The position numbers and the translations under genes are program-made. Positions 1-64,000 of a stretch of DNA of 64,000 nucleotides are shown piece by piece. The stretch is from Desulfovibrionaceae bacterium (lineage in GTDB: Bacteria > Desulfobacterota > Desulfovibrionia > Desulfovibrionales > Desulfovibrionaceae), in contig JACCQI010000003.1 of assembly GCA_015709315.1 (NCBI GenBank), positions 114,271 through 178,270 on the forward strand, in the 5' to 3' direction. Numbering within the stretch: the stretch's first letter is position 1; the number at the start of each line of letters is the position of its first letter. The notes under the pieces are model-generated. The model saw nothing but the letters and a program-made list of their open reading frames with translations. It had not been told where the DNA came from and did no database searches.

Positions 1-1413
1 TCGGAGCTGGGCGGCGAGATCGTCTGGGACGAAGGGCTGCTGGACGAGGTCGCCAACCTGGTCGAGTACCCCAAGCCGATCATCGGCGACATCGACAAGC
101 TGTATCTCGAACTGCCGCGCGAGGTCCTGCTGACCTCCATGCAGTCCCATCAGAAATCCTTTGGCGTGCAGGGACCGGACGGCAAGCTGCTGCCTCATTT
201 CCTGACCACCCTGAATTTGGAGCCCAAGGACGTGGCCCTGGTCAAGAAGGGCTGGGAGCGCGTGCTCAAGGCCCGTCTTGAGGACGCCCGCTTCTTCTGG
301 GAGGCGGATTGCAAGGTGGACATGAACGTCTGGCTGGACAAGCTGGAAAACGTGGTCTTCCTCGGCCCGCTGGGTTCGGTGGGGGACAAGTCCCGCCGCA
401 TCGAGACCCTGTGCCGCAAGCTGGCCGAAGCGCTCAGCGAATCGCAGTCCATCCTGCCCGGCGGAATCGAGCGGTACGCCCGTGCGGGCCGGTTGGCCAA
501 GGCGGACCTGGTGTCCGAAATGGTCATCGAGTTCGACAGCCTCCAGGGCAAGATGGGCGGCATCTACGCCGAACGCGCCGGAAAGGGTGAGATCGTGTCC
601 CAGGGCATCTACGAGCAGTACCTGCCCGCCGGTCCCGACACCCCGGTGCCGTCCAGTTTGGCCGGTGCCCTGGTCTCCATGGCGGACAAGGTCGACACCA
701 TGGCCGGTTGCTTCGGCCTGGGCAAGGTGCCCACCGGTGCCAACGACCCGTATGCCCTGCGCCGCTGCGCCCTGGGCATCGCCCGCATCATCATGGAGCA
801 CGGCCTGGACGTGGACCTGGAGCGGCTTCTGGTCTCGGCGCAGGAGGCATACTCCGGCGTCAAGTGGAAGGTCGAACCGTCCGAGGCCTTGAAAAAACTG
901 GAGGATTTCTTCGCACAGCGTCTGCGCTCCCTGTTCACCGGGCAGGGCTTCGACACCCGCGTGGTGGACGCCGCGTTGGGTGCCGGGTTCAACGACATCC
1001 GCACCCTCAAGGCCCGCCTGGAAGCGCTTTCCGAATTCAGCAAGGTGGACGGCTTCGAGCAGTCCGTGCTGACCTTCAAGCGCGCTGCCAACATCATCCG
1101 CAAGCAGGGTGACGAGGCCGGGCAGGAACTCACCGGCAGCTACGACGCCGACCTGTTCGACGGCGACCACGAGCAAGCCTTCGGCTCCAAGCTGGAAGAG
1201 GTGGCCCCCCGGTTTGACGACCTGTGGGAACACGATGATTTCGCGGGGCTTTTCGCCTTGCTCGGCGAGCTGCGGCCTTCGGTGGACGGATTCTTCGACA
1301 ACGTCATGGTCATGTGCGACGATGCCGCCGTGCGGCTGAATCGGTTGAATTTGCTCAAGGCCCTGGTGGATCGCCTGGGTCGGCTGGCGGACTTCAACGC
1401 ATTGCAGGTATAG
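1..1413 (+). CDS. glyS: Glycyl-tRNA synthetase beta subunit, C-terminal part (5' end outside the window)
   Basis: The reading frame is open from base 1 and ends at TAG 1411-1413, so about 470 C-terminal residues of the class II GlyRS beta chain are present. The visible start (LGGEIVWDEGLLDEVANL, then LPREVLLTSMQSHQKSF) matches the conserved core of this subunit. Near the C-terminus, alpha-helical sequence resembles the anticodon-binding (DALR-like) region. GlyS works with GlyQ (alpha) to charge tRNA-Gly in an alpha2beta2 enzyme; glyQ would be expected just upstream, outside the window. The internal ATG at 139 is not the start, because family-conserved sequence precedes it. Recognition is by family motifs only. 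Confidence 0.93.
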   Translation, partial: SELGGEIVWDEGLLDEVANLVEYPKPIIGDIDKLYLELPREVLLTSMQSHQKSFGVQGPDGKLLPHFLTTLNLEPKDVALVKKGWERVLKARLEDARFFWEADCKVDMNVWLDKLENVVFLGPLGSVGDKSRRIETLCRKLAEALSESQSILPGGIERYARAGRLAKADLVSEMVIEFDSLQGKMGGIYAERAGKGEIVSQGIYEQYLPAGPDTPVPSSLAGALVSMADKVDTMAGCFGLGKVPTGANDPYALRRCALGIARIIMEHGLDVDLERLLVSAQEAYSGVKWKVEPSEALKKLEDFFAQRLRSLFTGQGFDTRVVDAALGAGFNDIRTLKARLEALSEFSKVDGFEQSVLTFKRAANIIRKQGDEAGQELTGSYDADLFDGDHEQAFGSKLEEVAPRFDDLWEHDDFAGLFALLGELRPSVDGFFDNVMVMCDDAAVRLNRLNLLKALVDRLGRLADFNALQV

Positions 1414-1431
1414 GTTGGAACCAGAAAAGGC

Positions 1432-1470
1432 TTGACATCGGAGGGAGAGTCCATATAAAAAGCTCTCCCT
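1432..1470 (+). promoter_or_regulatory. Sigma-70-type promoter of rpsT embedded in a hairpin
   Basis: TTGACA (1432-1437), 16 bp, TATAAA (1454-1459). An inverted repeat, GGGAGAG (1443-1449) and CTCTCCC (1463-1469), brackets the -10. It is followed by only three T, so it is at best a weak glyS terminator. The hairpin and the promoter occupy the same DNA. Confidence 0.7.
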
Positions 1471-1530
1471 TTGGGGAAAATAGCATACATACGTATTTTA
1501 CTACGATAAGAAAGATCAGGAGAAACGACA

Positions 1531-1794
1531 TTGGCTAATCACAAATCCGCACTGAAGAGGCATCGTCAGAGCTTGAAGCGTCGCGCCCGCAACCGCGTTT
1601 CCAAGACCCGCATCAAGAACACCGTCAAGGCTGTTCGTCTGGCCATCGAGGAAAACGACGCCGCAAAGGCGCAGGAGGCCTTGCAGGCCGCTACCGCCGT
1701 TCTGGACAAGGCCGCCCGCAAGAAGGTCATCCACGACCGCCAGGCCCAGCGCCGCATTTCCCGCCTCCAGGCCGCCGTCAACAAGATCGCCTAA
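1531..1794 (+). CDS. rpsT: 30S ribosomal protein S20
   Basis: An 87-residue, strongly basic protein opening [20 protein letters not shown], the classic S20 N-terminus that binds 16S rRNA in the small subunit. The start is a TTG at 1531 with CAGGAGA about 8 nt upstream; no in-frame ATG fits. TTG or GTG starts for rpsT are common in proteobacteria and are linked to S20 autoregulation of its own translation (family knowledge, not shown here). The gene is monocistronic, with its own promoter at 1432-1459 and a strong terminator at 1820-1850. Confidence 0.97.
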
Positions 1795-1819
1795 AGGCGT
1801 TCTCCAGTCAGCATATCTT

Positions 1820-1850
1820 GCCCGCCGCACGCGTGTGCGGCGGGCTTTTT
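1820..1850 (+). terminator. rpsT intrinsic terminator
   Basis: Perfect 11-bp stem GCCCGCCGCAC / GTGCGGCGGGC with a GCGT loop, followed by TTTTT (1846-1850). Confidence 0.92.
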
Positions 1851-1866
1851 GCGTTGGATCACGGGC

Positions 1867-2541
1867 TTAGCGCCCTTGGTCCGCGATATCCCGGAGCGCC
1901 TTCTCGTCGAGGATGGTGATCTGACTGCCGTTGATATTGAGGATGCCCTCATCCGTAAACCGTTTGAAAATACGGGATAATGTTTCCTGAATGGTGCCGA
2001 GGTACAGGGCGATCTGGCCCTTGGGCAGGTCGAGCCGGAGGGTTTCCGAATCCTGGGACGAGCGCAGGAGCATGAGGTAGGCGGCCACCCGTGACGGCGT
2101 TTCCTTGAGGCTCAGGTCGTCGATCTTGGCGACCAGGATACGCAGCCGCTGCGAGAGCATGGCCATCATCTTCATGGCCATGTCCGGGTCCTCGCGGAGC
2201 ACCTTCCGGAACCCGTCGCGGGGAAAGAACAGGACCTCGCAGTCGTCCAGGGCCTCGCATTGGGCCGGGAACGTGGTCCCCTGGAACATGGGCACTTCGC
2301 CCACGGCCTCGCCCGGGCCGAAGACGTGCAGGATCTGCTCCTTGCCGGACGGGGACGAGCGGAAGACCTTGACCCGGCCGGAAACCGTCGCATAGAAGCC
2401 GTCGGCCGGGGTATCGGCCAGGAACAAGGTCTCTCCCTTGCCGAATCTTTTCATCACCGACGCGTCCGCGAGCCGGGCGCAGTTCTCCTCGGGCAATCCC
2501 TCGAAAAAAGTGATCGTCTTCACCGCTGCCAGTTTGTTCAT
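1867..2541 (-). CDS. Crp/Fnr-family transcriptional regulator, HcpR-like
   Basis: A 224-residue protein with an N-terminal cyclic-nucleotide-binding-type beta-barrel (GETLFLADTPADGFYAT, then GEAVGEVPMFQG) and a C-terminal winged helix-turn-helix containing LPKGQIALYLGTIQETLSRI, where the recognition helix lies. No N-terminal Cys cluster of the FNR type is visible. Proteins of this kind in Desulfovibrionales (HcpR) control nitrogen-oxide and nitrosative-stress genes, and some bind heme. The gene diverges from the Fe-S/siroheme operon at 2628, with a TGAC-N4-GTCA palindrome between them, so local control of that operon plus autoregulation is the simplest inference. The HcpR assignment is by context and architecture only. 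Confidence 0.8.
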   Translation of the reverse strand: MNKLAAVKTITFFEGLPEENCARLADASVMKRFGKGETLFLADTPADGFYATVSGRVKVFRSSPSGKEQILHVFGPGEAVGEVPMFQGTTFPAQCEALDDCEVLFFPRDGFRKVLREDPDMAMKMMAMLSQRLRILVAKIDDLSLKETPSRVAAYLMLLRSSQDSETLRLDLPKGQIALYLGTIQETLSRIFKRFTDEGILNINGSQITILDEKALRDIADQGR

Positions 2542-2578
2542 TTTATCATATGCGCCTTGTTTTATTTTGATATGGTAA

Positions 2579-2593
2579 TTTGACCTAAGTCAT
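2579..2593. promoter_or_regulatory. Candidate Crp/Fnr-type operator
   Basis: TTTGACCTAAGTCAT contains the perfect palindrome TGAC-CTAA-GTCA (2581-2592), placed between the divergent Crp/Fnr gene and the Fe-S operon. It resembles the TTTGACC-type half-sites reported for HcpR-family regulators. It also overlaps the ATG at 2592, which argues against translation starting there. Confidence 0.5.
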
Positions 2594-2627
2594 GGGCCTC
2601 GTCAAAAAAAATCTCCATCGTGGGGCC

Positions 2628-3959
2628 ATGGAGACCGGAAACGTGCGCGCATACCGCCTGATTATACCGTTTTTCGCCATGCTGCTTTTGGCGTCCCACG
2701 CCTTGCGGCGCGGCGACGTCGGCTTGGCCGCTTGCCTGGCCGTCATGTCCGGGCTGTTGTTCACCCGCAGGGCCTGGGTCCGGCCGACAGCGGCCGCCGT
2801 ATTGGTCGTGGGCGGCTGGATATGGGCCGATGCCCTGGTCAATCTGGTTTCCATCCGCCAGGCCCTGGGCCTCCCCTGGGCGCGGCTGGCAACCATCATG
2901 TGCGGGGTCATTCTGCTGGACGGCCTGGCCCTGGCGGTTCTGCTCGGCCAGGGGACCGAGCGGCTTTTCAATCGGGGGGCGGATCGCGCCTGGGCGCGCG
3001 CCGGAATGTTCGCCCTGACGGTCTTCGGTCTGGCCATGGCCCGGCATCACGTGCCGTTTCCCGTGCTGTTGGCCGACCGCTACTGGCCGGGATGGGGCTG
3101 GTTCGAGATATTCGGCCTGTCCCTCTACGCCCAATGGGTGGGCGGCCTGATGCTGCGCCCGGAGAACCATCGAAAGCTCAGGCCGCGCATCTGGGGGCTG
3201 TTTTCCCTCGTTTTCTTTCTCCAACTGGGGCTGGGCCTTCTCGGCATGGACAGGATGCTCATGACCGGGGACCTGCATTTGCCGGTTCCGGCCCTGATCG
3301 CGGCCGGGCCGGTCTTTCGCGGCGGCGGCTATTTCATGCTCGTCCTGTTTTCCGTGACCGTGCTCCTGGCCGGCCCGGCCTGGTGCAGCCATCTCTGCTA
3401 CATCGGCGCCTGGGACGACGCCATGAGCCGTCTGGCGGGCCGTCCAGCCACCCAGGGGCCCCTGCGCGGACTGAGCGTCGCCGGACGCGGCCTGACCCTT
3501 ATCCTGGCCGTTGGCGGGGCATACGCGCTGCGCGCCATGGGCGTGCCCGCTGCCACGGCCGTCCTGTTCGGGGCCGGTTTCGGCCTGGTCGGCGTGGGAG
3601 TCATGGTTTTCGCTTCCCGCAGGGCAGGGGCCATGGTCCACTGCACCGCGTTCTGCCCCATGGGGCTGGCGGCCAATGTCTTCGGCAGGCTTTCGCCGTG
3701 GCGCATCCGCATCGGCGCGGACTGCACCCGGTGCGGGGCCTGTTTCGCCCTGTGCCGGTACGGCGCGCTGGACGAAGCCAGGGTGAAGCGGGGCGTTCCG
3801 GCGCTGTCCTGCACCTTGTGCGGGGACTGCGTGTCCGCCTGCGCGCACAACCAGATCGGCTACCGTTTTCCGGGACTGTCCGGCGATCATGCCCGGACGT
3901 TGTTCATTGTTTTAGCGGTTGCGCTGCACGCCATGTTTTTGGGCGTGGCGCGAATTTAA
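2628..3959 (+). CDS. NapH/NosR-like polytopic membrane 4Fe-4S protein
   Basis: About 443 residues. Many hydrophobic segments fill the first 330 residues, followed by paired NapH/NosR-type cysteine motifs (GPAWCSHLCYIGAWD and CTAFCPMG) and a soluble tail with two ferredoxin motifs (CTRCGACFALCRYGAL and CTLCGDCVSACAH). Such proteins move electrons from the membrane quinol pool to soluble or periplasmic reductases. I start at ATG 2628, preceded by GGGG, because the ATG at 2592 has no ribosome-binding site and sits inside the operator-like palindrome. First gene of a tight operon with a ferredoxin, a cupin and a small siroheme reductase; it is probably the membrane electron donor for that set (inference). 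Confidence 0.85.
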   Translation: METGNVRAYRLIIPFFAMLLLASHALRRGDVGLAACLAVMSGLLFTRRAWVRPTAAAVLVVGGWIWADALVNLVSIRQALGLPWARLATIMCGVILLDGLALAVLLGQGTERLFNRGADRAWARAGMFALTVFGLAMARHHVPFPVLLADRYWPGWGWFEIFGLSLYAQWVGGLMLRPENHRKLRPRIWGLFSLVFFLQLGLGLLGMDRMLMTGDLHLPVPALIAAGPVFRGGGYFMLVLFSVTVLLAGPAWCSHLCYIGAWDDAMSRLAGRPATQGPLRGLSVAGRGLTLILAVGGAYALRAMGVPAATAVLFGAGFGLVGVGVMVFASRRAGAMVHCTAFCPMGLAANVFGRLSPWRIRIGADCTRCGACFALCRYGALDEARVKRGVPALSCTLCGDCVSACAHNQIGYRFPGLSGDHARTLFIVLAVALHAMFLGVARI

Positions 3960-3988
3960 AAATAAAATGAAATAAAGAGGATATCATT

Positions 3989-4771
3989 ATGTTGAGCACA
4001 AGAAAAATGATCACCATCGACGAGGACCTGTGCAACGGCTGCGGCCAGTGCGTGCCCGCCTGCGAAGAGGGGGCCCTGGCCATCGTCGACGGCAAGGCCC
4101 GGCTGGTCAAGGAAATATACTGCGACGGCCTGGGCGCGTGCCTGGGCGATTGTCCCACCGGGGCGCTCAAGGTCGAGGTGCGCAAGGCCGAGGACTTTGA
4201 CCCCGCGGCCGTGACCGAACATTTGAAGGCCCAGGGCCGTGCGGTCCCGAACCACATGCCCGATCCCGCCAGCCTGCGCATGGGCGACACGCCCAGGCCC
4301 CCGAGCGGCTGCCCCGGCGCGGCGCTGCAAACCATGACCCCCTGCGGCCGGGCCAACGTACCCTCCGTGCAGCTCGCCGGTTCCGCGCTTTCCCACTGGC
4401 CGGTCCAGCTCCGCCTGGTGCCGCCCACCGCGCCGTTTCTCAAGAACGCCGATTTGCTTTTGACCGCCGACTGCGTGCCCGTGGCCATGCCTGGCTATCA
4501 CGGCGAGTTCGTGCCCGGCCGGGTCGTGCTCATGGGTTGTCCCAAGTTCGACGACCAGATGGCATATGTGGAAAAATTGGCCGATATCATTGCCGAAAAT
4601 GAACTGAAATCCATCACCGTCCTGGAGATGGAGGTGCCGTGCTGCTCGTCCATGAGCGTTATCCTGAACGAGGCGGTGAAGCGGGCCGGGAAGCCGATGG
4701 GTGCCGTCCGCGCGACCGTGGCCCGCACCGGCGAGGTGCTGGAAACCGCGCCCCTGCGACTGGGCGCATAG
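3989..4771 (+). CDS. Two-cluster 4Fe-4S ferredoxin-domain protein
   Basis: A 260-residue soluble protein. The N-terminal 60 residues hold ferredoxin cysteines C15, C18, C21 and C25 (CNGCGQCVPACEEGAL), then CDGLGACLGDCPTGAL (C45, C51, C55). The remaining 200 residues include a Pro/Cys-rich middle (PPSGCPGAALQ) and a C-terminal stretch GCPKFDD...EVPCCSSM that may hold a further metal site. Start ATG 3989 follows AAAGAGGAT. Proteins of this shape are common in anaerobes as 'ferredoxin, iron-sulfur binding'. The exact partner is unknown; position between the NapH-like protein and the siroheme reductase suggests a soluble electron shuttle. Confidence 0.82.
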   Translation: MLSTRKMITIDEDLCNGCGQCVPACEEGALAIVDGKARLVKEIYCDGLGACLGDCPTGALKVEVRKAEDFDPAAVTEHLKAQGRAVPNHMPDPASLRMGDTPRPPSGCPGAALQTMTPCGRANVPSVQLAGSALSHWPVQLRLVPPTAPFLKNADLLLTADCVPVAMPGYHGEFVPGRVVLMGCPKFDDQMAYVEKLADIIAENELKSITVLEMEVPCCSSMSVILNEAVKRAGKPMGAVRATVARTGEVLETAPLRLGA

Positions 4772-4782
4772 GAGGAAAGGCC

Positions 4783-5100
4783 ATGAGGAAGATCGAACTC
4801 TATAAGGAACATGGTTTCAAGGACTTGACCTTTTCCAATTATCTGGTGCATGAGTCCGAGTTCATGAAGGTCATCAATTTCAATTTTCGGGCCGGGCAGA
4901 AGCTGCCCGTTCATTCCCACGACCTGGAAGGGGAGTTGACCCTGACCGTGCTGGAGGGGCGGGGGGAGTTCCTGGCCGCCGACGGCGCGGCCATGCCCGC
5001 CGAACCCGGCGATGTGCTGGTCTCGGGCATTGCCGAGCCGCACGGCGTGAGCGCCATCACGGACATGCGTGTGCTGGTAACCATAGCCCCGCCTATCTGA
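4783..5100 (+). CDS. Small cupin-domain protein
   Basis: A 105-residue single cupin barrel. The first cupin motif is seen as AGQKLPVHSHDLEGELTLTV (H-x-H then E), and the second as EPGDVLVSGIAEPHGV. These His/Glu positions normally bind a metal such as Fe, Mn or Ni. Start ATG 4783 follows GGAGGAAAGG. It lies 11 nt after the ferredoxin gene, and its stop at 5098-5100 is 1 nt from the next start, so it is surely co-transcribed. Function is unknown; a redox-stress or metal-sensing accessory role is only a guess from the neighbourhood. Confidence 0.8.
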   Translation: MRKIELYKEHGFKDLTFSNYLVHESEFMKVINFNFRAGQKLPVHSHDLEGELTLTVLEGRGEFLAADGAAMPAEPGDVLVSGIAEPHGVSAITDMRVLVTIAPPI

Positions 5101-5101
5101 T

Positions 5102-5761
5102 ATGGAACTGAAAGAATTCATTGAACAATTGCCGAAACGAGCCGTCAGGGCGAAAAAGGACGGCACCTATACCGTGACCCCGGGCATGCGCCAGGGCGTT
5201 TTGCCCGCCGGCCAGTTGGCGGCCATTGCCGGCGTCGTCGAGGAATACGGCCTGAAGGGCGTCCGTATCAGTACGGGCCAGCGGCTGGTGGTGGACGGCG
5301 TCCCCGGTGAAGTCCTGCCCGAGGTCGTGGAGAAGATCGGTCCCGTGGGGGACGTTTTCCGCAACAAGGTCCAGGCGTGCCAGGGCGTATCCGGCTGCAA
5401 CCTGGGCCAGCGGGACTCCATGGGCGCGGCGGCCGCGCTGGAGGAGTTCCTGAAGGACCGGAAATTCGGCATCAAGCTCAAGGCCGGCGCGTCCGGTTGC
5501 CCCATGTGCTGCGCCGAGTCCATGATCCGCGACGTGGGGCTCATCGGCCGGAAGAACGGCTGGACCGTTTCATTCGGCGGCAACGGCGGCAGGAGGGCGC
5601 GCAAGGGCGACATCCTGGCCGTGGACGTTTCCAGGGAGGAAGCCTTCGCCGTCATCGGCAAGGCGCTGGATTATTATGCGGCCAATGCCCGGAACAAGGA
5701 GCGCACGGCCCGTTTCGTTGAACGGGTGGGCATAGATGCGGTCAAAGCCGCCATTCGTTAG
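5102..5761 (+). CDS. Miniature siroheme/4Fe-4S nitrite-sulfite reductase-like protein
   Basis: 219 residues, about a third of a normal siroheme reductase. It keeps the half-domain (QGVLPAGQLAAIAGVVEEYG) and the complete siroheme-[4Fe-4S] ligand set C93-x5-C99 (CQGVSGCNLGQRDS) and C133-x3-C137 (GASGCPMCCAES). Length and motifs match the low-molecular-weight, low-spin 'assimilatory-type' sulfite reductase known from Desulfovibrio vulgaris. The substrate in vivo could be sulfite, nitrite or another N/S oxide; the divergent HcpR-like regulator hints at nitrogen oxides. It ends the operon, followed by a terminator at 5786-5815. Confidence 0.87.
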   Translation: MELKEFIEQLPKRAVRAKKDGTYTVTPGMRQGVLPAGQLAAIAGVVEEYGLKGVRISTGQRLVVDGVPGEVLPEVVEKIGPVGDVFRNKVQACQGVSGCNLGQRDSMGAAAALEEFLKDRKFGIKLKAGASGCPMCCAESMIRDVGLIGRKNGWTVSFGGNGGRRARKGDILAVDVSREEAFAVIGKALDYYAANARNKERTARFVERVGIDAVKAAIR

Positions 5762-5785
5762 AATTCATCCCGGTTTCCCCAAGCG

Positions 5786-5815
5786 GCGGCCCTGTCATGC
5801 AGGGCCGCTGTTTTT
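5786..5815 (+). terminator. Terminator of the Fe-S/siroheme operon
   Basis: GCGGCCCTG (5786-5794), loop TCATG, CAGGGCCGC (5800-5808), then TG and TTTTT. Confidence 0.88.
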
Positions 5816-5858
5816 CGTAACAAATGGATATTATTGAACGGTGGGAAATTCCGGCATG

Positions 5859-5887
5859 TTGCGCTGACGGAAAAACCAGCGTACTAG
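5859..5887 (+). promoter_or_regulatory. Possible trkA promoter
   Basis: TTGCGC (5859-5864), 17 bp, TACTAG (5882-5887), ending 39 nt before the TTG start of trkA. Only a partial consensus match. Confidence 0.35.
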
Positions 5888-5926
5888 ATTTGGTGTTGCG
5901 AGTCTGATTTCACACGGGAGCATTAC

Positions 5927-7294
5927 TTGCGGGTCATCATCATCGGGGCCGGAGAGGTCGGATTTCATATTTCCCAGCGCCTAGCTGTCGAGAACAAGGA
6001 AGTCGTGGTCATCGACACCTCGGACGAGGCGTTGCGCAAGGTCGCGGAGACCTCCGACGTGCAGACGCTCCAGGGATCGGGCAGCAGCCCGCGCATGCTG
6101 GAGGACGCGGGCATCATGGAGGCCGACATCCTGCTGGCCGTCACCGACTCCGACGAGATCAATCTTCTGGCCTGTTTCTTTGCCGACATGCTCAACGACA
6201 AGATCACCAAGCTGGCGCGTGTTCGTGGCGAGAGGTACACGAATTACAAGCACTTGTTGACGGGTGAAGGGGCGAACATCACCAAGATCATCAACCCCGA
6301 CGAAGAGGTCGTCAACTCGGTGCTGCGGCTCATGTCCGTGCCCGGGGCGGTGGAGATCAACGAGTTCGCGGGCGGCAAGATCAGGCTCATCGGCATTCAC
6401 CTGCCCGAGAACAGTCCCATCCTGGGCAGCAAGCTCATTCATTTGCGGTCCAAGATCGGCGAGGACCTGGGCATTGTCATCGCGGCCATTGTGCGCGACG
6501 ACCAGCTTATCATTCCCAGCGGCCTGGACGTCATCAAGAAGGACGACGTGGTCTATTTCGTCTGCGACATCCGCGACCAGGAGGAGATTCTCGAACGGCT
6601 GGGAATCTCCAGCGAGCCGGTGCGCGAGGTGATGATCATAGGCGGCGGCAACATCGGCTTCAAGCTGGCCAAGGCCTTGGACAACAAGTACTACCACACC
6701 CGGCTTTTGGAAAATCGCCAGGAGCGCTGCGAGTACCTGTCCGAGCATCTGGACCGGCCCATCGTGCTCATGGGAGACTCCACGGACCAGGAGATACTGC
6801 GAGAGGAGAACGTCCACGACATGGACATGGTCATCGCCGTGACGGGCGACGAGGAAACCAATATCCTGTCCTGTTTGCTGGCCAAGAGCCTGGGGGCCAA
6901 GAGCACGGTCACGCGGGTCAACAATTTCGGCTATATGCCGCTCATACAGCCCATCGGCATCGACTACGTGGTCTGTCCCAGGCTGTCGGCGATCAACTCG
7001 CTGCTGCACTTCATCCGGCGGGGCCGGATCATGTCCTCGGTGTCCATCAAGGGCGAGGCCGCCGAGGCTCTGGAAACCGTGATTCTCGAGGATTCCCCCA
7101 TCGTGGGCAAGATGGTCAAAGACCTCGACTTTCCGCGCGGCTGCCTGGTGCTTTGCTTCCAGCGGGGCGAGGACGTGCTTATTCCCCGCGGCGACACGCT
7201 GGTGAAACCCAACGACCGGTTGATCATTATTTCCACCCGGCAGAACATTCCTAAGGTTGAAAAGGTCCTGACCACGAAAGTGGAGTTTTTCTAG
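5927..7294 (+). CDS. trkA: Trk potassium uptake system NAD-binding regulatory protein TrkA
   Basis: 455 residues with two RCK (regulator of K+ conductance) modules in tandem. Module one opens MRVIIIGAGEVGFHIS (GxGxxG, residues 7-12) and module two repeats it as IIGGGNIGFKLA; each is followed by a TrkA-C domain (EINEFAGGKIRLIGI and VSIKGEAAEALETVI). TrkA binds NAD(H)/ATP on the cytoplasmic face and gates the TrkH channel. The start is a TTG at 5927 with CGGGAG upstream; the sequence from there matches the family N-terminus exactly. trkH begins on the base after the TAG, so the two are translationally coupled. Confidence 0.95.
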   Translation: MRVIIIGAGEVGFHISQRLAVENKEVVVIDTSDEALRKVAETSDVQTLQGSGSSPRMLEDAGIMEADILLAVTDSDEINLLACFFADMLNDKITKLARVRGERYTNYKHLLTGEGANITKIINPDEEVVNSVLRLMSVPGAVEINEFAGGKIRLIGIHLPENSPILGSKLIHLRSKIGEDLGIVIAAIVRDDQLIIPSGLDVIKKDDVVYFVCDIRDQEEILERLGISSEPVREVMIIGGGNIGFKLAKALDNKYYHTRLLENRQERCEYLSEHLDRPIVLMGDSTDQEILREENVHDMDMVIAVTGDEETNILSCLLAKSLGAKSTVTRVNNFGYMPLIQPIGIDYVVCPRLSAINSLLHFIRRGRIMSSVSIKGEAAEALETVILEDSPIVGKMVKDLDFPRGCLVLCFQRGEDVLIPRGDTLVKPNDRLIIISTRQNIPKVEKVLTTKVEFF

Positions 7295-8758
7295 ATGCGC
7301 TGGAAATATGTGCTGTGCATCATCGGCGCCTTGGTCGCCTGTGTGGGCATGACCATGATCTTTCCCCTGGCCTGGGGGCTGTATTACCGCGACGGCAGCG
7401 CGCATCCGCTGGCCCTGTCCATGATCATCACCATCGTGACGGGGGCCTTGCTTTTCTTCGCCTTCCGCGACAGCGAATCGTCCAAGGCGTCGTCGGTCAT
7501 CACCCATCGGGAGGGCATGGCCATCGTGGCTCTCGGCTGGTTCGCCGCCGGTTTCGCGGGCGGCCTGCCGTTCTATGTGGGCGGCGTGTTCGAGTCCGTG
7601 GTCGATTGCGTGTTCGAGTCCCTGTCCGGCTTCAGCACCACCGGATCGTCCGTATTGACCGACATCGAGGCCGTGCCGCGCGGTTTGCTGTTCTGGCGCA
7701 GCCTGACGCACTGGCTCGGCGGCATGGGCATCATCGTACTGTCCCTGGCCATCCTGCCGTTTCTGGGCATCGGCGGCATGCAGCTCTATAAGGCCGAGGT
7801 GCCCGGTCCCACGCCGGACAAGCTCAAGCCGCGCATCAAGGACACGGCCATGACCCTGTGGAAGGTCTACCTTCTGTTCAGCGCGGCCGAAACCGCTTTG
7901 CTGTTGATCGGCGGCATGGATTTGTTCGACGCACTGTGCCACACCTTCGGCACCATGGCGACCGGCGGCTTCTCCACCAGAAACGCCTCGGTGGCGGCGT
8001 ACGACTCCGCCTACATCGATTATGTGATCACGGTGTTCATGCTCATTGCCGGAATTAACTTTTCCCTGCATTACATAGCGCTTAAAGGCCGCCCGCTGGT
8101 CATGCTCAAGGACCCAGAATTCCGTGTTTTCGCCTTTATGATCACGATCTTCATCGTCATCGTGACCATTGCCGTGTACACGGGCGGCAATTACGACAAC
8201 GTGGCCGACTCGGTGCGTTACACCGCGTTCCAGGTGGCGTCCATTCTGACCACCACCGGATTCGCCACGGCGGACTACGAGCTGTGGCCGGGCCTCACCC
8301 AGGCCATTCTCTTGTTCTGCATGTTCGTGGGCGGTTGCGCCGGGTCCACGGGCGGCGGCATGAAGGTTATGCGCATCACCCTGTTGTGCAAGCAGTCCTA
8401 CCAGGAATTGTTCCACCTCATCCACCCGCGGTCCGTCAGCCATGTGAAGATGGGGCGGACCGTCATCAAGAATGACGTCTTGAGCGGCGTTTGGGGGTTT
8501 TTCATCCTCTGGATCGGGCTGTTCGTCCTGGCGGCCTTCGTGGTTTCGGCCACGGGCGTCGATGTGGTCACTTCCTTTGCGGCTTCCCTGGCCTGCATCG
8601 GCAACATCGGTCCCGGCATCGGCGGGGTGGGGCCGACCGAAAATTTCGCATGGCTCCCCGACACCGCCAAGTGGGTCCTGACCTTCTGCATGGTCCTGGG
8701 GCGACTCGAAATCTACACCGTCATCATCCTGTTCGTGCCCGAGTTTTGGCGCAAGTAG
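7295..8758 (+). CDS. trkH: Trk potassium channel subunit TrkH
   Basis: 487-residue integral membrane protein with repeated M1-P-M2 units. The selectivity-filter glycine signatures are visible as FSTTGSSV, MATGGFSTRN, TTTGFATADY and CIGNIGPGIG. TrkH carries K+ (with Na+ or H+ coupling in some species) across the inner membrane and associates with a TrkA ring. Start ATG 7295 directly abuts the trkA stop. A strong bidirectional terminator about 210 bp downstream (8967-9015) also serves convergent nadB. Length and motif order are normal. Confidence 0.95.
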   Translation: MRWKYVLCIIGALVACVGMTMIFPLAWGLYYRDGSAHPLALSMIITIVTGALLFFAFRDSESSKASSVITHREGMAIVALGWFAAGFAGGLPFYVGGVFESVVDCVFESLSGFSTTGSSVLTDIEAVPRGLLFWRSLTHWLGGMGIIVLSLAILPFLGIGGMQLYKAEVPGPTPDKLKPRIKDTAMTLWKVYLLFSAAETALLLIGGMDLFDALCHTFGTMATGGFSTRNASVAAYDSAYIDYVITVFMLIAGINFSLHYIALKGRPLVMLKDPEFRVFAFMITIFIVIVTIAVYTGGNYDNVADSVRYTAFQVASILTTTGFATADYELWPGLTQAILLFCMFVGGCAGSTGGGMKVMRITLLCKQSYQELFHLIHPRSVSHVKMGRTVIKNDVLSGVWGFFILWIGLFVLAAFVVSATGVDVVTSFAASLACIGNIGPGIGGVGPTENFAWLPDTAKWVLTFCMVLGRLEIYTVIILFVPEFWRK

Positions 8759-8966
8759 CCGGACCCAAAGGACACATCCGGCGACCATCGGGCCGGGAGT
8801 CCGGTTTTTCCGGGACGTTTTTCATATATTCGCCCGAGTGAATGGCTGAAAAGTCTGGATAAAATCTAGACTATTTCTAAGAATTAATAAAAACAATTGA
8901 TTACTGGGTAATATGAGCGCGAGAAACGAAGTCTAGAGTTTTGTCGGGAATATCGGAATGGGACGG

Positions 8967-9015
8967 AAAAAACCCGATAACACACGAAGATATCGTGTAT
9001 TGTCGGGTTCTTTTT
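8967..9015. terminator. Bidirectional terminator between trkH and nadB
   Basis: AACCCGATAACACACGA (8971-8987) pairs with TCGTGTATTGTCGGGTT (8993-9009) at 15 of 17 positions around AGATA. It has A6 on the left and TTCTTTTT on the right, so it can act for both convergent genes. The rest of the 8759-9032 gap is AT-rich and holds no gene I can see. Confidence 0.85.
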
Positions 9016-9032
9016 GACAACGGCTCGGCGTG

Positions 9033-10622
9033 TTAGTTGACGCGGAAGTGGCAGCCCTTGGTTTCCTTGTTTCGCAGCGCGGCCAGGGTGATGATGTAGG
9101 CCGCCTGGGAGCCGTGGAACAGATCAATGATGGGCTTGCTGATTTCGGTCTCTTTGTAGAAATCCTGGAGATTCTTGGTCAGCTTGCGAAGATCTGTAAA
9201 GGCGCGGTGCAGGCGGCTGCTGGTGCGGGTGATGCCCACGTAGTTCCACATGGTGTTGCGGATGTTGGCCCAGTCCTGGGCGATGAGCGCGGGGTCCTCG
9301 TCCCGGTTGTGGCCAAGGCTGATCCAATCCGGGATGGCGTCGTTGAGCTTGCGGCTCAGACCTGTGGAGCGGTTCATGCGCGAGGCGATGTCCATGGCCG
9401 CGCTGTGTCCCCAGAGCATGCCTTCCAGCAGGGAGGTGGAGGCCAGGCGGTTGGCGCCATGCACGCCTGTGCAGGTGCATTCCCCGGCCCCGTAAAGGTG
9501 GTCGAGGTTGGTCCGGCCCCGGTTGTCCACCAGGATGCCGCCGCAGAAGTAGTGGGCGGCCGGGACAACGGGAACCGGCTCGCAGGACATGTCGATGCCC
9601 ATCTTGCGGCAACGGTCGAAAATGGTTGGGAATCGCTTGCTGACGTCATCCTTGACCCCGGAGACGTCCAGGTACACGCAGTCGTCGTCCGTGGCCAGCA
9701 TTTCGTCCATGATGGCCCGCGTCACGATGTCGCGCGGGGCCAGATCGGCCCGGGGATCGTAGCGGGTCATGAACGGCTCGCCGTGCCGGTTGATCAGCAC
9801 CGCGCCTTCCCCGCGCACCGCCTCGGAAACCAGGAAGCGCCGTTCTCCGCGCTTGGAGCCGCTGTACAGCGTCGTGGGATGGAACTGGACGTATTCGCAG
9901 TTCATGAGTCGCGCACCGGCCCTGTGGGCCATGGACAGGCCCGAGCCGATGGACCCCATGGTATTGGTGGTGTGCAGGTAGATCTGGCCGATGCCGCCGG
10001 TGGCCAGCAGCGTGAACTTGGCCAGGATGGTCTCCACCTTGCCGATGTCGTCGTTGAAGACGTACGCGCCGACGCACTGGTTGGACAGGCTGTACTTGAA
10101 ATCCAGGTGCTTGGCGTGGTGTTGGGTGGTCAACAGGTCGATGGCCGTGCGGTTGGTCATGACCCGGATGTTGGCGTGCTCGAGCACGGCGGCGGAAAGG
10201 GTCTCCATGATGTTCCGCCCGGTGTGGTCGTCGCAGTAGAGGATGCGGGCCATGGAGTGGCCGCCTTCCTTGGTCAGGAACCAGTCGCCCGGCTTGCGCT
10301 GGTTGAAGGGTATCTTGTACTTGTCTAGAAAGATTTCCTTCAATACTTGCGGCCCCTTGCGGGCCAGGAATCGGACGGATCGGGTGAAATTGTGCTTCCA
10401 TCCGGCAGTCAGAATGTCCTTTTCCAGAAATTTGGGATCGTCGTTCTCGTTGCGGTAGACAATGCCGCCCTGGGCCAGAGAGGTGTTGCCGAACTTCAGG
10501 TCGGGGCCGGAGGAGAGCAGGATGACGTCGCAGCCCTGGTCCGCCAGGGTCAGGGCGGTCACGCTGCCGGCGATGCCGGAGCCGATGATCAGGACGTCGG
10601 TCTTCTGTCGAAAATTGTTCAT
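9033..10622 (-). CDS. nadB: L-aspartate oxidase
   Basis: 529 residues from the preferred ATG at 10622, where AAGGA lies 8 nt upstream; an ATG 21 nt earlier lacks one. It oxidises L-aspartate to iminoaspartate with FAD, the first step of de novo NAD synthesis. Evidence: the dinucleotide-binding motif VLIIGSGIAGSVTA (G14-x-G16-x2-G19), the substrate-loop motif NTSLAQGGIV, HPTTLY, and the C-terminal helical domain. In anaerobes fumarate or another acceptor replaces O2 (family knowledge). It is the last gene of nadC-nadA-nadB, 27 nt after nadA, and ends at the bidirectional terminator. Confidence 0.95.
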   Translation of the reverse strand: MNNFRQKTDVLIIGSGIAGSVTALTLADQGCDVILLSSGPDLKFGNTSLAQGGIVYRNENDDPKFLEKDILTAGWKHNFTRSVRFLARKGPQVLKEIFLDKYKIPFNQRKPGDWFLTKEGGHSMARILYCDDHTGRNIMETLSAAVLEHANIRVMTNRTAIDLLTTQHHAKHLDFKYSLSNQCVGAYVFNDDIGKVETILAKFTLLATGGIGQIYLHTTNTMGSIGSGLSMAHRAGARLMNCEYVQFHPTTLYSGSKRGERRFLVSEAVRGEGAVLINRHGEPFMTRYDPRADLAPRDIVTRAIMDEMLATDDDCVYLDVSGVKDDVSKRFPTIFDRCRKMGIDMSCEPVPVVPAAHYFCGGILVDNRGRTNLDHLYGAGECTCTGVHGANRLASTSLLEGMLWGHSAAMDIASRMNRSTGLSRKLNDAIPDWISLGHNRDEDPALIAQDWANIRNTMWNYVGITRTSSRLHRAFTDLRKLTKNLQDFYKETEISKPIIDLFHGSQAAYIITLAALRNKETKGCHFRVN

Positions 10623-10649
10623 GTCGGGAATCCTTACACCCATCGAGCG

Positions 10650-11690
10650 CTAGGAGCAAACGTCCAGCATGCGCTTAAGAGCCAGCCGGGCCGGTTTGCG
10701 GATGTCGTCGCTCACGGTGACCGGGGTTGCGGAACCAAGGTTTTGCAGTGTGTGGGCGAGTTTGTCCACGGTGATCTTGCCCATGTCGGCGCAGAGGCTG
10801 GAACGGAGCGGCTTGACGGTCTTTGTGCCCGCATGGCGGGCGGCAAGCCTGTTGACCAGGTTTTCCTCGGTGCCGACGTACACGGTGGCACCGTCGGGCG
10901 CTTCCTCGGCGTATTTTATCAGGTAGGTGGTGGAGCCGTTGCCGTCGCTTTCGCCGACAACCTCCGGGGTGCATTCGGGATGGACCACGATGCGGGCCGA
11001 CGGGTCGTGCGCGCGGGCGGCGCGGACGGCGTCCAGGGTGAATTCCTCGTGGATGGGGCAGAAGCCGGGCCAGAGGATGAGCCGCTTGCCTCCGGCCGAG
11101 GCGGGATCGACGTGCAGCGCCGGATCGCCGTCCATGACGCCCACGGGCAGGAGGAGCCGTTCGTTCTCGGGCATGCCGAGCGCGTTGGCCGTGTTGCTGC
11201 CCAGTTGCTTGTCCGGGAGGAACAGGACCGCGTCGCCCTGTTTCAAGGCCCATTCGAGCATGGTCCGGGCATTGGCCGAGGTGCAGACCGAGCCGTCGAA
11301 CTCGCCCACTACCGCCTTGACGGCCGCCGAGGAGTTCACATAGGTGAGCGGGATGATCTTTCGGCCGCTTTCCTGAAGAATGTCGAGTGTTTTCCTGACG
11401 CGTCCGGCCTCGGCCATGTCGGCCATTGGACAGGATGCGGTGATGTCGGGAATGTGGATTTTCTGGTCCTCGCGGCAGAGTATGGCCGCCGACTCGGCCA
11501 TGAAGTACACGCCGCAGAAGACGATGTGCTCGGCCTTGAGGCCGGTGATCTTGCGGGCGAGTTCCAGGGAATCGCCCTGGATGTCGGTGAAGCGGATGAC
11601 GTCGTCCGTCTGGTAGTGGTGGCCGAGGATCGACAGCCTGCCGCCCATTTCGGATTTGATTCGCGCTATGGTCTGCTCGGAGTTCTCCAC
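10650..11690 (-). CDS. nadA: Quinolinate synthase A
   Basis: 346 residues, the normal length for NadA. It condenses iminoaspartate with dihydroxyacetone phosphate to give quinolinate using an oxygen-sensitive [4Fe-4S] cluster. The three cluster cysteines are visible in HIVFCGVYFMAE, GSVCTSANA and VVHPECTPEVV. The start is a GTG at 11690 with AGAAGGA just upstream; the longer open frame upstream has no family sequence and overlaps nadC. It lies 11 nt downstream of the nadC stop, so it is co-transcribed. Confidence 0.95.
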   Translation of the reverse strand: MENSEQTIARIKSEMGGRLSILGHHYQTDDVIRFTDIQGDSLELARKITGLKAEHIVFCGVYFMAESAAILCREDQKIHIPDITASCPMADMAEAGRVRKTLDILQESGRKIIPLTYVNSSAAVKAVVGEFDGSVCTSANARTMLEWALKQGDAVLFLPDKQLGSNTANALGMPENERLLLPVGVMDGDPALHVDPASAGGKRLILWPGFCPIHEEFTLDAVRAARAHDPSARIVVHPECTPEVVGESDGNGSTTYLIKYAEEAPDGATVYVGTEENLVNRLAARHAGTKTVKPLRSSLCADMGKITVDKLAHTLQNLGSATPVTVSDDIRKPARLALKRMLDVCS

Positions 11691-11701
11691 AATGTTCCTT
11701 C

Positions 11702-12568
11702 TTATCTTAAGGGTACGAATTGCATGCTGAAATCGGAGGATGGGGCGGAATGCGTCAGCTTGCCCACGGAAATGTAGTCCGGGCCGAGTTCCGCGATTTC
11801 CCGGATGTTGTCCAGGGTGACGTTGCCGCTGATTTCCGTCTCGATGGTATCGGGGATGGCGGCCAGCGCCTGTTTGGCGGTCTCGGCGTCCATGTTGTCG
11901 AGCATGATGCGGTTGATGTCGCATCGGCATGCCTCCCGGACTTCTTCCAGGGTGCGGCATTCCACCTCGATAGGCGGGCAGGGGGAGTGGACGGCGTGGA
12001 GTTGGCTGACCGCCTGGGTGATGGACCCGGCGCGGTCGATGTGGTTGTCCTTGAGCATGAGCATGTCCGACAGGGTGAGCCGGTGGTTCATGCCGCCGCC
12101 TGCACGGACCGCGTATTTTTCGGGAAACCGGAGTCCCGGCAGCGTCTTGCGCGTGTCCAGAAGCCTGGTCTTGGTGGGCTTGAGCGCCTCGACGTAGCGG
12201 GCCGTCATGTCGGCGATGCCGGACAGGTGGCAGAGAAAATTCATGATCACCCGTTCCGCCTTGAGCAGTTGCAGGGCCGGTCCCTGCAGGGCGGCGACCA
12301 TGGTCCCTTCGGAGACCCTGTCGCCGTCGTCCACGTTGAGGTGGGTTTGGCAGGCGTCGCCGCCGAACTCGAGGATCAGCGGGATGATGGGCAGTCCCGC
12401 CACCACGGTGTCCTGCTTGGCGACGATCATGGCCTGGGCCATGTCGTTTTCAGTGAAAAGCCCTTGGCTGGTCAGGTCGGATGCGTCCTCGGCCAGGGCA
12501 ATGCGGATGGTGGCCAGCAGGAACATGCGGGCTTCGGCCTGGAAAAAATCTTCAAAGATGGTGGGCAT
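11702..12568 (-). CDS. nadC: Nicotinate-nucleotide pyrophosphorylase (carboxylating)
   Basis: 288 residues, typical length. It converts quinolinate and PRPP to nicotinate mononucleotide, CO2 and PPi, completing the de novo branch started by NadB and NadA. Family motifs visible: LLDTRKTLPGLRFPEKYAV (PRPP/quinolinate-binding region), GGGMNHRLTLSDMLMLKDNH, and the barrel end GPDYISVGKLTHS. First gene of the operon. A TATAAT (minus strand, 12589-12584) lies about 16 bp before the ATG, but no convincing -35 is visible. Confidence 0.95.
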   Translation of the reverse strand: MPTIFEDFFQAEARMFLLATIRIALAEDASDLTSQGLFTENDMAQAMIVAKQDTVVAGLPIIPLILEFGGDACQTHLNVDDGDRVSEGTMVAALQGPALQLLKAERVIMNFLCHLSGIADMTARYVEALKPTKTRLLDTRKTLPGLRFPEKYAVRAGGGMNHRLTLSDMLMLKDNHIDRAGSITQAVSQLHAVHSPCPPIEVECRTLEEVREACRCDINRIMLDNMDAETAKQALAAIPDTIETEISGNVTLDNIREIAELGPDYISVGKLTHSAPSSDFSMQFVPLR

Positions 12569-12642
12569 GTTTTCGATCCATTTATTATAGGCTGATCAAG
12601 GCAAGTAAGGCACGTATGTGGTTTCGTCAAGGGGCGGTGTGG

Positions 12643-12670
12643 TTGATGAAAGATTTCACAACAATATAAC
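12643..12670 (+). promoter_or_regulatory. Candidate mgtE promoter
   Basis: TTGATG (12643-12648), 16 bp, TATAAC (12665-12670). This leaves a leader of about 50 nt before mgtE, too short for an M-box-type Mg2+ riboswitch, and none is visible. Confidence 0.5.
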
Positions 12671-12727
12671 GGCGAAGATGGCGTATTGTTTTGACCTGAA
12701 CCTTGTATTGGGGTAGGGGTTTTGCCC

Positions 12728-14062
12728 ATGAGTGCGAAAGAGGAAATCTCCACGCAGAAGGGTGATGAAATCGACGGTTTGACCGCTGCCGAAATCGAAG
12801 CCCAGCACCCTGCCGACGCCGCCGAGACCATCGAAGGTCTCGACATCATCGATCAGGTCAAGTTCATCAAGCAGCTTCCCATCAAGGACGCTGCCGAATC
12901 CATTGCGGAAATGGATGAACATGACCAGAAGGAGCTGATTGCCAACCTTAATCGCGGACTGGCCGCCCGGATTGTGGACGAGATGTCCCCGGACGACGCC
13001 ACAGACCTTCTGGACTCCCTGGACGAGGATCTCCAGAAGGCGCTCCTCAGCCGCGTGCCCGCCGAGGAACGGGCCGAGTTGAAGACCCTCTTGACCTTTG
13101 ACCCGGATACCGCCGGCGGCGTCATGAACACCGAGGTGGTCATCCTGGACCAGGACCTCAATCCCGACCAGGCGGTGACCCAGATCCGCGAGGAGGTCGA
13201 GGACAAGGAGGTCCCGTACTACGCCTACCTGACCGATAAGAAAGATCGGCTGGTAGGCGTTGTTTCCTTGCGCGACATAATGCTTGCGCGGCGCGGCGTC
13301 ACGCTTAAGGACCTGGTCAAGACTCAGAACCTGATCACCGTGGCCTACAACGTGGATAAGGAGGAGGTGGCGCACCTCATCGCCCACTACAACCTCCTGG
13401 CGCTGCCCGTGGTGGATTTCGGCAACCGCCTGCTCGGCGTGGTCACGGTTGACGACGTCATCGACATTATTCACGAAGAGGCGTCCGAGGACATGCAGGC
13501 CATGGTCGGCGCCGGCGCGGACGAGACCACGGATTCCCCGTGGCTTTATTCCGTGCGCATGCGCCTGCCCTGGTTGATCATCAACGTGATTTTTTCGGCC
13601 ATGTCCGCCTGGGTGGTCCATCTTTTCGAGGGCAACATCGCCGAGATGGCGGTGCTTGCCGTGCTCATGCCCGTGGTGGCGAACCAGGCGGGGAACACCG
13701 GGCAGCAGGCCCTGGCCGTCATGATCCGTCAATTGGTCATGGAGCGTTTCGACCGCAAACGCGCCTGGCTGGCTGTTGTGCGCGAGCTGCGCATCGGGCT
13801 GCTCAACGGCGTGATCATCGCCTCGCTGGTTTTTTCCGCGGTCCTCGTGGTTTCGGGCAAGCCGCTTCTGGCCACGGTCATGGGCACGGCTCTCGGCGTG
13901 GACATGCTGCTCGGTGCCTTTGCCGGGGCGGCCATCCCGCTGCTGCTCAAGGAGCTGGGACGCGACCCTGCCCAGGCTTCGAGCATCATCCTGACCACCA
14001 TAACGGATTCCATGGGCTTCTTTTTCCTGCTCGGTCTGGCCGGATGGGTCCTGTTGGGCTGA
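12728..14062 (+). CDS. mgtE: Magnesium transporter MgtE
   Basis: 444 residues with the full MgtE layout: N-terminal superhelical domain (HPADAAETIEGL, MSPDDATDLLDSL), two CBS domains (PYYAYLTDKKDRLVGVVSL and VDFGNRLLGVVTVDDVIDII), then a five-helix membrane domain with the conserved pore stretch VLMPVVANQAGNTGQQ. MgtE is a Mg2+-gated Mg2+ channel in the inner membrane whose cytosolic domains close it at high Mg2+. Start ATG 12728 is preceded by GTAGGGG; a TTG two codons earlier is also possible. It is followed by a very strong terminator shared with convergent cheZ. Confidence 0.94.
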   Translation: MSAKEEISTQKGDEIDGLTAAEIEAQHPADAAETIEGLDIIDQVKFIKQLPIKDAAESIAEMDEHDQKELIANLNRGLAARIVDEMSPDDATDLLDSLDEDLQKALLSRVPAEERAELKTLLTFDPDTAGGVMNTEVVILDQDLNPDQAVTQIREEVEDKEVPYYAYLTDKKDRLVGVVSLRDIMLARRGVTLKDLVKTQNLITVAYNVDKEEVAHLIAHYNLLALPVVDFGNRLLGVVTVDDVIDIIHEEASEDMQAMVGAGADETTDSPWLYSVRMRLPWLIINVIFSAMSAWVVHLFEGNIAEMAVLAVLMPVVANQAGNTGQQALAVMIRQLVMERFDRKRAWLAVVRELRIGLLNGVIIASLVFSAVLVVSGKPLLATVMGTALGVDMLLGAFAGAAIPLLLKELGRDPAQASSIILTTITDSMGFFFLLGLAGWVLLG

Positions 14063-14083
14063 AAGAGATATAATCGCCTGAAA

Positions 14084-14118
14084 AAAAGGGCCGCGCCGGA
14101 TTCCGGCGCGGCCCTTTT
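14084..14118. terminator. Bidirectional terminator between mgtE and cheZ
   Basis: GGGCCGCGCCGGA (14088-14100) against TCCGGCGCGGCCC (14102-14114), flanked by A7 and TTTT. It ends both mgtE and the long minus-strand ileS-to-cheZ run. Confidence 0.93.
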
Positions 14119-14139
14119 GCCGTTGTCTATGGCGACCGG

Positions 14140-14877
14140 TCAGTCCAGACCGAGCGAGCAGAGCAGGTCGTCCACGTCGTTCTGGTTGGTTCCTTCGGAC
14201 GGGCCTTCCAGCTTGGATGTAGCCGCGTTTTTGGCGTCGGCGGACAGGGACTCGATGTCCTTGTCCGGTTCCTCCTCGCGCTGCCTGATCATCAGGCCTG
14301 TGGAGAGCATGACCTCGCGCACGATCTTTTCGATCTGGCGCAATGAGTTGATGATCTTCACGATCCGCTGGCCGGTCAGGTCCTGGAAGCTGAGCGATAC
14401 CATGATGTTTTGCAGGTCCATGCCCAGTGTATCGTTGATCTCGGTGAGCTTGATCCGGTTGTCCTTGGTCACGCCGCCGGATTGGAAGTCCGTGACTATG
14501 TCCGAGACGGTGGATTGGAGGTCCTGCAATTTTTCAACGATATCGATAATTTCGACTGCGGCTTTTTCGGTCGTGCGGAGCACGGCGTCGAGCTGGTCCG
14601 AGGTCTCGGAAAAGATTTCCTCCGGGTCGATGTCCGATTCGATGCACACGATTTCCGTGCCGCCGCGCGCGGCCTTCACCTCTTGATAGATCTTCTTAAG
14701 GCCGTCCTGGAGATCGACGTTGACCCTTCTGTAGAATTCGCCTTCAAGCAGGGCCTTGGACAGGCTGGCGGCAATCTCCTTTTCCACGGCGGCCGCAATG
14801 GCCTCCTTGAGACTGCTCACCAGTTGGCCGGAAACCTTGCCCATCAGGTCTTGTATCAGCTCATCGTTGGTGGTCAT
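14140..14877 (-). CDS. cheZ: CheZ-type chemotaxis phosphatase
   Basis: A 245-residue mostly helical protein. The CheZ active-site helix is visible as LSFQDLTGQRIVKII, with the Gln of the DLTGQ motif that positions water for CheY-P hydrolysis. The last residues, NDVDDLLCSLGLD, closely match the CheY-binding tail of enterobacterial CheZ. It dephosphorylates CheY-P at the flagellar motor switch. It is the last gene of the minus-strand run, 15 nt after the PilZ gene. A second, unrelated CheY-P phosphatase family (CheX) is also encoded in this window at 63409. Confidence 0.88.
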   Translation of the reverse strand: MTTNDELIQDLMGKVSGQLVSSLKEAIAAAVEKEIAASLSKALLEGEFYRRVNVDLQDGLKKIYQEVKAARGGTEIVCIESDIDPEEIFSETSDQLDAVLRTTEKAAVEIIDIVEKLQDLQSTVSDIVTDFQSGGVTKDNRIKLTEINDTLGMDLQNIMVSLSFQDLTGQRIVKIINSLRQIEKIVREVMLSTGLMIRQREEEPDKDIESLSADAKNAATSKLEGPSEGTNQNDVDDLLCSLGLD

Positions 14878-14892
14878 TGGCGCTCCCGGCGG

Positions 14893-15411
14893 CTACATTT
14901 TGGAGTTGCGGATCTGTTCCCGCTGTTCCTTGAAGACGAACTGCACGATGGCCTCCATGTCCGAACCGCGCATGTCCACGAACTCGAAGCGGTACAGGCC
15001 GGTGTCGGCCTCCCGGTCGATGATGCGGCCCTTGCTGCCCGCCATGCGCAGGGGAGCCTGGCTCAGGAAGAGAATGATTTCGAGCGGCTGGTCAGGCTCG
15101 AAGGTGTCCGGCGAGCGGAACTTGATGCCCGCCCCGGATATCTCGGTCACTTCGATGTCCATGGAGAAATCGGTCCTGACCTGATCCCGGCTGAGCAGGC
15201 CGATGAGCCTGTCCAGCTTGCGGTCCATTTCAGTCAGGAACTTGACGACTTCTTCCGGCAGGTTGCTTTTGTGGAAGAGGTCGTCGCGGGCCGCGCTGAA
15301 ATCGACGGCGTCGCCGGTGAACAGTTGGGGGGAGTCGATGGAGTGCATGGTCCGGGCCAGGGCCTTGAGCCTGACCTGAATGCGTGAAAACGATCGTTTT
15401 TCTTCACTCAT
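14893..15411 (-). CDS. PilZ-domain protein (candidate c-di-GMP receptor)
   Basis: 172 residues. The N-terminus SEEKRSFSRIQVRLKALAR supplies the RxxxR element (R6, R10) and TEISGAGIKFRSP stands for the D/N-x-S-x-x-G element, with Glu at the first position. A helical insert (LPEEVVKFLTEMDRKLDRLI) separates the two. PilZ proteins bind cyclic di-GMP and often act on flagellar rotation; co-transcription with cheZ 15 nt downstream supports a motility role (inference). The E in place of D/N may weaken binding. Confidence 0.75.
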   Translation of the reverse strand: MSEEKRSFSRIQVRLKALARTMHSIDSPQLFTGDAVDFSAARDDLFHKSNLPEEVVKFLTEMDRKLDRLIGLLSRDQVRTDFSMDIEVTEISGAGIKFRSPDTFEPDQPLEIILFLSQAPLRMAGSKGRIIDREADTGLYRFEFVDMRGSDMEAIVQFVFKEQREQIRNSKM

Positions 15412-15427
15412 GGGTTCCCCCCGAGGT

Positions 15428-15871
15428 TTATTGCCTGCCGTTCTCGTCCAGATCCAGGGTCATGGCCTTCACCGGGCAGACGCGCGCGCACATGCCGCAG
15501 GCGGAGCATTTGTCCACGTCGAACCGGATGGTCTTGTCGGATTTCTCCAGCGACAAGGCCCCTGTGGGGCAGATGGCCGTACACACCCCGCAGTGGATGC
15601 AGGAGTCCTCGTCCCGGAATATCTTGTGGGCCACCGGGGTGATGCGGACGCCGTTCTCCTTGAGGTAGCCGATTCCCTTGTGGAAATCCGCTTCCATGCC
15701 GGAGACTTCGAGCGTCATGGTCCCCTCGTGGCGGGGACTGATGTCCGCCTTGAGGATGTTGAAGCTCAGGTCGAAGTTTCTGAGCAGGTTGCAGACAACG
15801 GGCCGGCCGGACACCTCCGGCGGGAAGGACAGGTAGACGATTTTACGGAAACCTTTGATGACTTCTTTCAT
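15428..15871 (-). CDS. NIL-domain ferredoxin with two 4Fe-4S motifs
   Basis: 147 residues. An N-terminal NIL domain (IVYLSFPPEVSGRPVVCNLL), otherwise found at the ends of methionine ABC transporter ATPases, is joined to two ferredoxin motifs, CIHCGVCTAICPTGAL and CSACGMCARVCPVKAM. Fusions of this kind serve as the redox partner of the aspartate-semialdehyde sulfurtransferase route to homocysteine found in methanogens and Desulfovibrio (family knowledge). Its DUF39-type partner is not in this window. It sits, unexpectedly, between a cell-envelope lipoprotein and chemotaxis genes. Confidence 0.85.
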   Translation of the reverse strand: MKEVIKGFRKIVYLSFPPEVSGRPVVCNLLRNFDLSFNILKADISPRHEGTMTLEVSGMEADFHKGIGYLKENGVRITPVAHKIFRDEDSCIHCGVCTAICPTGALSLEKSDKTIRFDVDKCSACGMCARVCPVKAMTLDLDENGRQ

Positions 15872-15923
15872 TGGAATATCCTAAGTGGCGAATATGGCAC
15901 AAGATGATGCACAAGAGCAATAG

Positions 15924-16841
15924 CTACATTTTTTCCAGGGTCCGCTTGGCCTGGGTCGCCTCCACGGACTTGGGAAATGCCTTGATCACTTCCTGCAGCC
16001 TGAGCTTGGCAAGTTCGGGCTTGCCCAGGTGGCTCCACGAGTACCCGGCCTTGAGCAGGGCGGACTTGTACTTGGAGCTTTTCTTGAATTTTTCGATGAC
16101 GTCCTCGAACAGGATGACCGCTCGGGCGTAGTCCTTGAGCTGGTAATAGCACTGGCCCTGCCAGAAGGTGGCGCTGGGCGTGAAGGAGTGATCCTTGAAG
16201 GTGTCGGTGAACTCGGCCCAGTAGGAACGGGCCTTTTCATATTGGCCCGCCTTGTACAGGGCGTAAGCCTTGTCGTAGAGGGCCTTGGCCGGGTCGGTGT
16301 CCGCCGGGGGTTCCGCCTCGGGCGCGGCGGCCGGTTGGGCCTCGGTCGAGGGCTGGCCGGCCGTAGCGTCGGTTTCGGCGGCTTCCGTCTCGGGCTGGAC
16401 GGCCATGGGATCGGTCTGGGCTTCCGTGCCCTTGGGCAGTTCCACGGAGAGCTGGTTCTCCATGGCGAATTCCACCTCGTGGAGCCGTTTTTCCAGCACT
16501 TTCAGGGTCAGGGCCGAGTCGGCCGGGCCGACCTGACGGTCCAGACGGATATGCAGCTCATCCATTTGGCCGCGCAGCTTGGCGAATTCGGTACGCAGGG
16601 CCTGGAGTTCCGCCCACATGTCGGCGGAACGCGCCCTGAGCGGGTCGTTGGATTTGTCGATCTCTTCCTTGAGGAGCTGCTTGGATTCCTCCAGCTCGGC
16701 CTCAAGCTGCTTGATGCGGTTCAGGTCCTGCTGGCGTTCCATCTGCATGGTCTGCATGTCGGTTTTGGTGACGCAGCCCGTCAGGCCGAGCAGGGCGACA
16801 CAAAACAATAACAGTATGGAATGGTTGGCTAATTTTTTCAT
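15924..16841 (-). CDS. YbgF/CpoB-like lipoprotein with coiled coil and TPR repeats
   Basis: 305 residues. N-terminal lipoprotein signal ending LLGLTGC (lipobox), then a long coiled coil (QQDLNRIKQLEAELEESKQ), an acidic Ala/Pro/Glu-rich linker, and C-terminal TPR-type repeats (KALYDKAYALYKAGQYEKAR, SATFWQGQCYYQLKDYARAV). This is the architecture of YbgF/CpoB, which links peptidoglycan synthesis with the Tol-Pal envelope machine; no tol or pal gene is nearby. Its ATG overlaps the stop of the small membrane protein upstream. Lipidation would need LspA, encoded two genes upstream. Confidence 0.8.
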   Translation of the reverse strand: MKKLANHSILLLFCVALLGLTGCVTKTDMQTMQMERQQDLNRIKQLEAELEESKQLLKEEIDKSNDPLRARSADMWAELQALRTEFAKLRGQMDELHIRLDRQVGPADSALTLKVLEKRLHEVEFAMENQLSVELPKGTEAQTDPMAVQPETEAAETDATAGQPSTEAQPAAAPEAEPPADTDPAKALYDKAYALYKAGQYEKARSYWAEFTDTFKDHSFTPSATFWQGQCYYQLKDYARAVILFEDVIEKFKKSSKYKSALLKAGYSWSHLGKPELAKLRLQEVIKAFPKSVEATQAKRTLEKM

Positions 16842-17065
16842 GATGTCTTGCTCCCTCTTTTCCTGCCGAGAAAAAGATACGCGGTTGCGCCGAGAATGGG
16901 AATAAAAATGCAGATCTGCATCCAGAGGCTTTTTTCGGTGGAGGACTCGAAGTTTCGCTTCCAGACATCCAGGATGGCCCAGGCGCTATAGGAGAAGCAA
17001 ACGCCCACGGCCACCAGGATGATGGCCCATTGCGTCGGGGTCAATGCCGAAAAATCCGCAAACAT
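16838..17065 (-). CDS. Small membrane protein with PLDc_N-like domain
   Basis: 75 residues from the ATG at 17065, which has AAGGAG 5 nt upstream. Two hydrophobic segments flank the stretch AWAILDVWKRN, and the end is FIPILGATAYLFLGRKRG, the hallmark of the phospholipase-D N-terminal (PLDc_N) membrane domain found alone in many bacteria. No catalytic PLD motif is present, so the role is unknown. Its TGA overlaps the ATG of the CpoB-like gene (ATGA), indicating coupling. It lies 31 nt after lspA. Confidence 0.72.
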   Translation of the reverse strand: MFADFSALTPTQWAIILVAVGVCFSYSAWAILDVWKRNFESSTEKSLWMQICIFIPILGATAYLFLGRKRGSKTS

Positions 17066-17096
17066 GATAACTCCTTGCAATATTGCGCGAGGCCGC

Positions 17097-17582
17097 TCAC
17101 TGCGGCTTCGCCTTCTTTTCCAGCAGCATGGCGATGATGATGCATCCGGCCCCCACGGTCAGCGCGCTGTCCGCCACGTTGAAGGCGGGCCAGTGATAGC
17201 TTCCCGCGTAGAAGTCCAGGAAGTCGATGACCGATCCGAGCCAGGTGCGGTCGATGGCGTTGCCGACGGCCCCGCCCGCGATCATGCCCAGGCCCGAAAT
17301 CATCCATTTGTCCCGGTCCTTCACCGTACGGAGCATCCAGGCGATGGCGATGACGGCGAGCACGGATATGGCGATGAACAGGGGCCGCTGCCAGTCGATG
17401 TCCTCGTCATCCAGAAAGCCCCAGGCCGATCCCTTGTTGAGAACGTGGACCAGATTGAAGAAGCCGGGGATTATCTCCGTGCCGGTCCACACCTGCATGG
17501 TGGTGTGGACCGCCAGCTTGGTGATCTGGTCGACCGCCACCGTGGCCGCGGCCCATATGGATGCCAGCGCGTATCGGTTCAT
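17097..17582 (-). CDS. lspA: Lipoprotein signal peptidase (signal peptidase II)
   Basis: 161-residue inner-membrane aspartyl protease with four predicted helices that removes signal peptides from prolipoproteins. The catalytic aspartates sit in GGAVGNAIDR (D111) and FNVADSA (D138); the N-terminal VDQITK motif is also present. It starts 7 nt after the ileS stop; ileS-lspA is a very widely conserved pair. Two lipoprotein substrates in this window are the CpoB-like and the CsgG-like proteins. Confidence 0.95.
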   Translation of the reverse strand: MNRYALASIWAAATVAVDQITKLAVHTTMQVWTGTEIIPGFFNLVHVLNKGSAWGFLDDEDIDWQRPLFIAISVLAVIAIAWMLRTVKDRDKWMISGLGMIAGGAVGNAIDRTWLGSVIDFLDFYAGSYHWPAFNVADSALTVGAGCIIIAMLLEKKAKPQ

Positions 17583-17589
17583 GCCTTGC

Positions 17590-20406
17590 CTAGTCCAGGG
17601 TCTTCAGGACGGCGGTGCAGCGGGGGCAGGCGTCCGGATAGGCCGGGTCGCTGCCCAGGTCCTCGGAGATGCGCCAGCAGCGCTCGCATTTCTCGCCCGT
17701 GGCGGCGGTCACGCCCACCCTGAGGTCGGCCATGTCCTCGCCCTGGAAGGCGTCCGCCGGGGCCTCGGCCACGTCCGCGAGGGCCACCTCGGAAACGATG
17801 AAGAACTCGCGCGGGTCGAATTCGCCGGAAGTGATCAGCTCCCTGATTTCCTCGGTGGCGTACAGGGTTACCTTGGCGTCCAGGGACTTGCCGATGACGC
17901 CGTCCTTCCGCATGGGTTCGATGGCCTTGTTCACCTCGCCCCGGACCGCGGCCAACTGTTCCCAATTGGCGCGCTCGTCGTTTGTCAGGCCCGTGGCGTC
18001 CGGCGCGAAGCGCAGGGCGAAGACCGTCTTGTCCTGGGGCAGGGCGGACTTGATGGCGTCGGGCAGGTTCTGGAAGCCTTCCTCGGCGGTGAAGGAGAGG
18101 ACCGGGGCCATGTCCTGCAGCAGCATGAGCAGGATCTGCCAGAGCACGGTCTGGGCGGAGCGGCGCTTGAGGCCGTTTTCCTCCTCCACGTAGAGTCGGT
18201 CCTTGATGATATCCAGGTAGAAGGCCGAGAGGTCCACCACGCAGAGGTTGTGCAGGGTGTGGTAGACCTTGTGGAATTCGAATTTGCGGTAGGCGTCCTG
18301 GATGGCGGCGTGGTGCCGGGCGACCATGTCCAGGGCGTAGCGGTCCAGCGGCAGCATGTCGGCCACGGCCACCCGGTCCGCCGGGTCGAAGTCGTTCAGG
18401 TTGGACAGGAGGTAGCGGCAGGTGTTGCGGATGCGCCGGTAGGCGTCCACGAGCCGGTTCAGGGTCTCGTCGGAGATGCGGATGTCTTCCTGGTAGTTGG
18501 AGGCGGACACCCACATGCGCAGGATTTCCGCGCCGAACTTGTCGATGATCTCCTGGGGCGCGATGACGTTGCCGATGGATTTCGACATCTTGCGGCCCTC
18601 GGCGTCCACCACGTAGCCGTGGGTCAGGACGGTCTTGTAGGGCGGGGTCTCGCGGGTGCCCACCGAAGCGAGCAGGGAGGAGTGGAACCAGCCGCGATGC
18701 TGGTCCGAGCCCTCCAGGTAGAGGTCGGCCGGGAAGCGGGTCTCCTTGCGCTGCTCGACAACGGCCGCGAAGCTGGTGCCGGAGTCGAACCAGACGTCCA
18801 GGATGTCGGTCTCGCGCTTCCAGTGCGTGCCGCCGCACTTGGGACAGGTCAGGCCCTCGGGCACGATCTCTTCGAGCGGAGCCTCGAACCAGTAGTCGCA
18901 GCCGGTGTCGTGCTGCGCGTACTTGTCGCAGATGTCGTAGACCCATTGGGCGTCGAACCAGGTCTCGTCGCAGTCCTCGCAGATGAGCGCGGAGATGGGC
19001 ACGCCCCAGTTGCGCTGGCGGGAGATGCACCAGTCCGGGCGGTTGGCGATCATGTTGTAGATGCGCTCCTCGCCCCAGGACGGAACCCAATGCACGTCGT
19101 TGCGGATGGCGGAAAGCGCCCGCTCGCGCAGGTCGTTCTCGTCCATGCCGATGAACCACTGGGTGGTGGCTCGGAAGATGACCGGCTGTTTGCACCGCCA
19201 GCAGTGGGGGTAGGAGTGGGTGATCTTTTCCGAGGCCATCAGGTTGCCCAGTTCGGTCAGCTTTTCGATGACCCTGGGGTTGGCGTCCCAGACGTTCAGC
19301 CCGGCGAAATGCTCGACTTCCTGAGTGAACTCGCCCCGGTCGTTCATGGGGGAGTAGATTTCCAGGCCGTATTTGAGGCCGGTCTCGAAGTCCTCGCGGC
19401 CGTGGCCGGGCGCGGTGTGAACGCAGCCGGTGCCGGTTTCGAGCGTCACGTAGTCGGCCAGGACCACCTTGGAAACGCGGTCGTAGATGGGGTGTTTGGC
19501 CTTCAGGCCCTCCAGGTCGGCGCCCCGGAACGTGGCCAGGGTCTTGACGCCGTCCCAGCCGAACTTGCCCGTGCATTCCTCGAGCAGTCCCTCGGCCAGC
19601 ACGTAGAGGTCGCCGCCCGCCTGGACCAGCACGTAGTCGAAGTCGGGATGCACGGCCACGCCCATGTTGTCGGGGATGGTCCAGGGGGTGGTGGTCCAGA
19701 TGAGGATATACAGTCTGGACACGTCCACATCGGCGATCTTCTTGAAATTCTTGTCGGCCAGGGGGAAGCGGACGTAGATGGACGGGGAGGTGTGGTCCTC
19801 GTACTCCACCTCGGCCTCGGCCAGGGCGGTGCGGCAGTCGCAGCACCAGTAGATGGGCTTCTTGCCCCGCACCACGCCGCCGCGCTCCATGAACCGGCCC
19901 AACTCGCGGGCTGTGGCCGCCTCGTATTCCGGCTTCATGGTCATGTACGGGTCGTCCCAGACGCCCATCACGCCGAGGCGCTTGAATTCACTGCGCTGGG
20001 TGTCCAGCCATTTCTCGGCGTAGGACCGGCAGATCTTGCGGATGGTCAGGGTGTCGAGTTCCTTGTTCTTTTTCTTGAGTTCCTGTTCCACCTTGTGCTC
20101 GATGGGCAGGCCGTGACAGTCCCAACCAGGCACGTACTGGGCCTTCTGGCCCTGCATGTTGCGGGATTTGACCACGATGTCCTTGAGGACCTTGTTGAGC
20201 GCGGTGCCCATGTGGATGTGGCCGTTGGCGTAGGGCGGGCCGTCATGCAACACATAGCTGTCATCCGGGTCTCCGGCCTCGATCATGGCGTCGTAGGCGC
20301 TGATCTCCTCCCAGAATTTGAGCATCTCGGGCTCGCGCTGCTTGAGGTTGGCCTTCATGGGAAATTTTGTTTTGGGCAGGAGCAGGGTCTTCTTGTAGTC
20401 GCTCAT
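17590..20406 (-). CDS. ileS: Isoleucyl-tRNA synthetase
   Basis: 938 residues, class I synthetase. HIHMG (63-67) is the HIGH box and KMSKS (606-610) the second ATP motif. The editing (CP1) domain includes TTPWTIPDN and the C-terminus carries the zinc site [12 protein letters not shown]...CPRC. It charges tRNA-Ile and edits Val-tRNA-Ile. The start at 20406 has GGAGGA 10 nt upstream. First gene of a seven-gene minus-strand run ending at the 14084-14118 terminator. No T-box leader is visible in the 20407-20619 gap. Confidence 0.97.
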
Positions 20407-20560
20407 GGGTCGTAAGTCCTCCGGGAACCGTATATTTCTTTAGATGAAAGTTGGCATTCAAAAGAGACGCTGTAACTTGGTATAACTCGTATCGGAAGTC
20501 AAGCGCCGCGCCGTTTTTGCGCCCCGCTGCACAATGTTTACACAACCGGCAAAACATGCT

Positions 20561-20578
20561 TTGGTCTATGTGGACCAA
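20561..20578. promoter_or_regulatory. TTGGTC-N6-GACCAA palindrome (possible operator)
   Basis: TTGGTCTATGTGGACCAA lies between divergent ileS and the TPR gene, one base upstream of a possible promoter for the latter (TTGGGT 20579-20584, 16 bp, CATAAT 20601-20606). The same half-sites recur upstream of the PEP-synthase-like gene at 52608-52651. Confidence 0.4.
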
Positions 20579-20619
20579 TTGGGTCGGAAATAAGAAAACA
20601 CATAATCAGGGGAAGACAT

Positions 20620-21249
20620 ATGGGTGTTCACGTCAAGGAACGCGAACTGAAGGAATTCAAGGATCGTCACATTAAGAAAAGCTCGGCGGCCATGCTGGCC
20701 TTCCTCGCTTTGGTGGTGGGGGCCTTCATCGGCAATGCCATCACCGTGCTCTCCATAGGCCAGAACCAACTGCAGGCCGAGTCGGTATCCCAAGCCGCGC
20801 CCATGCCGGGCGATGCGGCCCCGCACGAGGCGGACCCGGTGGCCCTGGCCAATCTGGAAAAGGCGGCGCAGGACAACCCGACCGACGCGAACAAGTGGGT
20901 TGCGCTGGGCAATTTCTGCTTTGACCACGACCTGGGCGAAAAGGCGGTCGTGGCCTATGAGCGCGCCCTGGCGCTCAAGCCCATGCTGGTGGACGTCTGG
21001 TCCGATCTCGGGGTGATGTATCGCCTGGTGGGCCGGTACGACAAGGCGGTGGAGGCGTTTGACCACGCCGCGGCCCTGGATGACAATCACATCACCTCGC
21101 GGTTCAACATGGGCATCGTCTATCTGCACGACCTGAGCAACAAGGAGGCCGCGATCAAGGTGTGGAAGGAGGTCCTGGCCATGGCCCCGGACGCGACGTC
21201 GCCCACGGGCCGGAGATTGGAGGACATGGTGCGGGACCTGGAGAATTAA
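20620..21249 (+). CDS. Membrane-anchored TPR protein
   Basis: 209 residues. A basic N-terminus (KERELKEFKDRHIKK) is followed by one hydrophobic segment around residues 25-45 (AMLAFLALVVGAFIGNAITV), then a presumably periplasmic part with about three TPR motifs (NKWVALGNFCFDHDLGEKAV; VWSDLGVMYRLVGRYDKAVE; SRFNMGIVYLHDLSNKEAAI). TPRs mediate protein-protein contact; the layout recalls cytochrome c-biogenesis CcmH/NrfG-type TPR proteins, but no heme-lyase gene is nearby. Start ATG 20620 follows CAGGGGAAG. Partner unknown; single-gene unit with a terminator at 21268-21300. Confidence 0.75.
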   Translation: MGVHVKERELKEFKDRHIKKSSAAMLAFLALVVGAFIGNAITVLSIGQNQLQAESVSQAAPMPGDAAPHEADPVALANLEKAAQDNPTDANKWVALGNFCFDHDLGEKAVVAYERALALKPMLVDVWSDLGVMYRLVGRYDKAVEAFDHAAALDDNHITSRFNMGIVYLHDLSNKEAAIKVWKEVLAMAPDATSPTGRRLEDMVRDLEN

Positions 21250-21267
21250 GGGAATCGGCGCAAAAAC

Positions 21268-21300
21268 AAAAGGACGGACGCGGATGCGCCCGTCCTTTTT
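21268..21300. terminator. Bidirectional terminator between the TPR gene and cysE
   Basis: AAAAGGACGG (21268-21277) pairs with CCGTCCTTTT (21290-21299), with an inner CGC/GCG extension. Confidence 0.85.
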
Positions 21301-21319
21301 GGTGTCGGATAAACGGCGG

Positions 21320-22240
21320 TCAAATGCCGCCGCCATGCTCGAAGGATTCCTCCATGGCCCGGGACTGGACGATCTGCGCGCCCGCCGGGACGTCGCGCGT
21401 GATCCAGACGTTGCCGCCGATGACGGCTTTTTGGCCGATGGTCACGCGGCCCAGGATGGTGGCCCCGGCGTAGATGATGACGTCGTCCTCCACGATGGGG
21501 TGGCGGGGCAGCCCCTTGATGAGCCGCTCGTCGTCGCCCTTGGGGAAGCTCTTGGCCCCCAGGGTCACGCCCTGGTAGATGCGCACGTTGTCGCCGATGA
21601 TGCAGGTTTCGCCGATGACGGTCCCGGTGCCGTGGTCGATGAAGAAGGATTTGCCGATGGTCGCGCCGGGATGGATGTCGATGCCCGTGTCCGAGTGGGC
21701 CATCTCGCCGATGATGCGGGGGATGACGTCCACGTCCAGCAGGTACAGCTCGTGGGCGATGCGGTGGTTGGTCAGGGCGCGGATGGACGGATAGCAGAAG
21801 ATGGTTTCCCCGTGCGTCTTGGCCGCCGGGTCGCCGTCATAGGCCGCCTCCACGTCGCTGAGGAGCAGTTTCCTGATCCGGGGCAGCCGGGTCACCAGCT
21901 CCAGGGCGGTGTCCCTGGACCGTTTCGCGCAGTCCTTGCACCGTTCCTTCTGCTTGGAATCGCAGACGAAGCAATAGCCCCGATTGATCTGGTCGGCCAG
22001 GACGCGGATCAGTTTGTCCAGTGTCGCGCCGATGTAATAGGGCATGGTATCGGGCGTGACCTCGGACGGCCCGAAATAGCCGGGGAAGAGCACGCAGCGC
22101 AGGTCCTCGACAATCCGGGAGAGCACGTCCACGGACGGCATGGGGGAGTCTTCGGAAAATCGGTGCGAGGCCGGTCCCTTGTCGCCGGACTCCGTGAGCA
22201 GGGCGACCACGTCGGCCAGGGCGTATTGCTTGTCGGTCAT
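21320..22240 (-). CDS. cysE: Serine O-acetyltransferase (EpsC-type)
   Basis: 306 residues, longer than E. coli CysE. It makes O-acetylserine from serine and acetyl-CoA. The C-terminal half is a left-handed beta-helix of hexapeptide repeats (IHPGATIGKSFFIDHGTGTV, IGDNVRIYQGVTLGAKS), including the catalytic-His region. The N-terminal helical part carries an unusual pair of CxxC motifs, CFVCDSKQKERCKDC, which could bind zinc or act as a redox switch. It ends the nifU-nifS-cysK-cysE operon and feeds CysK directly upstream (10 nt gap). Confidence 0.93.
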   Translation of the reverse strand: MTDKQYALADVVALLTESGDKGPASHRFSEDSPMPSVDVLSRIVEDLRCVLFPGYFGPSEVTPDTMPYYIGATLDKLIRVLADQINRGYCFVCDSKQKERCKDCAKRSRDTALELVTRLPRIRKLLLSDVEAAYDGDPAAKTHGETIFCYPSIRALTNHRIAHELYLLDVDVIPRIIGEMAHSDTGIDIHPGATIGKSFFIDHGTGTVIGETCIIGDNVRIYQGVTLGAKSFPKGDDERLIKGLPRHPIVEDDVIIYAGATILGRVTIGQKAVIGGNVWITRDVPAGAQIVQSRAMEESFEHGGGI

Positions 22241-22250
22241 GGCTGGCTTC

Positions 22251-23171
22251 CTATTCGAACAGCGGGGTGCTCAGGTAGCGTTCTCCGGTGTCGCAGACGA
22301 TGAACACGATCATTTTGCCCCGGTATTCCTGCCGCTTGGCCAGTTCTATGGCGGCGGCGCAGTTGGCCCCGGAGGAGATGCCCCCGAGGATGCCTTCCTT
22401 GAGAATCAGCGCCTTGGCGGTCTCCATGGCCGTGTCGTTGTCGATGCGGACGACTTCGTCGATGATGCCGGTATCCAGCGCGCCGGGAACAAAGCCCGCG
22501 CCGATGCCCTGAATCATGTGCGGTCCGGGTTCGCCGCCGGACAGCACCGGGGAGGCGGAAGGCTCCACGGCCACGGCCTGGACCTCGGGTTTTCTTTCCT
22601 TGAGCGCCTGGGCGATGCCGGTGAGGGACCCGCCCGTGCCCACGCCGGACACGATGGCGTCCACCCGGCCGTCGGTGTCGTCCCAAATCTCGATTCCCGT
22701 GGTCTTGCGGTGCATGGCCGGGTTGTCGAGGTTCTCGAACTGCATGAGCATGTGGGCGTTGTCCGTTTCCCGGACGATTTCCTCGGCCCTGGCGATGGCC
22801 CCCTTCATGCCCTCGGCCGCCGGGGTCAGTATCAGTTCGGTCCCGAATCCCTTGAGCAGCTTGCGCCGTTCGATGGACATGGACTCCGGCATGGTCAGAA
22901 TGAGCCGCAACCCCTTGACCGCACAGACAAAGGCCAGGCCGATGCCGGTGTTGCCGCTGGTCGGCTCCACCAGGGTCGTGTCCAGGTCGATGTCGCCGCG
23001 TTCCAGGGCGGCCTCGATCATATTTTTCGCAATGCGGTCCTTGATGGAGGCGCACGGGTTGTTGAATTCCAGCTTGGCCACCAGCGTGGCCCCCAATCCC
23101 TCGGAAAGCCGGTTCAACCGCACCATCGGTGTTTTGCCGACCAGTTCCGTCATGTCGTTTGCTATGTTCAT
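22251..23171 (-). CDS. cysK: Cysteine synthase (O-acetylserine sulfhydrylase)
   Basis: 306 residues. PLP enzyme forming cysteine from O-acetylserine and sulfide. The lysine that binds PLP is K44 in NPCASIKDR; the phosphate loop is seen as GTGGSLTGI, the substrate loop as EPTSGNTGIGLA, and the C-terminus carries SSGANCAAAIEL. The ATG at 23171 overlaps the nifS stop (ATGA), so translation is coupled. Position between a cysteine desulfurase and serine acetyltransferase makes a compact sulfide-to-cysteine-to-cluster route. Confidence 0.95.
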   Translation of the reverse strand: MNIANDMTELVGKTPMVRLNRLSEGLGATLVAKLEFNNPCASIKDRIAKNMIEAALERGDIDLDTTLVEPTSGNTGIGLAFVCAVKGLRLILTMPESMSIERRKLLKGFGTELILTPAAEGMKGAIARAEEIVRETDNAHMLMQFENLDNPAMHRKTTGIEIWDDTDGRVDAIVSGVGTGGSLTGIAQALKERKPEVQAVAVEPSASPVLSGGEPGPHMIQGIGAGFVPGALDTGIIDEVVRIDNDTAMETAKALILKEGILGGISSGANCAAAIELAKRQEYRGKMIVFIVCDTGERYLSTPLFE

Positions 23172-24367
23172 TGGGGACTCCCGGTCCTGAAGCAAGCCGT
23201 TTTCTTCTTTCCCGGCGAGAAGGGGGACATCTTGCGGAGGTTCTTGATGATCGGCGGCAGGTTCTCGATGACGAAATCGATTTCCTTTTCCGTGTTGAAT
23301 CGGCTCAGGCTGAAGCGGATGGACCCGTGGGCGAAGGTGAAGGGCACGCCCATGGCCTTGAGCACGTGGGAGGGTTCCAGGGAGCCGGAAGTGCAGGCCG
23401 AGCCGGAACTGGCCGCAATGCCCAGTTGGTCCATCATCAGCAGAATGGCCTCGCCTTCCACATACCCGAAGGAGATGTTGGTGGTGTTGGGCAGGCGGCT
23501 GTCCGGATCGCCGTTGACCAGGGCGTCCGGGACGGCGGCCAGGAGGCCGCTTTCCAGCTTGTCGCGCAGTCGGCTGACGTCGGTGACCTCGGTCTGCATG
23601 CTCTCGGCGGCCAGTTCGCATGCCTTGCCCAGGGCGATGATGCCGGTGGTGTTTTCGGTGCCGGCACGGCGGTTGTGCTCCTGGTGCCCGCCCACGAGGA
23701 GCGGCCGGAAGCGGAGGCCCTTGCGGACGAAGAGGGCACCCACGCCCTTGGGAGCGTGCAGCTTGTGCCCGGACAGGGATAGCATGTCCACGGCGGAGTT
23801 GCCGAGGTCGATGGGCACCTTGCCCACGGCCTGGACCGCGTCGGTGTGGAAGACCGCGCCATGGTCGCGGGCGATCTCCGCCATTGCCTCGACGGGGTGG
23901 ATGTTGCCGGTCTCGTTGTTGGCCCACATGACCGAGACAAGGGCGGTGTCCGGCCTGAACGCGGCGCGGTATTCGTCCATGTCGAGCCGTCCCCGTTCGT
24001 CGGTGGACAGGAAGGTGACTTCGTATCCATCCGTCTTTGCAAGAAATTTGCAGAAGCTCAGGACCGCCGGATGCTCCACGGCCGTGGTGATGATGTGGCG
24101 TTTGTCCGGCTGGGCGTTGAGCGCCGAGCGGATGGCGGTGTTGTCCGATTCCGAGCCGCAGGAGGTGAAGATGATCTCGTCCGGCCGGCAGCCCAGGAGT
24201 TTGGCCACGGAGGCGCGGGCTTCATTGATCTTGACGCCCACCTGGCCGCCGAAGCGGTGAATGGACGACGGGTTGCCGTAGAGTTCGGTGAAGTAGGGGC
24301 GCATGGCCTCGAAAACGGCCGGGTCCACCTGCGTGGTGGCATTGTTGTCCAGATAGATTGTCTTCAT
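23168..24367 (-). CDS. nifS: Cysteine desulfurase NifS
   Basis: 399 residues, group I NifS/IscS-like PLP enzyme that takes sulfur from cysteine as an enzyme persulfide and passes it to the scaffold NifU. Visible: YLDNNATTQVD at the N-terminus, PLP lysine K202 in LSGHKLHAPKG, and the loop cysteine C325 in SSGSACTSGSLEPS. It begins 3 nt after the nifU stop and overlaps cysK at its end. No nitrogenase gene is in view, so a general Fe-S housekeeping role is likely, as in other sulfate reducers and Epsilonproteobacteria (family knowledge). Confidence 0.95.
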   Translation of the reverse strand: MKTIYLDNNATTQVDPAVFEAMRPYFTELYGNPSSIHRFGGQVGVKINEARASVAKLLGCRPDEIIFTSCGSESDNTAIRSALNAQPDKRHIITTAVEHPAVLSFCKFLAKTDGYEVTFLSTDERGRLDMDEYRAAFRPDTALVSVMWANNETGNIHPVEAMAEIARDHGAVFHTDAVQAVGKVPIDLGNSAVDMLSLSGHKLHAPKGVGALFVRKGLRFRPLLVGGHQEHNRRAGTENTTGIIALGKACELAAESMQTEVTDVSRLRDKLESGLLAAVPDALVNGDPDSRLPNTTNISFGYVEGEAILLMMDQLGIAASSGSACTSGSLEPSHVLKAMGVPFTFAHGSIRFSLSRFNTEKEIDFVIENLPPIIKNLRKMSPFSPGKKKTACFRTGSPQ

Positions 24368-24370
24368 TGA

Positions 24371-25228
24371 TTACGCCTCCACCACGGTAATGGCCGGATC
24401 GACCTTTTCGCGGAGCTTGGCCTGCACCAGGTTGTTCAGGGTGGCCTGGCTGGACGGGCAGCCCGAGCACATGCCGGAGAATTGGACCGAGACCGAGGTT
24501 TTGTCGATGTCCATGAGCCGGATGTCGCCGCCGTCCGCCTTGAGCGCGGGGCGGATATCCTCGTCAATGATCGACTCGATCAGGTGCATGCGCTGGATAT
24601 TGGTCATGCCCTCGGCCGGGTGCGAGGAGGCCTGGGAGGGCGTGGCGCAGGCAGCGGTCTCGCCGTGGGCCTCGGCCAGCAGCCGCTCCAGGTCTTCGTG
24701 GCATTTGCCGCAGCCGCCGCCCGCCTTGGTGAAATTGGTGATGTCCTCCACGGTCTGGAGGCCGTTCTCCTTGATGGCGTGGAGGATTTCCTCGTCGAAC
24801 ACGCCGAAGCATTCGCAGATCAGCTCGCCTTCGTGGGAGTGCTCGGCCTTGGTGTCCGCCTCGCCGCGCATGTTCTTGATGGCCTGTTCCAGGGCTTCCT
24901 GGCCCATGACGGAACAGTGCATCTTCTCGCGGGGCAGACCGCCGAGAAATTGGGCGATGTCCTTGTTCGTCAGCTTTTCCGCCTCTTCCAGGGTCTTGCC
25001 GATGATGAGCTCCGTAAGGGCGGAGCTGGATGCGATGGCGCTGGCACAGCCGAAGGTCTGGAATTTGGCGTCCGTGATGATGCCTTTGTCATCCACCTTG
25101 ATGTAGAGCGTCAGGGCATCGCCGCAGGCCAGGGAGCCGACCTCGCCGACGCCGTCCGCATCCTCGATCTGCCCCACGTTGCGCGGGTTGAGGAAATGGT
25201 CCTTCACCTTGTCTGTATATTCCCACAT
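24371..25228 (-). CDS. nifU: Three-domain Fe-S scaffold NifU
   Basis: 285 residues with the complete NifU plan. An IscU-like domain carries C35, C61 and C105 (SLACGDAL, FGCASAIA, MHCSVMG). A central [2Fe-2S] BFD-like domain carries C138, C140, C173 and C176 (ICECFGVF, GGCGKCH). A C-terminal Nfu domain carries C254 and C257 (GMCSGCPSS). It assembles clusters with sulfur from NifS and transfers them to client proteins. I choose ATG 25228 (GGAG 6 nt upstream) over the TTG four codons earlier. Promoter and operator-like palindrome lie just upstream. Confidence 0.94.
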   Translation of the reverse strand: MWEYTDKVKDHFLNPRNVGQIEDADGVGEVGSLACGDALTLYIKVDDKGIITDAKFQTFGCASAIASSSALTELIIGKTLEEAEKLTNKDIAQFLGGLPREKMHCSVMGQEALEQAIKNMRGEADTKAEHSHEGELICECFGVFDEEILHAIKENGLQTVEDITNFTKAGGGCGKCHEDLERLLAEAHGETAACATPSQASSHPAEGMTNIQRMHLIESIIDEDIRPALKADGGDIRLMDIDKTSVSVQFSGMCSGCPSSQATLNNLVQAKLREKVDPAITVVEA

Positions 25229-25271
25229 GATGGTCTCCAATTATGGATAGTTATATGAATATCCGTAACAA

Positions 25272-25323
25272 GTGCGATTCGATTGCACGAGACTATTGTA
25301 AGCATACCGCAGGAGGGTGTAAA
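25272..25323 (-). promoter_or_regulatory. nifU-nifS-cysK-cysE promoter with palindrome at the start site
   Basis: On the minus strand: TTTACA (25323-25318), 17 bp, TACAAT (25300-25295). An imperfect palindrome, GTGCGATTCGATTGCAC (25272-25288), covers roughly +1 to +17 and could be a repressor site. Confidence 0.7.
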
Positions 25324-25337
25324 GGCGCGAATTGTGA

Positions 25338-25598
25338 TTACAGAGACATAAGGCCCGGTACCGAAGCCGCCTTTTCGTAGACGGCCATGACTTCGTCCGC
25401 CGAGCACATGGTGGAGACCATGGTCACACTGGTGTATTTTCCGCTTTTTGACTGGCGTTTCTCGAACGGGGAGTCGTGAAAGATTTCGGCGAACAAGTGG
25501 AGGTTTTCCGAGGGCATGATGAACTTGTAGATATAAGGGCAGGGCCATTGGTGGTGGGCGTCCAGCGTTTGCCTGAACCGTTCGCGTTTTTCCGGCAT
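25338..25598 (-). CDS. DUF493 (YbeD-like) family protein
   Basis: An 86-residue small soluble protein. The family pattern is visible: WPCPYIYKFIMP near residue 20, then FEKRQSKSGKYTSVTMVSTM and a C-terminal helix SADEVMAVYEKAASVPGLM. DUF493 proteins such as E. coli YbeD have an ACT-like fold and unknown function. Start ATG 25598 has AAGGAG 6 nt upstream, and a good promoter lies at 25632-25659. It may read on into the nifU promoter region, since no terminator separates them. Confidence 0.85.
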   Translation of the reverse strand: MPEKRERFRQTLDAHHQWPCPYIYKFIMPSENLHLFAEIFHDSPFEKRQSKSGKYTSVTMVSTMCSADEVMAVYEKAASVPGLMSL

Positions 25599-25631
25599 GA
25601 TAACTCCTTATCCTTTTTTGAGAGCTAGCCG

Positions 25632-25659
25632 TCTATAAGTTTTTCCCCACCGATGTCAA
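25632..25659 (-). promoter_or_regulatory. Promoter of the DUF493 gene
   Basis: Minus strand: TTGACA (25659-25654), 16 bp, TATAGA (25637-25632). Confidence 0.72.
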
Positions 25660-25785
25660 ACCCGCCTCACGGTTCGAGAGCACCTTCCCTCCAGGCGGAA
25701 ATGTCGAATTATAAAATCATTTGCAGGGAATTTTGCCTATGCTGATATGCGTATGAATCGTTGGCACCACAAAAAAAGAGTCCAA

Positions 25786-27924
25786 ATGAACGAAACAGTC
25801 GATGTGCTGGTTGTCGATGACGAGCGGATCAATCTCAGGTTGGTTCAGGGCATACTCAAGGGGCAGGATATCAATCTGGTGCAGTCTCTTTCCGCGTCGG
25901 AAGCCCTCGAGAGCATGGCGGATCACGATTACGCCGTGGCCCTGCTCGACGTCATGATGCCCGGCATGAACGGTTTCGAGTTGGCCGAGGAAATGCGCAG
26001 CTCGGAGTCCACCAGGCATATCCCCATCATATTCATCACGGCCATCAGCAAAGAGCAGCGGCACGTCTTTCGCGGCTACGAACTGGGCGCGGTGGACTAT
26101 CTCTTTAAGCCGGTCGAACCCGAGGTGTTGCGCGGGAAGGTGAACATCTTCGCCGAGCTGCACCGGAAGAAACGCTCCTTGGAGGAAACGACCCAGCGGC
26201 TTGAAGCCACGGTTGCCGAGCTTGAGGCGTCCCAGGCCGCGCTCAGGGAGTCGGAGCAGCGCTACCGCATGGTCGCGGACTACAACTACGACTGGGAAAC
26301 CTGGTTCGCCCCGGACGGGAGCATCCATTACATCTCTCCGTCCTGCGAGCGGATCAGCGGCTATGCTCCCGAGGAGTTTTCGGAAGCTCCGGAGCTTATG
26401 GAGCGCATCATCCATCGGGACGACCTCGCGGGCTGGGTCAATTTTATGGATGACGGAACCCTGGACGATGAGAAGAGTCTGGACTTCAGGATCAGCGACA
26501 AGGGGGCCAAGCTCAGATGGTTGAGCATGGTCAAGCATCTCATTCATTCCGACGAGGGCGAGGACCTGGGCATCCGCGTGTCCATGCGCGACATCACGAA
26601 TAGGAAGAGCATGGAGTGGCAGTTGAAGCACACGGCCCTCCATGATTTCCTGACCGGCCTGCCCAACCGGACGCTTTTCGGGGACCGCGTGGGCCAGGCG
26701 GCCGAGCGCTGCGCCAGGGGCGGGGAGTGGTTCGCTGTTCTGTACATCAATCTCGACAGGTTCCAGGCAGTGAACGACAATTACGGGCATGCCATCGGCG
26801 ACAAGCTCATGGTGGGCATTGCCGTGAACCTGCAGAAATCCATACGTCCGGCGGACACGGTGGCCCGGCTCGGCAGCGACGAGTTCGGCGTGCTGATCGA
26901 AGGCACAGCCCGCAAGACGGACATCCGCGACCTTATCAATGCGGTTCCCGAATGCTTCAAGACCCCCGTGGACGTTGACGGCACCGATTTTCTCATTTCG
27001 GCCAGCATGGGCTACGATATCGCCTCGGGCGGCGAGTCCGATCCCGAGGAGATGGTCAATAACGCCCAGGTGGCCATGAACGTGGCCAAAAAGCGGGGCA
27101 GGAACCATATCGTCGCCTACAAGCCGAGCCTGCGGGAAGGGACGGTCAACGTCCTGGCCATGGAGCAGGACCTCAACCGCGCCTTGAAGGCCAGGGAGTT
27201 CGAGCCGTTCTTCCAACCCATCGTCAACCTGGCCGACGGCACCCTGTACGGGTTCGAGGCGCTGTCGCGGTGGAACCACCCGGCCCTGGGCATGGTCAGT
27301 CCCGGTAAATTCATCCCCGTGGCCGAGGAGAGCGGGCTGATCGTCGAGCTTGGACGGCAGATCCTGGAGAACTCCTGCAAGATCATGGTCGAGTGGCGCG
27401 ATAAATACGCCATAGCCCGGGAGCTGAACGTCGCGGTCAACATCTCCGCCCGCCAGTTCGCGGATTCGACCCTGCCCGCCACCGTGGAGGATATTCTGGA
27501 CAAGACCGGGCTGCCCGCCCGGCACCTCAAGCTGGAAATCACTGAAACGGTCGTCATGCTGGACGCGGTCAAGTCTGTCAACCAGTTGAATTTATTAAAA
27601 AAACTTGGAGTATTGCTGTCCATCGACGACTTCGGCACCGGGTATTCCTCCATGAGTTATTTGCAGAAGTTTCCCACGGACCAGCTCAAGGTGGACCTCA
27701 GTTTCGTCCAGAGGATGGAATCGGCGCCGGAAAACATCGAGATCGTCCGCGCCATCGTGAACATGGCGCACAGCCTGCGGTTGCGCGTGGTGGCCGAGGG
27801 CATCGAGACGGAGCGCCAAAGGGACTTGCTTTATTCATTGCAATGCGATTACGGTCAGGGCTATCTGTACTCGAAGCCGCTTCCCCAAGCGGAAGCCGAG
27901 TCGTTCGTGAGGAATTCCGAGTAG
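25786..27924 (+). CDS. Response regulator with PAS, degenerate GGDEF and EAL domains
   Basis: 712 residues. Receiver domain 1-120 (VDVLVVDDERINL; phospho-acceptor D55 in VALLDVMMPG; ITAISK; LGAVDYLFKP). A coiled coil follows (RSLEETTQRLEATVAELEAS), then PAS (YRMVADYNYDWETWF), GGDEF (LTGLPNRTLFGD; signature changed to GSDEF at 363-367) and EAL (EAL 491-493, VNISARQFAD, LEITETVVM, IDDFGTGYSSMSYL). Predicted output is c-di-GMP hydrolysis by the intact EAL, with a GGDEF that is probably inactive or regulatory. ATG 25786 is chosen because an A/G-rich site precedes it and the receiver starts at once; ATGs at 25747 and 25753 are alternatives. Confidence 0.9.
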   Translation: MNETVDVLVVDDERINLRLVQGILKGQDINLVQSLSASEALESMADHDYAVALLDVMMPGMNGFELAEEMRSSESTRHIPIIFITAISKEQRHVFRGYELGAVDYLFKPVEPEVLRGKVNIFAELHRKKRSLEETTQRLEATVAELEASQAALRESEQRYRMVADYNYDWETWFAPDGSIHYISPSCERISGYAPEEFSEAPELMERIIHRDDLAGWVNFMDDGTLDDEKSLDFRISDKGAKLRWLSMVKHLIHSDEGEDLGIRVSMRDITNRKSMEWQLKHTALHDFLTGLPNRTLFGDRVGQAAERCARGGEWFAVLYINLDRFQAVNDNYGHAIGDKLMVGIAVNLQKSIRPADTVARLGSDEFGVLIEGTARKTDIRDLINAVPECFKTPVDVDGTDFLISASMGYDIASGGESDPEEMVNNAQVAMNVAKKRGRNHIVAYKPSLREGTVNVLAMEQDLNRALKAREFEPFFQPIVNLADGTLYGFEALSRWNHPALGMVSPGKFIPVAEESGLIVELGRQILENSCKIMVEWRDKYAIARELNVAVNISARQFADSTLPATVEDILDKTGLPARHLKLEITETVVMLDAVKSVNQLNLLKKLGVLLSIDDFGTGYSSMSYLQKFPTDQLKVDLSFVQRMESAPENIEIVRAIVNMAHSLRLRVVAEGIETERQRDLLYSLQCDYGQGYLYSKPLPQAEAESFVRNSE

Positions 27925-27961
27925 ATCGCAACCCTAAAGAAATGAATTGGAGCGTTAATAC

Positions 27962-28144
27962 ATGAACCTGAGCGCACCGCAGTTGATCACCTGGATAGTG
28001 GGCGTCATCATTGGAGTCCTGGGCATTCTTATCCAGATCGACGTCATGTCCGTACCCGTGCTGGAGGATATGATCAGGCCGTTTTGGCTCGTTTCCACCG
28101 GATTCGTCATCCTGGCCGTATCGAATCTGTTTCGAAACCTGTAG
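27962..28144 (+). CDS. Small two-helix membrane protein, unknown function
   Basis: 60 residues, almost entirely hydrophobic: one predicted helix at about 8-28 (LITWIVGVIIGVLGILIQI) and a second at about 41-57 (FWLVSTGFVILAVSNLF), with a short hinge carrying VLEDMIRP. I do not recognise the family. ATG 27962 has TTGGAGC about 8 nt upstream, and a hairpin follows the stop, so it looks like a real gene. It lies 37 nt after the c-di-GMP regulator and may be co-transcribed with it. Confidence 0.6.
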   Translation: MNLSAPQLITWIVGVIIGVLGILIQIDVMSVPVLEDMIRPFWLVSTGFVILAVSNLFRNL

Positions 28145-28170
28145 GGCAGTGCCCGTTTTTCCGAAGCAAT

Positions 28171-28210
28171 GGGGGGCGGCCGGTATCCGGCGGCCCCCTT
28201 GTTCTTTTTT
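28171..28210 (+). terminator. Terminator after the small membrane protein
   Basis: A GC-rich imperfect stem (GGGGGGCGGCCGG / CCGGCGGCCCCC) is followed by TTGTTCTTTTTT. Confidence 0.7.
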
Positions 28211-28288
28211 CGGCATTTGTGATAGCGTATAACCTCCTTTCATCTTGATGGATTCGCATGTAAGACATTGTTCAGGAGGAATGGTTTC

Positions 28289-28702
28289 ATGGCTGATCTG
28301 AAACATTGGAGCAGAGGCGAGATCGCACGCATGCGAAGCGAGATGGACCGTCTGTTCGACGAGCTGTGTTCCGACTTCGATCTCCCGGTCATGTTTTGCC
28401 GCATTGCCGGAGATCTCGATCTCAGGGAAGAGGGTGACGTGTTGGTCGTCCGGCTGAAGCTGGGCAACATGAATCCCGACGATGTCAGGGTGTCCGTGCT
28501 CGAGCGGCGGCTGATAATTTCAGCCGAATATGCCGACAAACGGGGCGGGGTCCGCAGCATGCGGACATTCCGCAAGGAATTACGCCTTCCCTGCATCATT
28601 CGGACGGACGAGGTCGACGCGGCCTTCAAGGACGGCGTGCTCACCGTGCGCCTGCCCAAGTGCGTTTCGCAGATCGGGCAGCGAATCAATATTATCCGTT
28701 AA
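28289..28702 (+). CDS. Hsp20/alpha-crystallin family small heat-shock protein
   Basis: 137 residues. Alpha-crystallin domain from about residue 45: LDLREEGDVLVVRLKLGN, NPDDVRVSVLERRLIISAEY, then RTFRKELRLPCIIRTDEVDA and FKDGVLTVRLPK, where the ELRLP and GVLTVRLPK strands are family hallmarks. It holds unfolding proteins without ATP. Start ATG 28289 has AGGAGG 9 nt upstream. It lies 15 nt before a Lon-like protease gene, so chaperone and protease are probably made together. No clear sigma-32 promoter was seen. Confidence 0.87.
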   Translation: MADLKHWSRGEIARMRSEMDRLFDELCSDFDLPVMFCRIAGDLDLREEGDVLVVRLKLGNMNPDDVRVSVLERRLIISAEYADKRGGVRSMRTFRKELRLPCIIRTDEVDAAFKDGVLTVRLPKCVSQIGQRINIIR

Positions 28703-28717
28703 TAAAGGCGGTGCCGA

Positions 28718-31216
28718 ATGGCCAAAAAGAAAACCACATACGAAGTCCCCGTTGAAAAGCTCAAGTGGACGCTCAGTCCAGGCCAACTGTCGTTCAAGAC
28801 GACCGACGACATCGAGCCGCAGTCCGAGATCATCGGCCAGCAGCGTGGCGTCGAGGCGTTTCGTTTCGGCGTGGGGATGCTCAAGCAGGGGTACAACATA
28901 TTCGTCACGGGCGAGCCCGGCCTGGGCCGCCTGGCCACGGTGAAGCGGCTGCTCGAAGAGATGACGGACAAGAAGGAGCCGCCGTGCGACCTCTGTTACG
29001 TCAACAATTTCAAGACCCCGGAAGCGCCGATCATGCTCCGCTTCAAGCCCGGGCAGGGCGGGCGGTTCAAGAAGGACATGCAGAACTGCCTGGACGTCAT
29101 AAAGCGGGAGGTCCCCCAGCTCTTCGAGAGCGAGGAGTACATCAACCGCAAGAACCAGATCGCCGAGGCCCACGAGAAAAAGGTCATGAGTTTCTACAAG
29201 GCCATCGAGGACCAGGTGAAGGACACCGGCCTGGTGGTGGTTCGCATGCAGATGGGCCCCATCCAGCGGCCGGACGTGGTCCCGCTGGTGGACGGCGAGC
29301 CCAAGCGCATGATCGAGCTGGAGGAGCTGGTCGAGAACAGTCGCTTCCCCCGCGAAGAGTTTGAGCGGCTCCGAGATAAGCGTTTGGAATTAAAAGAAGA
29401 AATTGACCAGATTGTGCAGGATCTGAAGTCCCTCCAAAAGGAGGTCGGCGAAAAGAACGACGAGGTTGATCGCCTCATGTTCATGGCCATGGCCCAGGAT
29501 ATCCTGAAGCCGCTCCGAGAGACCTATGACGACGACAAGGTGTTGCAGTACCTGGACTCCATGCTGGAAAACATGGTCGAGGACCTGGAACCCATCAAGA
29601 CCCTGGGCGCAGGCGCCAAGCAGGGACCCATCCCCGGCCTGATGATGCCCGGCCCGTCGCCGGAAATGGTGTTCCACCCGTACAAGGTCAACCTGCTGGT
29701 GGACAATTCCGAGACCGAGGGGTCGCCGGTGATCGTGGAGTCCTATCCCACCTACCGCAACCTGTTCGGCTCCATCGAGCGCGTCATGGACCGCAACGGC
29801 GGCTGGCACACGGACTATACCAAGATCAAGGCCGGTTCCTTCGTCAAGGCCAACGGCGGGTATCTGGTCATCAACCTCATGGACGCCATCATGGAGCCGG
29901 GGGTGTGGCAGACCCTGAAACGGGCGCTCAAGACCGAGCAGATCGAGATCGAGACCTTTGATCCGTACTACTTCATCAGCGCCACCGGCCTGAAGCCGGA
30001 ACCCGTGGATATGGAAGTGAAGGTGGTGGTGCTCGGCAGCGCGTACCTCTATTCGCTGCTCAAGCACTACGACGAGGACGTGCCCAAGATATTCAAGGTC
30101 CGGGCGGACTACGCGTCGAGCATGGACGTCACCGGCGAGTCCGTGCAGCAGGTGGCCCGCTTCATCCGCAAGGAAGTGGACAAGGACGGCCTGAGGCCCT
30201 TTGCCGCCGAAGGCGTGGCCTCGGTCATGGAGGAGGCGGTGCGCTGGTCGGGCCGCCAGGAGAAGATATCCACGGCCTTTCCGGCCATGGCCGACCTGTT
30301 GAGCGAGGCCAACTACTTTGCCGGGCTGGCCGGGGCGGACGTGGTCACGGACCGGCATGTCAAGGAGGCCATCGACGCCAAGGTGTACCGCTCCAACCAG
30401 GTGGAGGAGCGCATCCAGGAGATGATCGACCGGGGCAGCCTGTTCGTGGACACGGACGGCGAGGTCGTGGGCCAGGTCAACGGGCTGGCCGTGTATTCGC
30501 TGGGCGACTACATGTTCGGCAAGCCCGCCCGCATTACGGCGGTCACGGCGCTTGGCAAGGAGGGCATCATCAACATCGAGCGCGAGGCGGACATGTCCGG
30601 GCCGACCCACAACAAGGGCATGCTTATCCTGTCCGGGTATCTCCGCAACCGGTTCGCCCAGGACAAGCCCCTGTCCCTGGCCGCTTCCATCGCCTTCGAG
30701 CAGTCCTACGGCGGCATCGACGGCGATTCCGCATCCTCCACCGAACTGTATGCGCTGTTGTCGAGCCTGTCCGGCAAGCCCATCCGGCAATACGTGGCCG
30801 TTACCGGCTCGGTGAACCAGTACGGCGAGGTCCAGCCCATCGGCGGGGTGAACCAGAAGATCGAAGGCTTTTACCTGTGCTGCAAGAACGCGGGCCTGAC
30901 CGGCAGGCAGGGCGTGATGATTCCGTATCCCAACGTCAAGGACCTGATGTTGCGCGACGAGGTGATCGAGGCCGTCAAGGCGGGCACGTTCCACATCTGG
31001 GCCGTCAGGACCATTGACGAAGGCATCGAGATCTTGACCGGCGTGAAGGCGGGCGTGCGCGGCAAGACCGGGTATCCCAAGAATACCGTCAACCGGTTGG
31101 TGGACGACAAGCTCCGGGAGCTGGCCGACCAGCTTATCGCCTACGGCAAGGATGACAACGGGAAGAAGACGAGCCGCAGGAAGACGGCGGCCAAAAAGAA
31201 GCCCGCCAAGAAATAG
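28718..31216 (+). CDS. Lon-like (LonB/YcbZ-type, COG1067-like) protease
   Basis: 832 residues. The N-terminal AAA-like region has an altered P-loop, GEPGLGRLAT, lacking the usual Lys. A large coiled-coil insert follows (about 220-270). The C-terminal Lon peptidase has the Ser-Lys dyad in GDSASSTELYALLSSLSG (Ser) and GGVNQKIEGFYLCCK (Lys). The lysine-rich tail (KKTSRRKTAAKKKPAKK) is unusual. By family it should be a cytosolic Ser-Lys protease, with ATP use uncertain. Follows hsp20 by 15 nt; terminator at 31251-31283. Confidence 0.88.
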   Translation: MAKKKTTYEVPVEKLKWTLSPGQLSFKTTDDIEPQSEIIGQQRGVEAFRFGVGMLKQGYNIFVTGEPGLGRLATVKRLLEEMTDKKEPPCDLCYVNNFKTPEAPIMLRFKPGQGGRFKKDMQNCLDVIKREVPQLFESEEYINRKNQIAEAHEKKVMSFYKAIEDQVKDTGLVVVRMQMGPIQRPDVVPLVDGEPKRMIELEELVENSRFPREEFERLRDKRLELKEEIDQIVQDLKSLQKEVGEKNDEVDRLMFMAMAQDILKPLRETYDDDKVLQYLDSMLENMVEDLEPIKTLGAGAKQGPIPGLMMPGPSPEMVFHPYKVNLLVDNSETEGSPVIVESYPTYRNLFGSIERVMDRNGGWHTDYTKIKAGSFVKANGGYLVINLMDAIMEPGVWQTLKRALKTEQIEIETFDPYYFISATGLKPEPVDMEVKVVVLGSAYLYSLLKHYDEDVPKIFKVRADYASSMDVTGESVQQVARFIRKEVDKDGLRPFAAEGVASVMEEAVRWSGRQEKISTAFPAMADLLSEANYFAGLAGADVVTDRHVKEAIDAKVYRSNQVEERIQEMIDRGSLFVDTDGEVVGQVNGLAVYSLGDYMFGKPARITAVTALGKEGIINIEREADMSGPTHNKGMLILSGYLRNRFAQDKPLSLAASIAFEQSYGGIDGDSASSTELYALLSSLSGKPIRQYVAVTGSVNQYGEVQPIGGVNQKIEGFYLCCKNAGLTGRQGVMIPYPNVKDLMLRDEVIEAVKAGTFHIWAVRTIDEGIEILTGVKAGVRGKTGYPKNTVNRLVDDKLRELADQLIAYGKDDNGKKTSRRKTAAKKKPAKK

Positions 31217-31250
31217 GATTCGTTCCTGAAAACTGTTGAGCCATGAAAAC

Positions 31251-31283
31251 AAAAGGGTTACGGTATCTCCGTAACCCTTTTTT
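31251..31283 (+). terminator. Terminator of the hsp20-protease operon
   Basis: AAAAGGGTTACGG (31251-31263), loop TATCT, CCGTAACCC and TTTTTT. Confidence 0.93.
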
Positions 31284-31296
31284 GCGGGAGAAATGC

Positions 31297-31464
31297 ATGA
31301 ATCTGTTGCGGCTGAACATATGGCGGAAGTTCATTATCGCGGGCTTTTTGGTGGCGGTGACGGCCATGTTCGCCATTGACTGGGGCTATCATTTCCATGT
31401 CGGCCACGTGGTCCGCCTGTTTGTCGGGGCCGTCGCCTTCTGGCTGGCCGTGGACCGTCTGTAG
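31297..31464 (+). CDS. Small hydrophobic protein, unknown function
   Basis: 55 residues from ATG 31297, preceded by GGGAG. Two hydrophobic stretches (KFIIAGFLVAVTAMFAIDWG and VVRLFVGAVAFWLAV) are joined by a His-rich loop, YHFHVGHV. A longer open frame begins at 31243, but that start lies in the terminator stem, so it is rejected. It may be read by leakage through the terminator or from an unseen promoter. Family not recognised. Confidence 0.5.
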   Translation: MNLLRLNIWRKFIIAGFLVAVTAMFAIDWGYHFHVGHVVRLFVGAVAFWLAVDRL

Positions 31465-31565
31465 CCGGGCGTACGCGGTTGAAACCTGATTTGTCCGGGT
31501 GGTCGGTACATCTTCCTATCCGGCGGGTAAGAAAGACAAGTAATGCCTTTTTATCGGGAAAACCC

Positions 31566-31594
31566 TTGACCTTTTTTTGCGACCCGACTAGTTG
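31566..31594 (+). promoter_or_regulatory. Possible ilv operon promoter
   Basis: TTGACC (31566-31571), 17 bp, TAGTTG (31589-31594). The -35 is good and the -10 weak; it sits about 30 bp before the leader peptide. No other feature was found in 31465-31565. Confidence 0.35.
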
Positions 31595-31622
31595 AATTCC
31601 TAACGAACGAAAGGATTTTCCC

Positions 31623-31733
31623 ATGTTGCGCGTTGAAAACACCATTTCCATCCTTCCCGCCGGCCTAGTCGTGGCCGACGTATGCGTCGTAGTAGACGTA
31701 GTAGTAGGTGGTGTCTTGTGGGACGCGCCATAG
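31623..31733 (+). CDS. ilvB leader peptide (attenuation)
   Basis: A 36-residue open frame too short for ordinary gene finding. ATG 31623 has GAAAGGA 8 nt upstream and the stop is TAG 31731-31733. It encodes MLRVENTISILP, then AGLVVADVCVVVDVVVGG and VLWDAP: 11 Val, 4 Leu and 2 Ile out of 36 residues. Six of the valines (codons 20, 23, 24, 26, 27, 28) are GTA, which by eye is scarce in the neighbouring GC-rich genes. The peptide itself is presumably discarded. Ribosome stalling on it would report scarcity of charged tRNA-Val and so control ilvB-ilvN. A terminator follows at 31761-31792. Confidence 0.87.
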   Translation: MLRVENTISILPAGLVVADVCVVVDVVVGGVLWDAP

Positions 31734-31792
31734 CGGGATAGATTCAAGCGAATGTGACAACCCCCGTCGGTGCGTACCGGCGGGGGTTTTTT
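31720..31792 (+). terminator. ilv attenuator: terminator and competing antiterminator
   Basis: Terminator: CCCCCGTCGGT (31761-31771), loop GCGT, ACCGGCGGGGG (31776-31786), TTTTTT. Hand pairing shows GGGACGCGCC (31720-31729) can pair with GGTGCGTACC (31769-31778) at 9 of 10 positions, including one G-U. This would block the top of the terminator stem. The 31720-31729 arm lies over leader codons 33-36. Confidence 0.82.
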
Positions 31793-31841
31793 CATTCAAT
31801 TCCCGCCAGACGTGAACACGGGGCCGAACAGGAGGCCCGAA

Positions 31842-33515
31842 ATGAAAATGACTGGTGCGGAAATCATCATCAACTTGTTGGAACGGCAAGGAATCGAGAC
31901 CATTGCCGGGATTCCCGGCGGCGCGAACCTGCCGCTCTATGACGCCCTTGGCCGGTCCGGCATCCGGCATATTCTGACCCGGCACGAGCAGGGGGCCGGG
32001 TTCATCGCCCAGGGCATAGCCCGCGTCTCGGGACGGCCCGCGGTCTTTTTCGCCACGTCCGGGCCGGGCGCGACCAATACACTGACGGCCATTGCCGACG
32101 CCAAGCTCGACTCCATCCCCATCATCTGCATCACCGGCCAGGTGCCGCTTTCCATGATCGGCACCGATGCCTTTCAGGAGGTGGACACCTACGGCCTGAG
32201 CGTGCCCATCACCAAGTACAATTTCCTGGTCCGGTCCGCCGAGGACCTGCTGGACATCATCCCCGCCGCGTTTCGCATCGCGGCCTCCGGCCGTCCCGGT
32301 CCCGTGGTCATCGACGTGCCCAAGGACGTCCAGACGGCCGAGGTGGAATTCGACGAGTGGCCCGAACTCGGCGTGCGCGAACCCGGCACCGAGCTGATTC
32401 CCAATCAGGTGAAGCGGGCCGCGGCCATGATCAACCGGGCCGAAAAGCCCATCCTGTACCTGGGCGGCGGCGTGATCCAGTCCGGTTCCGCCGATTTTGC
32501 CAGGGAGCTGGCCGAGAAGGGCGGCATCCCGGCGGCCATGACGCTCATGGGGCTGGGCATCATGCCCTCCGGCCACCCGCTCAACATCGGCATGCTGGGC
32601 ATGCACGCGGCTCGGTACACGAACATGGCCCTGGAGGAATGCGACCTGCTGGTGGCCGTCGGCGTCCGCTTCGACGACCGGGCCACAGGCAAGGTCCCGG
32701 AGTTCTGCCCCAAGGCCAAGATCGTGCATATGGACATTGATCCGAGCGAGCTGGACAAGATCAAGACGGCCAACGCGTCCGTGACCGGCGACGTGGCCGA
32801 TTCCCTGCGCGCGCTGCTGCCTCTGGTCGAGGAGAAGGCCCGCACGGAATGGAAAGCCGGTATCCAGGCGCTCCGGGAGGCCCATCCCATGATCGTCCCC
32901 GAGGCCGACGACCCGGCCTCGCCCTACGGCGTCATCCTCAAGGCCGCGGAACTGGCGGGCAGGGATGCCGTTGTCTGCACCGACGTGGGCCAGCACCAGA
33001 TGCGGACCGCCCAGGTGTATCCGTTCAGCGCGCCGCGTTCCTGGCTGACTTCCGGCGGGCTGGGCACCATGGGTTTCGGCATGCCCGCCGCCCTGGGCGC
33101 TTCCCTGGCCGCGCCGGACCGTCCGGTTCTCTGCTTTACGGGCGACGGGTCGATCATGATGAACATCCAGGACCTGGCCACGGCCATGGAGTACGACATC
33201 CCGATCAAGATCATCCTGACCAACAACAACGCGCTCGGTCTGGTCCGCCAGCAGCAGGATCTTTTCTACGGCAAGCGCTACACCGCGTCCGAGTACTCCA
33301 GAAGCGTGGATTTCTTAAAGATAGCCGAGGGTTTCGGCATCAAGACCCATGATCTGGGAACGAGCGACGATCCGGCCCGTACCCTGGCCGAGGCCCTGGC
33401 CGAACCCGGCCCGTCCCTGATCCACGTGCCCGTGGGCGTGGAGGAGGCCGTGTATCCCATGGTTCCCCCCGGAGCCGCCAATTCCGAAATGATCGGAGGT
33501 GAGAAACATGTGTAA
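31842..33515 (+). CDS. ilvB: Acetolactate synthase large (catalytic) subunit
   Basis: 557 residues from ATG 31842 (AGGAGG 6 nt upstream). ThDP enzyme condensing two pyruvates, or pyruvate with 2-oxobutyrate, in valine, leucine and isoleucine synthesis. The ThDP glutamate is in LTRHEQGAGF; the FAD/central domain includes LDSIPIICITGQVP and DAFQEVDTYG. The C-terminal ThDP-Mg motif is GDGSIMMNIQDLATAMEYDI, followed by LTNNNALGLVRQQQ. Expression is likely controlled by the attenuator immediately upstream. It overlaps ilvN by 8 nt. Confidence 0.96.
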   Translation: MKMTGAEIIINLLERQGIETIAGIPGGANLPLYDALGRSGIRHILTRHEQGAGFIAQGIARVSGRPAVFFATSGPGATNTLTAIADAKLDSIPIICITGQVPLSMIGTDAFQEVDTYGLSVPITKYNFLVRSAEDLLDIIPAAFRIAASGRPGPVVIDVPKDVQTAEVEFDEWPELGVREPGTELIPNQVKRAAAMINRAEKPILYLGGGVIQSGSADFARELAEKGGIPAAMTLMGLGIMPSGHPLNIGMLGMHAARYTNMALEECDLLVAVGVRFDDRATGKVPEFCPKAKIVHMDIDPSELDKIKTANASVTGDVADSLRALLPLVEEKARTEWKAGIQALREAHPMIVPEADDPASPYGVILKAAELAGRDAVVCTDVGQHQMRTAQVYPFSAPRSWLTSGGLGTMGFGMPAALGASLAAPDRPVLCFTGDGSIMMNIQDLATAMEYDIPIKIILTNNNALGLVRQQQDLFYGKRYTASEYSRSVDFLKIAEGFGIKTHDLGTSDDPARTLAEALAEPGPSLIHVPVGVEEAVYPMVPPGAANSEMIGGEKHV

Positions 33516-33786
33516 GCATACCGTCATCGAATTGTCCGTGAGGAACCATCCCGGCGTCATGTCCCATATCTGCGGCCTGTTCGCACGCCGGGCGTACAAT
33601 GTGGAGGGCATCGCCTGCATGCCGGTCAATGGCGGCGGCACGAGCAAGATCTGGCTTCTGGTCGATGCGGACCGACGGCTCGACCAGATGATAAAGCAGG
33701 TGGACAAGCTTCAGGACGTGCTCGACGTGGAGCGCTACGACGGCGGCCACGAGGTGTTCACCAAGATGTCCGAGTTCGTTCAGTAG
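33508..33786 (+). CDS. ilvN: Acetolactate synthase small (regulatory) subunit
   Basis: 92 residues consisting of essentially one ACT domain (HTVIELSVRNHPGVMSHICG, LFARRAYNVEGIACMP, DQMIKQVDKLQDVLDV), so it is the short IlvN type rather than the about 160-residue IlvH type. It binds valine and confers feedback inhibition on IlvB. ATG 33508 has GGAGGT 7 nt upstream; an in-frame GTG three codons earlier lies inside that site. Overlap with ilvB implies coupled translation. Confidence 0.92.
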   Translation: MCKHTVIELSVRNHPGVMSHICGLFARRAYNVEGIACMPVNGGGTSKIWLLVDADRRLDQMIKQVDKLQDVLDVERYDGGHEVFTKMSEFVQ

Positions 33787-33807
33787 AAATCGATTCGCTT
33801 CCTGTTC

Positions 33808-33836
33808 AAAGGCCGGCCTCGCGTCGGCCTTTTCTT
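33808..33836 (+). terminator. ilvBN terminator
   Basis: AAAGGCCG (33808-33815) and CGGCCTTTT (33824-33832), then CTTTG. Confidence 0.75.
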
Positions 33837-33856
33837 TGATCGACCGATATCAACCC

Positions 33857-33883
33857 TAAAGATAGTGCGTTGGCCGTCGATAA
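33857..33883 (+). promoter_or_regulatory. Sigma-28 (FliA) promoter of the flagellin-like gene
   Basis: TAAAGATA (33857-33864), 11 bp, GTCGATAA (33876-33883). This is one mismatch from the GCCGATAA -10 consensus and has exact spacing. A near-identical copy lies upstream of flaG. Confidence 0.8.
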
Positions 33884-33921
33884 CGCTTTTGGACAATTTT
33901 ATGCATTGTCCGGGAGACGCC

Positions 33922-34767
33922 ATGGCATTGACGGATATCGAAAAAACATTGATTTTTAATTATTCCCAGCAGTTGCTTGATCAGGACATGTTGACCAACC
34001 ATCTGTTCGGGGCATCTGCATTGGGGCGCGACCTGCGTAGCCTCATGCTGGGCGGGCCCGTTCATGCCACCATCTTCACCAATCCGTTCGAGAACGCCAT
34101 GAGCGGCACCCTGCGGGCGGATTCCCAGGCGGTGCGCCAGGCGTCGCGCAACGTGGGCGAGGCCGCCGCCATGATGGGCGTGGCCCGAACGGAGATGGCG
34201 ACTATCGTCGACGCCCTGGACGACATGGAGGACATGATCGACCGGATCAATTCCGGCGAGCTGGACGGAACCAGCTCGGTGGTCCAGTCCGATTTCGACG
34301 CCTTGCGCGACAAGATCACCGGGGCCGTGTCCGGTGCGGACTACAACGGCATCGCGGTGCTGGATTCCTCCCAGTGGGACACCAACCAGATCGACGCGAA
34401 CGGCAACGTGCATATCCAGTCCAGCGCCAGCGGCGGCTTCAACATCACCTTCCACTCCGTGGACGACCCGGCGAGCGGCGTGAACTGGTCCGATCTGGAC
34501 GGCACGGACCTCGGCGTGGAAGGCACGCGGGCCACGCAACTCGCGTATGTGCAGAGCCTCAAAAGCGAGATGGAGTCCATCCTGGACATGTACGGGTCCA
34601 AGGAGAACAGTCTCCAGTCACAGGAAATTCAGTTGCAGAGCCAGGCCCAGATACTGGACAAGGCCGCCCAGGTGCGTATGCCGTCCACCCCGGAGTATTC
34701 CCTGGAAAAGCTGCTGGCCGACCTTGTGGCCGACCAACTTGGCTCCATAGTGAACAGTTCCGGGTAG
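33922..34767 (+). CDS. Orphan flagellin-like protein with a non-standard N-terminus
   Basis: 281 residues from ATG 33922 (GGGAG 6 nt upstream). Residues about 65-150 resemble the flagellin D1 coiled coil and its closing motif: SQAVRQASRNVGEAAAMMGV, ALDDMEDMIDRINSG, QSDFDALRDKITGA, then ADYNGIAVLDSS, comparable to the flagellin 'FNGxxLL' region. The N-terminal 60 residues do not look like the canonical flagellin D0 start, and the C-terminus (QLQSQAQILDKAAQV...LLADLVADQL) is only loosely helical. It may be a minor filament, cap or secretion-related protein. It is transcribed alone from a sigma-28 promoter and ends at a perfect palindromic terminator. Confidence 0.7.
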   Translation: MALTDIEKTLIFNYSQQLLDQDMLTNHLFGASALGRDLRSLMLGGPVHATIFTNPFENAMSGTLRADSQAVRQASRNVGEAAAMMGVARTEMATIVDALDDMEDMIDRINSGELDGTSSVVQSDFDALRDKITGAVSGADYNGIAVLDSSQWDTNQIDANGNVHIQSSASGGFNITFHSVDDPASGVNWSDLDGTDLGVEGTRATQLAYVQSLKSEMESILDMYGSKENSLQSQEIQLQSQAQILDKAAQVRMPSTPEYSLEKLLADLVADQLGSIVNSSG

Positions 34768-34781
34768 GGAGCGTTGCATCC

Positions 34782-34825
34782 ACAACAAAAGGCCGACCGG
34801 GGTACCCCGGTCGGCCTTTTGTTGT
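34782..34825. terminator. Bidirectional palindromic terminator
   Basis: A perfect 44-bp palindrome. The left arm runs ACAACAAAAGGCCGACCGGG..., with centre GGTACC and mirror on the right. It ends the flagellin-like gene on plus and the CsgG-like gene on minus. Confidence 0.9.
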
Positions 34826-34860
34826 CTTGTCGGATCGGCGGCTCGCAGGCGGCGCCGAGC

Positions 34861-35922
34861 CTATTGCCAGTATTTCTGCACGTACTGCCTTTCGATGAGC
34901 TTGATGGACCCTTCGTCGATTCGATCGTTGGGAGCGGAGAACTGGATCAAGTCGTTCTTGTAGGGGATCTTTCTGGGGCTGCTGAACGTGAAGGTCTTGG
35001 CCCTGTCCTGGGTCACCACGGAATAATCATACTGCTGCGTCGCCGTGTTGAACGTCCTCTCGATCATGACGCCCTGGTACACGTTGCCCGCGGCCATCGC
35101 CTGCTGTCCGCCCTGGACGCCCAGGTTGCCGCCGGCTCCCAAGCCGCCGCTGACGCTTTGGGCCTTGTACGACTTGACCGCCTTGATGAGGTTGTTCATG
35201 GAATCGGTGAATGCCGCGACGATCACCTTGCCTTCGGGCGTCTTGGAGTACGCGCCGACGGAGCCGCCCGCGTGGCTTCCGAAGATGCCGCCGAGCAGGT
35301 TGTAGTCCGTGTTCCGCGCGCTGCCCTCGGCCGCGGCAAGCTGAACGCCCGAGCGGTTTTCGATGAGCGTGAGCAGGGTGCTGGCGTCGCTGGTTTTGAG
35401 ACCGCCTGCGGCGGAACCCGCAACGGACCCGAACAGCGCGCCGATGGCGACGCCCGCGCCGCCGGTGTCACTGGAACTGAAGGTGATGGAAGGGGTAACC
35501 GTATAGTCGGCCGCCACCATCTGCCCCTTGCCGAAATTGGAGCCTGTCCGCATTTCGCCGGATTGGGCCAATTCCCTTTCCTGCAACATCTGCTTGAAGG
35601 CTTTGCCGCGTTCGACCACGACGAAGCAGTTCGACTGCTGCGCCAGCAGGCGAAGCACCGGGACGGTGGACGGCAGGCGCAGGTCCTGCGTCAGGTATTG
35701 GTACCAGGATTCGGACTGGTCTTCGAAGATTGCCAAGGTTCCCAACGATTGGGAGCACATTTCCAACCCGGCGTTGGCGTTTTGGCTGGTCGCACCTCCG
35801 GCGGACCCTGTCGCCGTGGTTTTGGCCTCGCTTGAGCCGGTCGACATGGAAGACATGCATCCAAAGAGACCGAACAACAGCAGGGTCAAGCAAGCAATGC
35901 TGAAATAAAGTTTTTTCGTCAC
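34861..35922 (-). CDS. CsgG/HfaB-family outer-membrane lipoprotein
   Basis: 353 residues. Lipoprotein signal peptide ending LLLFGLFGC. The body has the CsgG-like core: VPVLRLLAQQSNCFVVVERG, then FKQMLQERELAQ, GQMVAADYTVTPSITF and a Gly-rich membrane-proximal stretch (GALFGSVAGSAAGGL). CsgG forms the curli secretion pore, but no csgA/B/E/F homologues are nearby, so the exported partner is unknown. The start is a GTG at 35922 with AGAGGA 7-8 nt upstream. The promoter region contains a perfect GATTGTA-T-TACAATC palindrome. Confidence 0.8.
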   Translation of the reverse strand: MTKKLYFSIACLTLLLFGLFGCMSSMSTGSSEAKTTATGSAGGATSQNANAGLEMCSQSLGTLAIFEDQSESWYQYLTQDLRLPSTVPVLRLLAQQSNCFVVVERGKAFKQMLQERELAQSGEMRTGSNFGKGQMVAADYTVTPSITFSSSDTGGAGVAIGALFGSVAGSAAGGLKTSDASTLLTLIENRSGVQLAAAEGSARNTDYNLLGGIFGSHAGGSVGAYSKTPEGKVIVAAFTDSMNNLIKAVKSYKAQSVSGGLGAGGNLGVQGGQQAMAAGNVYQGVMIERTFNTATQQYDYSVVTQDRAKTFTFSSPRKIPYKNDLIQFSAPNDRIDEGSIKLIERQYVQKYWQ

Positions 35923-35950
35923 GGGTTCATCCTCTCCGTTTTATTTATTT

Positions 35951-35986
35951 GATTGTATTACAATCATTATTTTAATTTGAATGCAA
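35951..35986 (-). promoter_or_regulatory. Promoter and operator-like palindrome of the CsgG-like gene
   Basis: Minus strand: TTGCAT (35986-35981), 18 bp, TGTAAT (35962-35957). The -10 lies inside the perfect palindrome GATTGTATTACAATC (35951-35965). In the stretch 35987-36181 I see no gene or clear signal. Confidence 0.5.
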
Positions 35987-36181
35987 GTTTTTTGTAGAAA
36001 GTGCATATCGGCTTATCGAAGGGGAGCGGGCGTCTTGGCGGGCATGTATCCGGGTTGTAGCGGGAGCAGGCATTAGCCATATGAAACGGCATTGGCCGGG
36101 TTTTCTGGAAGCGTGTGTTGTTTCGGCCGCCGGCCGGAGGGGCGGTGCGAGGGCAGACGGTTGCTTGAGGGGGGGGAACGC

Positions 36182-36224
36182 AAAAAAAAGGAGCCGTCCT
36201 TCGTGAAGAAGGGCGACTCTTTTT
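36182..36224 (-). terminator. Terminator of the tRNA unit
   Basis: Read on minus: AAAAAGAG-type stem GAAGGGCGACTC against GGAGCCGTCCTTC, followed on that strand by T8 (plus-strand A8 at 36182-36189). Confidence 0.75.
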
Positions 36225-36230
36225 AATATA

Positions 36231-36306
36231 TGGAGCTGCTGGGCGGGATTGAACCGCCTACCTCGTCCTTACCAAGGACGCGCTCTACCGATTGAGCTAC
36301 AGCAGC
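36231..36306 (-). tRNA. tRNA-Thr (anticodon GGT)
   Basis: 76 nt including an encoded CCA. Acceptor GCTGCTG/CAGCAGC, anticodon stem CGTCC/GGACG with loop TTGGTAA (anticodon GGT), T-loop GGTTCAATCCC. It is read on minus, downstream of tRNA-Pro, probably as one transcript. Confidence 0.95.
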
Positions 36307-36411
36307 TTTTCAGCTTGGGTCACCGCATCCGCTGCGTTCCGGGCCACTTGGAGTAGTCAGGCTACATCTGCGTGCCCCGCGCCTTGCGGTTACGGCAACC
36401 CAAGCTGAAAA
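36307..36411. repeat. Structured inverted repeat between two tRNA genes
   Basis: TTTTCAGCTTGGGT (36307-36320) is perfectly repeated in inverse as ACCCAAGCTGAAAA (36398-36411), with 77 nt between. Inside are further pairings (ACCGCA/TGCGGT and GTAG/CTAC). It directly abuts the 5' end of tRNA-Thr. Function unknown; possibly a mobile palindromic unit or a processing structure. Confidence 0.6.
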
Positions 36412-36462
36412 GCTTTTCGGTCGCCGCGTTGCGGCTTGTGTGACTTGCGTCTTTACAAAGAG

Positions 36463-36518
36463 CTTCGAAGAAACGGCGGGCCGAGTATTTCATCGGCTCG
36501 CCGGGGTATTTCTTCGTT
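36463..36518. repeat. Hairpin 3' of tRNA-Pro
   Basis: CGAAGAAAC-GGCG-GCCGA on one side pairs with CGGC-CGCC and TTTCTTCG on the other, around TATTTCAT, immediately past the tRNA-Pro CCA end. It could be a processing or pausing hairpin in the tRNA transcript. Confidence 0.5.
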
Positions 36519-36595
36519 TGGTCGGGATGAGAGGATTTGAACCTCCGACCCCTTGAACCCCATTCAAGTGCGCTCCCAGACTGCGCTACATCCCG
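36519..36595 (-). tRNA. tRNA-Pro (anticodon GGG)
   Basis: 77 nt including an encoded CCA. Acceptor CGGGATG/CATCCCG, anticodon stem CTTGA/TCAAG with loop ATGGGGT (anticodon GGG), T-loop GGTTCAAATCC. A strong promoter lies directly upstream on minus (36608-36636). Confidence 0.95.
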
Positions 36596-36607
36596 ACGCG
36601 AAGTGAG

Positions 36608-36636
36608 TAACTATCCGCGAGCGGTTTGGTTGTCAA
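36608..36636 (-). promoter_or_regulatory. Promoter of the tRNA-Pro/tRNA-Thr unit
   Basis: Minus strand: TTGACA (36636-36631), 17 bp, TAGTTA (36613-36608), ending 12 bp before the tRNA. In 36637-36869 I see no convincing gene; a TATAAT at 36729-36734 may belong to the cheW promoter, but no -35 matches. Confidence 0.78.
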
Positions 36637-36869
36637 TGCTTTTTTGCGGAAAAATTCAATGACGTGCATTTTTTGATAATTATATCCATGGGAAGGCAGA
36701 GGGGCGGTGCGGTCTCCCCGAGGGGAATTATAATGGTTTTTTTACGGCCCGGCGTATACTGGAAGGGTATGAAGCGAGATTGTACGGCCATCCTTTTCCC
36801 CTTGGCGGACAGGGGGTGGGGCGGCGTGACGGCCATGTGTGAACGGTGAAACGAGTACAGGGGGTTGCC

Positions 36870-37409
36870 ATGATTGATGAAGCGTTGAAGGATATCAATC
36901 AGTTCCTGACCTTTACGCTGGGCAAGGAGATCTTCGCCCTGGATATCGGCACGGTGCGCGAGGTGCTGGAGTTGACCTCCATCACCAAGATACCCCGGAC
37001 TCCGAAATTCATGCGCGGCGTCATCAACCTGCGCGGGCACGCCGTGCCCGTGGTGGACATGCGCCTCAAGCTGGGAATGAGCCAGGGCGAAGACACGGTC
37101 GATACCTGCATCATCATCGTGGAGATCGAGTTCGAGGGGGAGTTCACGGTCATGGGTGCGCTGGTGGACTCGGTGCGCGAGGTCTTCGAGATGACTCCGG
37201 ACACCATCGAGGCGGCTCCCAAGATGGGCGCGGCCATCAATGCCGAGTACATCAAGGGTATGGGGCGGCAGAACGATCAGTTCATCATCATCATCGACAT
37301 CAACAAGATATTCTCGCCCGAGGAACTGGCCGTGGCCAAGGAAATGGCCGGTGCGGGCGGCCAAACGGAACGTGCTCCGGCCGAGGAGGCCGCGGCGGCA
37401 CCCGCTTGA
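36870..37409 (+). CDS. cheW: CheW chemotaxis coupling protein
   Basis: 179 residues, a single CheW domain: FLTFTLGKEIFALDIGTVRE, then ITKIPRTPKFMRGVINLRGH, AVPVVDMRLKLGM and GALVDSVREVFEM. It bridges chemoreceptors and CheA kinase in signalling arrays. The C-terminal 20 residues are an Ala/Glu-rich tail. Start ATG 36870 has GGGGG about 6 nt upstream; an in-frame GTG at 36846 is less likely. No cheA or receptor gene is adjacent. A strong terminator follows, so it appears to be transcribed alone. Confidence 0.93.
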   Translation: MIDEALKDINQFLTFTLGKEIFALDIGTVREVLELTSITKIPRTPKFMRGVINLRGHAVPVVDMRLKLGMSQGEDTVDTCIIIVEIEFEGEFTVMGALVDSVREVFEMTPDTIEAAPKMGAAINAEYIKGMGRQNDQFIIIIDINKIFSPEELAVAKEMAGAGGQTERAPAEEAAAAPA

Positions 37410-37418
37410 GAAAACGAA

Positions 37419-37445
37419 CCCCCGTCCGGAAGGGCGGGGGTTTTT
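37419..37445 (+). terminator. cheW terminator
   Basis: CCCCCGTCC (37419-37427), loop GGAA, GGGCGGGGG, TTTTT. Confidence 0.9.
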
Positions 37446-37519
37446 CTTCGGCGTCCGGGTCAGCCGGCCTTGCGTAGTTCGTCCGTCATGTCGGCTCCCT
37501 TGTCTTCCCTGCGCGTGCG

Positions 37520-38242
37520 TCAGCCGTCCTGGCCGGGCATGATGTCCCAGCGCACCTTGCCCTGGGCCTTTTTATGCCGCCTGAGCAGGACGTAAACGGC
37601 CCCGGCCCCGCCGTCCTTGGGCTGGGCGGTGCAGTAGGCCAGGACCACCCGCCTGAGGGGGTCCTTGGTCAGCCAGGTGCCGGTTTCGGATTTGAGCACG
37701 GACTGGCCGCCCGGCGAGTTGCGGCCCCGGCCCGTGACCACCAGCACGCAGCGGTGGCCTTGCAGGTAGCTCTCCCTAATGAAGAAGAGCAGGCTTTCCT
37801 GGGCTTGGTCCGATGTCATGCCGTGCAGGTCCAGGTGGGCGGCCACGCTCAGGCTGCCGGATTTGAGCTGCTGGAAGGTCTTGATGTCCAGCCCGCGCAC
37901 GTAGCCGTACTGGAACTCGTCGGTGTATTCGAGCTCGAATTCGATTTCGCCGCGTATGAAGCGCTCCAGGTCGCGGCGCGCCTCGTCCTCGGGCGAAACC
38001 GGCGTTTGCGCGGGCGTTTTCGGCTTGGGAGCGATCTGCCGCCCGGTGCTGCCGTCCATCCGTTTGACGCCCTGCATGGCGTTCAGGAACATTTCCTCTT
38101 CCCGAGGCCCTTCCGGGGGGTTGACTTTTTCTTCCGGGGCCTCATTTTTCTTTTCGTAAGGAAGGGAATAGATATCTTCTTTTTCCTTCTTGAACTTGAT
38201 CTGTTTGAGATCGCCGAGGTCGGTTATACGCTTTTTTGCCAT
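37520..38242 (-). CDS. Smr-domain (MutS2 C-terminal-like) protein
   Basis: 240 residues. The N-terminal 100 residues are charged and low complexity. The Smr domain is C-terminal, with its LDLHGMTSDQAQESLLFFI and TGRGRNSPGGQSVLK motifs. Stand-alone Smr proteins are nucleic-acid nicking or ribosome-rescue nucleases in other bacteria (for example SmrB); which role applies here cannot be told. GGGAG precedes the ATG on minus. Divergent from sufC, with no terminator between it and convergent cheW beyond the cheW hairpin. Confidence 0.87.
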   Translation of the reverse strand: MAKKRITDLGDLKQIKFKKEKEDIYSLPYEKKNEAPEEKVNPPEGPREEEMFLNAMQGVKRMDGSTGRQIAPKPKTPAQTPVSPEDEARRDLERFIRGEIEFELEYTDEFQYGYVRGLDIKTFQQLKSGSLSVAAHLDLHGMTSDQAQESLLFFIRESYLQGHRCVLVVTGRGRNSPGGQSVLKSETGTWLTKDPLRRVVLAYCTAQPKDGGAGAVYVLLRRHKKAQGKVRWDIMPGQDG

Positions 38243-38372
38243 TTAGACTCCCTTTGGTCGAACCGAGTATATCCAATCCCCTCGAAGGGGCAAGCCCCAT
38301 ATCATTCTCTGGACTTCCGGGGCGTGCTTAAGTATTGAGCCTGTTGCGAAACGATTCAAAGCGAGGAAAGAG

Positions 38373-39143
38373 ATGCTGACCATCGAAGATCTGCATGTCA
38401 ACATTGGCGACAAAGAGGTCCTCAAGGGGATCAATCTTCAAATAAACGACGGGGAAACATTCATACTGTTCGGTCCCAACGGCTCCGGCAAGACTTCCCT
38501 GCTCATGTCCCTCATGGGCTTTGCCGGATACGAGGTCACCAAGGGCAGGATACTGTTCAAGGGCCGAGACATCACCGACGCGCCCATGTACGAGCGCGCC
38601 CGGCTGGGCATCGGCATGTCCTTCCAGCGCCCGCCGACCATCCATGGCCTGCGGACCCGGCATCTGGTGCGGATGTGTTCCCGCCGGGGGGCCGTGAACC
38701 CCGACCTGCTGGCCGAGACCGTGAACATGACCGAATTCCTCGACCGCGACATCAACGACGGTTTTTCCGGCGGCGAGATCAAGCGGTCCGAGCTGCTCCA
38801 GCTCATGGCCCAGCAGCCCGACCTGGTGCTCTTCGACGAGCCGGAGTCCGGGGTGGACATGGAAAACATGCAGTTGGTGGGCCGGGTGGCGCGCGACGTC
38901 CTGGACGGCAACTTCGACCTGTCCCCGGACCTGTCGTCGGACATGAGCCTCAAGGAGCGCAAGGCGCGGACCAAGACCGCCGGCCTTATCATCACCCATA
39001 CCGGCTACATCCTGGACTACGTCAACGCCGACCGGGGCCAGGTCCTGTACCAGGGCCATCTGTGCTGCGAAGGCCGCCCCAGGGACATTCTGGACCACAT
39101 CCGGCAGCACGGCTACCAGGAATGCGTCCGCTGCATGAACTAG
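38373..39143 (+). CDS. sufC: SufC-like Fe-S assembly ATPase
   Basis: 256-residue ABC ATPase without a transmembrane partner. Walker A is GPNGSGKTS, the signature is FSGGEIKRSELLQLMAQQ, Walker B is LVLFDEPESGVD, and the H-loop lies in LIITHTGYIL. The Suf-specific ESGVD after Walker B separates it from transport ATPases. A charged insert (LSPDLSSDMSLKERKARTK) is unusual. It energises cluster assembly on the SufB-like protein encoded 22 nt downstream. Start ATG 38373 follows GAGGAAAG. Confidence 0.9.
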   Translation: MLTIEDLHVNIGDKEVLKGINLQINDGETFILFGPNGSGKTSLLMSLMGFAGYEVTKGRILFKGRDITDAPMYERARLGIGMSFQRPPTIHGLRTRHLVRMCSRRGAVNPDLLAETVNMTEFLDRDINDGFSGGEIKRSELLQLMAQQPDLVLFDEPESGVDMENMQLVGRVARDVLDGNFDLSPDLSSDMSLKERKARTKTAGLIITHTGYILDYVNADRGQVLYQGHLCCEGRPRDILDHIRQHGYQECVRCMN

Positions 39144-39165
39144 CAACTCCGCATGGAGACCGAAT

Positions 39166-40326
39166 ATGAGCAAAGTCGACCTCAAGGATTTCAAGTTTGA
39201 CGGCGTGCGCCAGGAAGCCATCAGCGACCTGCACGAATTGTCCAGCGAAGACCAGGACCAGCTCCTCATGGCGGGCGTGGTCACCGACCTGTCCACCCGT
39301 TCCGCCTCGTTCTTGCAGATGGACCAGTCCTCGGTCCATTGCCAGTCCAGGGACGAGAACGTCGAGATCATGGACATCAAGGACGCCATGAAGAAGTACG
39401 ACGGTCTCAAGGAATACATGTGGACCCTGATCGACCCGGACAAGGACGAGTTCACCAAGTCCGCCCACGACAACCTGCACGGCGGGTATTTTATCCGGGT
39501 CAAGGCCGGCGCCAAGATCAAGGACCCCATCCAGTCCTGCCTGATGCTCAAGTCCGAGCAGGTGGGGCAGAATGTCCATAATGTCATTATCATCGAGGAG
39601 GGGGCCGAGGCGCACATCATCACCGGCTGTTCCGTGGCCCACGGCACCAAATCCGGCGCGCACCTCGGCATTTCCGAATTTTTCGTCAACAAGAACGCCT
39701 CCCTGACCTTTACCATGGTCCACAATTGGTCCGACAGCGTGGCTGTCCGCCCCCGTTCCGCAGGGGTGGTGGAGGAGGGCGGCAAGTTCCTGTCCAACTA
39801 CGTGCTGCTCAAGCCGGTCAAGGATCTCCAGATGTACCCCTCCATCGAGCTGAACGGCCCGGATTCCGTGGCCCGCTTCAACTCCGTGGTGGTGGCCACC
39901 GAAGGCTCCCTTCTGGACATGGGCAACCGCGTCGTCATGAACGCCCCGGACACCCGGTGTGAGATCATCGCCCGGACCATCTCCTCGGGCGGCACCATCA
40001 TCAATCGCGGGCATATCGCCGCCCACCACGTGCCGAGCAAGGGCCACCTGGAATGTCAGGGGCTTATCCTCGGCGGAGGCCGCATCTGGGCCATTCCCGA
40101 GTTGGACGGCACCGTGGAGGGCGTGGAGCTTTCCCACGAGGCGTCGGTGGGCAAGATCGCCCAGGAGGAGATCGAATATCTTATGGCTCGCGGGCTGGAC
40201 GAAGACGAGGCGACCTCCACCATCGTGCGCGGCTTCCTGAATACCGACATCATGGGGCTGCCCGAGCGGCTGAAAAATGAAATCGACAAGCAGATCGAGG
40301 AGTTGCAGGCGTCCGACGCCATGTAG
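39166..40326 (+). CDS. SufB/SufD-like Fe-S scaffold protein
   Basis: 386 residues, shorter than SufB (about 480). The beta-helix core is recognisable: LKSEQVGQNVHNVIIIEEGA, GISEFFVNKNASLTFT and FNSVVVATEGSLLDMGNR. The C-terminal SufBD helical region includes ARGLDEDEATSTIVRGFLN, the usual family ending. With SufC next to it and no SufD, SufS or SufU in view, this matches the minimal, probably ancestral two-gene type (SmsC-SmsB). Terminator at 40346-40376. Confidence 0.9.
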   Translation: MSKVDLKDFKFDGVRQEAISDLHELSSEDQDQLLMAGVVTDLSTRSASFLQMDQSSVHCQSRDENVEIMDIKDAMKKYDGLKEYMWTLIDPDKDEFTKSAHDNLHGGYFIRVKAGAKIKDPIQSCLMLKSEQVGQNVHNVIIIEEGAEAHIITGCSVAHGTKSGAHLGISEFFVNKNASLTFTMVHNWSDSVAVRPRSAGVVEEGGKFLSNYVLLKPVKDLQMYPSIELNGPDSVARFNSVVVATEGSLLDMGNRVVMNAPDTRCEIIARTISSGGTIINRGHIAAHHVPSKGHLECQGLILGGGRIWAIPELDGTVEGVELSHEASVGKIAQEEIEYLMARGLDEDEATSTIVRGFLNTDIMGLPERLKNEIDKQIEELQASDAM

Positions 40327-40345
40327 CCCGGCCTTGAAATGCATG

Positions 40346-40376
40346 AAAGGGCGGCGACGTTGATCGCCGCCTTTTT
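40346..40376 (+). terminator. sufC-sufB terminator
   Basis: GGGCGGCGA and TCGCCGCC around CGTTGA, then TTTTT. Confidence 0.85.
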
Positions 40377-40480
40377 CATTGGGACAGGCGGGAGAATTTA
40401 TTTATTGAAATCAAATGCGTGTCGTACTAAGCAGTGGCAGATATCGAACAAGACGAGCCCAGTCGAGGGGGAGAGACTTG

Positions 40481-41050
40481 ATGACCAAGAAAGACAAGAT
40501 CCTGCTGGCCGCACAGGAGATATTCGCGCGTTGCGGGTATGCCGGAACCACCATGAAAATGGTTGCCGAACAGGCGGGTGTGGCTTCCGGGCTGGTCTTT
40601 CACTATTACGATTCCAAGGAAAATCTGTTCATGGCGGCGGGCAGCGAGGTCATCGACACCATGATAGCCGATCTCCGCGAAAAGACGGCCGGATGCGTCA
40701 CGGGTTGCGACGCTTTGGGCGAGTTCATCAAGGGATATCTCGAATTCACCTTGGAAAACAAGACCACGTTCCCGACCATGATCCGCTGTTCGCCCTTCAG
40801 CGACGACAATCCCGACCTGGACAGGGAGAGGATCGGCGCCAAGTTCAGGCGGCTCATCGACATGATAGAGGAATTTTTGAACAGGGGGATCGAGGACGGT
40901 TCCATTGCGGAAATCCCGGTCACGCAGACGGCGTTTTTGATCTATGCCAGCATCGTGGGCGCGGTCCGTACCCGCTTTCTGACGCCCTACGACGTCCCCG
41001 GTCTTTACGACGAAACCCGTCGGTTCATCCTGCGCAGCGTGTGCGCCTAG
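40481..41050 (+). CDS. TetR/AcrR-family transcriptional regulator
   Basis: 189 residues from ATG 40481 (GAGGGGGAG upstream). N-terminal TetR helix-turn-helix: KILLAAQEIFARCGYAGTTM and VAEQAGVASGLVFHYYDSKENL. The C-terminal ligand domain is generic and contains CVTGC. Typically a repressor of nearby or efflux genes; the only co-directional neighbour is the YdjM-like membrane protein 21 nt downstream. Independent of suf because of the terminator. Ligand unknown. Confidence 0.88.
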   Translation: MTKKDKILLAAQEIFARCGYAGTTMKMVAEQAGVASGLVFHYYDSKENLFMAAGSEVIDTMIADLREKTAGCVTGCDALGEFIKGYLEFTLENKTTFPTMIRCSPFSDDNPDLDRERIGAKFRRLIDMIEEFLNRGIEDGSIAEIPVTQTAFLIYASIVGAVRTRFLTPYDVPGLYDETRRFILRSVCA

Positions 41051-41071
41051 CCTTCATCCAGCCGACAACAT

Positions 41072-41527
41072 ATGCCTGACTATCGCGGACACCTCGCCGG
41101 AGGACTCTTTTTCGGCATCATGGGCGTGGTGGGAGCCATCCTGCTCGGCTGGATGGTCTTCGACCCGCTCATGGCCGCCGGGCTGATCGGCTTTTGCCTG
41201 CTCGGAGCGCTGTTTCCGGACGTGGACACCAACTCCAAGGGCCAGAACCTGTATTACGCGGTGTTCGTGGTCATCGACCTGGCCCTGATCATCCGTGGGC
41301 TGTATGTCTGGGCCGCCTGGTTCGGGCTGTTTTCCATGCTGCCTGCCGTGGGGGCCCATCGGGGATGGACGCATACCTGGTGGGCCATGCTTCTGGTGCC
41401 GGTTCCCATACTGGCCATTCCGCTGCTCATGCAGGCGGAGAACGGCATGGTTCCCTTCGTGCCGTTTTACGCGGCCTTTGTGACGGGGTATTTCTCCCAT
41501 CTGATCCTGGATGGGAAATTCAAGTGA
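41072..41527 (+). CDS. YdjM/DUF457-type membrane metal-dependent hydrolase
   Basis: 151-residue polytopic membrane protein with the family's scattered metal-ligand motifs: HLAGGLFFG, LLGALFPDVDTNSK, AHRGWTHTWW and HLILDGKF. This is the YdjM/DUF457 ('membrane-bound metal-dependent hydrolase') pattern, where His/Asp residues on several helices are conserved. Substrate unknown; E. coli YdjM is LexA regulated, but no LexA box is seen here. It lies 21 nt after the TetR gene, so it may be that regulator's target or partner. Confidence 0.8.
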   Translation: MPDYRGHLAGGLFFGIMGVVGAILLGWMVFDPLMAAGLIGFCLLGALFPDVDTNSKGQNLYYAVFVVIDLALIIRGLYVWAAWFGLFSMLPAVGAHRGWTHTWWAMLLVPVPILAIPLLMQAENGMVPFVPFYAAFVTGYFSHLILDGKFK

Positions 41528-41547
41528 TATGGGCGATCAGGCCGTGA

Positions 41548-42615
41548 TCATTCGGTCCGGCCGAGCAACCGGCCGTACAGGGCGACGTACTGTTCCGCCA
41601 TGGTTTGGTCCGTGTAGCGCGTGACCGATTCGGCACCGCGTTCCACCAGGGTCCGGGCCAGGTCCGGGTCCGTGGCGACCCGGACGATGGCCGAGGCGAG
41701 TTCCGCTGCGTTTCGGTTGCGGAAGACCAGGCCGTCGTGCTCGTGGGTGACGAGTTCCAGGTTGGAGGGCAAATCCGAGGTGATGACCGGGGTGTGCGTG
41801 GCCCAGCCTTCCTTGATGACCGCGTTGGACCCCTCGCCGTCGATGGACGGGATGGTCAGGATGTCCATTTCGGGCAGGACTTCGCGGCTGTCCCGGTAGC
41901 CCAGGAACAGTATGCTCCGGGCCAGGTCGAGTTCCTCGGCCAGGTGCTTGAGTTCCTGCCGCAGCGGCCCGTCGCCCGCGATCATGCATTGCCAGTCGGG
42001 CATGGACGGGTCGCCCTTCAGATGGGCCAGGGCCTCGATGAGGACCTCGAATCCCTTCTGCTCGCTGAGCGCGCCCACGGCCCCGATGGTCAGGACCGGA
42101 TGCCTGCGGCTCTCCACGGGGTACATGGAGGCGTCGATGCCGCTGTGAATGGTGCTGGTTGTTTCCTTGGGGACCCCGCAGGACACCAGCACGTCTTCGA
42201 TCTCGCGGCTGACCGCCACCACGGCGTCGCCGTGCAGATATTTCTTCTTGCTCCAGCCCGGCTTGAGCCGGTAGGAAACCCGGCGGCTGTGGACCAGCTT
42301 GAACGCGCGGGACATCTTTTTGGCTAAGGCGGCCAGGGAAGCCCCCTTGGCGTCATTGGTATGCACGATGTCGGGCTGGAAGGATTTGATGACGCTTCTG
42401 AGCCTGAGCGTGTTGAGCGGGTTGTAGTCGCAGGAGGAGGGCAGGGTCGTGAACGGGAGATTCGCCTCTTTGAGCAGGGCGATGAGCGGAGCGTTTTTGG
42501 GCACCGCCACCAGCGGCGTGAAGCCGGGGGTGCGCGTCAGATGGCGTGCCAGATAAAACACCTGGCGCTGGCCGCCGCGCATGATCTTGCCCAGGTCGAG
42601 AAGCAGTACCTTCAC
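41548..42615 (-). CDS. Glycosyltransferase family 4 protein
   Basis: 355 residues with GT-B fold signatures: N-terminal MRGGQRQVFYLARHL, the linker VHTNDAKGASLAALAKK, and C-terminal GAVGALSEQKGFEVLIEAL, AGDGPLRQELKHL and IPSIDGEGSNAVIKEGWAT (the E-x7-E sugar-nucleotide region). A retaining glycosyltransferase, probably acting in LPS, capsule or exopolysaccharide synthesis, although no other polysaccharide gene is adjacent. It begins 12 nt after the SucC-SucD fusion gene, so the two are co-transcribed. Confidence 0.88.
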   Translation of the reverse strand: MKVLLLDLGKIMRGGQRQVFYLARHLTRTPGFTPLVAVPKNAPLIALLKEANLPFTTLPSSCDYNPLNTLRLRSVIKSFQPDIVHTNDAKGASLAALAKKMSRAFKLVHSRRVSYRLKPGWSKKKYLHGDAVVAVSREIEDVLVSCGVPKETTSTIHSGIDASMYPVESRRHPVLTIGAVGALSEQKGFEVLIEALAHLKGDPSMPDWQCMIAGDGPLRQELKHLAEELDLARSILFLGYRDSREVLPEMDILTIPSIDGEGSNAVIKEGWATHTPVITSDLPSNLELVTHEHDGLVFRNRNAAELASAIVRVATDPDLARTLVERGAESVTRYTDQTMAEQYVALYGRLLGRTE

Positions 42616-42627
42616 AAAAAACCTCTT

Positions 42628-44706
42628 TTATTTCAGAACGTCGGCGGTCATCTTGGCGACGGCCCCCAGGCTGGGACAGACCGCGAATCCGGCCTTGCAC
42701 ATGGTTTCGAGCTTGGAATCGATGGTGCCGCCTTTTTCCAGGATGGCCCCGGCATGGCCGAGCCGCTTGCCCGGAGGCGCTGTTTGGCCCGCGATGAAGG
42801 AGACCACCGGTTTGTCGAAGCCGGTCGCCATGACGTATTCGGCCAGGTCTTCCTCGGCCTTGCCGCCTATCTCGCCAAGCACGACCACGGCGCGGGTTTC
42901 GTCGTGGTTGCGGATCATCTCGAACATGTCCACGAAATTCATGCCGATGAACGGGTCGCCGCCGATTCCCACGCACAGGGATTGGCCGATGCCCGCCGAG
43001 GTCAGCCGGTAGGCCACTTCGTAGGTCAGGGTGCCGCTGCGGGAGAGCACGGCCACCGGGCCGGGCATGAAGGGCGTGGTGGGCAGGATGCCGATCTTGG
43101 TCTGGCCGGGCACGATGATGCCCGGCGTATTGGGGCCGACCACCCGGGTGGGGGAGTGCTTGATCTGCTCGAACGCGGCCAGCATCTCGTGCTGGACGAT
43201 GCCCTCGGTGATGCACACGGCCCAGGGAATCTCGTTGAGCGCTGCCTCGGCCACCGCGTCCGCCGCCATGCGGGGCGGGACGAAAATGATGCTGGCCCCG
43301 ATTTCGTGATTGCGCGCGGCCTCGGCGATGGAGTTGTACACAGGCACGCCGAGCACGTCCCGGCCGCCCTTGAACGGGGTGACCCCGGCCGCCACGTTGG
43401 CGCCGTATTCCTGCATGAGCCGGGTGTGGAGCCGGCCCTCGCGGCCGGTGATGCCCTGCACCAGGATGGGCGTGTCGCGGCCGATGTCGAACCGCTCGCG
43501 GGAAAGGTGGCCGCAGTCCGCCGGGCGTTTGCCCGCGGGCCGGTCCATGGGGGCCGGGAATTCGATGACCGGCTCTTCGGCGGGCTTCAGGGTGTCGAGG
43601 ATGCGGAGGGCCGACTGCATGTTGCCGACCATGTGCAGGTTGTCCACGTTCAGGTCTTCGAGGATGGCCAGCCCGGACTCCGCGTCCTTGCCGGACATGC
43701 GGACCACGATGGGCTTGCGCGGCGACCGGCCGCCAAGCGCGTCCTTCATGGCCAGGGCCACTTTCTCGCAGGAAAGTATTCCGCCGAAAAGATTGATGAA
43801 GATCGCCTTGGCCCGCCTGTCGCCGAAAAGCAGTTCCAGGGCCGTTTCCATCCGTTTCTGGTCGGCTCCGCCGCCCAGGTCCAGGAAATTGGCGGCCGGA
43901 AGCCCGGAAAAGTTGAGCAGGTCCATGGTGGCCATGGCCAGGCCCGCGCCGTTGACCATCAGCCCCACCCAGCCCGGCAGCTTGACGAAGGAAAGCCCGG
44001 CGTCGCGGGCCGTGTTCTCCTCCGGCGAGGCGTGTTCGCGCTGGTAGAACGTTTCCATTTCAGGGTTGAGATCGGCGTAGTTGTCGTCGATCTCCACCTT
44101 GCCGTCCAGGGCGACGAATGTGTTGTCCGGTGTGATGATCAGGGGATTGATCTCGGCCATGAGCAGTCCCTTGGAGAGCATGCCCTCGAACAGGGCCGTG
44201 ACCAGCGCGGCGAAATCCTCGAGCCGTTCCCTGTCCAGGCCGAGATGGAAGAAGGCGGCCCGTAGCTGGTTGGGAGCCGGTCCGCCGGGCAGGCGTATTT
44301 CCTGCACCAGCAGGTTGTCCGCGCCCAGGTTCTCGATTTCCACGCCGCCTTGGCGGCCCACGGTGAGCAGGATGCAGCGCCGTTCCCGGGAAACGGTCAG
44401 CGAAAGATAGAATTCGCGGGCGATGTCAGCTTTCGGCTCCACCCGGATGAAGGGCACGAAATGCCCTTTGATGTCGAGGGCGAACAGGGTGCGCGCCGTG
44501 TCGGCGAAATCGGCGGCATCGTCGATCCGCAGGATGCCCCCGGCCTTGCCCCGGCCGCCGGAAAGCACTTGTGATTTCAGGAACCATGGAAGCGGGAATT
44601 CGGGCTTGAAGTCGTCTTCCCCACCGGGGAATACGGCCTCGCCCGCAGGGACGGGCACCCCGATTATGTGGAAAAGTTGCTTGCTCTTGTGTTCGTTCAG
44701 CAGCAT
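42628..44706 (-). CDS. Fused succinyl-CoA synthetase-like protein (SucC-SucD order)
   Basis: 692 residues. Residues 1-370 are SucC-like ATP-grasp ([56 protein letters not shown]). After a linker (about 375-400), residues 405-692 are SucD-like: CoA-binding [29 protein letters not shown], and the phospho-histidine H651 in [11 protein letters not shown]. So both catalytic halves are intact. It should make or use an acyl-CoA with ADP/ATP; succinate is the default guess, but another short acid is possible. The fusion is unlike the separate E. coli subunits. Confidence 0.87.
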
Positions 44707-44811
44707 TCAGCGCTCCCAATTGGCAATGTTGACGGTGGCACCTTAGTGGGTTTGGCCGGTCGAATCAACGTAAATATGTTGACCATGTACGAATTTGGGA
44801 GGAAAATATGA

Positions 44812-45636
44812 ATGTTGCCGGACGAAATTGGCAACAGGGGACGCTTCATGTCGAACATCAAGGATTTTGCCGACGGATTGCATCAGGACGTGGTTTCCGA
44901 TATTGCGGAATCCTATTTCGGTGCCCGAAAGAACCTGGAGGACATGATCAAGGCCTATGGGCAGATGGTCGCCGATTTCGGGTTCATGGTCGGCAAGTTG
45001 ACCAGGGCCGTCGCGGCGCTGCATCGGCTGCTCCTCGACGAGGCCACGGCCCGCGAGTTCTACGCCGTTCTGAATGTCGATCCTTCCCGCATTCCGTTCC
45101 CGCAGGATGCGGAGGCGGACAAGCCGGTGCCGGTTCCCTTCGCGTTCACCCTCGGAAAACGGTACGAGAAATGCGTTCTCAGGGCCTACGACCGGCTTCG
45201 GAAAGTTGTGGACGAATATCGCAACGGTCGGTATTTCGACGATCCCGACTCCCCGGGCAGGAAGCGGCTGACCATCCACTATCTTCGCCTCAGGGCGCTG
45301 GCCGGGATCATCAACGAGGAAGTCCATAAGGTGAATGACGAGATATCCACCACCGGCATCCTCCGGTACGTCAAGGGGATGGACCCCGAGCAGGAGGAGC
45401 GGGAACAGATCATGGGCGGCATGAGTCTCACCGAGGGCGGGGATCTGGACAAGGATATGTTCTTCGCTTCCGTGGACTTTGAGGCCCTGAACCTTCCCGA
45501 TGTCCCGGAATTGCCCGCGCTGAAGGACGTCGAAGACGTCATCCGGTCGTTCGGCCGCAGGGTCTATGCCGGGAACCGGGAGGCCGTGGTCCGGGTCATT
45601 GAAGAGATGCGCTCGGCGTCCGCTGGAAAGGAATGA
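44812..45636 (+). CDS. Unrecognised conserved-looking soluble protein
   Basis: 274 residues, no family recognised. Mostly helical and charged, without signal peptide or membrane segment. N-terminal half: DIAESYFGARKNLEDMIKAY and KLTRAVAALHRLLLDEATAR. Middle: RYEKCVLRAYDRLRKVVDEY and LRALAGIINEEVHKVNDEI. Acidic C-terminal part: DFEALNLPDVPELPALKDVE. I use ATG 44812, with GGGAGG 9 nt upstream; ATG 44848 with AGGGG 7 nt upstream is an alternative giving 262 residues. An out-of-frame ATG at 44808 sits closer to the same ribosome-binding site. It stands alone, divergent from the SucC-SucD fusion. Confidence 0.72.
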   Translation: MLPDEIGNRGRFMSNIKDFADGLHQDVVSDIAESYFGARKNLEDMIKAYGQMVADFGFMVGKLTRAVAALHRLLLDEATAREFYAVLNVDPSRIPFPQDAEADKPVPVPFAFTLGKRYEKCVLRAYDRLRKVVDEYRNGRYFDDPDSPGRKRLTIHYLRLRALAGIINEEVHKVNDEISTTGILRYVKGMDPEQEEREQIMGGMSLTEGGDLDKDMFFASVDFEALNLPDVPELPALKDVEDVIRSFGRRVYAGNREAVVRVIEEMRSASAGKE

Positions 45637-45645
45637 GCCGGAGGG

Positions 45646-46557
45646 CTATCCGTCCGCGTTCAGGCGCTCGATGATTTTCTTGAGGATTTCGGACTGCTCG
45701 GACTCGGAGATCTGGCATGTTCCCACCGTCTTGTGGCCGCCCCCGCCGAAGGAGAGCATCAGCGCGCCGATGTCCGACCGGCTCGTTTTGTTCGTGATGG
45801 AATGGCCCACCGTGAACACGACGTTCTGCTTCTTGAAGCCCCAGATGACCCGGACGCTCACGTTGCATTGCGGGAACAGGGTATAGATCATGAATCGGTT
45901 GCCGCAGTAAATGGGTTCCTGGCCGCGCAGGTCGAGCACCACCACGTTGCCGTGTATTTCGGCGTTGTCCCTGAGCATCCGTTTGAATTTTTCTTCCTCG
46001 GCGAAATATTTGTCGATCCGCTCCCTGACGTCGGGCAGTTCCATGATTTTTTCGGCCGTGTGAATGCGGCAGTATTCGATCATGTCCAGCATGAGTTGGT
46101 AATTGCTGATGCGGAAGTCCCTGTACCGGCCAAGCCCGGTCCTCGGGTCCATGATGTAGCCGAGCAATATCCAGCCGGTGGGGTTGGTGATTTCGTCGGC
46201 CGTCAGGTCGGCCGAATCCACCTTGTCCACGGCGTCCAGGAATTCGCGGAAGGCATCCGGGAATTTGTCTTCACCGTAATATTCGTAGATGACCCTGGCA
46301 CAGCTGGGCAGCGGCCTGCTGGCCCCTTCGAATTCTATGTCCCCGAGTCGCTCGGTCTCGCTGGTGTGGTGGTCGAACCACAGCCCGCATCCTGCGACAA
46401 AGGGCACGTTGGCCAGGACGTCCTTTTTCGTCACCTCCACCTTGCCGTCCTGCAAATCCTTGGGATGGGCGAAAAGATAGTCGTCGATGACGCCCAGGTG
46501 TTTGAGCAGGGTGGCGCACGCAAGGCCGTCGAAGTCGGAGCGGGTGACGAGTCTCAT
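45646..46557 (-). CDS. DHH-family phosphoesterase
   Basis: 303 residues from ATG 46557 (GAGGA 7 nt upstream on minus). DHH domain: VTRSDFDGLACATLLKHLG, then the namesake GLWFDHHTSE. C-terminal DHHA1 domain ending LSFGGGGHKTVGTCQI. Members cleave phosphodiester or phosphoanhydride bonds (oligoribonucleotides, pAp, cyclic dinucleotides, PPi). The SDFDG variant of motif I and short length do not let me choose a substrate. It lies 115 bp downstream of the cca-like gene, with a modest hairpin between. Confidence 0.85.
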   Translation of the reverse strand: MRLVTRSDFDGLACATLLKHLGVIDDYLFAHPKDLQDGKVEVTKKDVLANVPFVAGCGLWFDHHTSETERLGDIEFEGASRPLPSCARVIYEYYGEDKFPDAFREFLDAVDKVDSADLTADEITNPTGWILLGYIMDPRTGLGRYRDFRISNYQLMLDMIEYCRIHTAEKIMELPDVRERIDKYFAEEEKFKRMLRDNAEIHGNVVVLDLRGQEPIYCGNRFMIYTLFPQCNVSVRVIWGFKKQNVVFTVGHSITNKTSRSDIGALMLSFGGGGHKTVGTCQISESEQSEILKKIIERLNADG

Positions 46558-46597
46558 CTGTTGATCCTCATATTGATCAGTGGATTGTATGAACAAA

Positions 46598-46621
46598 GGC
46601 ACCCCAAAGACGGGGGTGTCC
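46598..46621 (-). terminator. Weak terminator-like hairpin after the cca-like gene
   Basis: On minus: GACACCCC and GGGGTGCC around GTCTTT, followed by TTTGTT. Its short T-rich tail makes it a doubtful terminator. Confidence 0.4.
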
Positions 46622-46672
46622 ATGTACAAGCCATTACGTGCTTGCCGTATTTTTGTCAAAAATCGAGCGTGA

Positions 46673-47785
46673 TTATTTGGGGCATGATCGGCTCAGGGCC
46701 AGGGCGCGCAATTGGCGAAGCCGGTCGCCGGATTCCTTGCCCAGGTTTCTTTCCTCGGGCCTCAGGCGGATTTTAAGGATGGTCCGGAGGTCAGTGGCGG
46801 CGCGTGCCTCGTCGTCGGTTCCGTGGTCCGCACGGGCGAGCCGGAAGAGCGGGGACAGGATTCTGGACAAATGAGCGTCCATGAGCAGGTCGACCTTGGT
46901 GCCGGGGCGAAGCTCTCCGTATCGGGCCGCGATCATGTGCCATTGGGCCGCCTTCATCCCGGCGGTCCTGAGGACCGTGGGCAGGCGCAGGCGGTCGGCC
47001 AGTTCCCCGGCGGGGCGCATGCCCGCCCGGTCGTGGCCGTGGTGGCTGGGCAGCCTGTCCTTGTCGGTCAGCGTTTTGCCCAGATCGTGGCAGAGTCCCA
47101 TCCACGCGCCGGTTTCATCGCCTGCCAGCCGGTCCATGATTCGGCAGATGTGTTCCAGGACGTCGGTGTCGTGGTGGGCGGGCGGTCCGGCCGGGATTTC
47201 GTCCGCCCCGTCCAGCTCGGCGAACCAGGGAACAAGGCAGCCGGTCCGGGCGAGCAGGCGCAGGAAATTCCCCGGCCGGGGCGCTCGGAGCGCCTTGCGG
47301 ACCTCGTTGCCGACGCGGTCCGGCGAAAGCCCCGTCAGCAGCCCCGTTGCCGGGATTTCGGCCATGGCGGCCACAAGCTCGTCATGAAGGATGAAGTCCG
47401 GGAGCTGGGCGTGGAAGCGGGCGGCCCGAAACACGCGCAACGGATCGATGAGCATGGATCGGGGCGAGGCCGGGCGCAGGATGCGGTCATGGAGGTCGGC
47501 CAGTCCTTGGGGATGGCAGTACAATTCGCCGTCGTCGTCGAGCAGGAGCGCATTGACAGTCAGGTCCCTGGATCGTACTTCCTCAACAAGAGAATCCGAG
47601 CGGGGAAAGGCGAATTCCGTCCTATCCAGCCAGAAGATCGGAAAGGCATGCCCTACCTCGCGGGCTGCGGGAAAGGCACGGGCGAATTCGCTCCTGTCGC
47701 AGTCCGTGACCAGGTAGTCCCGGTCGGAAAGGGGTCTGCCGAGGAGCAGGTCGCGGACCGCGCCGCCGGCAAGATAAAAACGCAT
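46673..47785 (-). CDS. cca: tRNA nucleotidyltransferase / poly(A) polymerase family protein
   Basis: 370 residues. Class II nucleotidyltransferase head: LAGGAVRDLLLGRPLSDRDYL, with metal aspartates D21 and D23, then VRSRDLTVNALLLDDDGELY and DPLRVFRAARFHAQL. A C-terminal HD-type domain follows (HHDTDVLEHICRIM, GLCHDLGKTLTDKD). This matches the CCA-adding/HD type; both tRNA genes here already encode CCA, so the role would be repair. ATG 47785 has no good ribosome-binding site; a TTG nine codons upstream is possible. Its start is only 27 bp from that of divergent birA. Confidence 0.82.
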   Translation of the reverse strand: MRFYLAGGAVRDLLLGRPLSDRDYLVTDCDRSEFARAFPAAREVGHAFPIFWLDRTEFAFPRSDSLVEEVRSRDLTVNALLLDDDGELYCHPQGLADLHDRILRPASPRSMLIDPLRVFRAARFHAQLPDFILHDELVAAMAEIPATGLLTGLSPDRVGNEVRKALRAPRPGNFLRLLARTGCLVPWFAELDGADEIPAGPPAHHDTDVLEHICRIMDRLAGDETGAWMGLCHDLGKTLTDKDRLPSHHGHDRAGMRPAGELADRLRLPTVLRTAGMKAAQWHMIAARYGELRPGTKVDLLMDAHLSRILSPLFRLARADHGTDDEARAATDLRTILKIRLRPEERNLGKESGDRLRQLRALALSRSCPK

Positions 47786-47812
47786 GAACAGGACGTTAGC
47801 ATAAGGCAACCC

Positions 47813-48697
47813 ATGCTTCCACCAGGAATTTTCATCATGGACGGCGGCCCGGACCGCCTGTGCGCACTGCATCCTTCCTGGGACGAGGATATCCGTTTCT
47901 TCGGCCCGTGGGAGCGGGAAGGGGGGATGTGGCGGTCCGCCTCGGACTGCGCGTCCTCCATCGTCGTGGTGGAGGAGTGCGAAACCACCATGGAAACGGC
48001 CCGCAGGCTCGTTAAGGACGGGCTGCTGGGTGAATGGGGAGCCGTTGTCGGCGGCGTGCAGACGGGAGGCAGGGGGCAGTTGCGAAGGCCGTGGGTGTCC
48101 CTGCCGGGCAATCTTCACGCGTCCGTGCTGCTGCCCGACCCCCCGGCCGGAGGCGCGTGGGCCGAAGCGCTTTCGGCGTTGCTGCCCCTGGTCGTCGGCT
48201 ACATGGCCTGCGTTGCGCTCGAGGAGTTGGGCGTCAGCCCGGAACTCAAGTGGCCCAACGATATCCTTCAGTCCGGCCGCAAGGTGGGCGGCATGCTGAT
48301 CGAGGAGCGCGACGGCAAGGTTATTCTCGGTTTGGGCCTCAATCTCGCCGGTTGCCCGGCGGAAGCGGAAATGCGAGAAGATCATTCGGCCCCGGCCGGG
48401 AGGTTGGCAATTCCATCGCTGCCCGGCGGCGCGTTGACCCTCCTCGAAGCCCTTGTAAGCCGTGGTAAAAGTGTGTATGCAATCATGCTCGACGAGATTC
48501 CACCCACCCGATTTATCGCCATGATCGAGCGCAGATTGGCTTGGATGGGGCGAACCATCCTGGTCCGGGAAGGGAACGAAGCGCCTTTCGAGGCGACGGT
48601 TTCCGGTCTGTCCCCGGACGGTGGACTCGTGGTCCTTCGCGGAGAGGAGGAAACGGTTCTGTATTCGGGGTCGATTTTTCCGCTCGGGGTGCCGTAG
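47813..48697 (+). CDS. birA: Biotin-[acetyl-CoA-carboxylase] ligase (mono-functional BirA)
   Basis: About 294 residues, without the N-terminal DNA-binding domain of bifunctional BirA, so a ligase only. Motifs: VGGVQTGGRGQLRRPWVSLP (biotinyl-AMP loop), SPELKWPNDILQSGRKVGGM and ILGLGLNLAG, with a C-terminal SH3-like domain (EATVSGLSPDGGLVVLRGEE). It attaches biotin to carrier domains; the obvious target, pyruvate carboxylase, is encoded 55 nt downstream. Start is either ATG 47813 (AAGG 5 nt upstream) or ATG 47837 (CAGGA 10 nt upstream). Confidence 0.9.
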   Translation: MLPPGIFIMDGGPDRLCALHPSWDEDIRFFGPWEREGGMWRSASDCASSIVVVEECETTMETARRLVKDGLLGEWGAVVGGVQTGGRGQLRRPWVSLPGNLHASVLLPDPPAGGAWAEALSALLPLVVGYMACVALEELGVSPELKWPNDILQSGRKVGGMLIEERDGKVILGLGLNLAGCPAEAEMREDHSAPAGRLAIPSLPGGALTLLEALVSRGKSVYAIMLDEIPPTRFIAMIERRLAWMGRTILVREGNEAPFEATVSGLSPDGGLVVLRGEEETVLYSGSIFPLGVP

Positions 48698-48752
48698 GGC
48701 GGCGTCCTTAACTGGTTCTATTCATAAATTTTGCAGGAGATCAGTGAATTCC

Positions 48753-51700
48753 ATGTCCAAGTCATTTGAGCAGGTCCTGGAAGAGGTCAGGGGAAAGCGG
48801 ATTCTTGTCGCCAACCGGGGTATCCCGGCCCGGCGTATCTGCCGTTCCATTACTGAGATGTTCGACGCCAAGGCGATCATGACCGCCACGGACGTGGATA
48901 AAACCTCCCCCGCGACTTCCGGCGCCAACGAGCTGCTCATGCTCGGCGCGGACCCGAGGGCCTATCTCGATCTCGATCTCATCATCCGCGAGGCCAAGGC
49001 CAACGACGTGGTGGCCATTCACCCCGGTTGGGGCTTTTTGGCCGAGGACGACAGCTTCCCCGCCAAATGCAAGGAAGCGGGCATCATCTTCATTGGTCCC
49101 GATCAGGAGCCCATGCGCGTCCTGGGCAACAAGGTGGCCGTCCGCAAGCTGGCCATCGAGCAGGGCGTGCCCGTGGTCCCCGGCTCCGAGGGCGCGGTCT
49201 CCATTCCCGAGGCCCGCGAGATCGCCAAGGAGATCGGCTTTCCGGTCATGCTCAAGGCCGAGGGCGGTGGCGGCGGACGCGGCATCTACGAGGTGTACCA
49301 GGAGGAAGACCTTGAAAACGCCTTTTCCAAGGCTTCGGCACTGGCCCAGGCGTCCTTCGGCAACCCCCGCCTGTACGTGGAAAAGCTCCTGACCTCGGTC
49401 AGGCACATCGAGATTCAGGTCATCGCCGACCACTACGGCAATGTCTTCTGCCTGGACGAGCGCGACTGTTCGGTGCAGCGCAACCACCAGAAGCTCATCG
49501 AAATCACGCCGTCCCCGTGGCCCAAGTACTCAAAAGAGCTGCGCGCCCGGCTCAAGGAATATGCCCGCCGCCTGGTTGCCGCAGTGGGCTATTACTCCCT
49601 GGCCACGGTCGAGTTTCTGGTGTCCTCGGACGGCACGCCGTATCTCATCGAGGTCAACACGCGGCTGCAGGTGGAGCACGGCATCACCGAATGCCGCTAC
49701 GGCATCGACCTCGTGGAGGAGCAGATCGCCATCGCCTTCGGTGCCGAACTCAGGCTCAGCGAGGAGAAGACGAAACCCTATCAGTGGGCCATGCAGTGCC
49801 GCATCAACTGCGAGGACCCGCAGAAGAATTTCGAGCCCAATTCCGGCCGCATCACCCGGTATGTCTCGCCCGGCGGCCAGGGCATCCGCATCGACTCCTG
49901 CGTGGGCGACGGCTATCGCTTCCCGTCCAACTACGACTCGGCCGCGTCCCTGCTCATCGCCTACGGCAATTCCTGGGACAAGGTCGTGGCGCTGATGAAG
50001 CGCTCCTTGCGCGAGTACATGATAGGCGGCCTGAAGACGACCATTCCCTTCCACCGGAAGATCATTCATCATACCAAGTTCCTCGAGGCCGACTACGACA
50101 CCAATTTCGTGCGCCAGCACTATGCGGAACTCATGGATTATTCCGACCGCGAGCCGGACTTCCTGCGCATGACCCGGCTGGTGGCCGAGATTTCGGCCCT
50201 GGGCTACAACAAGCACGTCCAATTGGGCGAGTACCGGGGCCGCGAGGACAAGCGGGTGGGGCGCTTTGCCGAGGCCGTCCTGCCCGAGGTCACCTCCTGG
50301 TTCGAGCCGCATTTTTCGCGCAAGATGGACCGCGACGCCATCCTCGACACCCTTCGCACGGACCGTGAGGCTGGCATCATCCACATGACGGACACGACCA
50401 CCCGCGACATCACCCAGTCCAACTCAGGCAACCGCTTCCGTCTGGCCGAGGACCGCATCATCGGCCCCAGCCTGGACAAATGCGGCTTCTTCTCCCTGGA
50501 GAACGGCGGCGGGGCGCATTTCCACGTGGCCATGCTGGCCAACATGACCTACCCCTTCACCGAGGCGGAGGAGTGGAACCGATTCGCGCCCAATACCCTG
50601 AAGCAGATTCTCATCCGGTCCACCAACGTGCTCGGCTACAAGCCGCAGCCCAAGAACGTCATGCGGCTGACCGGAGAGATGATCAACGAGCATTATGAAA
50701 TCATTCGCTGTTTCGACTTCCTGAACCATGTCGAGAATATGCGGCCGTTCGCCGAGGTGGCCATGAATTCCACCCGGAACATTTTCGAGCCCGCAATCTC
50801 CCTGTCCTGGGCCAAGGGGTTCAATGTCGAGCGGTATCTGAACGTGACCGATGAAATCGTCGCCATGTGCGCCGATGCCGGGGGCGTGTCCAGGAAGAAG
50901 GCCGAGCGGATGATTATTCTCGGCCTCAAGGACATGGCCGGCGTCTGCCCGCCCCGGTTCATGCGCGAGTTGATCACCTCCATTCGGGCCAAGTATCCCG
51001 AACTCGTCATCCACAGCCACCGCCACTACACCGACGGCCTGTTCGTGCCCACCATGGGCGCGGCCGCCGAGGCCGGGGCGCACATCGTGGACGTGGCCGT
51101 GGGCGCTTCGGTGCGCTGGTACGGCCAGGGCGAGGTCCTGTCCACCGCCGCCTACATCGAGGACGAGATCGGGCTTTCGACCCATCTTGACAAGGACATG
51201 ATCCGGGCCACCAATTTCCAGCTCAAGCAGATCATGCCGTACTACGACCGCTACACCGCGCCGTACTTCCAGGGCATCGACCACGACGTCACTCGGCACG
51301 GCATGCCCGGCGGGGCCACGTCTTCCTCCCAGGAGGGCGCACTCAAGCAGGGCTACATCAAGCTCTTGCCGTACATGCTTAAGTTTCTTGAGAAAACCCG
51401 CAAAGTCGTTCGTTATCACGACGTCACGCCCGGTTCGCAGATCACCTGGAACACCGCGTTTTTGGGTGTGACCGGCGCGTTCAAGCGCGGCGGCGAACGC
51501 GAGGTGCGGCGACTGCTCAACATTCTGGATATCGTGACGCTTTGTTCCGAGGACGATTTGACGGATCTGGAGCGCGAGGCCCGTCTGGCCCTGTACCGCG
51601 ATTCCAACGACGCCTTCCGCAACCTGCTGCTCGGCAAGTTCGGCAAGCTGCCACTCGGATTCCCGGCCGATTGGGTCTACCAGTCCGCGTTCGGCAAGGG

Positions 51701-52451
51701 CTGGAAGGACGCCATCAAGGAACGGACCGAGGCATCCCCGCTGACCACCCTGGCGGACGTGGACCTGGAGGCCGAGAAGAAGGCGCTTCAGTCCCGCCTG
51801 CACCGCCAGCCCACCGAGGAAGAGTTCGTCATGTACCTCAACCATCCGGGCGACGCCATCAAGACCATCGAGTTTTGCGAGCGGTTCGGCGATATCAACA
51901 ACCTGCCCGTGGACATCTGGTTCGAGGGGTTGGAGAAGGGAGAAGTCCTGAATTTCCAGGGCATTTGCAAGAAGCCGCACCGCATGCGCATCCTCGACAT
52001 CTCCGAACCCGACGAGCGGGGCATGGTCGTTGTCCGCTACATACTGGATTCCGAGATCATGAGCCACCAGGTCAAGGTGGCCGAGCCGGAAACCGGGACC
52101 AGGGACAGCAGGGAGATGGCCGACCCCTCCAACGAATATCATGTCGGCTCGCCCAGCAACGGCGATCTGTGGGTCACGCACGTCCATCCCGGCGACCGGG
52201 TCAAGGCGGGCGAGGAGCTGTTCAACATCTCCATTATGAAGCAGGAAAAAGCCGTGCTTTCGCCCGTGGACGCCACAGTGCGCCGGGTCATCAAATCCGC
52301 CAAGTACACCGAGGACAAGAAGATGGTCCCGGTGGTGGAAGGGGAGCTGATCGTGGAGCTCGGACCGGACGCGGGCGTGTGTCCGACCTGCAAGTTCGAC
52401 GTGCCCGGAGAGGGCTGCAATTTCTGTTCGAATTGCGGCCAGAAACTGTAA
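48753..52451 (+). CDS. pyc: Pyruvate carboxylase with C-terminal zinc-ribbon tail
   Basis: 1232 residues. Biotin carboxylase domain 1-470 (ILVANRGIPARRICRS, LKAEGGGGGRGIYEV, EVNTRLQVEHGITE); carboxyltransferase from about 540 with the altered motif DTTTRDITQSN (547-557; usual form RDAHQSL); biotinyl domain near the end with biotin lysine K1163 in ISIMKQEKAV, unlike the usual AMKME. The last 25 residues, CPTCKFDVPGEGCNFCSNC, form a zinc-ribbon-like tail not seen in textbook enzymes. It makes oxaloacetate from pyruvate and bicarbonate. ATG 48753 has AGGAGA 12 nt upstream. Neighbouring birA and the PEP-synthase-like gene fit an anaplerotic module. Confidence 0.92.
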   Translation: MSKSFEQVLEEVRGKRILVANRGIPARRICRSITEMFDAKAIMTATDVDKTSPATSGANELLMLGADPRAYLDLDLIIREAKANDVVAIHPGWGFLAEDDSFPAKCKEAGIIFIGPDQEPMRVLGNKVAVRKLAIEQGVPVVPGSEGAVSIPEAREIAKEIGFPVMLKAEGGGGGRGIYEVYQEEDLENAFSKASALAQASFGNPRLYVEKLLTSVRHIEIQVIADHYGNVFCLDERDCSVQRNHQKLIEITPSPWPKYSKELRARLKEYARRLVAAVGYYSLATVEFLVSSDGTPYLIEVNTRLQVEHGITECRYGIDLVEEQIAIAFGAELRLSEEKTKPYQWAMQCRINCEDPQKNFEPNSGRITRYVSPGGQGIRIDSCVGDGYRFPSNYDSAASLLIAYGNSWDKVVALMKRSLREYMIGGLKTTIPFHRKIIHHTKFLEADYDTNFVRQHYAELMDYSDREPDFLRMTRLVAEISALGYNKHVQLGEYRGREDKRVGRFAEAVLPEVTSWFEPHFSRKMDRDAILDTLRTDREAGIIHMTDTTTRDITQSNSGNRFRLAEDRIIGPSLDKCGFFSLENGGGAHFHVAMLANMTYPFTEAEEWNRFAPNTLKQILIRSTNVLGYKPQPKNVMRLTGEMINEHYEIIRCFDFLNHVENMRPFAEVAMNSTRNIFEPAISLSWAKGFNVERYLNVTDEIVAMCADAGGVSRKKAERMIILGLKDMAGVCPPRFMRELITSIRAKYPELVIHSHRHYTDGLFVPTMGAAAEAGAHIVDVAVGASVRWYGQGEVLSTAAYIEDEIGLSTHLDKDMIRATNFQLKQIMPYYDRYTAPYFQGIDHDVTRHGMPGGATSSSQEGALKQGYIKLLPYMLKFLEKTRKVVRYHDVTPGSQITWNTAFLGVTGAFKRGGEREVRRLLNILDIVTLCSEDDLTDLEREARLALYRDSNDAFRNLLLGKFGKLPLGFPADWVYQSAFGKGWKDAIKERTEASPLTTLADVDLEAEKKALQSRLHRQPTEEEFVMYLNHPGDAIKTIEFCERFGDINNLPVDIWFEGLEKGEVLNFQGICKKPHRMRILDISEPDERGMVVVRYILDSEIMSHQVKVAEPETGTRDSREMADPSNEYHVGSPSNGDLWVTHVHPGDRVKAGEELFNISIMKQEKAVLSPVDATVRRVIKSAKYTEDKKMVPVVEGELIVELGPDAGVCPTCKFDVPGEGCNFCSNCGQKL

Positions 52452-52526
52452 AAAATAATTTGCCGCGACGGAATTGGTCTGGTTCGATTCCGGCCGTTCG
52501 ACACGCAGCCGATACAATGATTGATC

Positions 52527-52566
52527 GGGCCGACCCGCTGTAATGGCGCGTCGGCCCTTGTCTTTT
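52527..52566 (+). terminator. pyc terminator
   Basis: GGGCCGACCCGC (52527-52538) and GCGCGTCGGCCC around TGTAATG, then TTGTCTTTTT. Confidence 0.8.
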
Positions 52567-52607
52567 TCGTCCTGCTGGTACGAAATCGGCCGAGATTGTC
52601 ACTTGAG

Positions 52608-52664
52608 GACCAACTTAAAATTGGTCTAATTGGTATTTTGGACCAACCAATAGTTTAGTTGACG
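52608..52664 (+). promoter_or_regulatory. Cluster of GACCAA/TTGGTC half-sites before the PEP-synthase-like gene
   Basis: GACCAA (52608-52613), TTGGTC (52621-52626), ATTGGT (52629-52634), TTGGACCAA (52638-52646) and ACCAAT (52646-52651), followed by a possible -35 TTGACG (52659-52664). Half-sites of this form are used by FadR-subfamily GntR regulators such as PdhR; identity here is inference. The rest of the 52452-52808 gap shows only the pyc terminator and the leader. Confidence 0.5.
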
Positions 52665-52808
52665 AATGGCTTATCTTCCTTGTAAGCGGGAACTCGAAGT
52701 GCGGCATTTGATGTGAGTAATTTCATTTTCATACACGTAACCGTGGGCCACGATCCGAAGCTTGGCTGACGCCTGCTTCGGACCGCACGGAGTTCCCAGG
52801 AGGAGACA

Positions 52809-55800
52809 ATGGCCAAAAACGAGAAGAAGACCGGCAACGACGCGCCCGCCGCCAAGAACAAGAAGTCGGGCGCAAAGGCCGAGACCCTGATGAAGAAGCT
52901 GATCCTCAACGGCGCCGAGATCGAGAAGATCGGCGAGGAAGCCGAACTGCTGGTTGGCGGCAAGAACTACAACACCGCCATCATCAGCCAGGTTCCCGGC
53001 ATCCGGGCCCCGGAATTCAGGGCCATTTCCTCCCACGCTTTCCACACCATCCTCGACGAGACCAAGGTCAACGCCGCCGTGGTTCGTTCCACGGTCGACA
53101 AGGAGTACAACAAGATCGATTGGAACTCCGACGCGGTCAACGAGGATTCCGAGTATCTGCAGCATTTCGTGCGCGAGGTCGGCCGGAAGATCAGGGATCT
53201 GTCCAAGAAGCAGTCCGGCACGCCCATCCGCCTGAGGACGTTCATCAACAACGTTGTCGAGGGCTTCGCCACCTCCCCGGAGGGCATTGACCAGCTTCGC
53301 ATGCGTTCCGTGCTCGTCCAGTCCGCCATCCTGTCCGTGGAGGTCCCGGACCTGATCGGCAAGGAGGTCAAGGGCGCGTACAATTCCATATGTAAGGAAG
53401 CGGGTATGGACGACGTCCCCGTGGCCGTGCGCTCTTCGGCGGCGGGCGAGGACAGCCGCAAGAAGGCGTTCGCCGGTCTTCAGGACACCTACCTGAACAT
53501 CGTGGGCGCGGAGGAATGCCTCCAGGCGTACCATTGGGACTGCGCATCGGCCTACAACCTGCGTTCCATGACCTATCGCCGCGAGGCCATTCTCGATGCC
53601 ATCACCAAGGCCGAGGAAACCGGCGACGACACCATCGCCGACAACGCCAAGAAGGAGTGGGCCATCGAGCACACCTCCCTGTCCGTGTGCGTCATGCGGA
53701 TGATCAACCCGGTCATCTCCGGCACCGCGTTCTCCGCTGATACGGCCACCGGTTGCCGCGGCACGGACCGCAACGACCTGGTTTCCATCGACGCCAGCTA
53801 CGGCTTGGGCGAGGCGGTCGTGGGCGGCATGGTCACCCCCGACAAGTTTTACGTGTTTCAGCGCGACGGCGGCCGTGAGGTCGTCATCCGCTACATGGGC
53901 TGCAAGGAGCGGAAGATCGTCTACAAGGAAGACGGCAGCGGCACCCATGTGGTCAAGGTCCCGGACAACGAGGTCAACCGCTGGTCGCTGTCCATCGCCC
54001 AGGCGGAGACCGTCGCCCAGGGCGTCCGCTCCATCTCCAAGGCGTACGACGGCATGATCATGGACACCGAGTTCTGCATCGACAAGACCGACCGGCTGTG
54101 GTTCGTCCAGGCCCGTCCTGAAACGCGGTGGAACGAGGATTTCGAGCTTCACCCGCACACCATCTTCATGCGCCGCCTGGAAGTGGACAAAAAGGCCGTC
54201 GGCACTGCCGAGGTCATCCTCGAAGGCAACGGCGCCTCCCGGGGCGCGGGACAGGGAACGGTCAAGTTCCTTCGCTCCGCCCTGGAACTGAACAAGATCA
54301 ACAAGGGCGACATCCTGGCCGCCGAGCGCACCGACCCGGACATGGTGCCGGGCATGCGCATCGCGTCCGCCATTCTGGCCGACGTGGGCGGCGACACCAG
54401 CCACGCGGCCATCACTTCCCGCGAGCTGGGCATTCCGGCCATCATCGGCATCCAGCGGCTTGAGGCCCTGCGCTCCCTGGAAGGGCAGCAGGTCACGGTC
54501 GACGGCTCCAGCGGCAAACTCTATCGCGGCGAACTTCCCCTGGTGGAAGTGGGCGGCGAGATCAACGTGGCCGAGTTGCCCACCACCAAGACCAAGGTCG
54601 GCCTGATCCTGGCCGACGTGGGCCAGGCGCTGTTCCTCTCCCGCCTGCGCCGGGTGCCCGATTTCGAGATCGGCCTGCTGCGCGCCGAGTTCATGCTCGG
54701 CAACATCGGCGTCCACCCCATGGCGCTCGAAGCCTATGACCAGGATACCCTCAACGACCTGGTCGAGACCAAGCTCCAGGAAATGGACATGCACCTGACC
54801 AAGGTGATGAAGGAGCAGCTCGACGCCGGTTTGATCACCATGCCGCTCAAGCTGCGTGAATACGTCGGGCTGATAACCGGCCTGGGCAAGGAAATGGAAT
54901 CCTTGGCGGAGCAGGAGGGAGCGCGGTCCACCGACCAGGTCCTGGCCATGCACCGCAAGCTTCGCGAGATGGACCGCAAGCTGGACGAGCACATCACCCT
55001 GGCCACCGAGCGTCTCGACGTGCTCAAGACCTCCATCGACCCGGAAGCCCACGTGGCCGTGGTTCTCGGCTATCACGACATGCTCGAATCCGTGCCCGAG
55101 GTGCGGTCCGAGGCATGGAAGATTCGCCAGGGGCACGAGAAGATCGTGGGTGAATACGTGAGCCGCCTGAAGGACGAGCCCGAATTCAACGCCTACATCG
55201 ACAGGATCACCCGCTTGCGCGAGGAAGTCGCTCTCAAGATGGGCCTGAAGTCGGAGATGGACGAGGTGGCGACGCTGCCCGAGCGCATCCGCAGCCTCCT
55301 CGAACAGCGCGGCTACACCACCGGCAAGGAAAACTACATCCAGACCCTGGCCCAAGGACTGGCCCTGTTCGCCATGGCCTTCTACGGCAGCAACATCATC
55401 TACCGGACCACGGACTTCAAGTCCAACGAGTACCGGAACCTGCTCGGCGGCCTGCTGTTCGAGGCCCACGAGGACAATCCCATGATCGGCTACCGGGGCG
55501 TGTCCCGCAACATCCACGACTGGGAGTTGGAGGCGTTCAAGTTGGCCCGCGGCATCTACGGCGGCAAGAACCTGTCCATCATGTTCCCCTTTGTCCGCAC
55601 CCTGGAAGAGGCCCGCTCCATGAAGCGGTACCTGAAGCAGGTTCACAACCTGGAATCCGGCAAGGACGGGCTCAAGGTCATCCTCATGGCCGAGATTCCG
55701 AGCAACGCCATTTTGTGCAAGGAATTCCTTAAGGAAGTGGACGGATTTTCCATCGGTTCCAACGACATGACTCAGATGGTCCTGGCCACCGACCGCGACA

Positions 55801-56399
55801 ACGCCAGCCTGCAGCACATCTATGACGAGGAGGACCCGGCCGTTGTCTGGGCCATCCTGTCCGCCATTTTCGCGGGCCAGAAGTACGGCAAGAAGGTCGG
55901 CTTCTGCGGCCAGGGCGTGTCCAACTCGGTCATCCTGCGCGGTTTGGTGGCCATCGCGGGCATCGTGTCCGCTTCGGTCGTTCCCGACACCTATCACCAG
56001 ACCAAGCTCGACATGGCCGCCGTCGAGGCCGAGGGGATCAAGACCCGCGACCTGGGCCGTTGGCTCAAGCAGCAGCACATGGTCAAGCTTCAGGCCCTGC
56101 TGGAAGCAAACAGCTACGGCCATATCCTGAAGAAGTACAAGTCTCCCGAGGACTTCATGGAATGGTACGAGGGCGAGCTGGACCGGTTCAGCGAGCAGCT
56201 CCGCGACCACATGGAGACCCCCAAGGAAGAGTTCTACCGCCAGGAGATGGAGCAGTTCCGCTCCGTGTTCCACAAGCCGGTCATCTACGCCAGCTGGGAT
56301 TGGCACCACACCGTGGAGGACGCCATGCGCCACGCAGGCTTCGCGTCCTTTGACGAGCAGGAGGCCGCCTTGGAAAAGCAGCGCTCCAAGAAGTGGTAG
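52809..56399 (+). CDS. PEP synthase / pyruvate, water dikinase-like protein, extended
   Basis: 1196 residues, about 400 longer than E. coli PpsA. An N-terminal lysine-rich tail (1-30) precedes a nucleotide-binding domain (PVAVRSSAAGEDSRKKAFAG, QARPETRWNED). The phospho-histidine domain has H532 in GGDTSHAAITSRELGIPA. A long helical insert follows (about 660-860), then a PEP-binding barrel ending KVGFCGQGVSN, with the acid/base Cys C1033, and an extra helical C-terminus. Predicted to interconvert pyruvate, ATP and PEP in gluconeogenesis; activity in this extended form is unproven. CCAGGAGGAG precedes the ATG. Separated from pyc by a terminator and its own control region. Confidence 0.85.
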   Translation: MAKNEKKTGNDAPAAKNKKSGAKAETLMKKLILNGAEIEKIGEEAELLVGGKNYNTAIISQVPGIRAPEFRAISSHAFHTILDETKVNAAVVRSTVDKEYNKIDWNSDAVNEDSEYLQHFVREVGRKIRDLSKKQSGTPIRLRTFINNVVEGFATSPEGIDQLRMRSVLVQSAILSVEVPDLIGKEVKGAYNSICKEAGMDDVPVAVRSSAAGEDSRKKAFAGLQDTYLNIVGAEECLQAYHWDCASAYNLRSMTYRREAILDAITKAEETGDDTIADNAKKEWAIEHTSLSVCVMRMINPVISGTAFSADTATGCRGTDRNDLVSIDASYGLGEAVVGGMVTPDKFYVFQRDGGREVVIRYMGCKERKIVYKEDGSGTHVVKVPDNEVNRWSLSIAQAETVAQGVRSISKAYDGMIMDTEFCIDKTDRLWFVQARPETRWNEDFELHPHTIFMRRLEVDKKAVGTAEVILEGNGASRGAGQGTVKFLRSALELNKINKGDILAAERTDPDMVPGMRIASAILADVGGDTSHAAITSRELGIPAIIGIQRLEALRSLEGQQVTVDGSSGKLYRGELPLVEVGGEINVAELPTTKTKVGLILADVGQALFLSRLRRVPDFEIGLLRAEFMLGNIGVHPMALEAYDQDTLNDLVETKLQEMDMHLTKVMKEQLDAGLITMPLKLREYVGLITGLGKEMESLAEQEGARSTDQVLAMHRKLREMDRKLDEHITLATERLDVLKTSIDPEAHVAVVLGYHDMLESVPEVRSEAWKIRQGHEKIVGEYVSRLKDEPEFNAYIDRITRLREEVALKMGLKSEMDEVATLPERIRSLLEQRGYTTGKENYIQTLAQGLALFAMAFYGSNIIYRTTDFKSNEYRNLLGGLLFEAHEDNPMIGYRGVSRNIHDWELEAFKLARGIYGGKNLSIMFPFVRTLEEARSMKRYLKQVHNLESGKDGLKVILMAEIPSNAILCKEFLKEVDGFSIGSNDMTQMVLATDRDNASLQHIYDEEDPAVVWAILSAIFAGQKYGKKVGFCGQGVSNSVILRGLVAIAGIVSASVVPDTYHQTKLDMAAVEAEGIKTRDLGRWLKQQHMVKLQALLEANSYGHILKKYKSPEDFMEWYEGELDRFSEQLRDHMETPKEEFYRQEMEQFRSVFHKPVIYASWDWHHTVEDAMRHAGFASFDEQEAALEKQRSKKW

Positions 56400-56419
56400 G
56401 ATCGGATTCGCAGATACAA

Positions 56420-56452
56420 CAAAAGGCCCCCGCCGTTCGGCGGGGGCCTTTT
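56420..56452. terminator. Bidirectional terminator after the PEP-synthase-like gene
   Basis: AAAAGGCCCCCGCCG, loop TT, CGGCGGGGGCCTTTT. It also ends the minus-strand flaG unit. Confidence 0.93.
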
Positions 56453-56472
56453 CCGTTCAGTGGATCTCGGCG

Positions 56473-56766
56473 TCAGGCTATTTCATCCGTGATGCTGCCC
56501 ATGGCCGAGTCGATGATGGAACTCATGGCGTGCCGGATGTCCCCGTCGGTGCCGGTGGAGTTGAAGTCCGGCCCGGCGCCGAAGTATTCCTCGGTCCTGG
56601 AACGGACCTCGGTTCCCGCCACGGCCTGTTCCATGGAGTCCATGCCTCCCTCGTTCACGCCGGAGCCGGTTTCGGATTCCGCCCCTTTCAGCGATTCCAT
56701 GCCGGACAACTGGCTGTCCAGCCCGATGGATTGGATGGTATCATTGGAAATGCTGATGTCCGACAT
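56473..56766 (-). CDS. Small acidic protein downstream of flaG, unknown
   Basis: 97 residues from ATG 56766, which has GGAGG 5 nt upstream. No family recognised. The sequence is rich in Ser, Gly, Asp and Glu, has no Cys and no membrane segment: SDISISNDTIQSIGLDSQL, then MDSMEQAVAGTEVRSRTEEY and a hydrophobic-spaced C-terminal helix, MSSIIDSAMGSITDEI. Probably partly disordered. It lies 140 bp downstream of flaG on the same strand, so flagellar involvement is possible but unshown. It ends at the 56420-56452 terminator. Confidence 0.6.
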   Translation of the reverse strand: MSDISISNDTIQSIGLDSQLSGMESLKGAESETGSGVNEGGMDSMEQAVAGTEVRSRTEEYFGAGPDFNSTGTDGDIRHAMSSIIDSAMGSITDEIA

Positions 56767-56906
56767 GGCCGCCTCCATGGTTCGAAATGGCTCATTGGCA
56801 GTATGCCTCAGCCGGGAAATCTTGGCAAGCGGACGCACCAACGGCAAAGACGCCGCCGGCCGCAGGGCAGGGGCGTTGACTGGCTTTGGCGTTGGCGGCT
56901 CGGCGC

Positions 56907-57302
56907 TCAGGACATCTTGTCGAGAAAGCCGTTCCCAAGGTTCTTTAGTGATTCAGAGAGCTTGATGATGTTGTCTTCGGGAATCTTGCGAATAATATTC
57001 CCTTCGGAATCAAGGATTTCGACCTGAATCGTGCCGTTGTCTTCAATGACATTGAACTTCAGCTTCACGTTGTTGGATGCGAAATGCTCTTCCATTTCCG
57101 AGAGCATGGAGTTCAATTCTTTCTCGGAAAACGTTGCGGGCTGCCGGTCTGACGAGGACGAATCTTGCCTGTTGACGACGTCAATCGAAGTCTGGCTCGA
57201 ATCCTCCCGGACGGAGAGCCTGCCTATTGCCTTCGCCTGAGCCGCGCTCTCCGAACGTACGCTTTGCTTAATGGCGGTAGTGGATATTTCGGGGATATTC
57301 AT
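56907..57302 (-). CDS. flaG: FlaG-family flagellar protein
   Basis: 131 residues from ATG 57302, with GGGAGG 6 nt upstream. The N-terminal 60 residues are Ser/Gln-rich and probably disordered. The C-terminal FlaG domain is clear: VKLKFNVIEDNGTIQVEILD, SEGNIIRKIPEDNIIKLSES. FlaG proteins influence filament length or assembly and are usually encoded next to fliD or flagellin; neither is adjacent here. A sigma-28 promoter sits 58 bp upstream, making it a late (class 3) flagellar gene. Confidence 0.9.
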   Translation of the reverse strand: MNIPEISTTAIKQSVRSESAAQAKAIGRLSVREDSSQTSIDVVNRQDSSSSDRQPATFSEKELNSMLSEMEEHFASNNVKLKFNVIEDNGTIQVEILDSEGNIIRKIPEDNIIKLSESLKNLGNGFLDKMS

Positions 57303-57359
57303 GGTCTCCCTCCCTGGTGTTACACGAATCATCCCAACCTGAATTGCCTTGTACGTTCC

Positions 57360-57386
57360 CTATCGGCCTGAGTTGCAATATCTTTA
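57360..57386 (-). promoter_or_regulatory. Sigma-28 (FliA) promoter of flaG
   Basis: Minus strand: TAAAGATA (57386-57379), 11 bp, GCCGATAG (57367-57360). This matches the FliA consensus in both boxes and shares TAAAGATA exactly with the 33857 site. Confidence 0.82.
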
Positions 57387-57446
57387 GGGGGGATTGCCTG
57401 ATCGGCCTTCCAGCGGGGTGGAAACAGGCATATCGCCAGATATCCA

Positions 57447-57475
57447 TTGACGATGTATTGAAATTCACATATCTT
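57447..57475 (+). promoter_or_regulatory. Promoter of the DUF342-motA-motB operon
   Basis: TTGACG (57447-57452), 17 bp, TATCTT (57470-57475). A sigma-70 type signal, unlike the sigma-28 promoter of divergent flaG. Confidence 0.55.
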
Positions 57476-57581
57476 CAATCGCCACTTTAATAGCTTGTAA
57501 TCATGAGCTGTTTTACAGGATTCCCGCTGACGTCGGGGTCAACCGGGGGCGGTGTATCCGTCGCTTTTTCCCAGGAAACAT

Positions 57582-58697
57582 ATGTCGTTCCTTTTGAAGC
57601 ACCATTTTAATCCCGATTGGGATCCCGCCAAGCTGACGCCTGAAGAGCAGACCGACGGCAGCGTGGATCATACCAAGCTCAATTTCGTGCAGAATTTCTC
57701 TGCCGGGGATGTGATTGCCGAATGGGTCGAACCGGACGGGGCCGAAGCGATTGATTCCCGCTTTTTGTACGACGCCAAGGAGTTCCCGGCGGGCAAAGGG
57801 ACCGGCATCAGAAAAAAACATCCCGACAAGCTCTTTGCCGCAAGGGACGGCTATGCCTGCTATCTTGACGGCAGGATCGTGGTTCGAAATACGCTGACGA
57901 TTCATCAGGACGTCAATTATCATACCGGGGACGTTTATTTCATCGGCGACATGGTGGTGGAGGGGTCGGTCCGATCCGGCTTCGAGATCGTCGGCCGATC
58001 CGTTTCGGTCCATGACCAGGTTGAGGCGGCCCACGTCAAGGCCAAGAAGGAAATGCGCTGCCGGGGCGGCGTCAAGGGCGGCGGAGAGGCGTTTTTGGAG
58101 TCGGCCCGGGACATGAAGCTGGCTTTTTGCGAAAACGCCACACTCAAGTCTCGTCATTGCGTCAAGGTCCAGGGCGCGTTGATGCATAGCGATGTGTTCG
58201 CCGACGAAGGCCTGGCCGTGGGCGGACGGCTGACCGGCGGCGAGACGCACGCCTATAGATACGTCTTCGTGGGCGAGCAGTTGGGCGGCGGGCTGGACAC
58301 GGTCACATCGGTGTTCCTGGGCTACCAGCCGTCCCTGTTGTTCAAGGACGCCCAGCACAACCGGCGCATCAAGCGGCTGCACGAGGACATCGCGGCCTAT
58401 GAAAAGGCCCTGAACAAGAAGGACGAGTACCGGGGCGAGCTGCTGTCCTTGATGGAATCGGCCGTCAAGGAACTGGAATTATTGAAGACGCTGAAGGTCA
58501 AGCTGTGGGACGGCATCCATGCCGCCGAGCAATTGGATCGTTGTAGGGTGGTGGTTCCGGGCGTGGTCAAGCCGGGGGTGGAAATAAGTATCGGTTCCGC
58601 TTATTTAAAAGTGGATGATTTTTTGGAAGACGTATACTTTTTCCATGAAAACGATGAAGTGAAGATTGGCGTCAACACCGGAACACACAGAAGATAG
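57582..58697 (+). CDS. FapA/DUF342-like beta-solenoid protein
   Basis: 371 residues from ATG 57582 (CAGGA 5 nt upstream). The middle is a series of short beta-solenoid repeats (GRIVVRNTLTIHQDVNYHTG, DVYFIGDMVVEGSVRSGFEI, VHDQVEAAHVKAKKEMRCRG), the DUF342/FapA pattern. A coiled coil follows (RRIKRLHEDIAAYEKALNKK) and a beta C-terminus. Such polymer-like proteins are often encoded with flagellar or chemotaxis genes, with spatial-organising roles suggested in some species. It lies 3 nt before motA. Confidence 0.82.
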   Translation: MSFLLKHHFNPDWDPAKLTPEEQTDGSVDHTKLNFVQNFSAGDVIAEWVEPDGAEAIDSRFLYDAKEFPAGKGTGIRKKHPDKLFAARDGYACYLDGRIVVRNTLTIHQDVNYHTGDVYFIGDMVVEGSVRSGFEIVGRSVSVHDQVEAAHVKAKKEMRCRGGVKGGGEAFLESARDMKLAFCENATLKSRHCVKVQGALMHSDVFADEGLAVGGRLTGGETHAYRYVFVGEQLGGGLDTVTSVFLGYQPSLLFKDAQHNRRIKRLHEDIAAYEKALNKKDEYRGELLSLMESAVKELELLKTLKVKLWDGIHAAEQLDRCRVVVPGVVKPGVEISIGSAYLKVDDFLEDVYFFHENDEVKIGVNTGTHRR

Positions 58698-58700
58698 TTT

Positions 58701-59453
58701 ATGGACATTGCAACTCTGATCGGGCTTGTCGGTGCCTTTGGCCTTGTTTTCACTACCATTTTCATGGGCGGCAATGCAACTGGATTCATCGACGTTCCTT
58801 CTGTGGTCGTGGTCATCGGCGGCACTTTTGCCGTCACGTTCGTCATGTTTCCCATGGGCGTCGTGGTAAATGCCATCAAGGTCGGCATGAAGACGTTGAT
58901 GTTCAAATCCAACGATCCCCAGGAGATCATCCGGCTCATCGGCAAGTTGGCTGATACCGCTCGCCGCGAGAGCCTTGTCGCCCTGGAAAAGATCGAAATC
59001 GAGGACCCGTTTTTGAAAAAAGGGGTCATGCTCGTCGTGGACGGTTCCAGCGAGTCCCTGGTTCGGTCGGTCATGGAGATCGAGCTGGATTTCATGAAAC
59101 AGCGCCATCGGCAGGGCCAGGCCGTGTTCAAGGGTATGGGCACCATGGCCCCGGCCTTCGGCATGATCGGCACCCTGATCGGTTTGGTCAACATGCTGTC
59201 CAACCTGTCCGACCCGTCGTCCATCGGCCCGGCCATGGCCGTGGCGCTTTTGACCACTTTTTACGGGGCGGTCCTGGCCAACGTGGTCTTCCTTCCCATG
59301 GCCACCAAGTTGGAGGAGCGTTCGACCGAGGATGTTTTGTTCATGCAGATCATGATCGAGGGCGTGTCCTCGCTTCAGCGGGGCGATCACCCGTCCATCG
59401 TGAAGGAAAAGCTCCAGGCGTTTTTGGCGCCCGCCCTGCGTGACGAGGCATAA
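58701..59453 (+). CDS. motA: Flagellar motor stator protein MotA
   Basis: 250 residues with four membrane helices: two N-terminal (LIGLVGAFGLVFTTIFMGG and VVVVIGGTFAVTFVMFP), two C-terminal (GTMAPAFGMIGTLIGLVNM and ALLTTFYGAVLANVVFLP) and a cytoplasmic domain between with KGVMLVVDGSS. The two Pro in the third and fourth helices typical of MotA proton channels are present (MAPAFG; VFLPMA). It forms the stator with MotB. It starts 3 nt after the DUF342 gene and is followed 18 nt later by the first motB. Confidence 0.95.
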   Translation: MDIATLIGLVGAFGLVFTTIFMGGNATGFIDVPSVVVVIGGTFAVTFVMFPMGVVVNAIKVGMKTLMFKSNDPQEIIRLIGKLADTARRESLVALEKIEIEDPFLKKGVMLVVDGSSESLVRSVMEIELDFMKQRHRQGQAVFKGMGTMAPAFGMIGTLIGLVNMLSNLSDPSSIGPAMAVALLTTFYGAVLANVVFLPMATKLEERSTEDVLFMQIMIEGVSSLQRGDHPSIVKEKLQAFLAPALRDEA

Positions 59454-59471
59454 CCCGAAAGCGGAGTAGTC

Positions 59472-60239
59472 GTGGCGGAAAAAATGGAAGAAGTCCTGCG
59501 ACGCAAGCCTTCCGAGGAGCCGACAGGCGACGAGGGGCTGCCGCCGTGGATTGCGACGTTCGCCGACATGATGACGCTTCTGCTGTGCTTTTTCGTGCTC
59601 CTTCTCTCCTTTGCGGAACAGAGCGAGACCAAGTACCGCGACGCCCTGGGGTCCATCAGGGGCGCTTTTGGCGTGCGCGAGGTCCGGGCCGTGACCGAGC
59701 AGATGTCCCTGTTCGATTCCACCAGCAGGGAAACCAAGGAAATGGCGGCAACCATTTCGCACGACGAGCGGCTGCTGCTTGGCGTGATCATGCGCATCAA
59801 GTCCATGCTGGAGGATGAAGACCCCAAAATCAAGGAAGGGATCGGCGTTTCCGCCGACCGGGACGGTGTGATTTTCAGCGCCGACTCGAGTGCGCTGTTC
59901 GAGTCCGGCTCGGCCGACCTTTCGCCCGAAGCTTCGCAGATTCTGGACATGGTGATCAACGTTCTCAAGGAGTACAAGCTGAACATCGTGGTGCGCGGTC
60001 ATACGGACGACCGGCCGGACTCGACGCCGCGCTATCCCTCCAACTGGGAGCTGTCCGCGGCCAGGGCCGCCGTGGCGCTCAACTACATCATCACCGAGGG
60101 GGACATCGGCATCAATCGGGCAAAGGCGGTTGGCTACGCGGGCACCCGCCCGGCCGTGCCCAACGACAACGACGAAGACCGCAAGAAGAATCAGCGGGTG
60201 GAGTTTTATCTCCACATGCCGCAACGGGATGCTTGGTAG
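59472..60239 (+). CDS. motB: MotB stator protein (first copy)
   Basis: 255 residues. N-terminal plug and helix LPPWIATFADMMTLLLCFFV with the proton-carrying aspartate D32, then a C-terminal OmpA-like peptidoglycan-binding domain (GVIFSADSSALFESGSADLS, VVRGHTDDRPDSTPRYPSNW, ELSAARAAVALNYI). It anchors MotA to the cell wall. The start is a GTG at 59472 with GGAG upstream; an ATG four codons later is possible. Followed 6 nt later by a second motB-like gene. Confidence 0.94.
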   Translation: MAEKMEEVLRRKPSEEPTGDEGLPPWIATFADMMTLLLCFFVLLLSFAEQSETKYRDALGSIRGAFGVREVRAVTEQMSLFDSTSRETKEMAATISHDERLLLGVIMRIKSMLEDEDPKIKEGIGVSADRDGVIFSADSSALFESGSADLSPEASQILDMVINVLKEYKLNIVVRGHTDDRPDSTPRYPSNWELSAARAAVALNYIITEGDIGINRAKAVGYAGTRPAVPNDNDEDRKKNQRVEFYLHMPQRDAW

Positions 60240-60245
60240 GGCGTC

Positions 60246-61001
60246 ATGGCGAAGACCGAAGTCGTTGAGGAACAGCAGGGCGGAAGCGTGAAGTCCGATC
60301 CGCCCAGGCGAGAAGGGGGCATACCCCCCTGGATGGCGACCTTTTCCGACATGATGACGCTGTTGTTGTGCTTTTTTGTTTTGTTGCTGTCCTTCACCAA
60401 TCAGGATGTGGCCAATTTCAAGACCATAATGGGGTCCATCCAAGAGGCCCTGGGCGTCCAGAAGGAGGACCCGGGGGCATTCTCCGCGCCCTATGCGGAC
60501 ACGAGCTTCAAGGAGCGCAGGAGCGTGCGCGAAAACAGGGAGATTGTTGAACTGGGCGCGCGCATCAAGAAGAGCATTCGTTCCCGCGACCTGACGAGCA
60601 TGGCCCGGGTCAGTTCCGACAAATCCGGCGTCATGCTTCGGCTGAACAACAAGTCCCTGTTCGCCAGGGGATCGGCCGAGCTGACCGAGGAGGCCAAGAA
60701 GGGGTTGCAGGTGGTCATCGATGCCATGGAGAACAGCGATTTCAACCTGATCATCCGTGGGCACACGGACAGCGTTTTGCCCGCGTCCTCCATGTATAAT
60801 TCCAACTGGGACCTCTCGGCCGCCAGGGCGGCCCGCTGCCTGCGCTTCATTCTCGAGAATTCATCCGTTCCGGCCAGCCGCATGAAGGCCGTCGGCTATG
60901 CCGACGCCAAGCCCGTCCTGCCGAGCACCTCGGAGGAGAACCGGCGCATCAACCGCAGGGTCGAGTTCTTTTATTTGCCGAAAGGGCGGACAAAATGGTG
61001 A
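60246..61001 (+). CDS. MotB-like stator protein (second copy)
   Basis: 251 residues, a paralogue of the preceding gene. IPPWMATFSDMMTLLLCFFV carries the ion-binding aspartate (D35); the OmpA domain has LRLNNKSLFARGSAELTEEA, IIRGHTDSVLPASSMYNSNW and DLSAARAARCLRF. The linker differs, being more basic (KERRSVRENREIVELGARIK). Both copies keep the catalytic Asp and the peptidoglycan motif, so both look functional; they may form a MotA-MotB-MotB' stator, as suggested for Desulfovibrio-type motors. Last of the motA group; no terminator is visible before cheR. Confidence 0.93.
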   Translation: MAKTEVVEEQQGGSVKSDPPRREGGIPPWMATFSDMMTLLLCFFVLLLSFTNQDVANFKTIMGSIQEALGVQKEDPGAFSAPYADTSFKERRSVRENREIVELGARIKKSIRSRDLTSMARVSSDKSGVMLRLNNKSLFARGSAELTEEAKKGLQVVIDAMENSDFNLIIRGHTDSVLPASSMYNSNWDLSAARAARCLRFILENSSVPASRMKAVGYADAKPVLPSTSEENRRINRRVEFFYLPKGRTKW

Positions 61002-61212
61002 CTCTTTCCGTTTAAGCCCCCGGACTGCATCTTTCTCCGAAGTGTCCCGAATGATTTGGCGTCGTTCGGAGCTTGGCCACTTGCGCCAATCAGTCTTTCT
61101 ATATACTTTTTCTATGTGATAGTCAGTCTCAACTTGCTTGCATGATATCAGTTTTTTTGACAAAATAGGATTCCATGAAACTGAAAGCCATTTAAATCGG
61201 AAGGTTGGATAT

Positions 61213-62091
61213 ATGGACAAGCCAGTCTTTCAATCCTTGAGCCTGAGGAAGTCCCCCAGGATTTCCGACAGTGAATTTGTTCAACTACGTGATTTCATTT
61301 ATGATATGACCGGAATCTTCATTAAGGAAGTGCGGCGTTATCTATTGGAATCCCGACTGGGAAGGCGCTTGAGGGAACTGGGCGTCGATAGTTACGCCGA
61401 CTATTATGCCCGCCTTACCCATCCCTTGACGCGCGAGGCGGAATTGACCTGCCTTTTTGAAAATATCACCACGAATGAAACCAGTTTTTTTCGGGATCAA
61501 AAACAGTTGGAAATGTTCCGGTCCTATCCGCTCAACGAGAGCATCAAGGAATTGAAGACCCGTGGCCGAAAGGAATTGAACATCTGGTCCGCCGGCTGTT
61601 CTTCCGGTGAGGAGCCGTATACCATTGCCATGATTCTCTATGAGACATTGAAGATGTCCATCATGGGCTGGAGAATCCGCGTGACGGCCGGAGACCTTTC
61701 TCCGGCCATGATAAGAAAGGCCAGGGAAGGCGTATATGGCGGCTATTCGTTCAAGACCACGCCGGACGAGATGCGCAACAAGTACTTCAAGCCGACCGCG
61801 TCGGGCTACAGGGTCCATCCCAAGGTCCAAAAGCTGTGCGAGTTTGATCTCATCAACCTCAACGACCGGCCCGCCATCAAGCGGATTCCGCCTTCGCACA
61901 TCATATTTTGCCGAAATGTCATTATTTATTTTGATGACGACATGAAAAAACGCGTGATACAGTCGTTCTACGACAATCTCATCCCGGGCGGGTATCTCAT
62001 TTTGGGCCATTCCGAGAACATCCATGCCTTGGGGACCAAATTCAAGACAGTGCGGAAGATCGGCGGCATCTACTACCAGAAACCTGAATAA
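61213..62091 (+). CDS. cheR: Chemotaxis protein methyltransferase CheR
   Basis: 292 residues from ATG 61213 (AAGG about 8 nt upstream). The N-terminal helical domain contains YLLESRLGRRLRELGV. The methyltransferase has NITTNETSFFRD (84-95), the SAM loop WSAGCSSGEEPYTIAM (125-140) and IIFCRNVIIYFDDDMK. It methylates glutamates of chemoreceptors for adaptation. An upstream in-frame ATG at 61138 is rejected, since the added residues look non-coding. The 61002-61212 gap is AT-rich and holds no clear promoter or terminator. Confidence 0.95.
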   Translation: MDKPVFQSLSLRKSPRISDSEFVQLRDFIYDMTGIFIKEVRRYLLESRLGRRLRELGVDSYADYYARLTHPLTREAELTCLFENITTNETSFFRDQKQLEMFRSYPLNESIKELKTRGRKELNIWSAGCSSGEEPYTIAMILYETLKMSIMGWRIRVTAGDLSPAMIRKAREGVYGGYSFKTTPDEMRNKYFKPTASGYRVHPKVQKLCEFDLINLNDRPAIKRIPPSHIIFCRNVIIYFDDDMKKRVIQSFYDNLIPGGYLILGHSENIHALGTKFKTVRKIGGIYYQKPE

Positions 62092-62138
62092 GAGTTGTTA
62101 ATCCAGGGGATGTCAGTGCGTCCTGAAGGAGCTATGTT

Positions 62139-63356
62139 GTGATAAACGCGTGTGTCGAACATCTGGAACCGGGTATGCGGATCGCCAAGGACATCATTGG
62201 TCCCAATGGAGAGGCGGCCTTCAGAAAGGGGCAGGTCATCGATGAAGGCGTTCTGGAAACTCTTCGAGGACTCGACTTGGCCAGGGTGCCTGTCGAGGGC
62301 GACAAAAGCGCCGTCAGCGAGGAGGCGCTTTTGACGCGCATCGAATCCTATGTAAGCGATTTTTTTCAATATGTTGATCCTGATTCTGAGGCATTCATCG
62401 AGCTTTACAGGCTGGTTGCCGAGCGTGTGTGGGACGCGGTCGGACGCGGCTGGGACATCCCGTGCCGGAGCGAGCGCACGGCCAGGAACGTCGAGCACAT
62501 GCGGGACCTCTTTTTCAAGGGAAACGCCTCGGTCGAGGATTTGGTCAGGCATGAAACGTCCCTGGCGAGTTTTCCCGGTATCTATGTTCGGCTGAAAAAA
62601 GTGCTCGATTCGCCGACCAGTTCCGCCGCCGACGTGGCCAAGGTGGTGACCGCGGACCCGGGCGTGAGCAGCAAGCTGCTCACGTTGGTCAACAGTCCGT
62701 TTTTCGGGTTGGCGGGCAAGGTCGATTCCGTTTCCCATGCCGTTTCCCTGGTCGGGCTGAGAGAAGTGGCCACCATTGCTTTGGGTATTTCAACCATTGA
62801 TTATTTCAAGGATATTCCCAAAGAACTGGTGGATCTTTGCCAGTTTTGGCGTCACTCACTTTCCTGCGCCGTGTTCGCCAAGCTGATCGCCAAGGCCGTC
62901 GGCGTTTCTTCGGACCGTTTGTTTACCGCCGGACTGCTGCATGACTGCGGCAGGCTCATCATGTACAAGAACCTGCCGTATGCCTCGGTGCAGTCGCTGA
63001 TTCACGCCAGGGGCGACAGCGTGCCTCTGGTCGAGGCGGAAAGGGAGGTGCTCGGCTTCGATCACCAGGAAGTGGCGTCTTTGCTTCTGGAGCAGTGGGG
63101 CTTTCCCGACGATCTGAAGGTCATCATCTCGAACCATCACAACCCTGAGAGGGCTGCCGACTCCAAGGAGGCCGCCATCGTGCAACTGGCCGACAACATG
63201 GCCAATGCCGCAGCCATTTCCAGCGAAAACATGTTCGTGCTGCCCGGCATGTCGGATGCGGCATGGAGCGCGCTCGGCTTTCCCAAGGAAAAGTTCGTTG
63301 AACTTTTGGGCGAGCATGACAGGGACATTGATGACATCACCAAGGTTTTCGTATAG
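62139..63356 (+). CDS. HDOD-domain signalling protein
   Basis: 405 residues from GTG 62139 (AGGAG 7 nt upstream). N-terminal 100 residues resemble the DUF3391-like head found before HD-GYP domains (LEPGMRIAKDIIGPNGEAAF, KGQVIDEGVLETLRGL). The HDOD core follows: FPGIYVRLKKVLDSPTSSAA, DPGVSSKLLTLVNSPFFGL, VSHAVSLVGLREVATIALGI and LFTAGLLHDCGRLIMYKNLP. HDOD proteins lack confirmed phosphodiesterase activity and act as signalling scaffolds. The HD of LLHDCGR and a later HHN (SNHHNPE) are retained. It lies between cheR and cheX. Confidence 0.86.
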   Translation: MINACVEHLEPGMRIAKDIIGPNGEAAFRKGQVIDEGVLETLRGLDLARVPVEGDKSAVSEEALLTRIESYVSDFFQYVDPDSEAFIELYRLVAERVWDAVGRGWDIPCRSERTARNVEHMRDLFFKGNASVEDLVRHETSLASFPGIYVRLKKVLDSPTSSAADVAKVVTADPGVSSKLLTLVNSPFFGLAGKVDSVSHAVSLVGLREVATIALGISTIDYFKDIPKELVDLCQFWRHSLSCAVFAKLIAKAVGVSSDRLFTAGLLHDCGRLIMYKNLPYASVQSLIHARGDSVPLVEAEREVLGFDHQEVASLLLEQWGFPDDLKVIISNHHNPERAADSKEAAIVQLADNMANAAAISSENMFVLPGMSDAAWSALGFPKEKFVELLGEHDRDIDDITKVFV

Positions 63357-63408
63357 GCATCATCACATTCTCAATCAGTATTCAAATATTCAGGCGAGAA
63401 GTCAGCAG

Positions 63409-63888
63409 ATGGGACAGATTAAATATGACGTGGATTTCATCAATCCATTTTTGTATGCCGTTGTTCATGTGTTGCAGACCATGGCGCATGTCGAGGCCAA
63501 AAGCGATCAGCCTTATTTGAACGAGGAACGCAAGTCCACAGGGGATGTTACGGGCATCATAGGCATTACGGGCTACTCGAAGGGCACCATGTCCATCACG
63601 CTCGAAAAGGACGTCATCCTCAAGATCGTGAACAATATGCTGTTCGAGGATTATTCGGAAATCAACGATGACATCTGCGATGCCGTGGGCGAGTTGACGA
63701 ACATGATCTCGGGTCAGGCCAGGGCAAGGCTGTCCGAGCAGGGGAAGAACTTCGAGGCTTCGACTCCGACAATTTTTTCCGGCAGGGGGGTGGAAATCAA
63801 GCATGTGTCAAAGGCCCCGGTGCTGTCGATTCCCTTTACGACCGCAGAAGGCCGGTTCGTTGTCGAGGTGGCTTTCGAGTCGAATTGA
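63409..63888 (+). CDS. cheX: CheX-like chemotaxis phosphatase
   Basis: 159 residues from ATG 63409, with only a weak GCGAGAA upstream. The CheC/CheX/FliY active-site pattern E-x2-N is seen at E95-N98 in AVGELTNMISGQARARL, a single such motif, as in CheX. N-terminal NPFLYAVVHVLQTM and central DVTGIIGITGYSKGTMSI match the fold. It dephosphorylates CheY-P as a dimer. It follows the HDOD gene and ends at a strong terminator. Confidence 0.9.
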   Translation: MGQIKYDVDFINPFLYAVVHVLQTMAHVEAKSDQPYLNEERKSTGDVTGIIGITGYSKGTMSITLEKDVILKIVNNMLFEDYSEINDDICDAVGELTNMISGQARARLSEQGKNFEASTPTIFSGRGVEIKHVSKAPVLSIPFTTAEGRFVVEVAFESN

Positions 63889-63906
63889 TCGCCGATTAAA
63901 TCAATG

Positions 63907-63942
63907 GAAAAAGGCGTATTCCCAATGGGAATACGCCTTTTT
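63907..63942. terminator. Terminator after cheX, possibly bidirectional
   Basis: AAAAAGGCGTATTCCC, loop AAT, GGGAATACGCCTTTTTT. The A-run on its left would serve a convergent gene. Confidence 0.92.
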
Positions 63943-63948
63943 TCAGGT

Positions 63949-64000
63949 TCATCCGGTTCGAGCGTACTTTTGACAAAATGAAAGGACATGGCGTCCAACC
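63949..64000 (-). CDS. Possible 3' end of a convergent gene (very uncertain)
   Basis: On the minus strand an open frame enters from beyond the window edge and stops at 63949-63951, a few bases before the bidirectional cheX terminator. It would give VGRHVLSFCQKYARTG. Only position supports it; 16 residues are too few to name a family. Confidence 0.2.
   Translation of the reverse strand, partial: VGRHVLSFCQKYARTG

Follow-up and report, generated by a model that had tools for sequence, protein, structure and literature searches.

The ivbL leader of Escherichia coli responds to valine and leucine, as has been shown with a reporter (PMC11187965). Upstream open reading frames (uORFs) rich in codons for branched-chain amino acids (BCAA) have also been described in Corynebacterium and Leptospira, and the ilvB-OMG motif in various phyla (PMC10272879). 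According to PMC2965389, leader peptides had been known only in Proteobacteria and Actinobacteria before the Firmicutes case that it presents itself. A word search of PMC545781, which deals with metal-reducing delta-proteobacteria, gave no mention of ilvB, leader peptide or T-box, and a word search of PMC4833913 for six words found none of them. Some of the leaders described below, their spread or their codon bias may already be reported by Vitreschak 2004 and Lopatovskaya 2010, and we claim no priority.

Here we analyze a locus in the window, the whole 64-kb stretch of DNA that was examined. We consider it very probable that positions 31566-31842 constitute a ribosome-mediated transcription attenuator of the E. 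coli ivbL kind, which would raise the transcription of ilvBN when charged Val-tRNA, chiefly the isoacceptor that reads GTA, is scarce. All features of the locus given below lie on the plus strand.

The leader and the genes that it precedes

The leader peptide ORF (31623-31733) is conserved and comprises 36 codons, from an ATG start to a TAG stop at 31731-31733, preceded by an SD-like AAGGA at 31611-31615. Its sequence contains, as the initial annotation had it, a ribosome-binding site and 11 Val codons (codons 4, 16, 17, 20, 22-24, 26-28 and 31), six of which are GTA, together with four Leu and two Ile codons. The regulatory run, codons 20-28 (31680-31706), reads Val Cys Val Val Val Asp Val Val Val and holds the six GTA codons. 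On both strands of the 64-kb window there is a single ORF that begins with ATG, has no more than 60 codons and contains 8 or more Val within 13 residues; 40 dinucleotide-preserving shuffles gave none.

Behind the leader lies an intrinsic terminator hairpin (segments 3 and 4, 31759-31788) of 13 pairs with a loop of 4, followed by six T (31787-31792). This is the terminator that had been annotated, except that the spacing from the stop codon to the first base of the stem is 25 nt and not 28 nt. Folding of 31600-31800, which had been suggested as a check, gave a better result than any of 200 shuffles (z -4.35). TTGAC recurs 45-75 nt 5' of the leader start (at 84 of 128 loci, versus 3% in shuffles), which makes a promoter in front of the leader likely. 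In the window, the likely leader promoter (31566-31594) consists of a -35 box TTGACC (31566-31571) and a weak -10 box TAGTTG (31589-31594), the latter assigned by eye. Transcription starting 5' of the leader, on which the initial reading of the locus depends, is thus likely, though a sigma-70 scan of 31200-32000 lists no site.

The first gene downstream, ilvB (31842-33515; SD AGGAGG at 31830-31835), encodes the large subunit of an acetolactate synthase of the AHAS-I type (NCBIfam NF006016, 931 bits with a cut-off of 870), which matches the N, M and C TPP_enzyme families of Pfam. It is followed by ilvN (33499-33786), whose start overlaps the end of ilvB and whose product, the small subunit of 95 aa, matches NF006036 (148 bits, cut-off 128) and ACT_AHAS_ss. 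We take NF006016 and NF006036 to be the AHAS-I subunits, and this naming agrees with our tree, in which the annotated E. coli ilvB falls in the same clade as the window ilvB. The nearest named records are from Pseudodesulfovibrio (75-81% identity). The genome of the window has a second ilvB, 45% identical, which is without a Val-rich leader by the rule used.

As regards the surroundings of the locus, a small hydrophobic ORF of 73 aa (31243-31464) separates the leader from a LonB-like protease gene (28718-31216); a Pfam search with this ORF was without match, and ORFs resembling it are also present upstream of ilvB in L108 and L110. A gene with a Flagellin_N domain (33865-34767) lies directly 3' of ilvN.

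At the gathering score, Rfam detected two tRNAs only, and no T-box, in the whole window, and no family in the window leader or in the 27 other ilvB leaders given to it, save for T-boxes in L043 and L049. A permissive Rfam search of 31560-31860 produced six weak sub-threshold matches, none of them to an ilvB family, the best being His_leader with 23.6 bits versus 49.

The leader accompanies the AHAS-I type of ilvB

Of the 36 genomes in the genus set, 35 have an ilvB of the AHAS-I type; the one in which it was not found, G023, is an 82% complete bin. A leader was called Val-rich when the 600 nt upstream of ilvB contained an ORF in which 5 or more of 12 residues are Val. Such leaders were found at 130 of the 141 AHAS-I-type loci examined, eight pairs of which are identical DNA under two ids. 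The initial annotation had pointed to close relatives as the place where the leader should recur, and the Val-rich ORF is indeed kept at 83 of the 91 ilvB loci that make up the genus and family sets, the window among them. The 11 remaining loci among the 141 have shorter or other runs, for instance three successive Val codons or, in L026, an Ile-Val-Met-Thr run. In L026, which comes from a Desulfobacteraceae bin, the leader abounds in Ile, Met, Val and Thr codons, and the amino acid that it senses may differ from that of the other leaders. A terminator follows the ORF at 139 of the 141 loci, none being found by rule in L141 and L145. At the loci of the other ilvB type, a Val-rich ORF was detected in 2 of 44; these two ORFs have 71 and 106 codons, and there is no terminator behind them.

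Two mutually exclusive helices

Comparison of the relatives shows, besides the Val-rich leader ORF, a terminator and a competing antiterminator helix that covary, and the two helices predicted in this way cannot coexist. Segment 2, the 5' strand of the antiterminator (31725-31737), straddles the UAG stop codon (31731-31733) and forms 11 pairs; segment 3 (31763-31773) is common to antiterminator and terminator, both of which are conserved. In the conserved antiterminator, 31725-31730 and 31733-31737 pair with 31763-31773, which captures the whole 5' arm of the terminator. The initial annotation had assigned the antiterminator to 31720-31729 and 31769-31778. The complementarity of 9/10 between these stretches exists, and their pairing includes the upper half of the conserved helix, while the remainder is a local extension: the extra upper pairs are present in the window and its nearest relatives, and the loop bases vary. 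That pairing alone was dropped as the antiterminator in favor of the longer conserved helix.

Thinning left 103 elements, of which 84 were aligned and 19 were set aside because the ORF stop does not lie on segment 2, so that the alignment leans towards the structure. In the 84 sequences, 89.0% of the antiterminator cells are paired, versus at most 55.1% in slid controls, and 95.7% of the terminator cells are paired. Two-sided changes affect 9 of the 11 antiterminator pairs, in 35 cells (5.5 and 15.7 in shuffles; 7 and 28 in the best slid control), and 8 of the 10 terminator pairs, in 38 cells (4.0 and 7.5 in shuffles; 5 and 16 in the best slid control); since the aligned sequences are related, the shuffle values are not probabilities, and the slid controls, which retain the relatedness, are far lower on cells paired and closer on antiterminator two-sided cells (28 versus 35). 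Compensatory changes are visible in L144, L115 and L142, among other cases. The pair 31730-31768 is a mismatch in the window and in 36 of 83 sequences. Compared with shuffled segment 2, the difference in helix energy was modest (p<=0.05 at 48 of 77 loci). Compared with shuffled upstream DNA, the duplex energy of a wider set was likewise modest, with p<=0.02 at 32 of 135 loci (window 0.04, E. coli 0.277); for loci with tandem units, described below, the unit taken for this computation was the first in L136-L138 and the second in L139.

Apart from the Val run, the leader peptides differ considerably from one another, whereas the RNA surrounding the stop is conserved. Because the antiterminator helix straddles the leader stop, the leaders recurrently end in Ala-Pro, Ala-Ser or Ala-Leu. 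In L015, L016, L021 and L110 the leader stop is lost, yet the RNA motif stays and the ORF continues through segment 2, which argues for a constraint on the RNA. Further upstream, the minimum free energy fold contains a possible protector, segment 1 (31613-31648), which in the absence of a ribosome is able to pair with segment 2 and to mask the leader start. This pairing is weakly conserved (p<=0.05 versus shuffles at 23 of 75 loci; window p 0.06).

A predicted kinetic switch

The arrangement suggests the following mechanism. RNA polymerase would start near 31600. A ribosome slowed at codons 20-28 would leave segment 2 free to pair with segment 3 as the latter emerges, so that no terminator would form and ilvBN would be read. 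A ribosome that reaches the stop codon would instead cover segment 2, segment 3 would pair with segment 4, and transcription would stop near 31790, leaving an RNA of roughly 190 nt. When no ribosome is present, segment 1 might, as its weak conservation faintly suggests, hold segment 2 and favor termination.

These states were modeled with an RNA that ends before the 3' arm of the terminator and with the ribosome assumed to cover 15 nt to either side of the P site. With the ribosome at codons 20-28, the downstream RNA of the window is predicted to pair 31720-31737 with 31763-31778, with a small hairpin between them. In the stalled state, at least 6 expected pairs between segment 3 and upstream RNA were predicted at 139 of 140 loci, versus 9 of 140 once the ribosome has reached the stop. 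The window belongs to those 9, with 6.7 expected pairs, and the fold concerned has -4.6 kcal/mol versus -24.8 for the terminator hairpin. If the RNA behind the stalled ribosome is also allowed to fold, segment 1 becomes a competitor for segment 2 when the ribosome is at codons 24-31. At equilibrium the complete terminator wins in every ribosome state, and the switch must therefore be kinetic, as in the classical model.

Taken together, the locus has a short, SD-preceded leader ORF rich in codons for the product of the operon, an intrinsic terminator between the leader and the first gene, and an exclusive antiterminator that would be freed by a stalled ribosome and covered by one at the stop; the last of these is indicated by covariation, and the fold model is a prediction. 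The classical attenuation logic that had been proposed from the window alone is thereby supported, the comparison showing conservation of the leader, its Val run, the terminator and the competing antiterminator, and covariation of both helices.

Codon choice and tRNA

That GTA is scarce nearby had been judged by eye, and counting bears this out: 38 long window ORFs, picked by length and non-overlap alone, contain 1450 Val codons, of which 99 (6.8%) are GTA, whereas GTA makes up 6 of the 11 Val codons of the leader (Fisher p 4e-5). At 99 loci, GTA makes up 45% of the Val codons of the leader versus 4% of those of ilvB, the share being higher in the leader at 89 of them. When the loci were thinned to 35 ilvB clusters, the shares were 34% and 5.6%, with the leader higher in 26, lower in 5 and level in 4 (p 4e-5). 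Likewise, CTA represents 19% of the Leu codons in leaders versus 1% in ilvB, and the Ala, Arg and Ser codons show no comparable shift between leaders and ilvB. GTA is absent from the leaders of E. coli, Serratia and Anaerophaga. The excess of GTA in these sequences is as expected if one Val-tRNA isoacceptor were the sensor, though the E. coli leader has none. The theory of selective charging would allow rare-codon readers, yet it also explains leaders that use common codons (PMC1183508).

In the complete genome of a relative (G014), Rfam and ARAGORN together identified tRNA-Val genes with TAC and GAC anticodons (24 of 30 loci scanned, of 49 tRNA matches). In the draft G000, ARAGORN over all 42 tRNA matches found Val GAC and CAC and no TAC; an assembly gap is likely here, because the Asp tRNA, which adjoins Val-TAC in G014, is also absent from G000. 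A pattern search for tRNA-Val(UAC) had given three matches that were judged not to be clear Val genes, and it was replaced by Rfam and ARAGORN.

Spread of the element

An RNA model, R1, was built from 51 Desulfovibrionaceae elements, with E. coli not included. R1 recovers the annotated E. coli ivbL with an E value of 2.9e-10, and from this match the attenuator appears to be homologous to ivbL. Outside the Desulfovibrionaceae, 36 of 39 AHAS-I loci, E. coli included, match at E<=0.01; those missed are L018, in which leader and terminator are present, and L043 and L049, which have T-boxes. None of the 44 control loci of the other ilvB type passes (best E 1.9), and in the genome of the window the only significant place is the leader under study. 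Weak minus-strand matches on the same hairpin occur at some AHAS-I loci. Judged by record titles, the matches come from Thermodesulfobacteriota, Pseudomonadota, Verrucomicrobiota, Hydrogenedentota, Elusimicrobiota, Armatimonadota, Spirochaetota (E 3e-4) and Bacteroidota (E 0.0096). Many of these loci are metagenome bins, the exceptions including E. coli, Serratia marcescens, Uliginosibacterium, Pelagicoccus, strain DG1235 and Anaerophaga. In the phylum sample, searched at E<=1e-4 and with stricter filters, 13 of 297 genomes carry the element, which is therefore patchy and not general in the phylum; 12 of the places precede ilvB.

In a quick IlvB tree, all AHAS-I rows fall in one clade of 60 (SH-aLRT 100), within which the phyla are mixed (17 changes versus a minimum of 12). 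This mixing would fit transfer, without proving it.

Several loci depart from the usual arrangement. In L202, the thirteenth place of the phylum sample, the element precedes an ilvD-type dehydratase gene in place of ilvB. In two Clostridia, T-boxes replace the attenuator before the AHAS-I ilvB (L043:2173-2427 and L049:291-545). Six loci (L136, L137, L138, L139, L037 and L210) have two Val-rich leaders in series before ilvB, each with its own terminator, that is, tandem attenuators; in L037 both units are matched by R1.

Alternative explanations

It could be argued that the hairpin is a plain, unregulated terminator, or the source of a small RNA, and that the leader ORF is a bystander. The modeling gives this some room, in that the terminator, once complete, is the most stable structure in all modeled states. 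However, conservation extends jointly to the Val-rich ORF, to its spacing from the terminator and to the competing helix, and the arrangement of Val-rich ORF and terminator is absent from the other ilvB type, so we consider such a plain terminator very unlikely. We give even less credence to the view that the leader acts mainly in another way, by means of a peptide that functions in trans or through leader translation feeding the translation of ilvB or the access of Rho. A trans-acting attenuator peptide, peTrpL, has been reported in Sinorhizobium (PMC7298713), but in the leaders studied here it is the RNA around the stop that is kept, while the peptides diverge outside the Val run.

Another question is whether the likeness to ivbL reflects common descent. 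Short GC-rich elements can look alike, and the phyla are mixed on a tree in which some branches are weak, as might be seen if a Val leader and a GC-rich terminator had evolved separately in several lineages. On the other hand, a model made from one family only detects the element in E. coli and in eight named phyla, in front of the same ilvB clade and with the straddling of the stop kept, and we therefore regard convergence as improbable. The data incline us, if only slightly, to the view that the ivbL attenuator is no peculiarity of enterobacteria but an old or mobile regulatory RNA cassette inherited with the AHAS-I ilvB over at least eight phyla, with the A-ending codons GTA and CTA as sensor almost wherever these codons are rare, a swap for a T-box in Clostridia and tandem doubling in some lineages.

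Comparison with known systems

The type of switch is itself already known, and the points of interest are its spread over several phyla and the bias towards rare codons. Among sulfate reducers, Verrucomicrobiota, Hydrogenedentota and others, the pairs of the textbook E. coli switch can be recognized one by one, and in all matches obtained here the element precedes genes for branched-chain amino acids. The leader class, which was not matched by any Rfam family here, now has a sequence model in R1. The choice of regulatory codons, which theory ties to selective tRNA charging (PMC1183508), can now be compared over genomes of differing codon use.

T-boxes are an alternative way of sensing tRNA charging, and, unlike the two Clostridia, the window has none. 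The window leader and E. coli ivbL both precede an AHAS-I ilvBN, the window proteins passing the cut-offs of NF006016 and NF006036; in E. coli, too, the Val run lies near the end of the leader, which has 32 codons and ends in Ala-Pro-UAG, segment 2 lies on the stop codon, and the terminator has the form CCCCGCCGGCGC...GGGG. The two differ in that Val is encoded by GTG and GTC in E. coli and by GTA in the window leader. Moreover, E. coli ivbL matches the Pfam family IlvB_leader (PF08049) at 2.2e-21, whereas the window leader has no match at E<=0.001. The general plan is also that of the ilvB-II motif of Corynebacterium, the ilvB-OMG motif and the Leptospira ilvB motif, which, as described in PMC10272879, likewise combine a BCAA-rich uORF with a terminator and an antiterminator upstream of ilvB.
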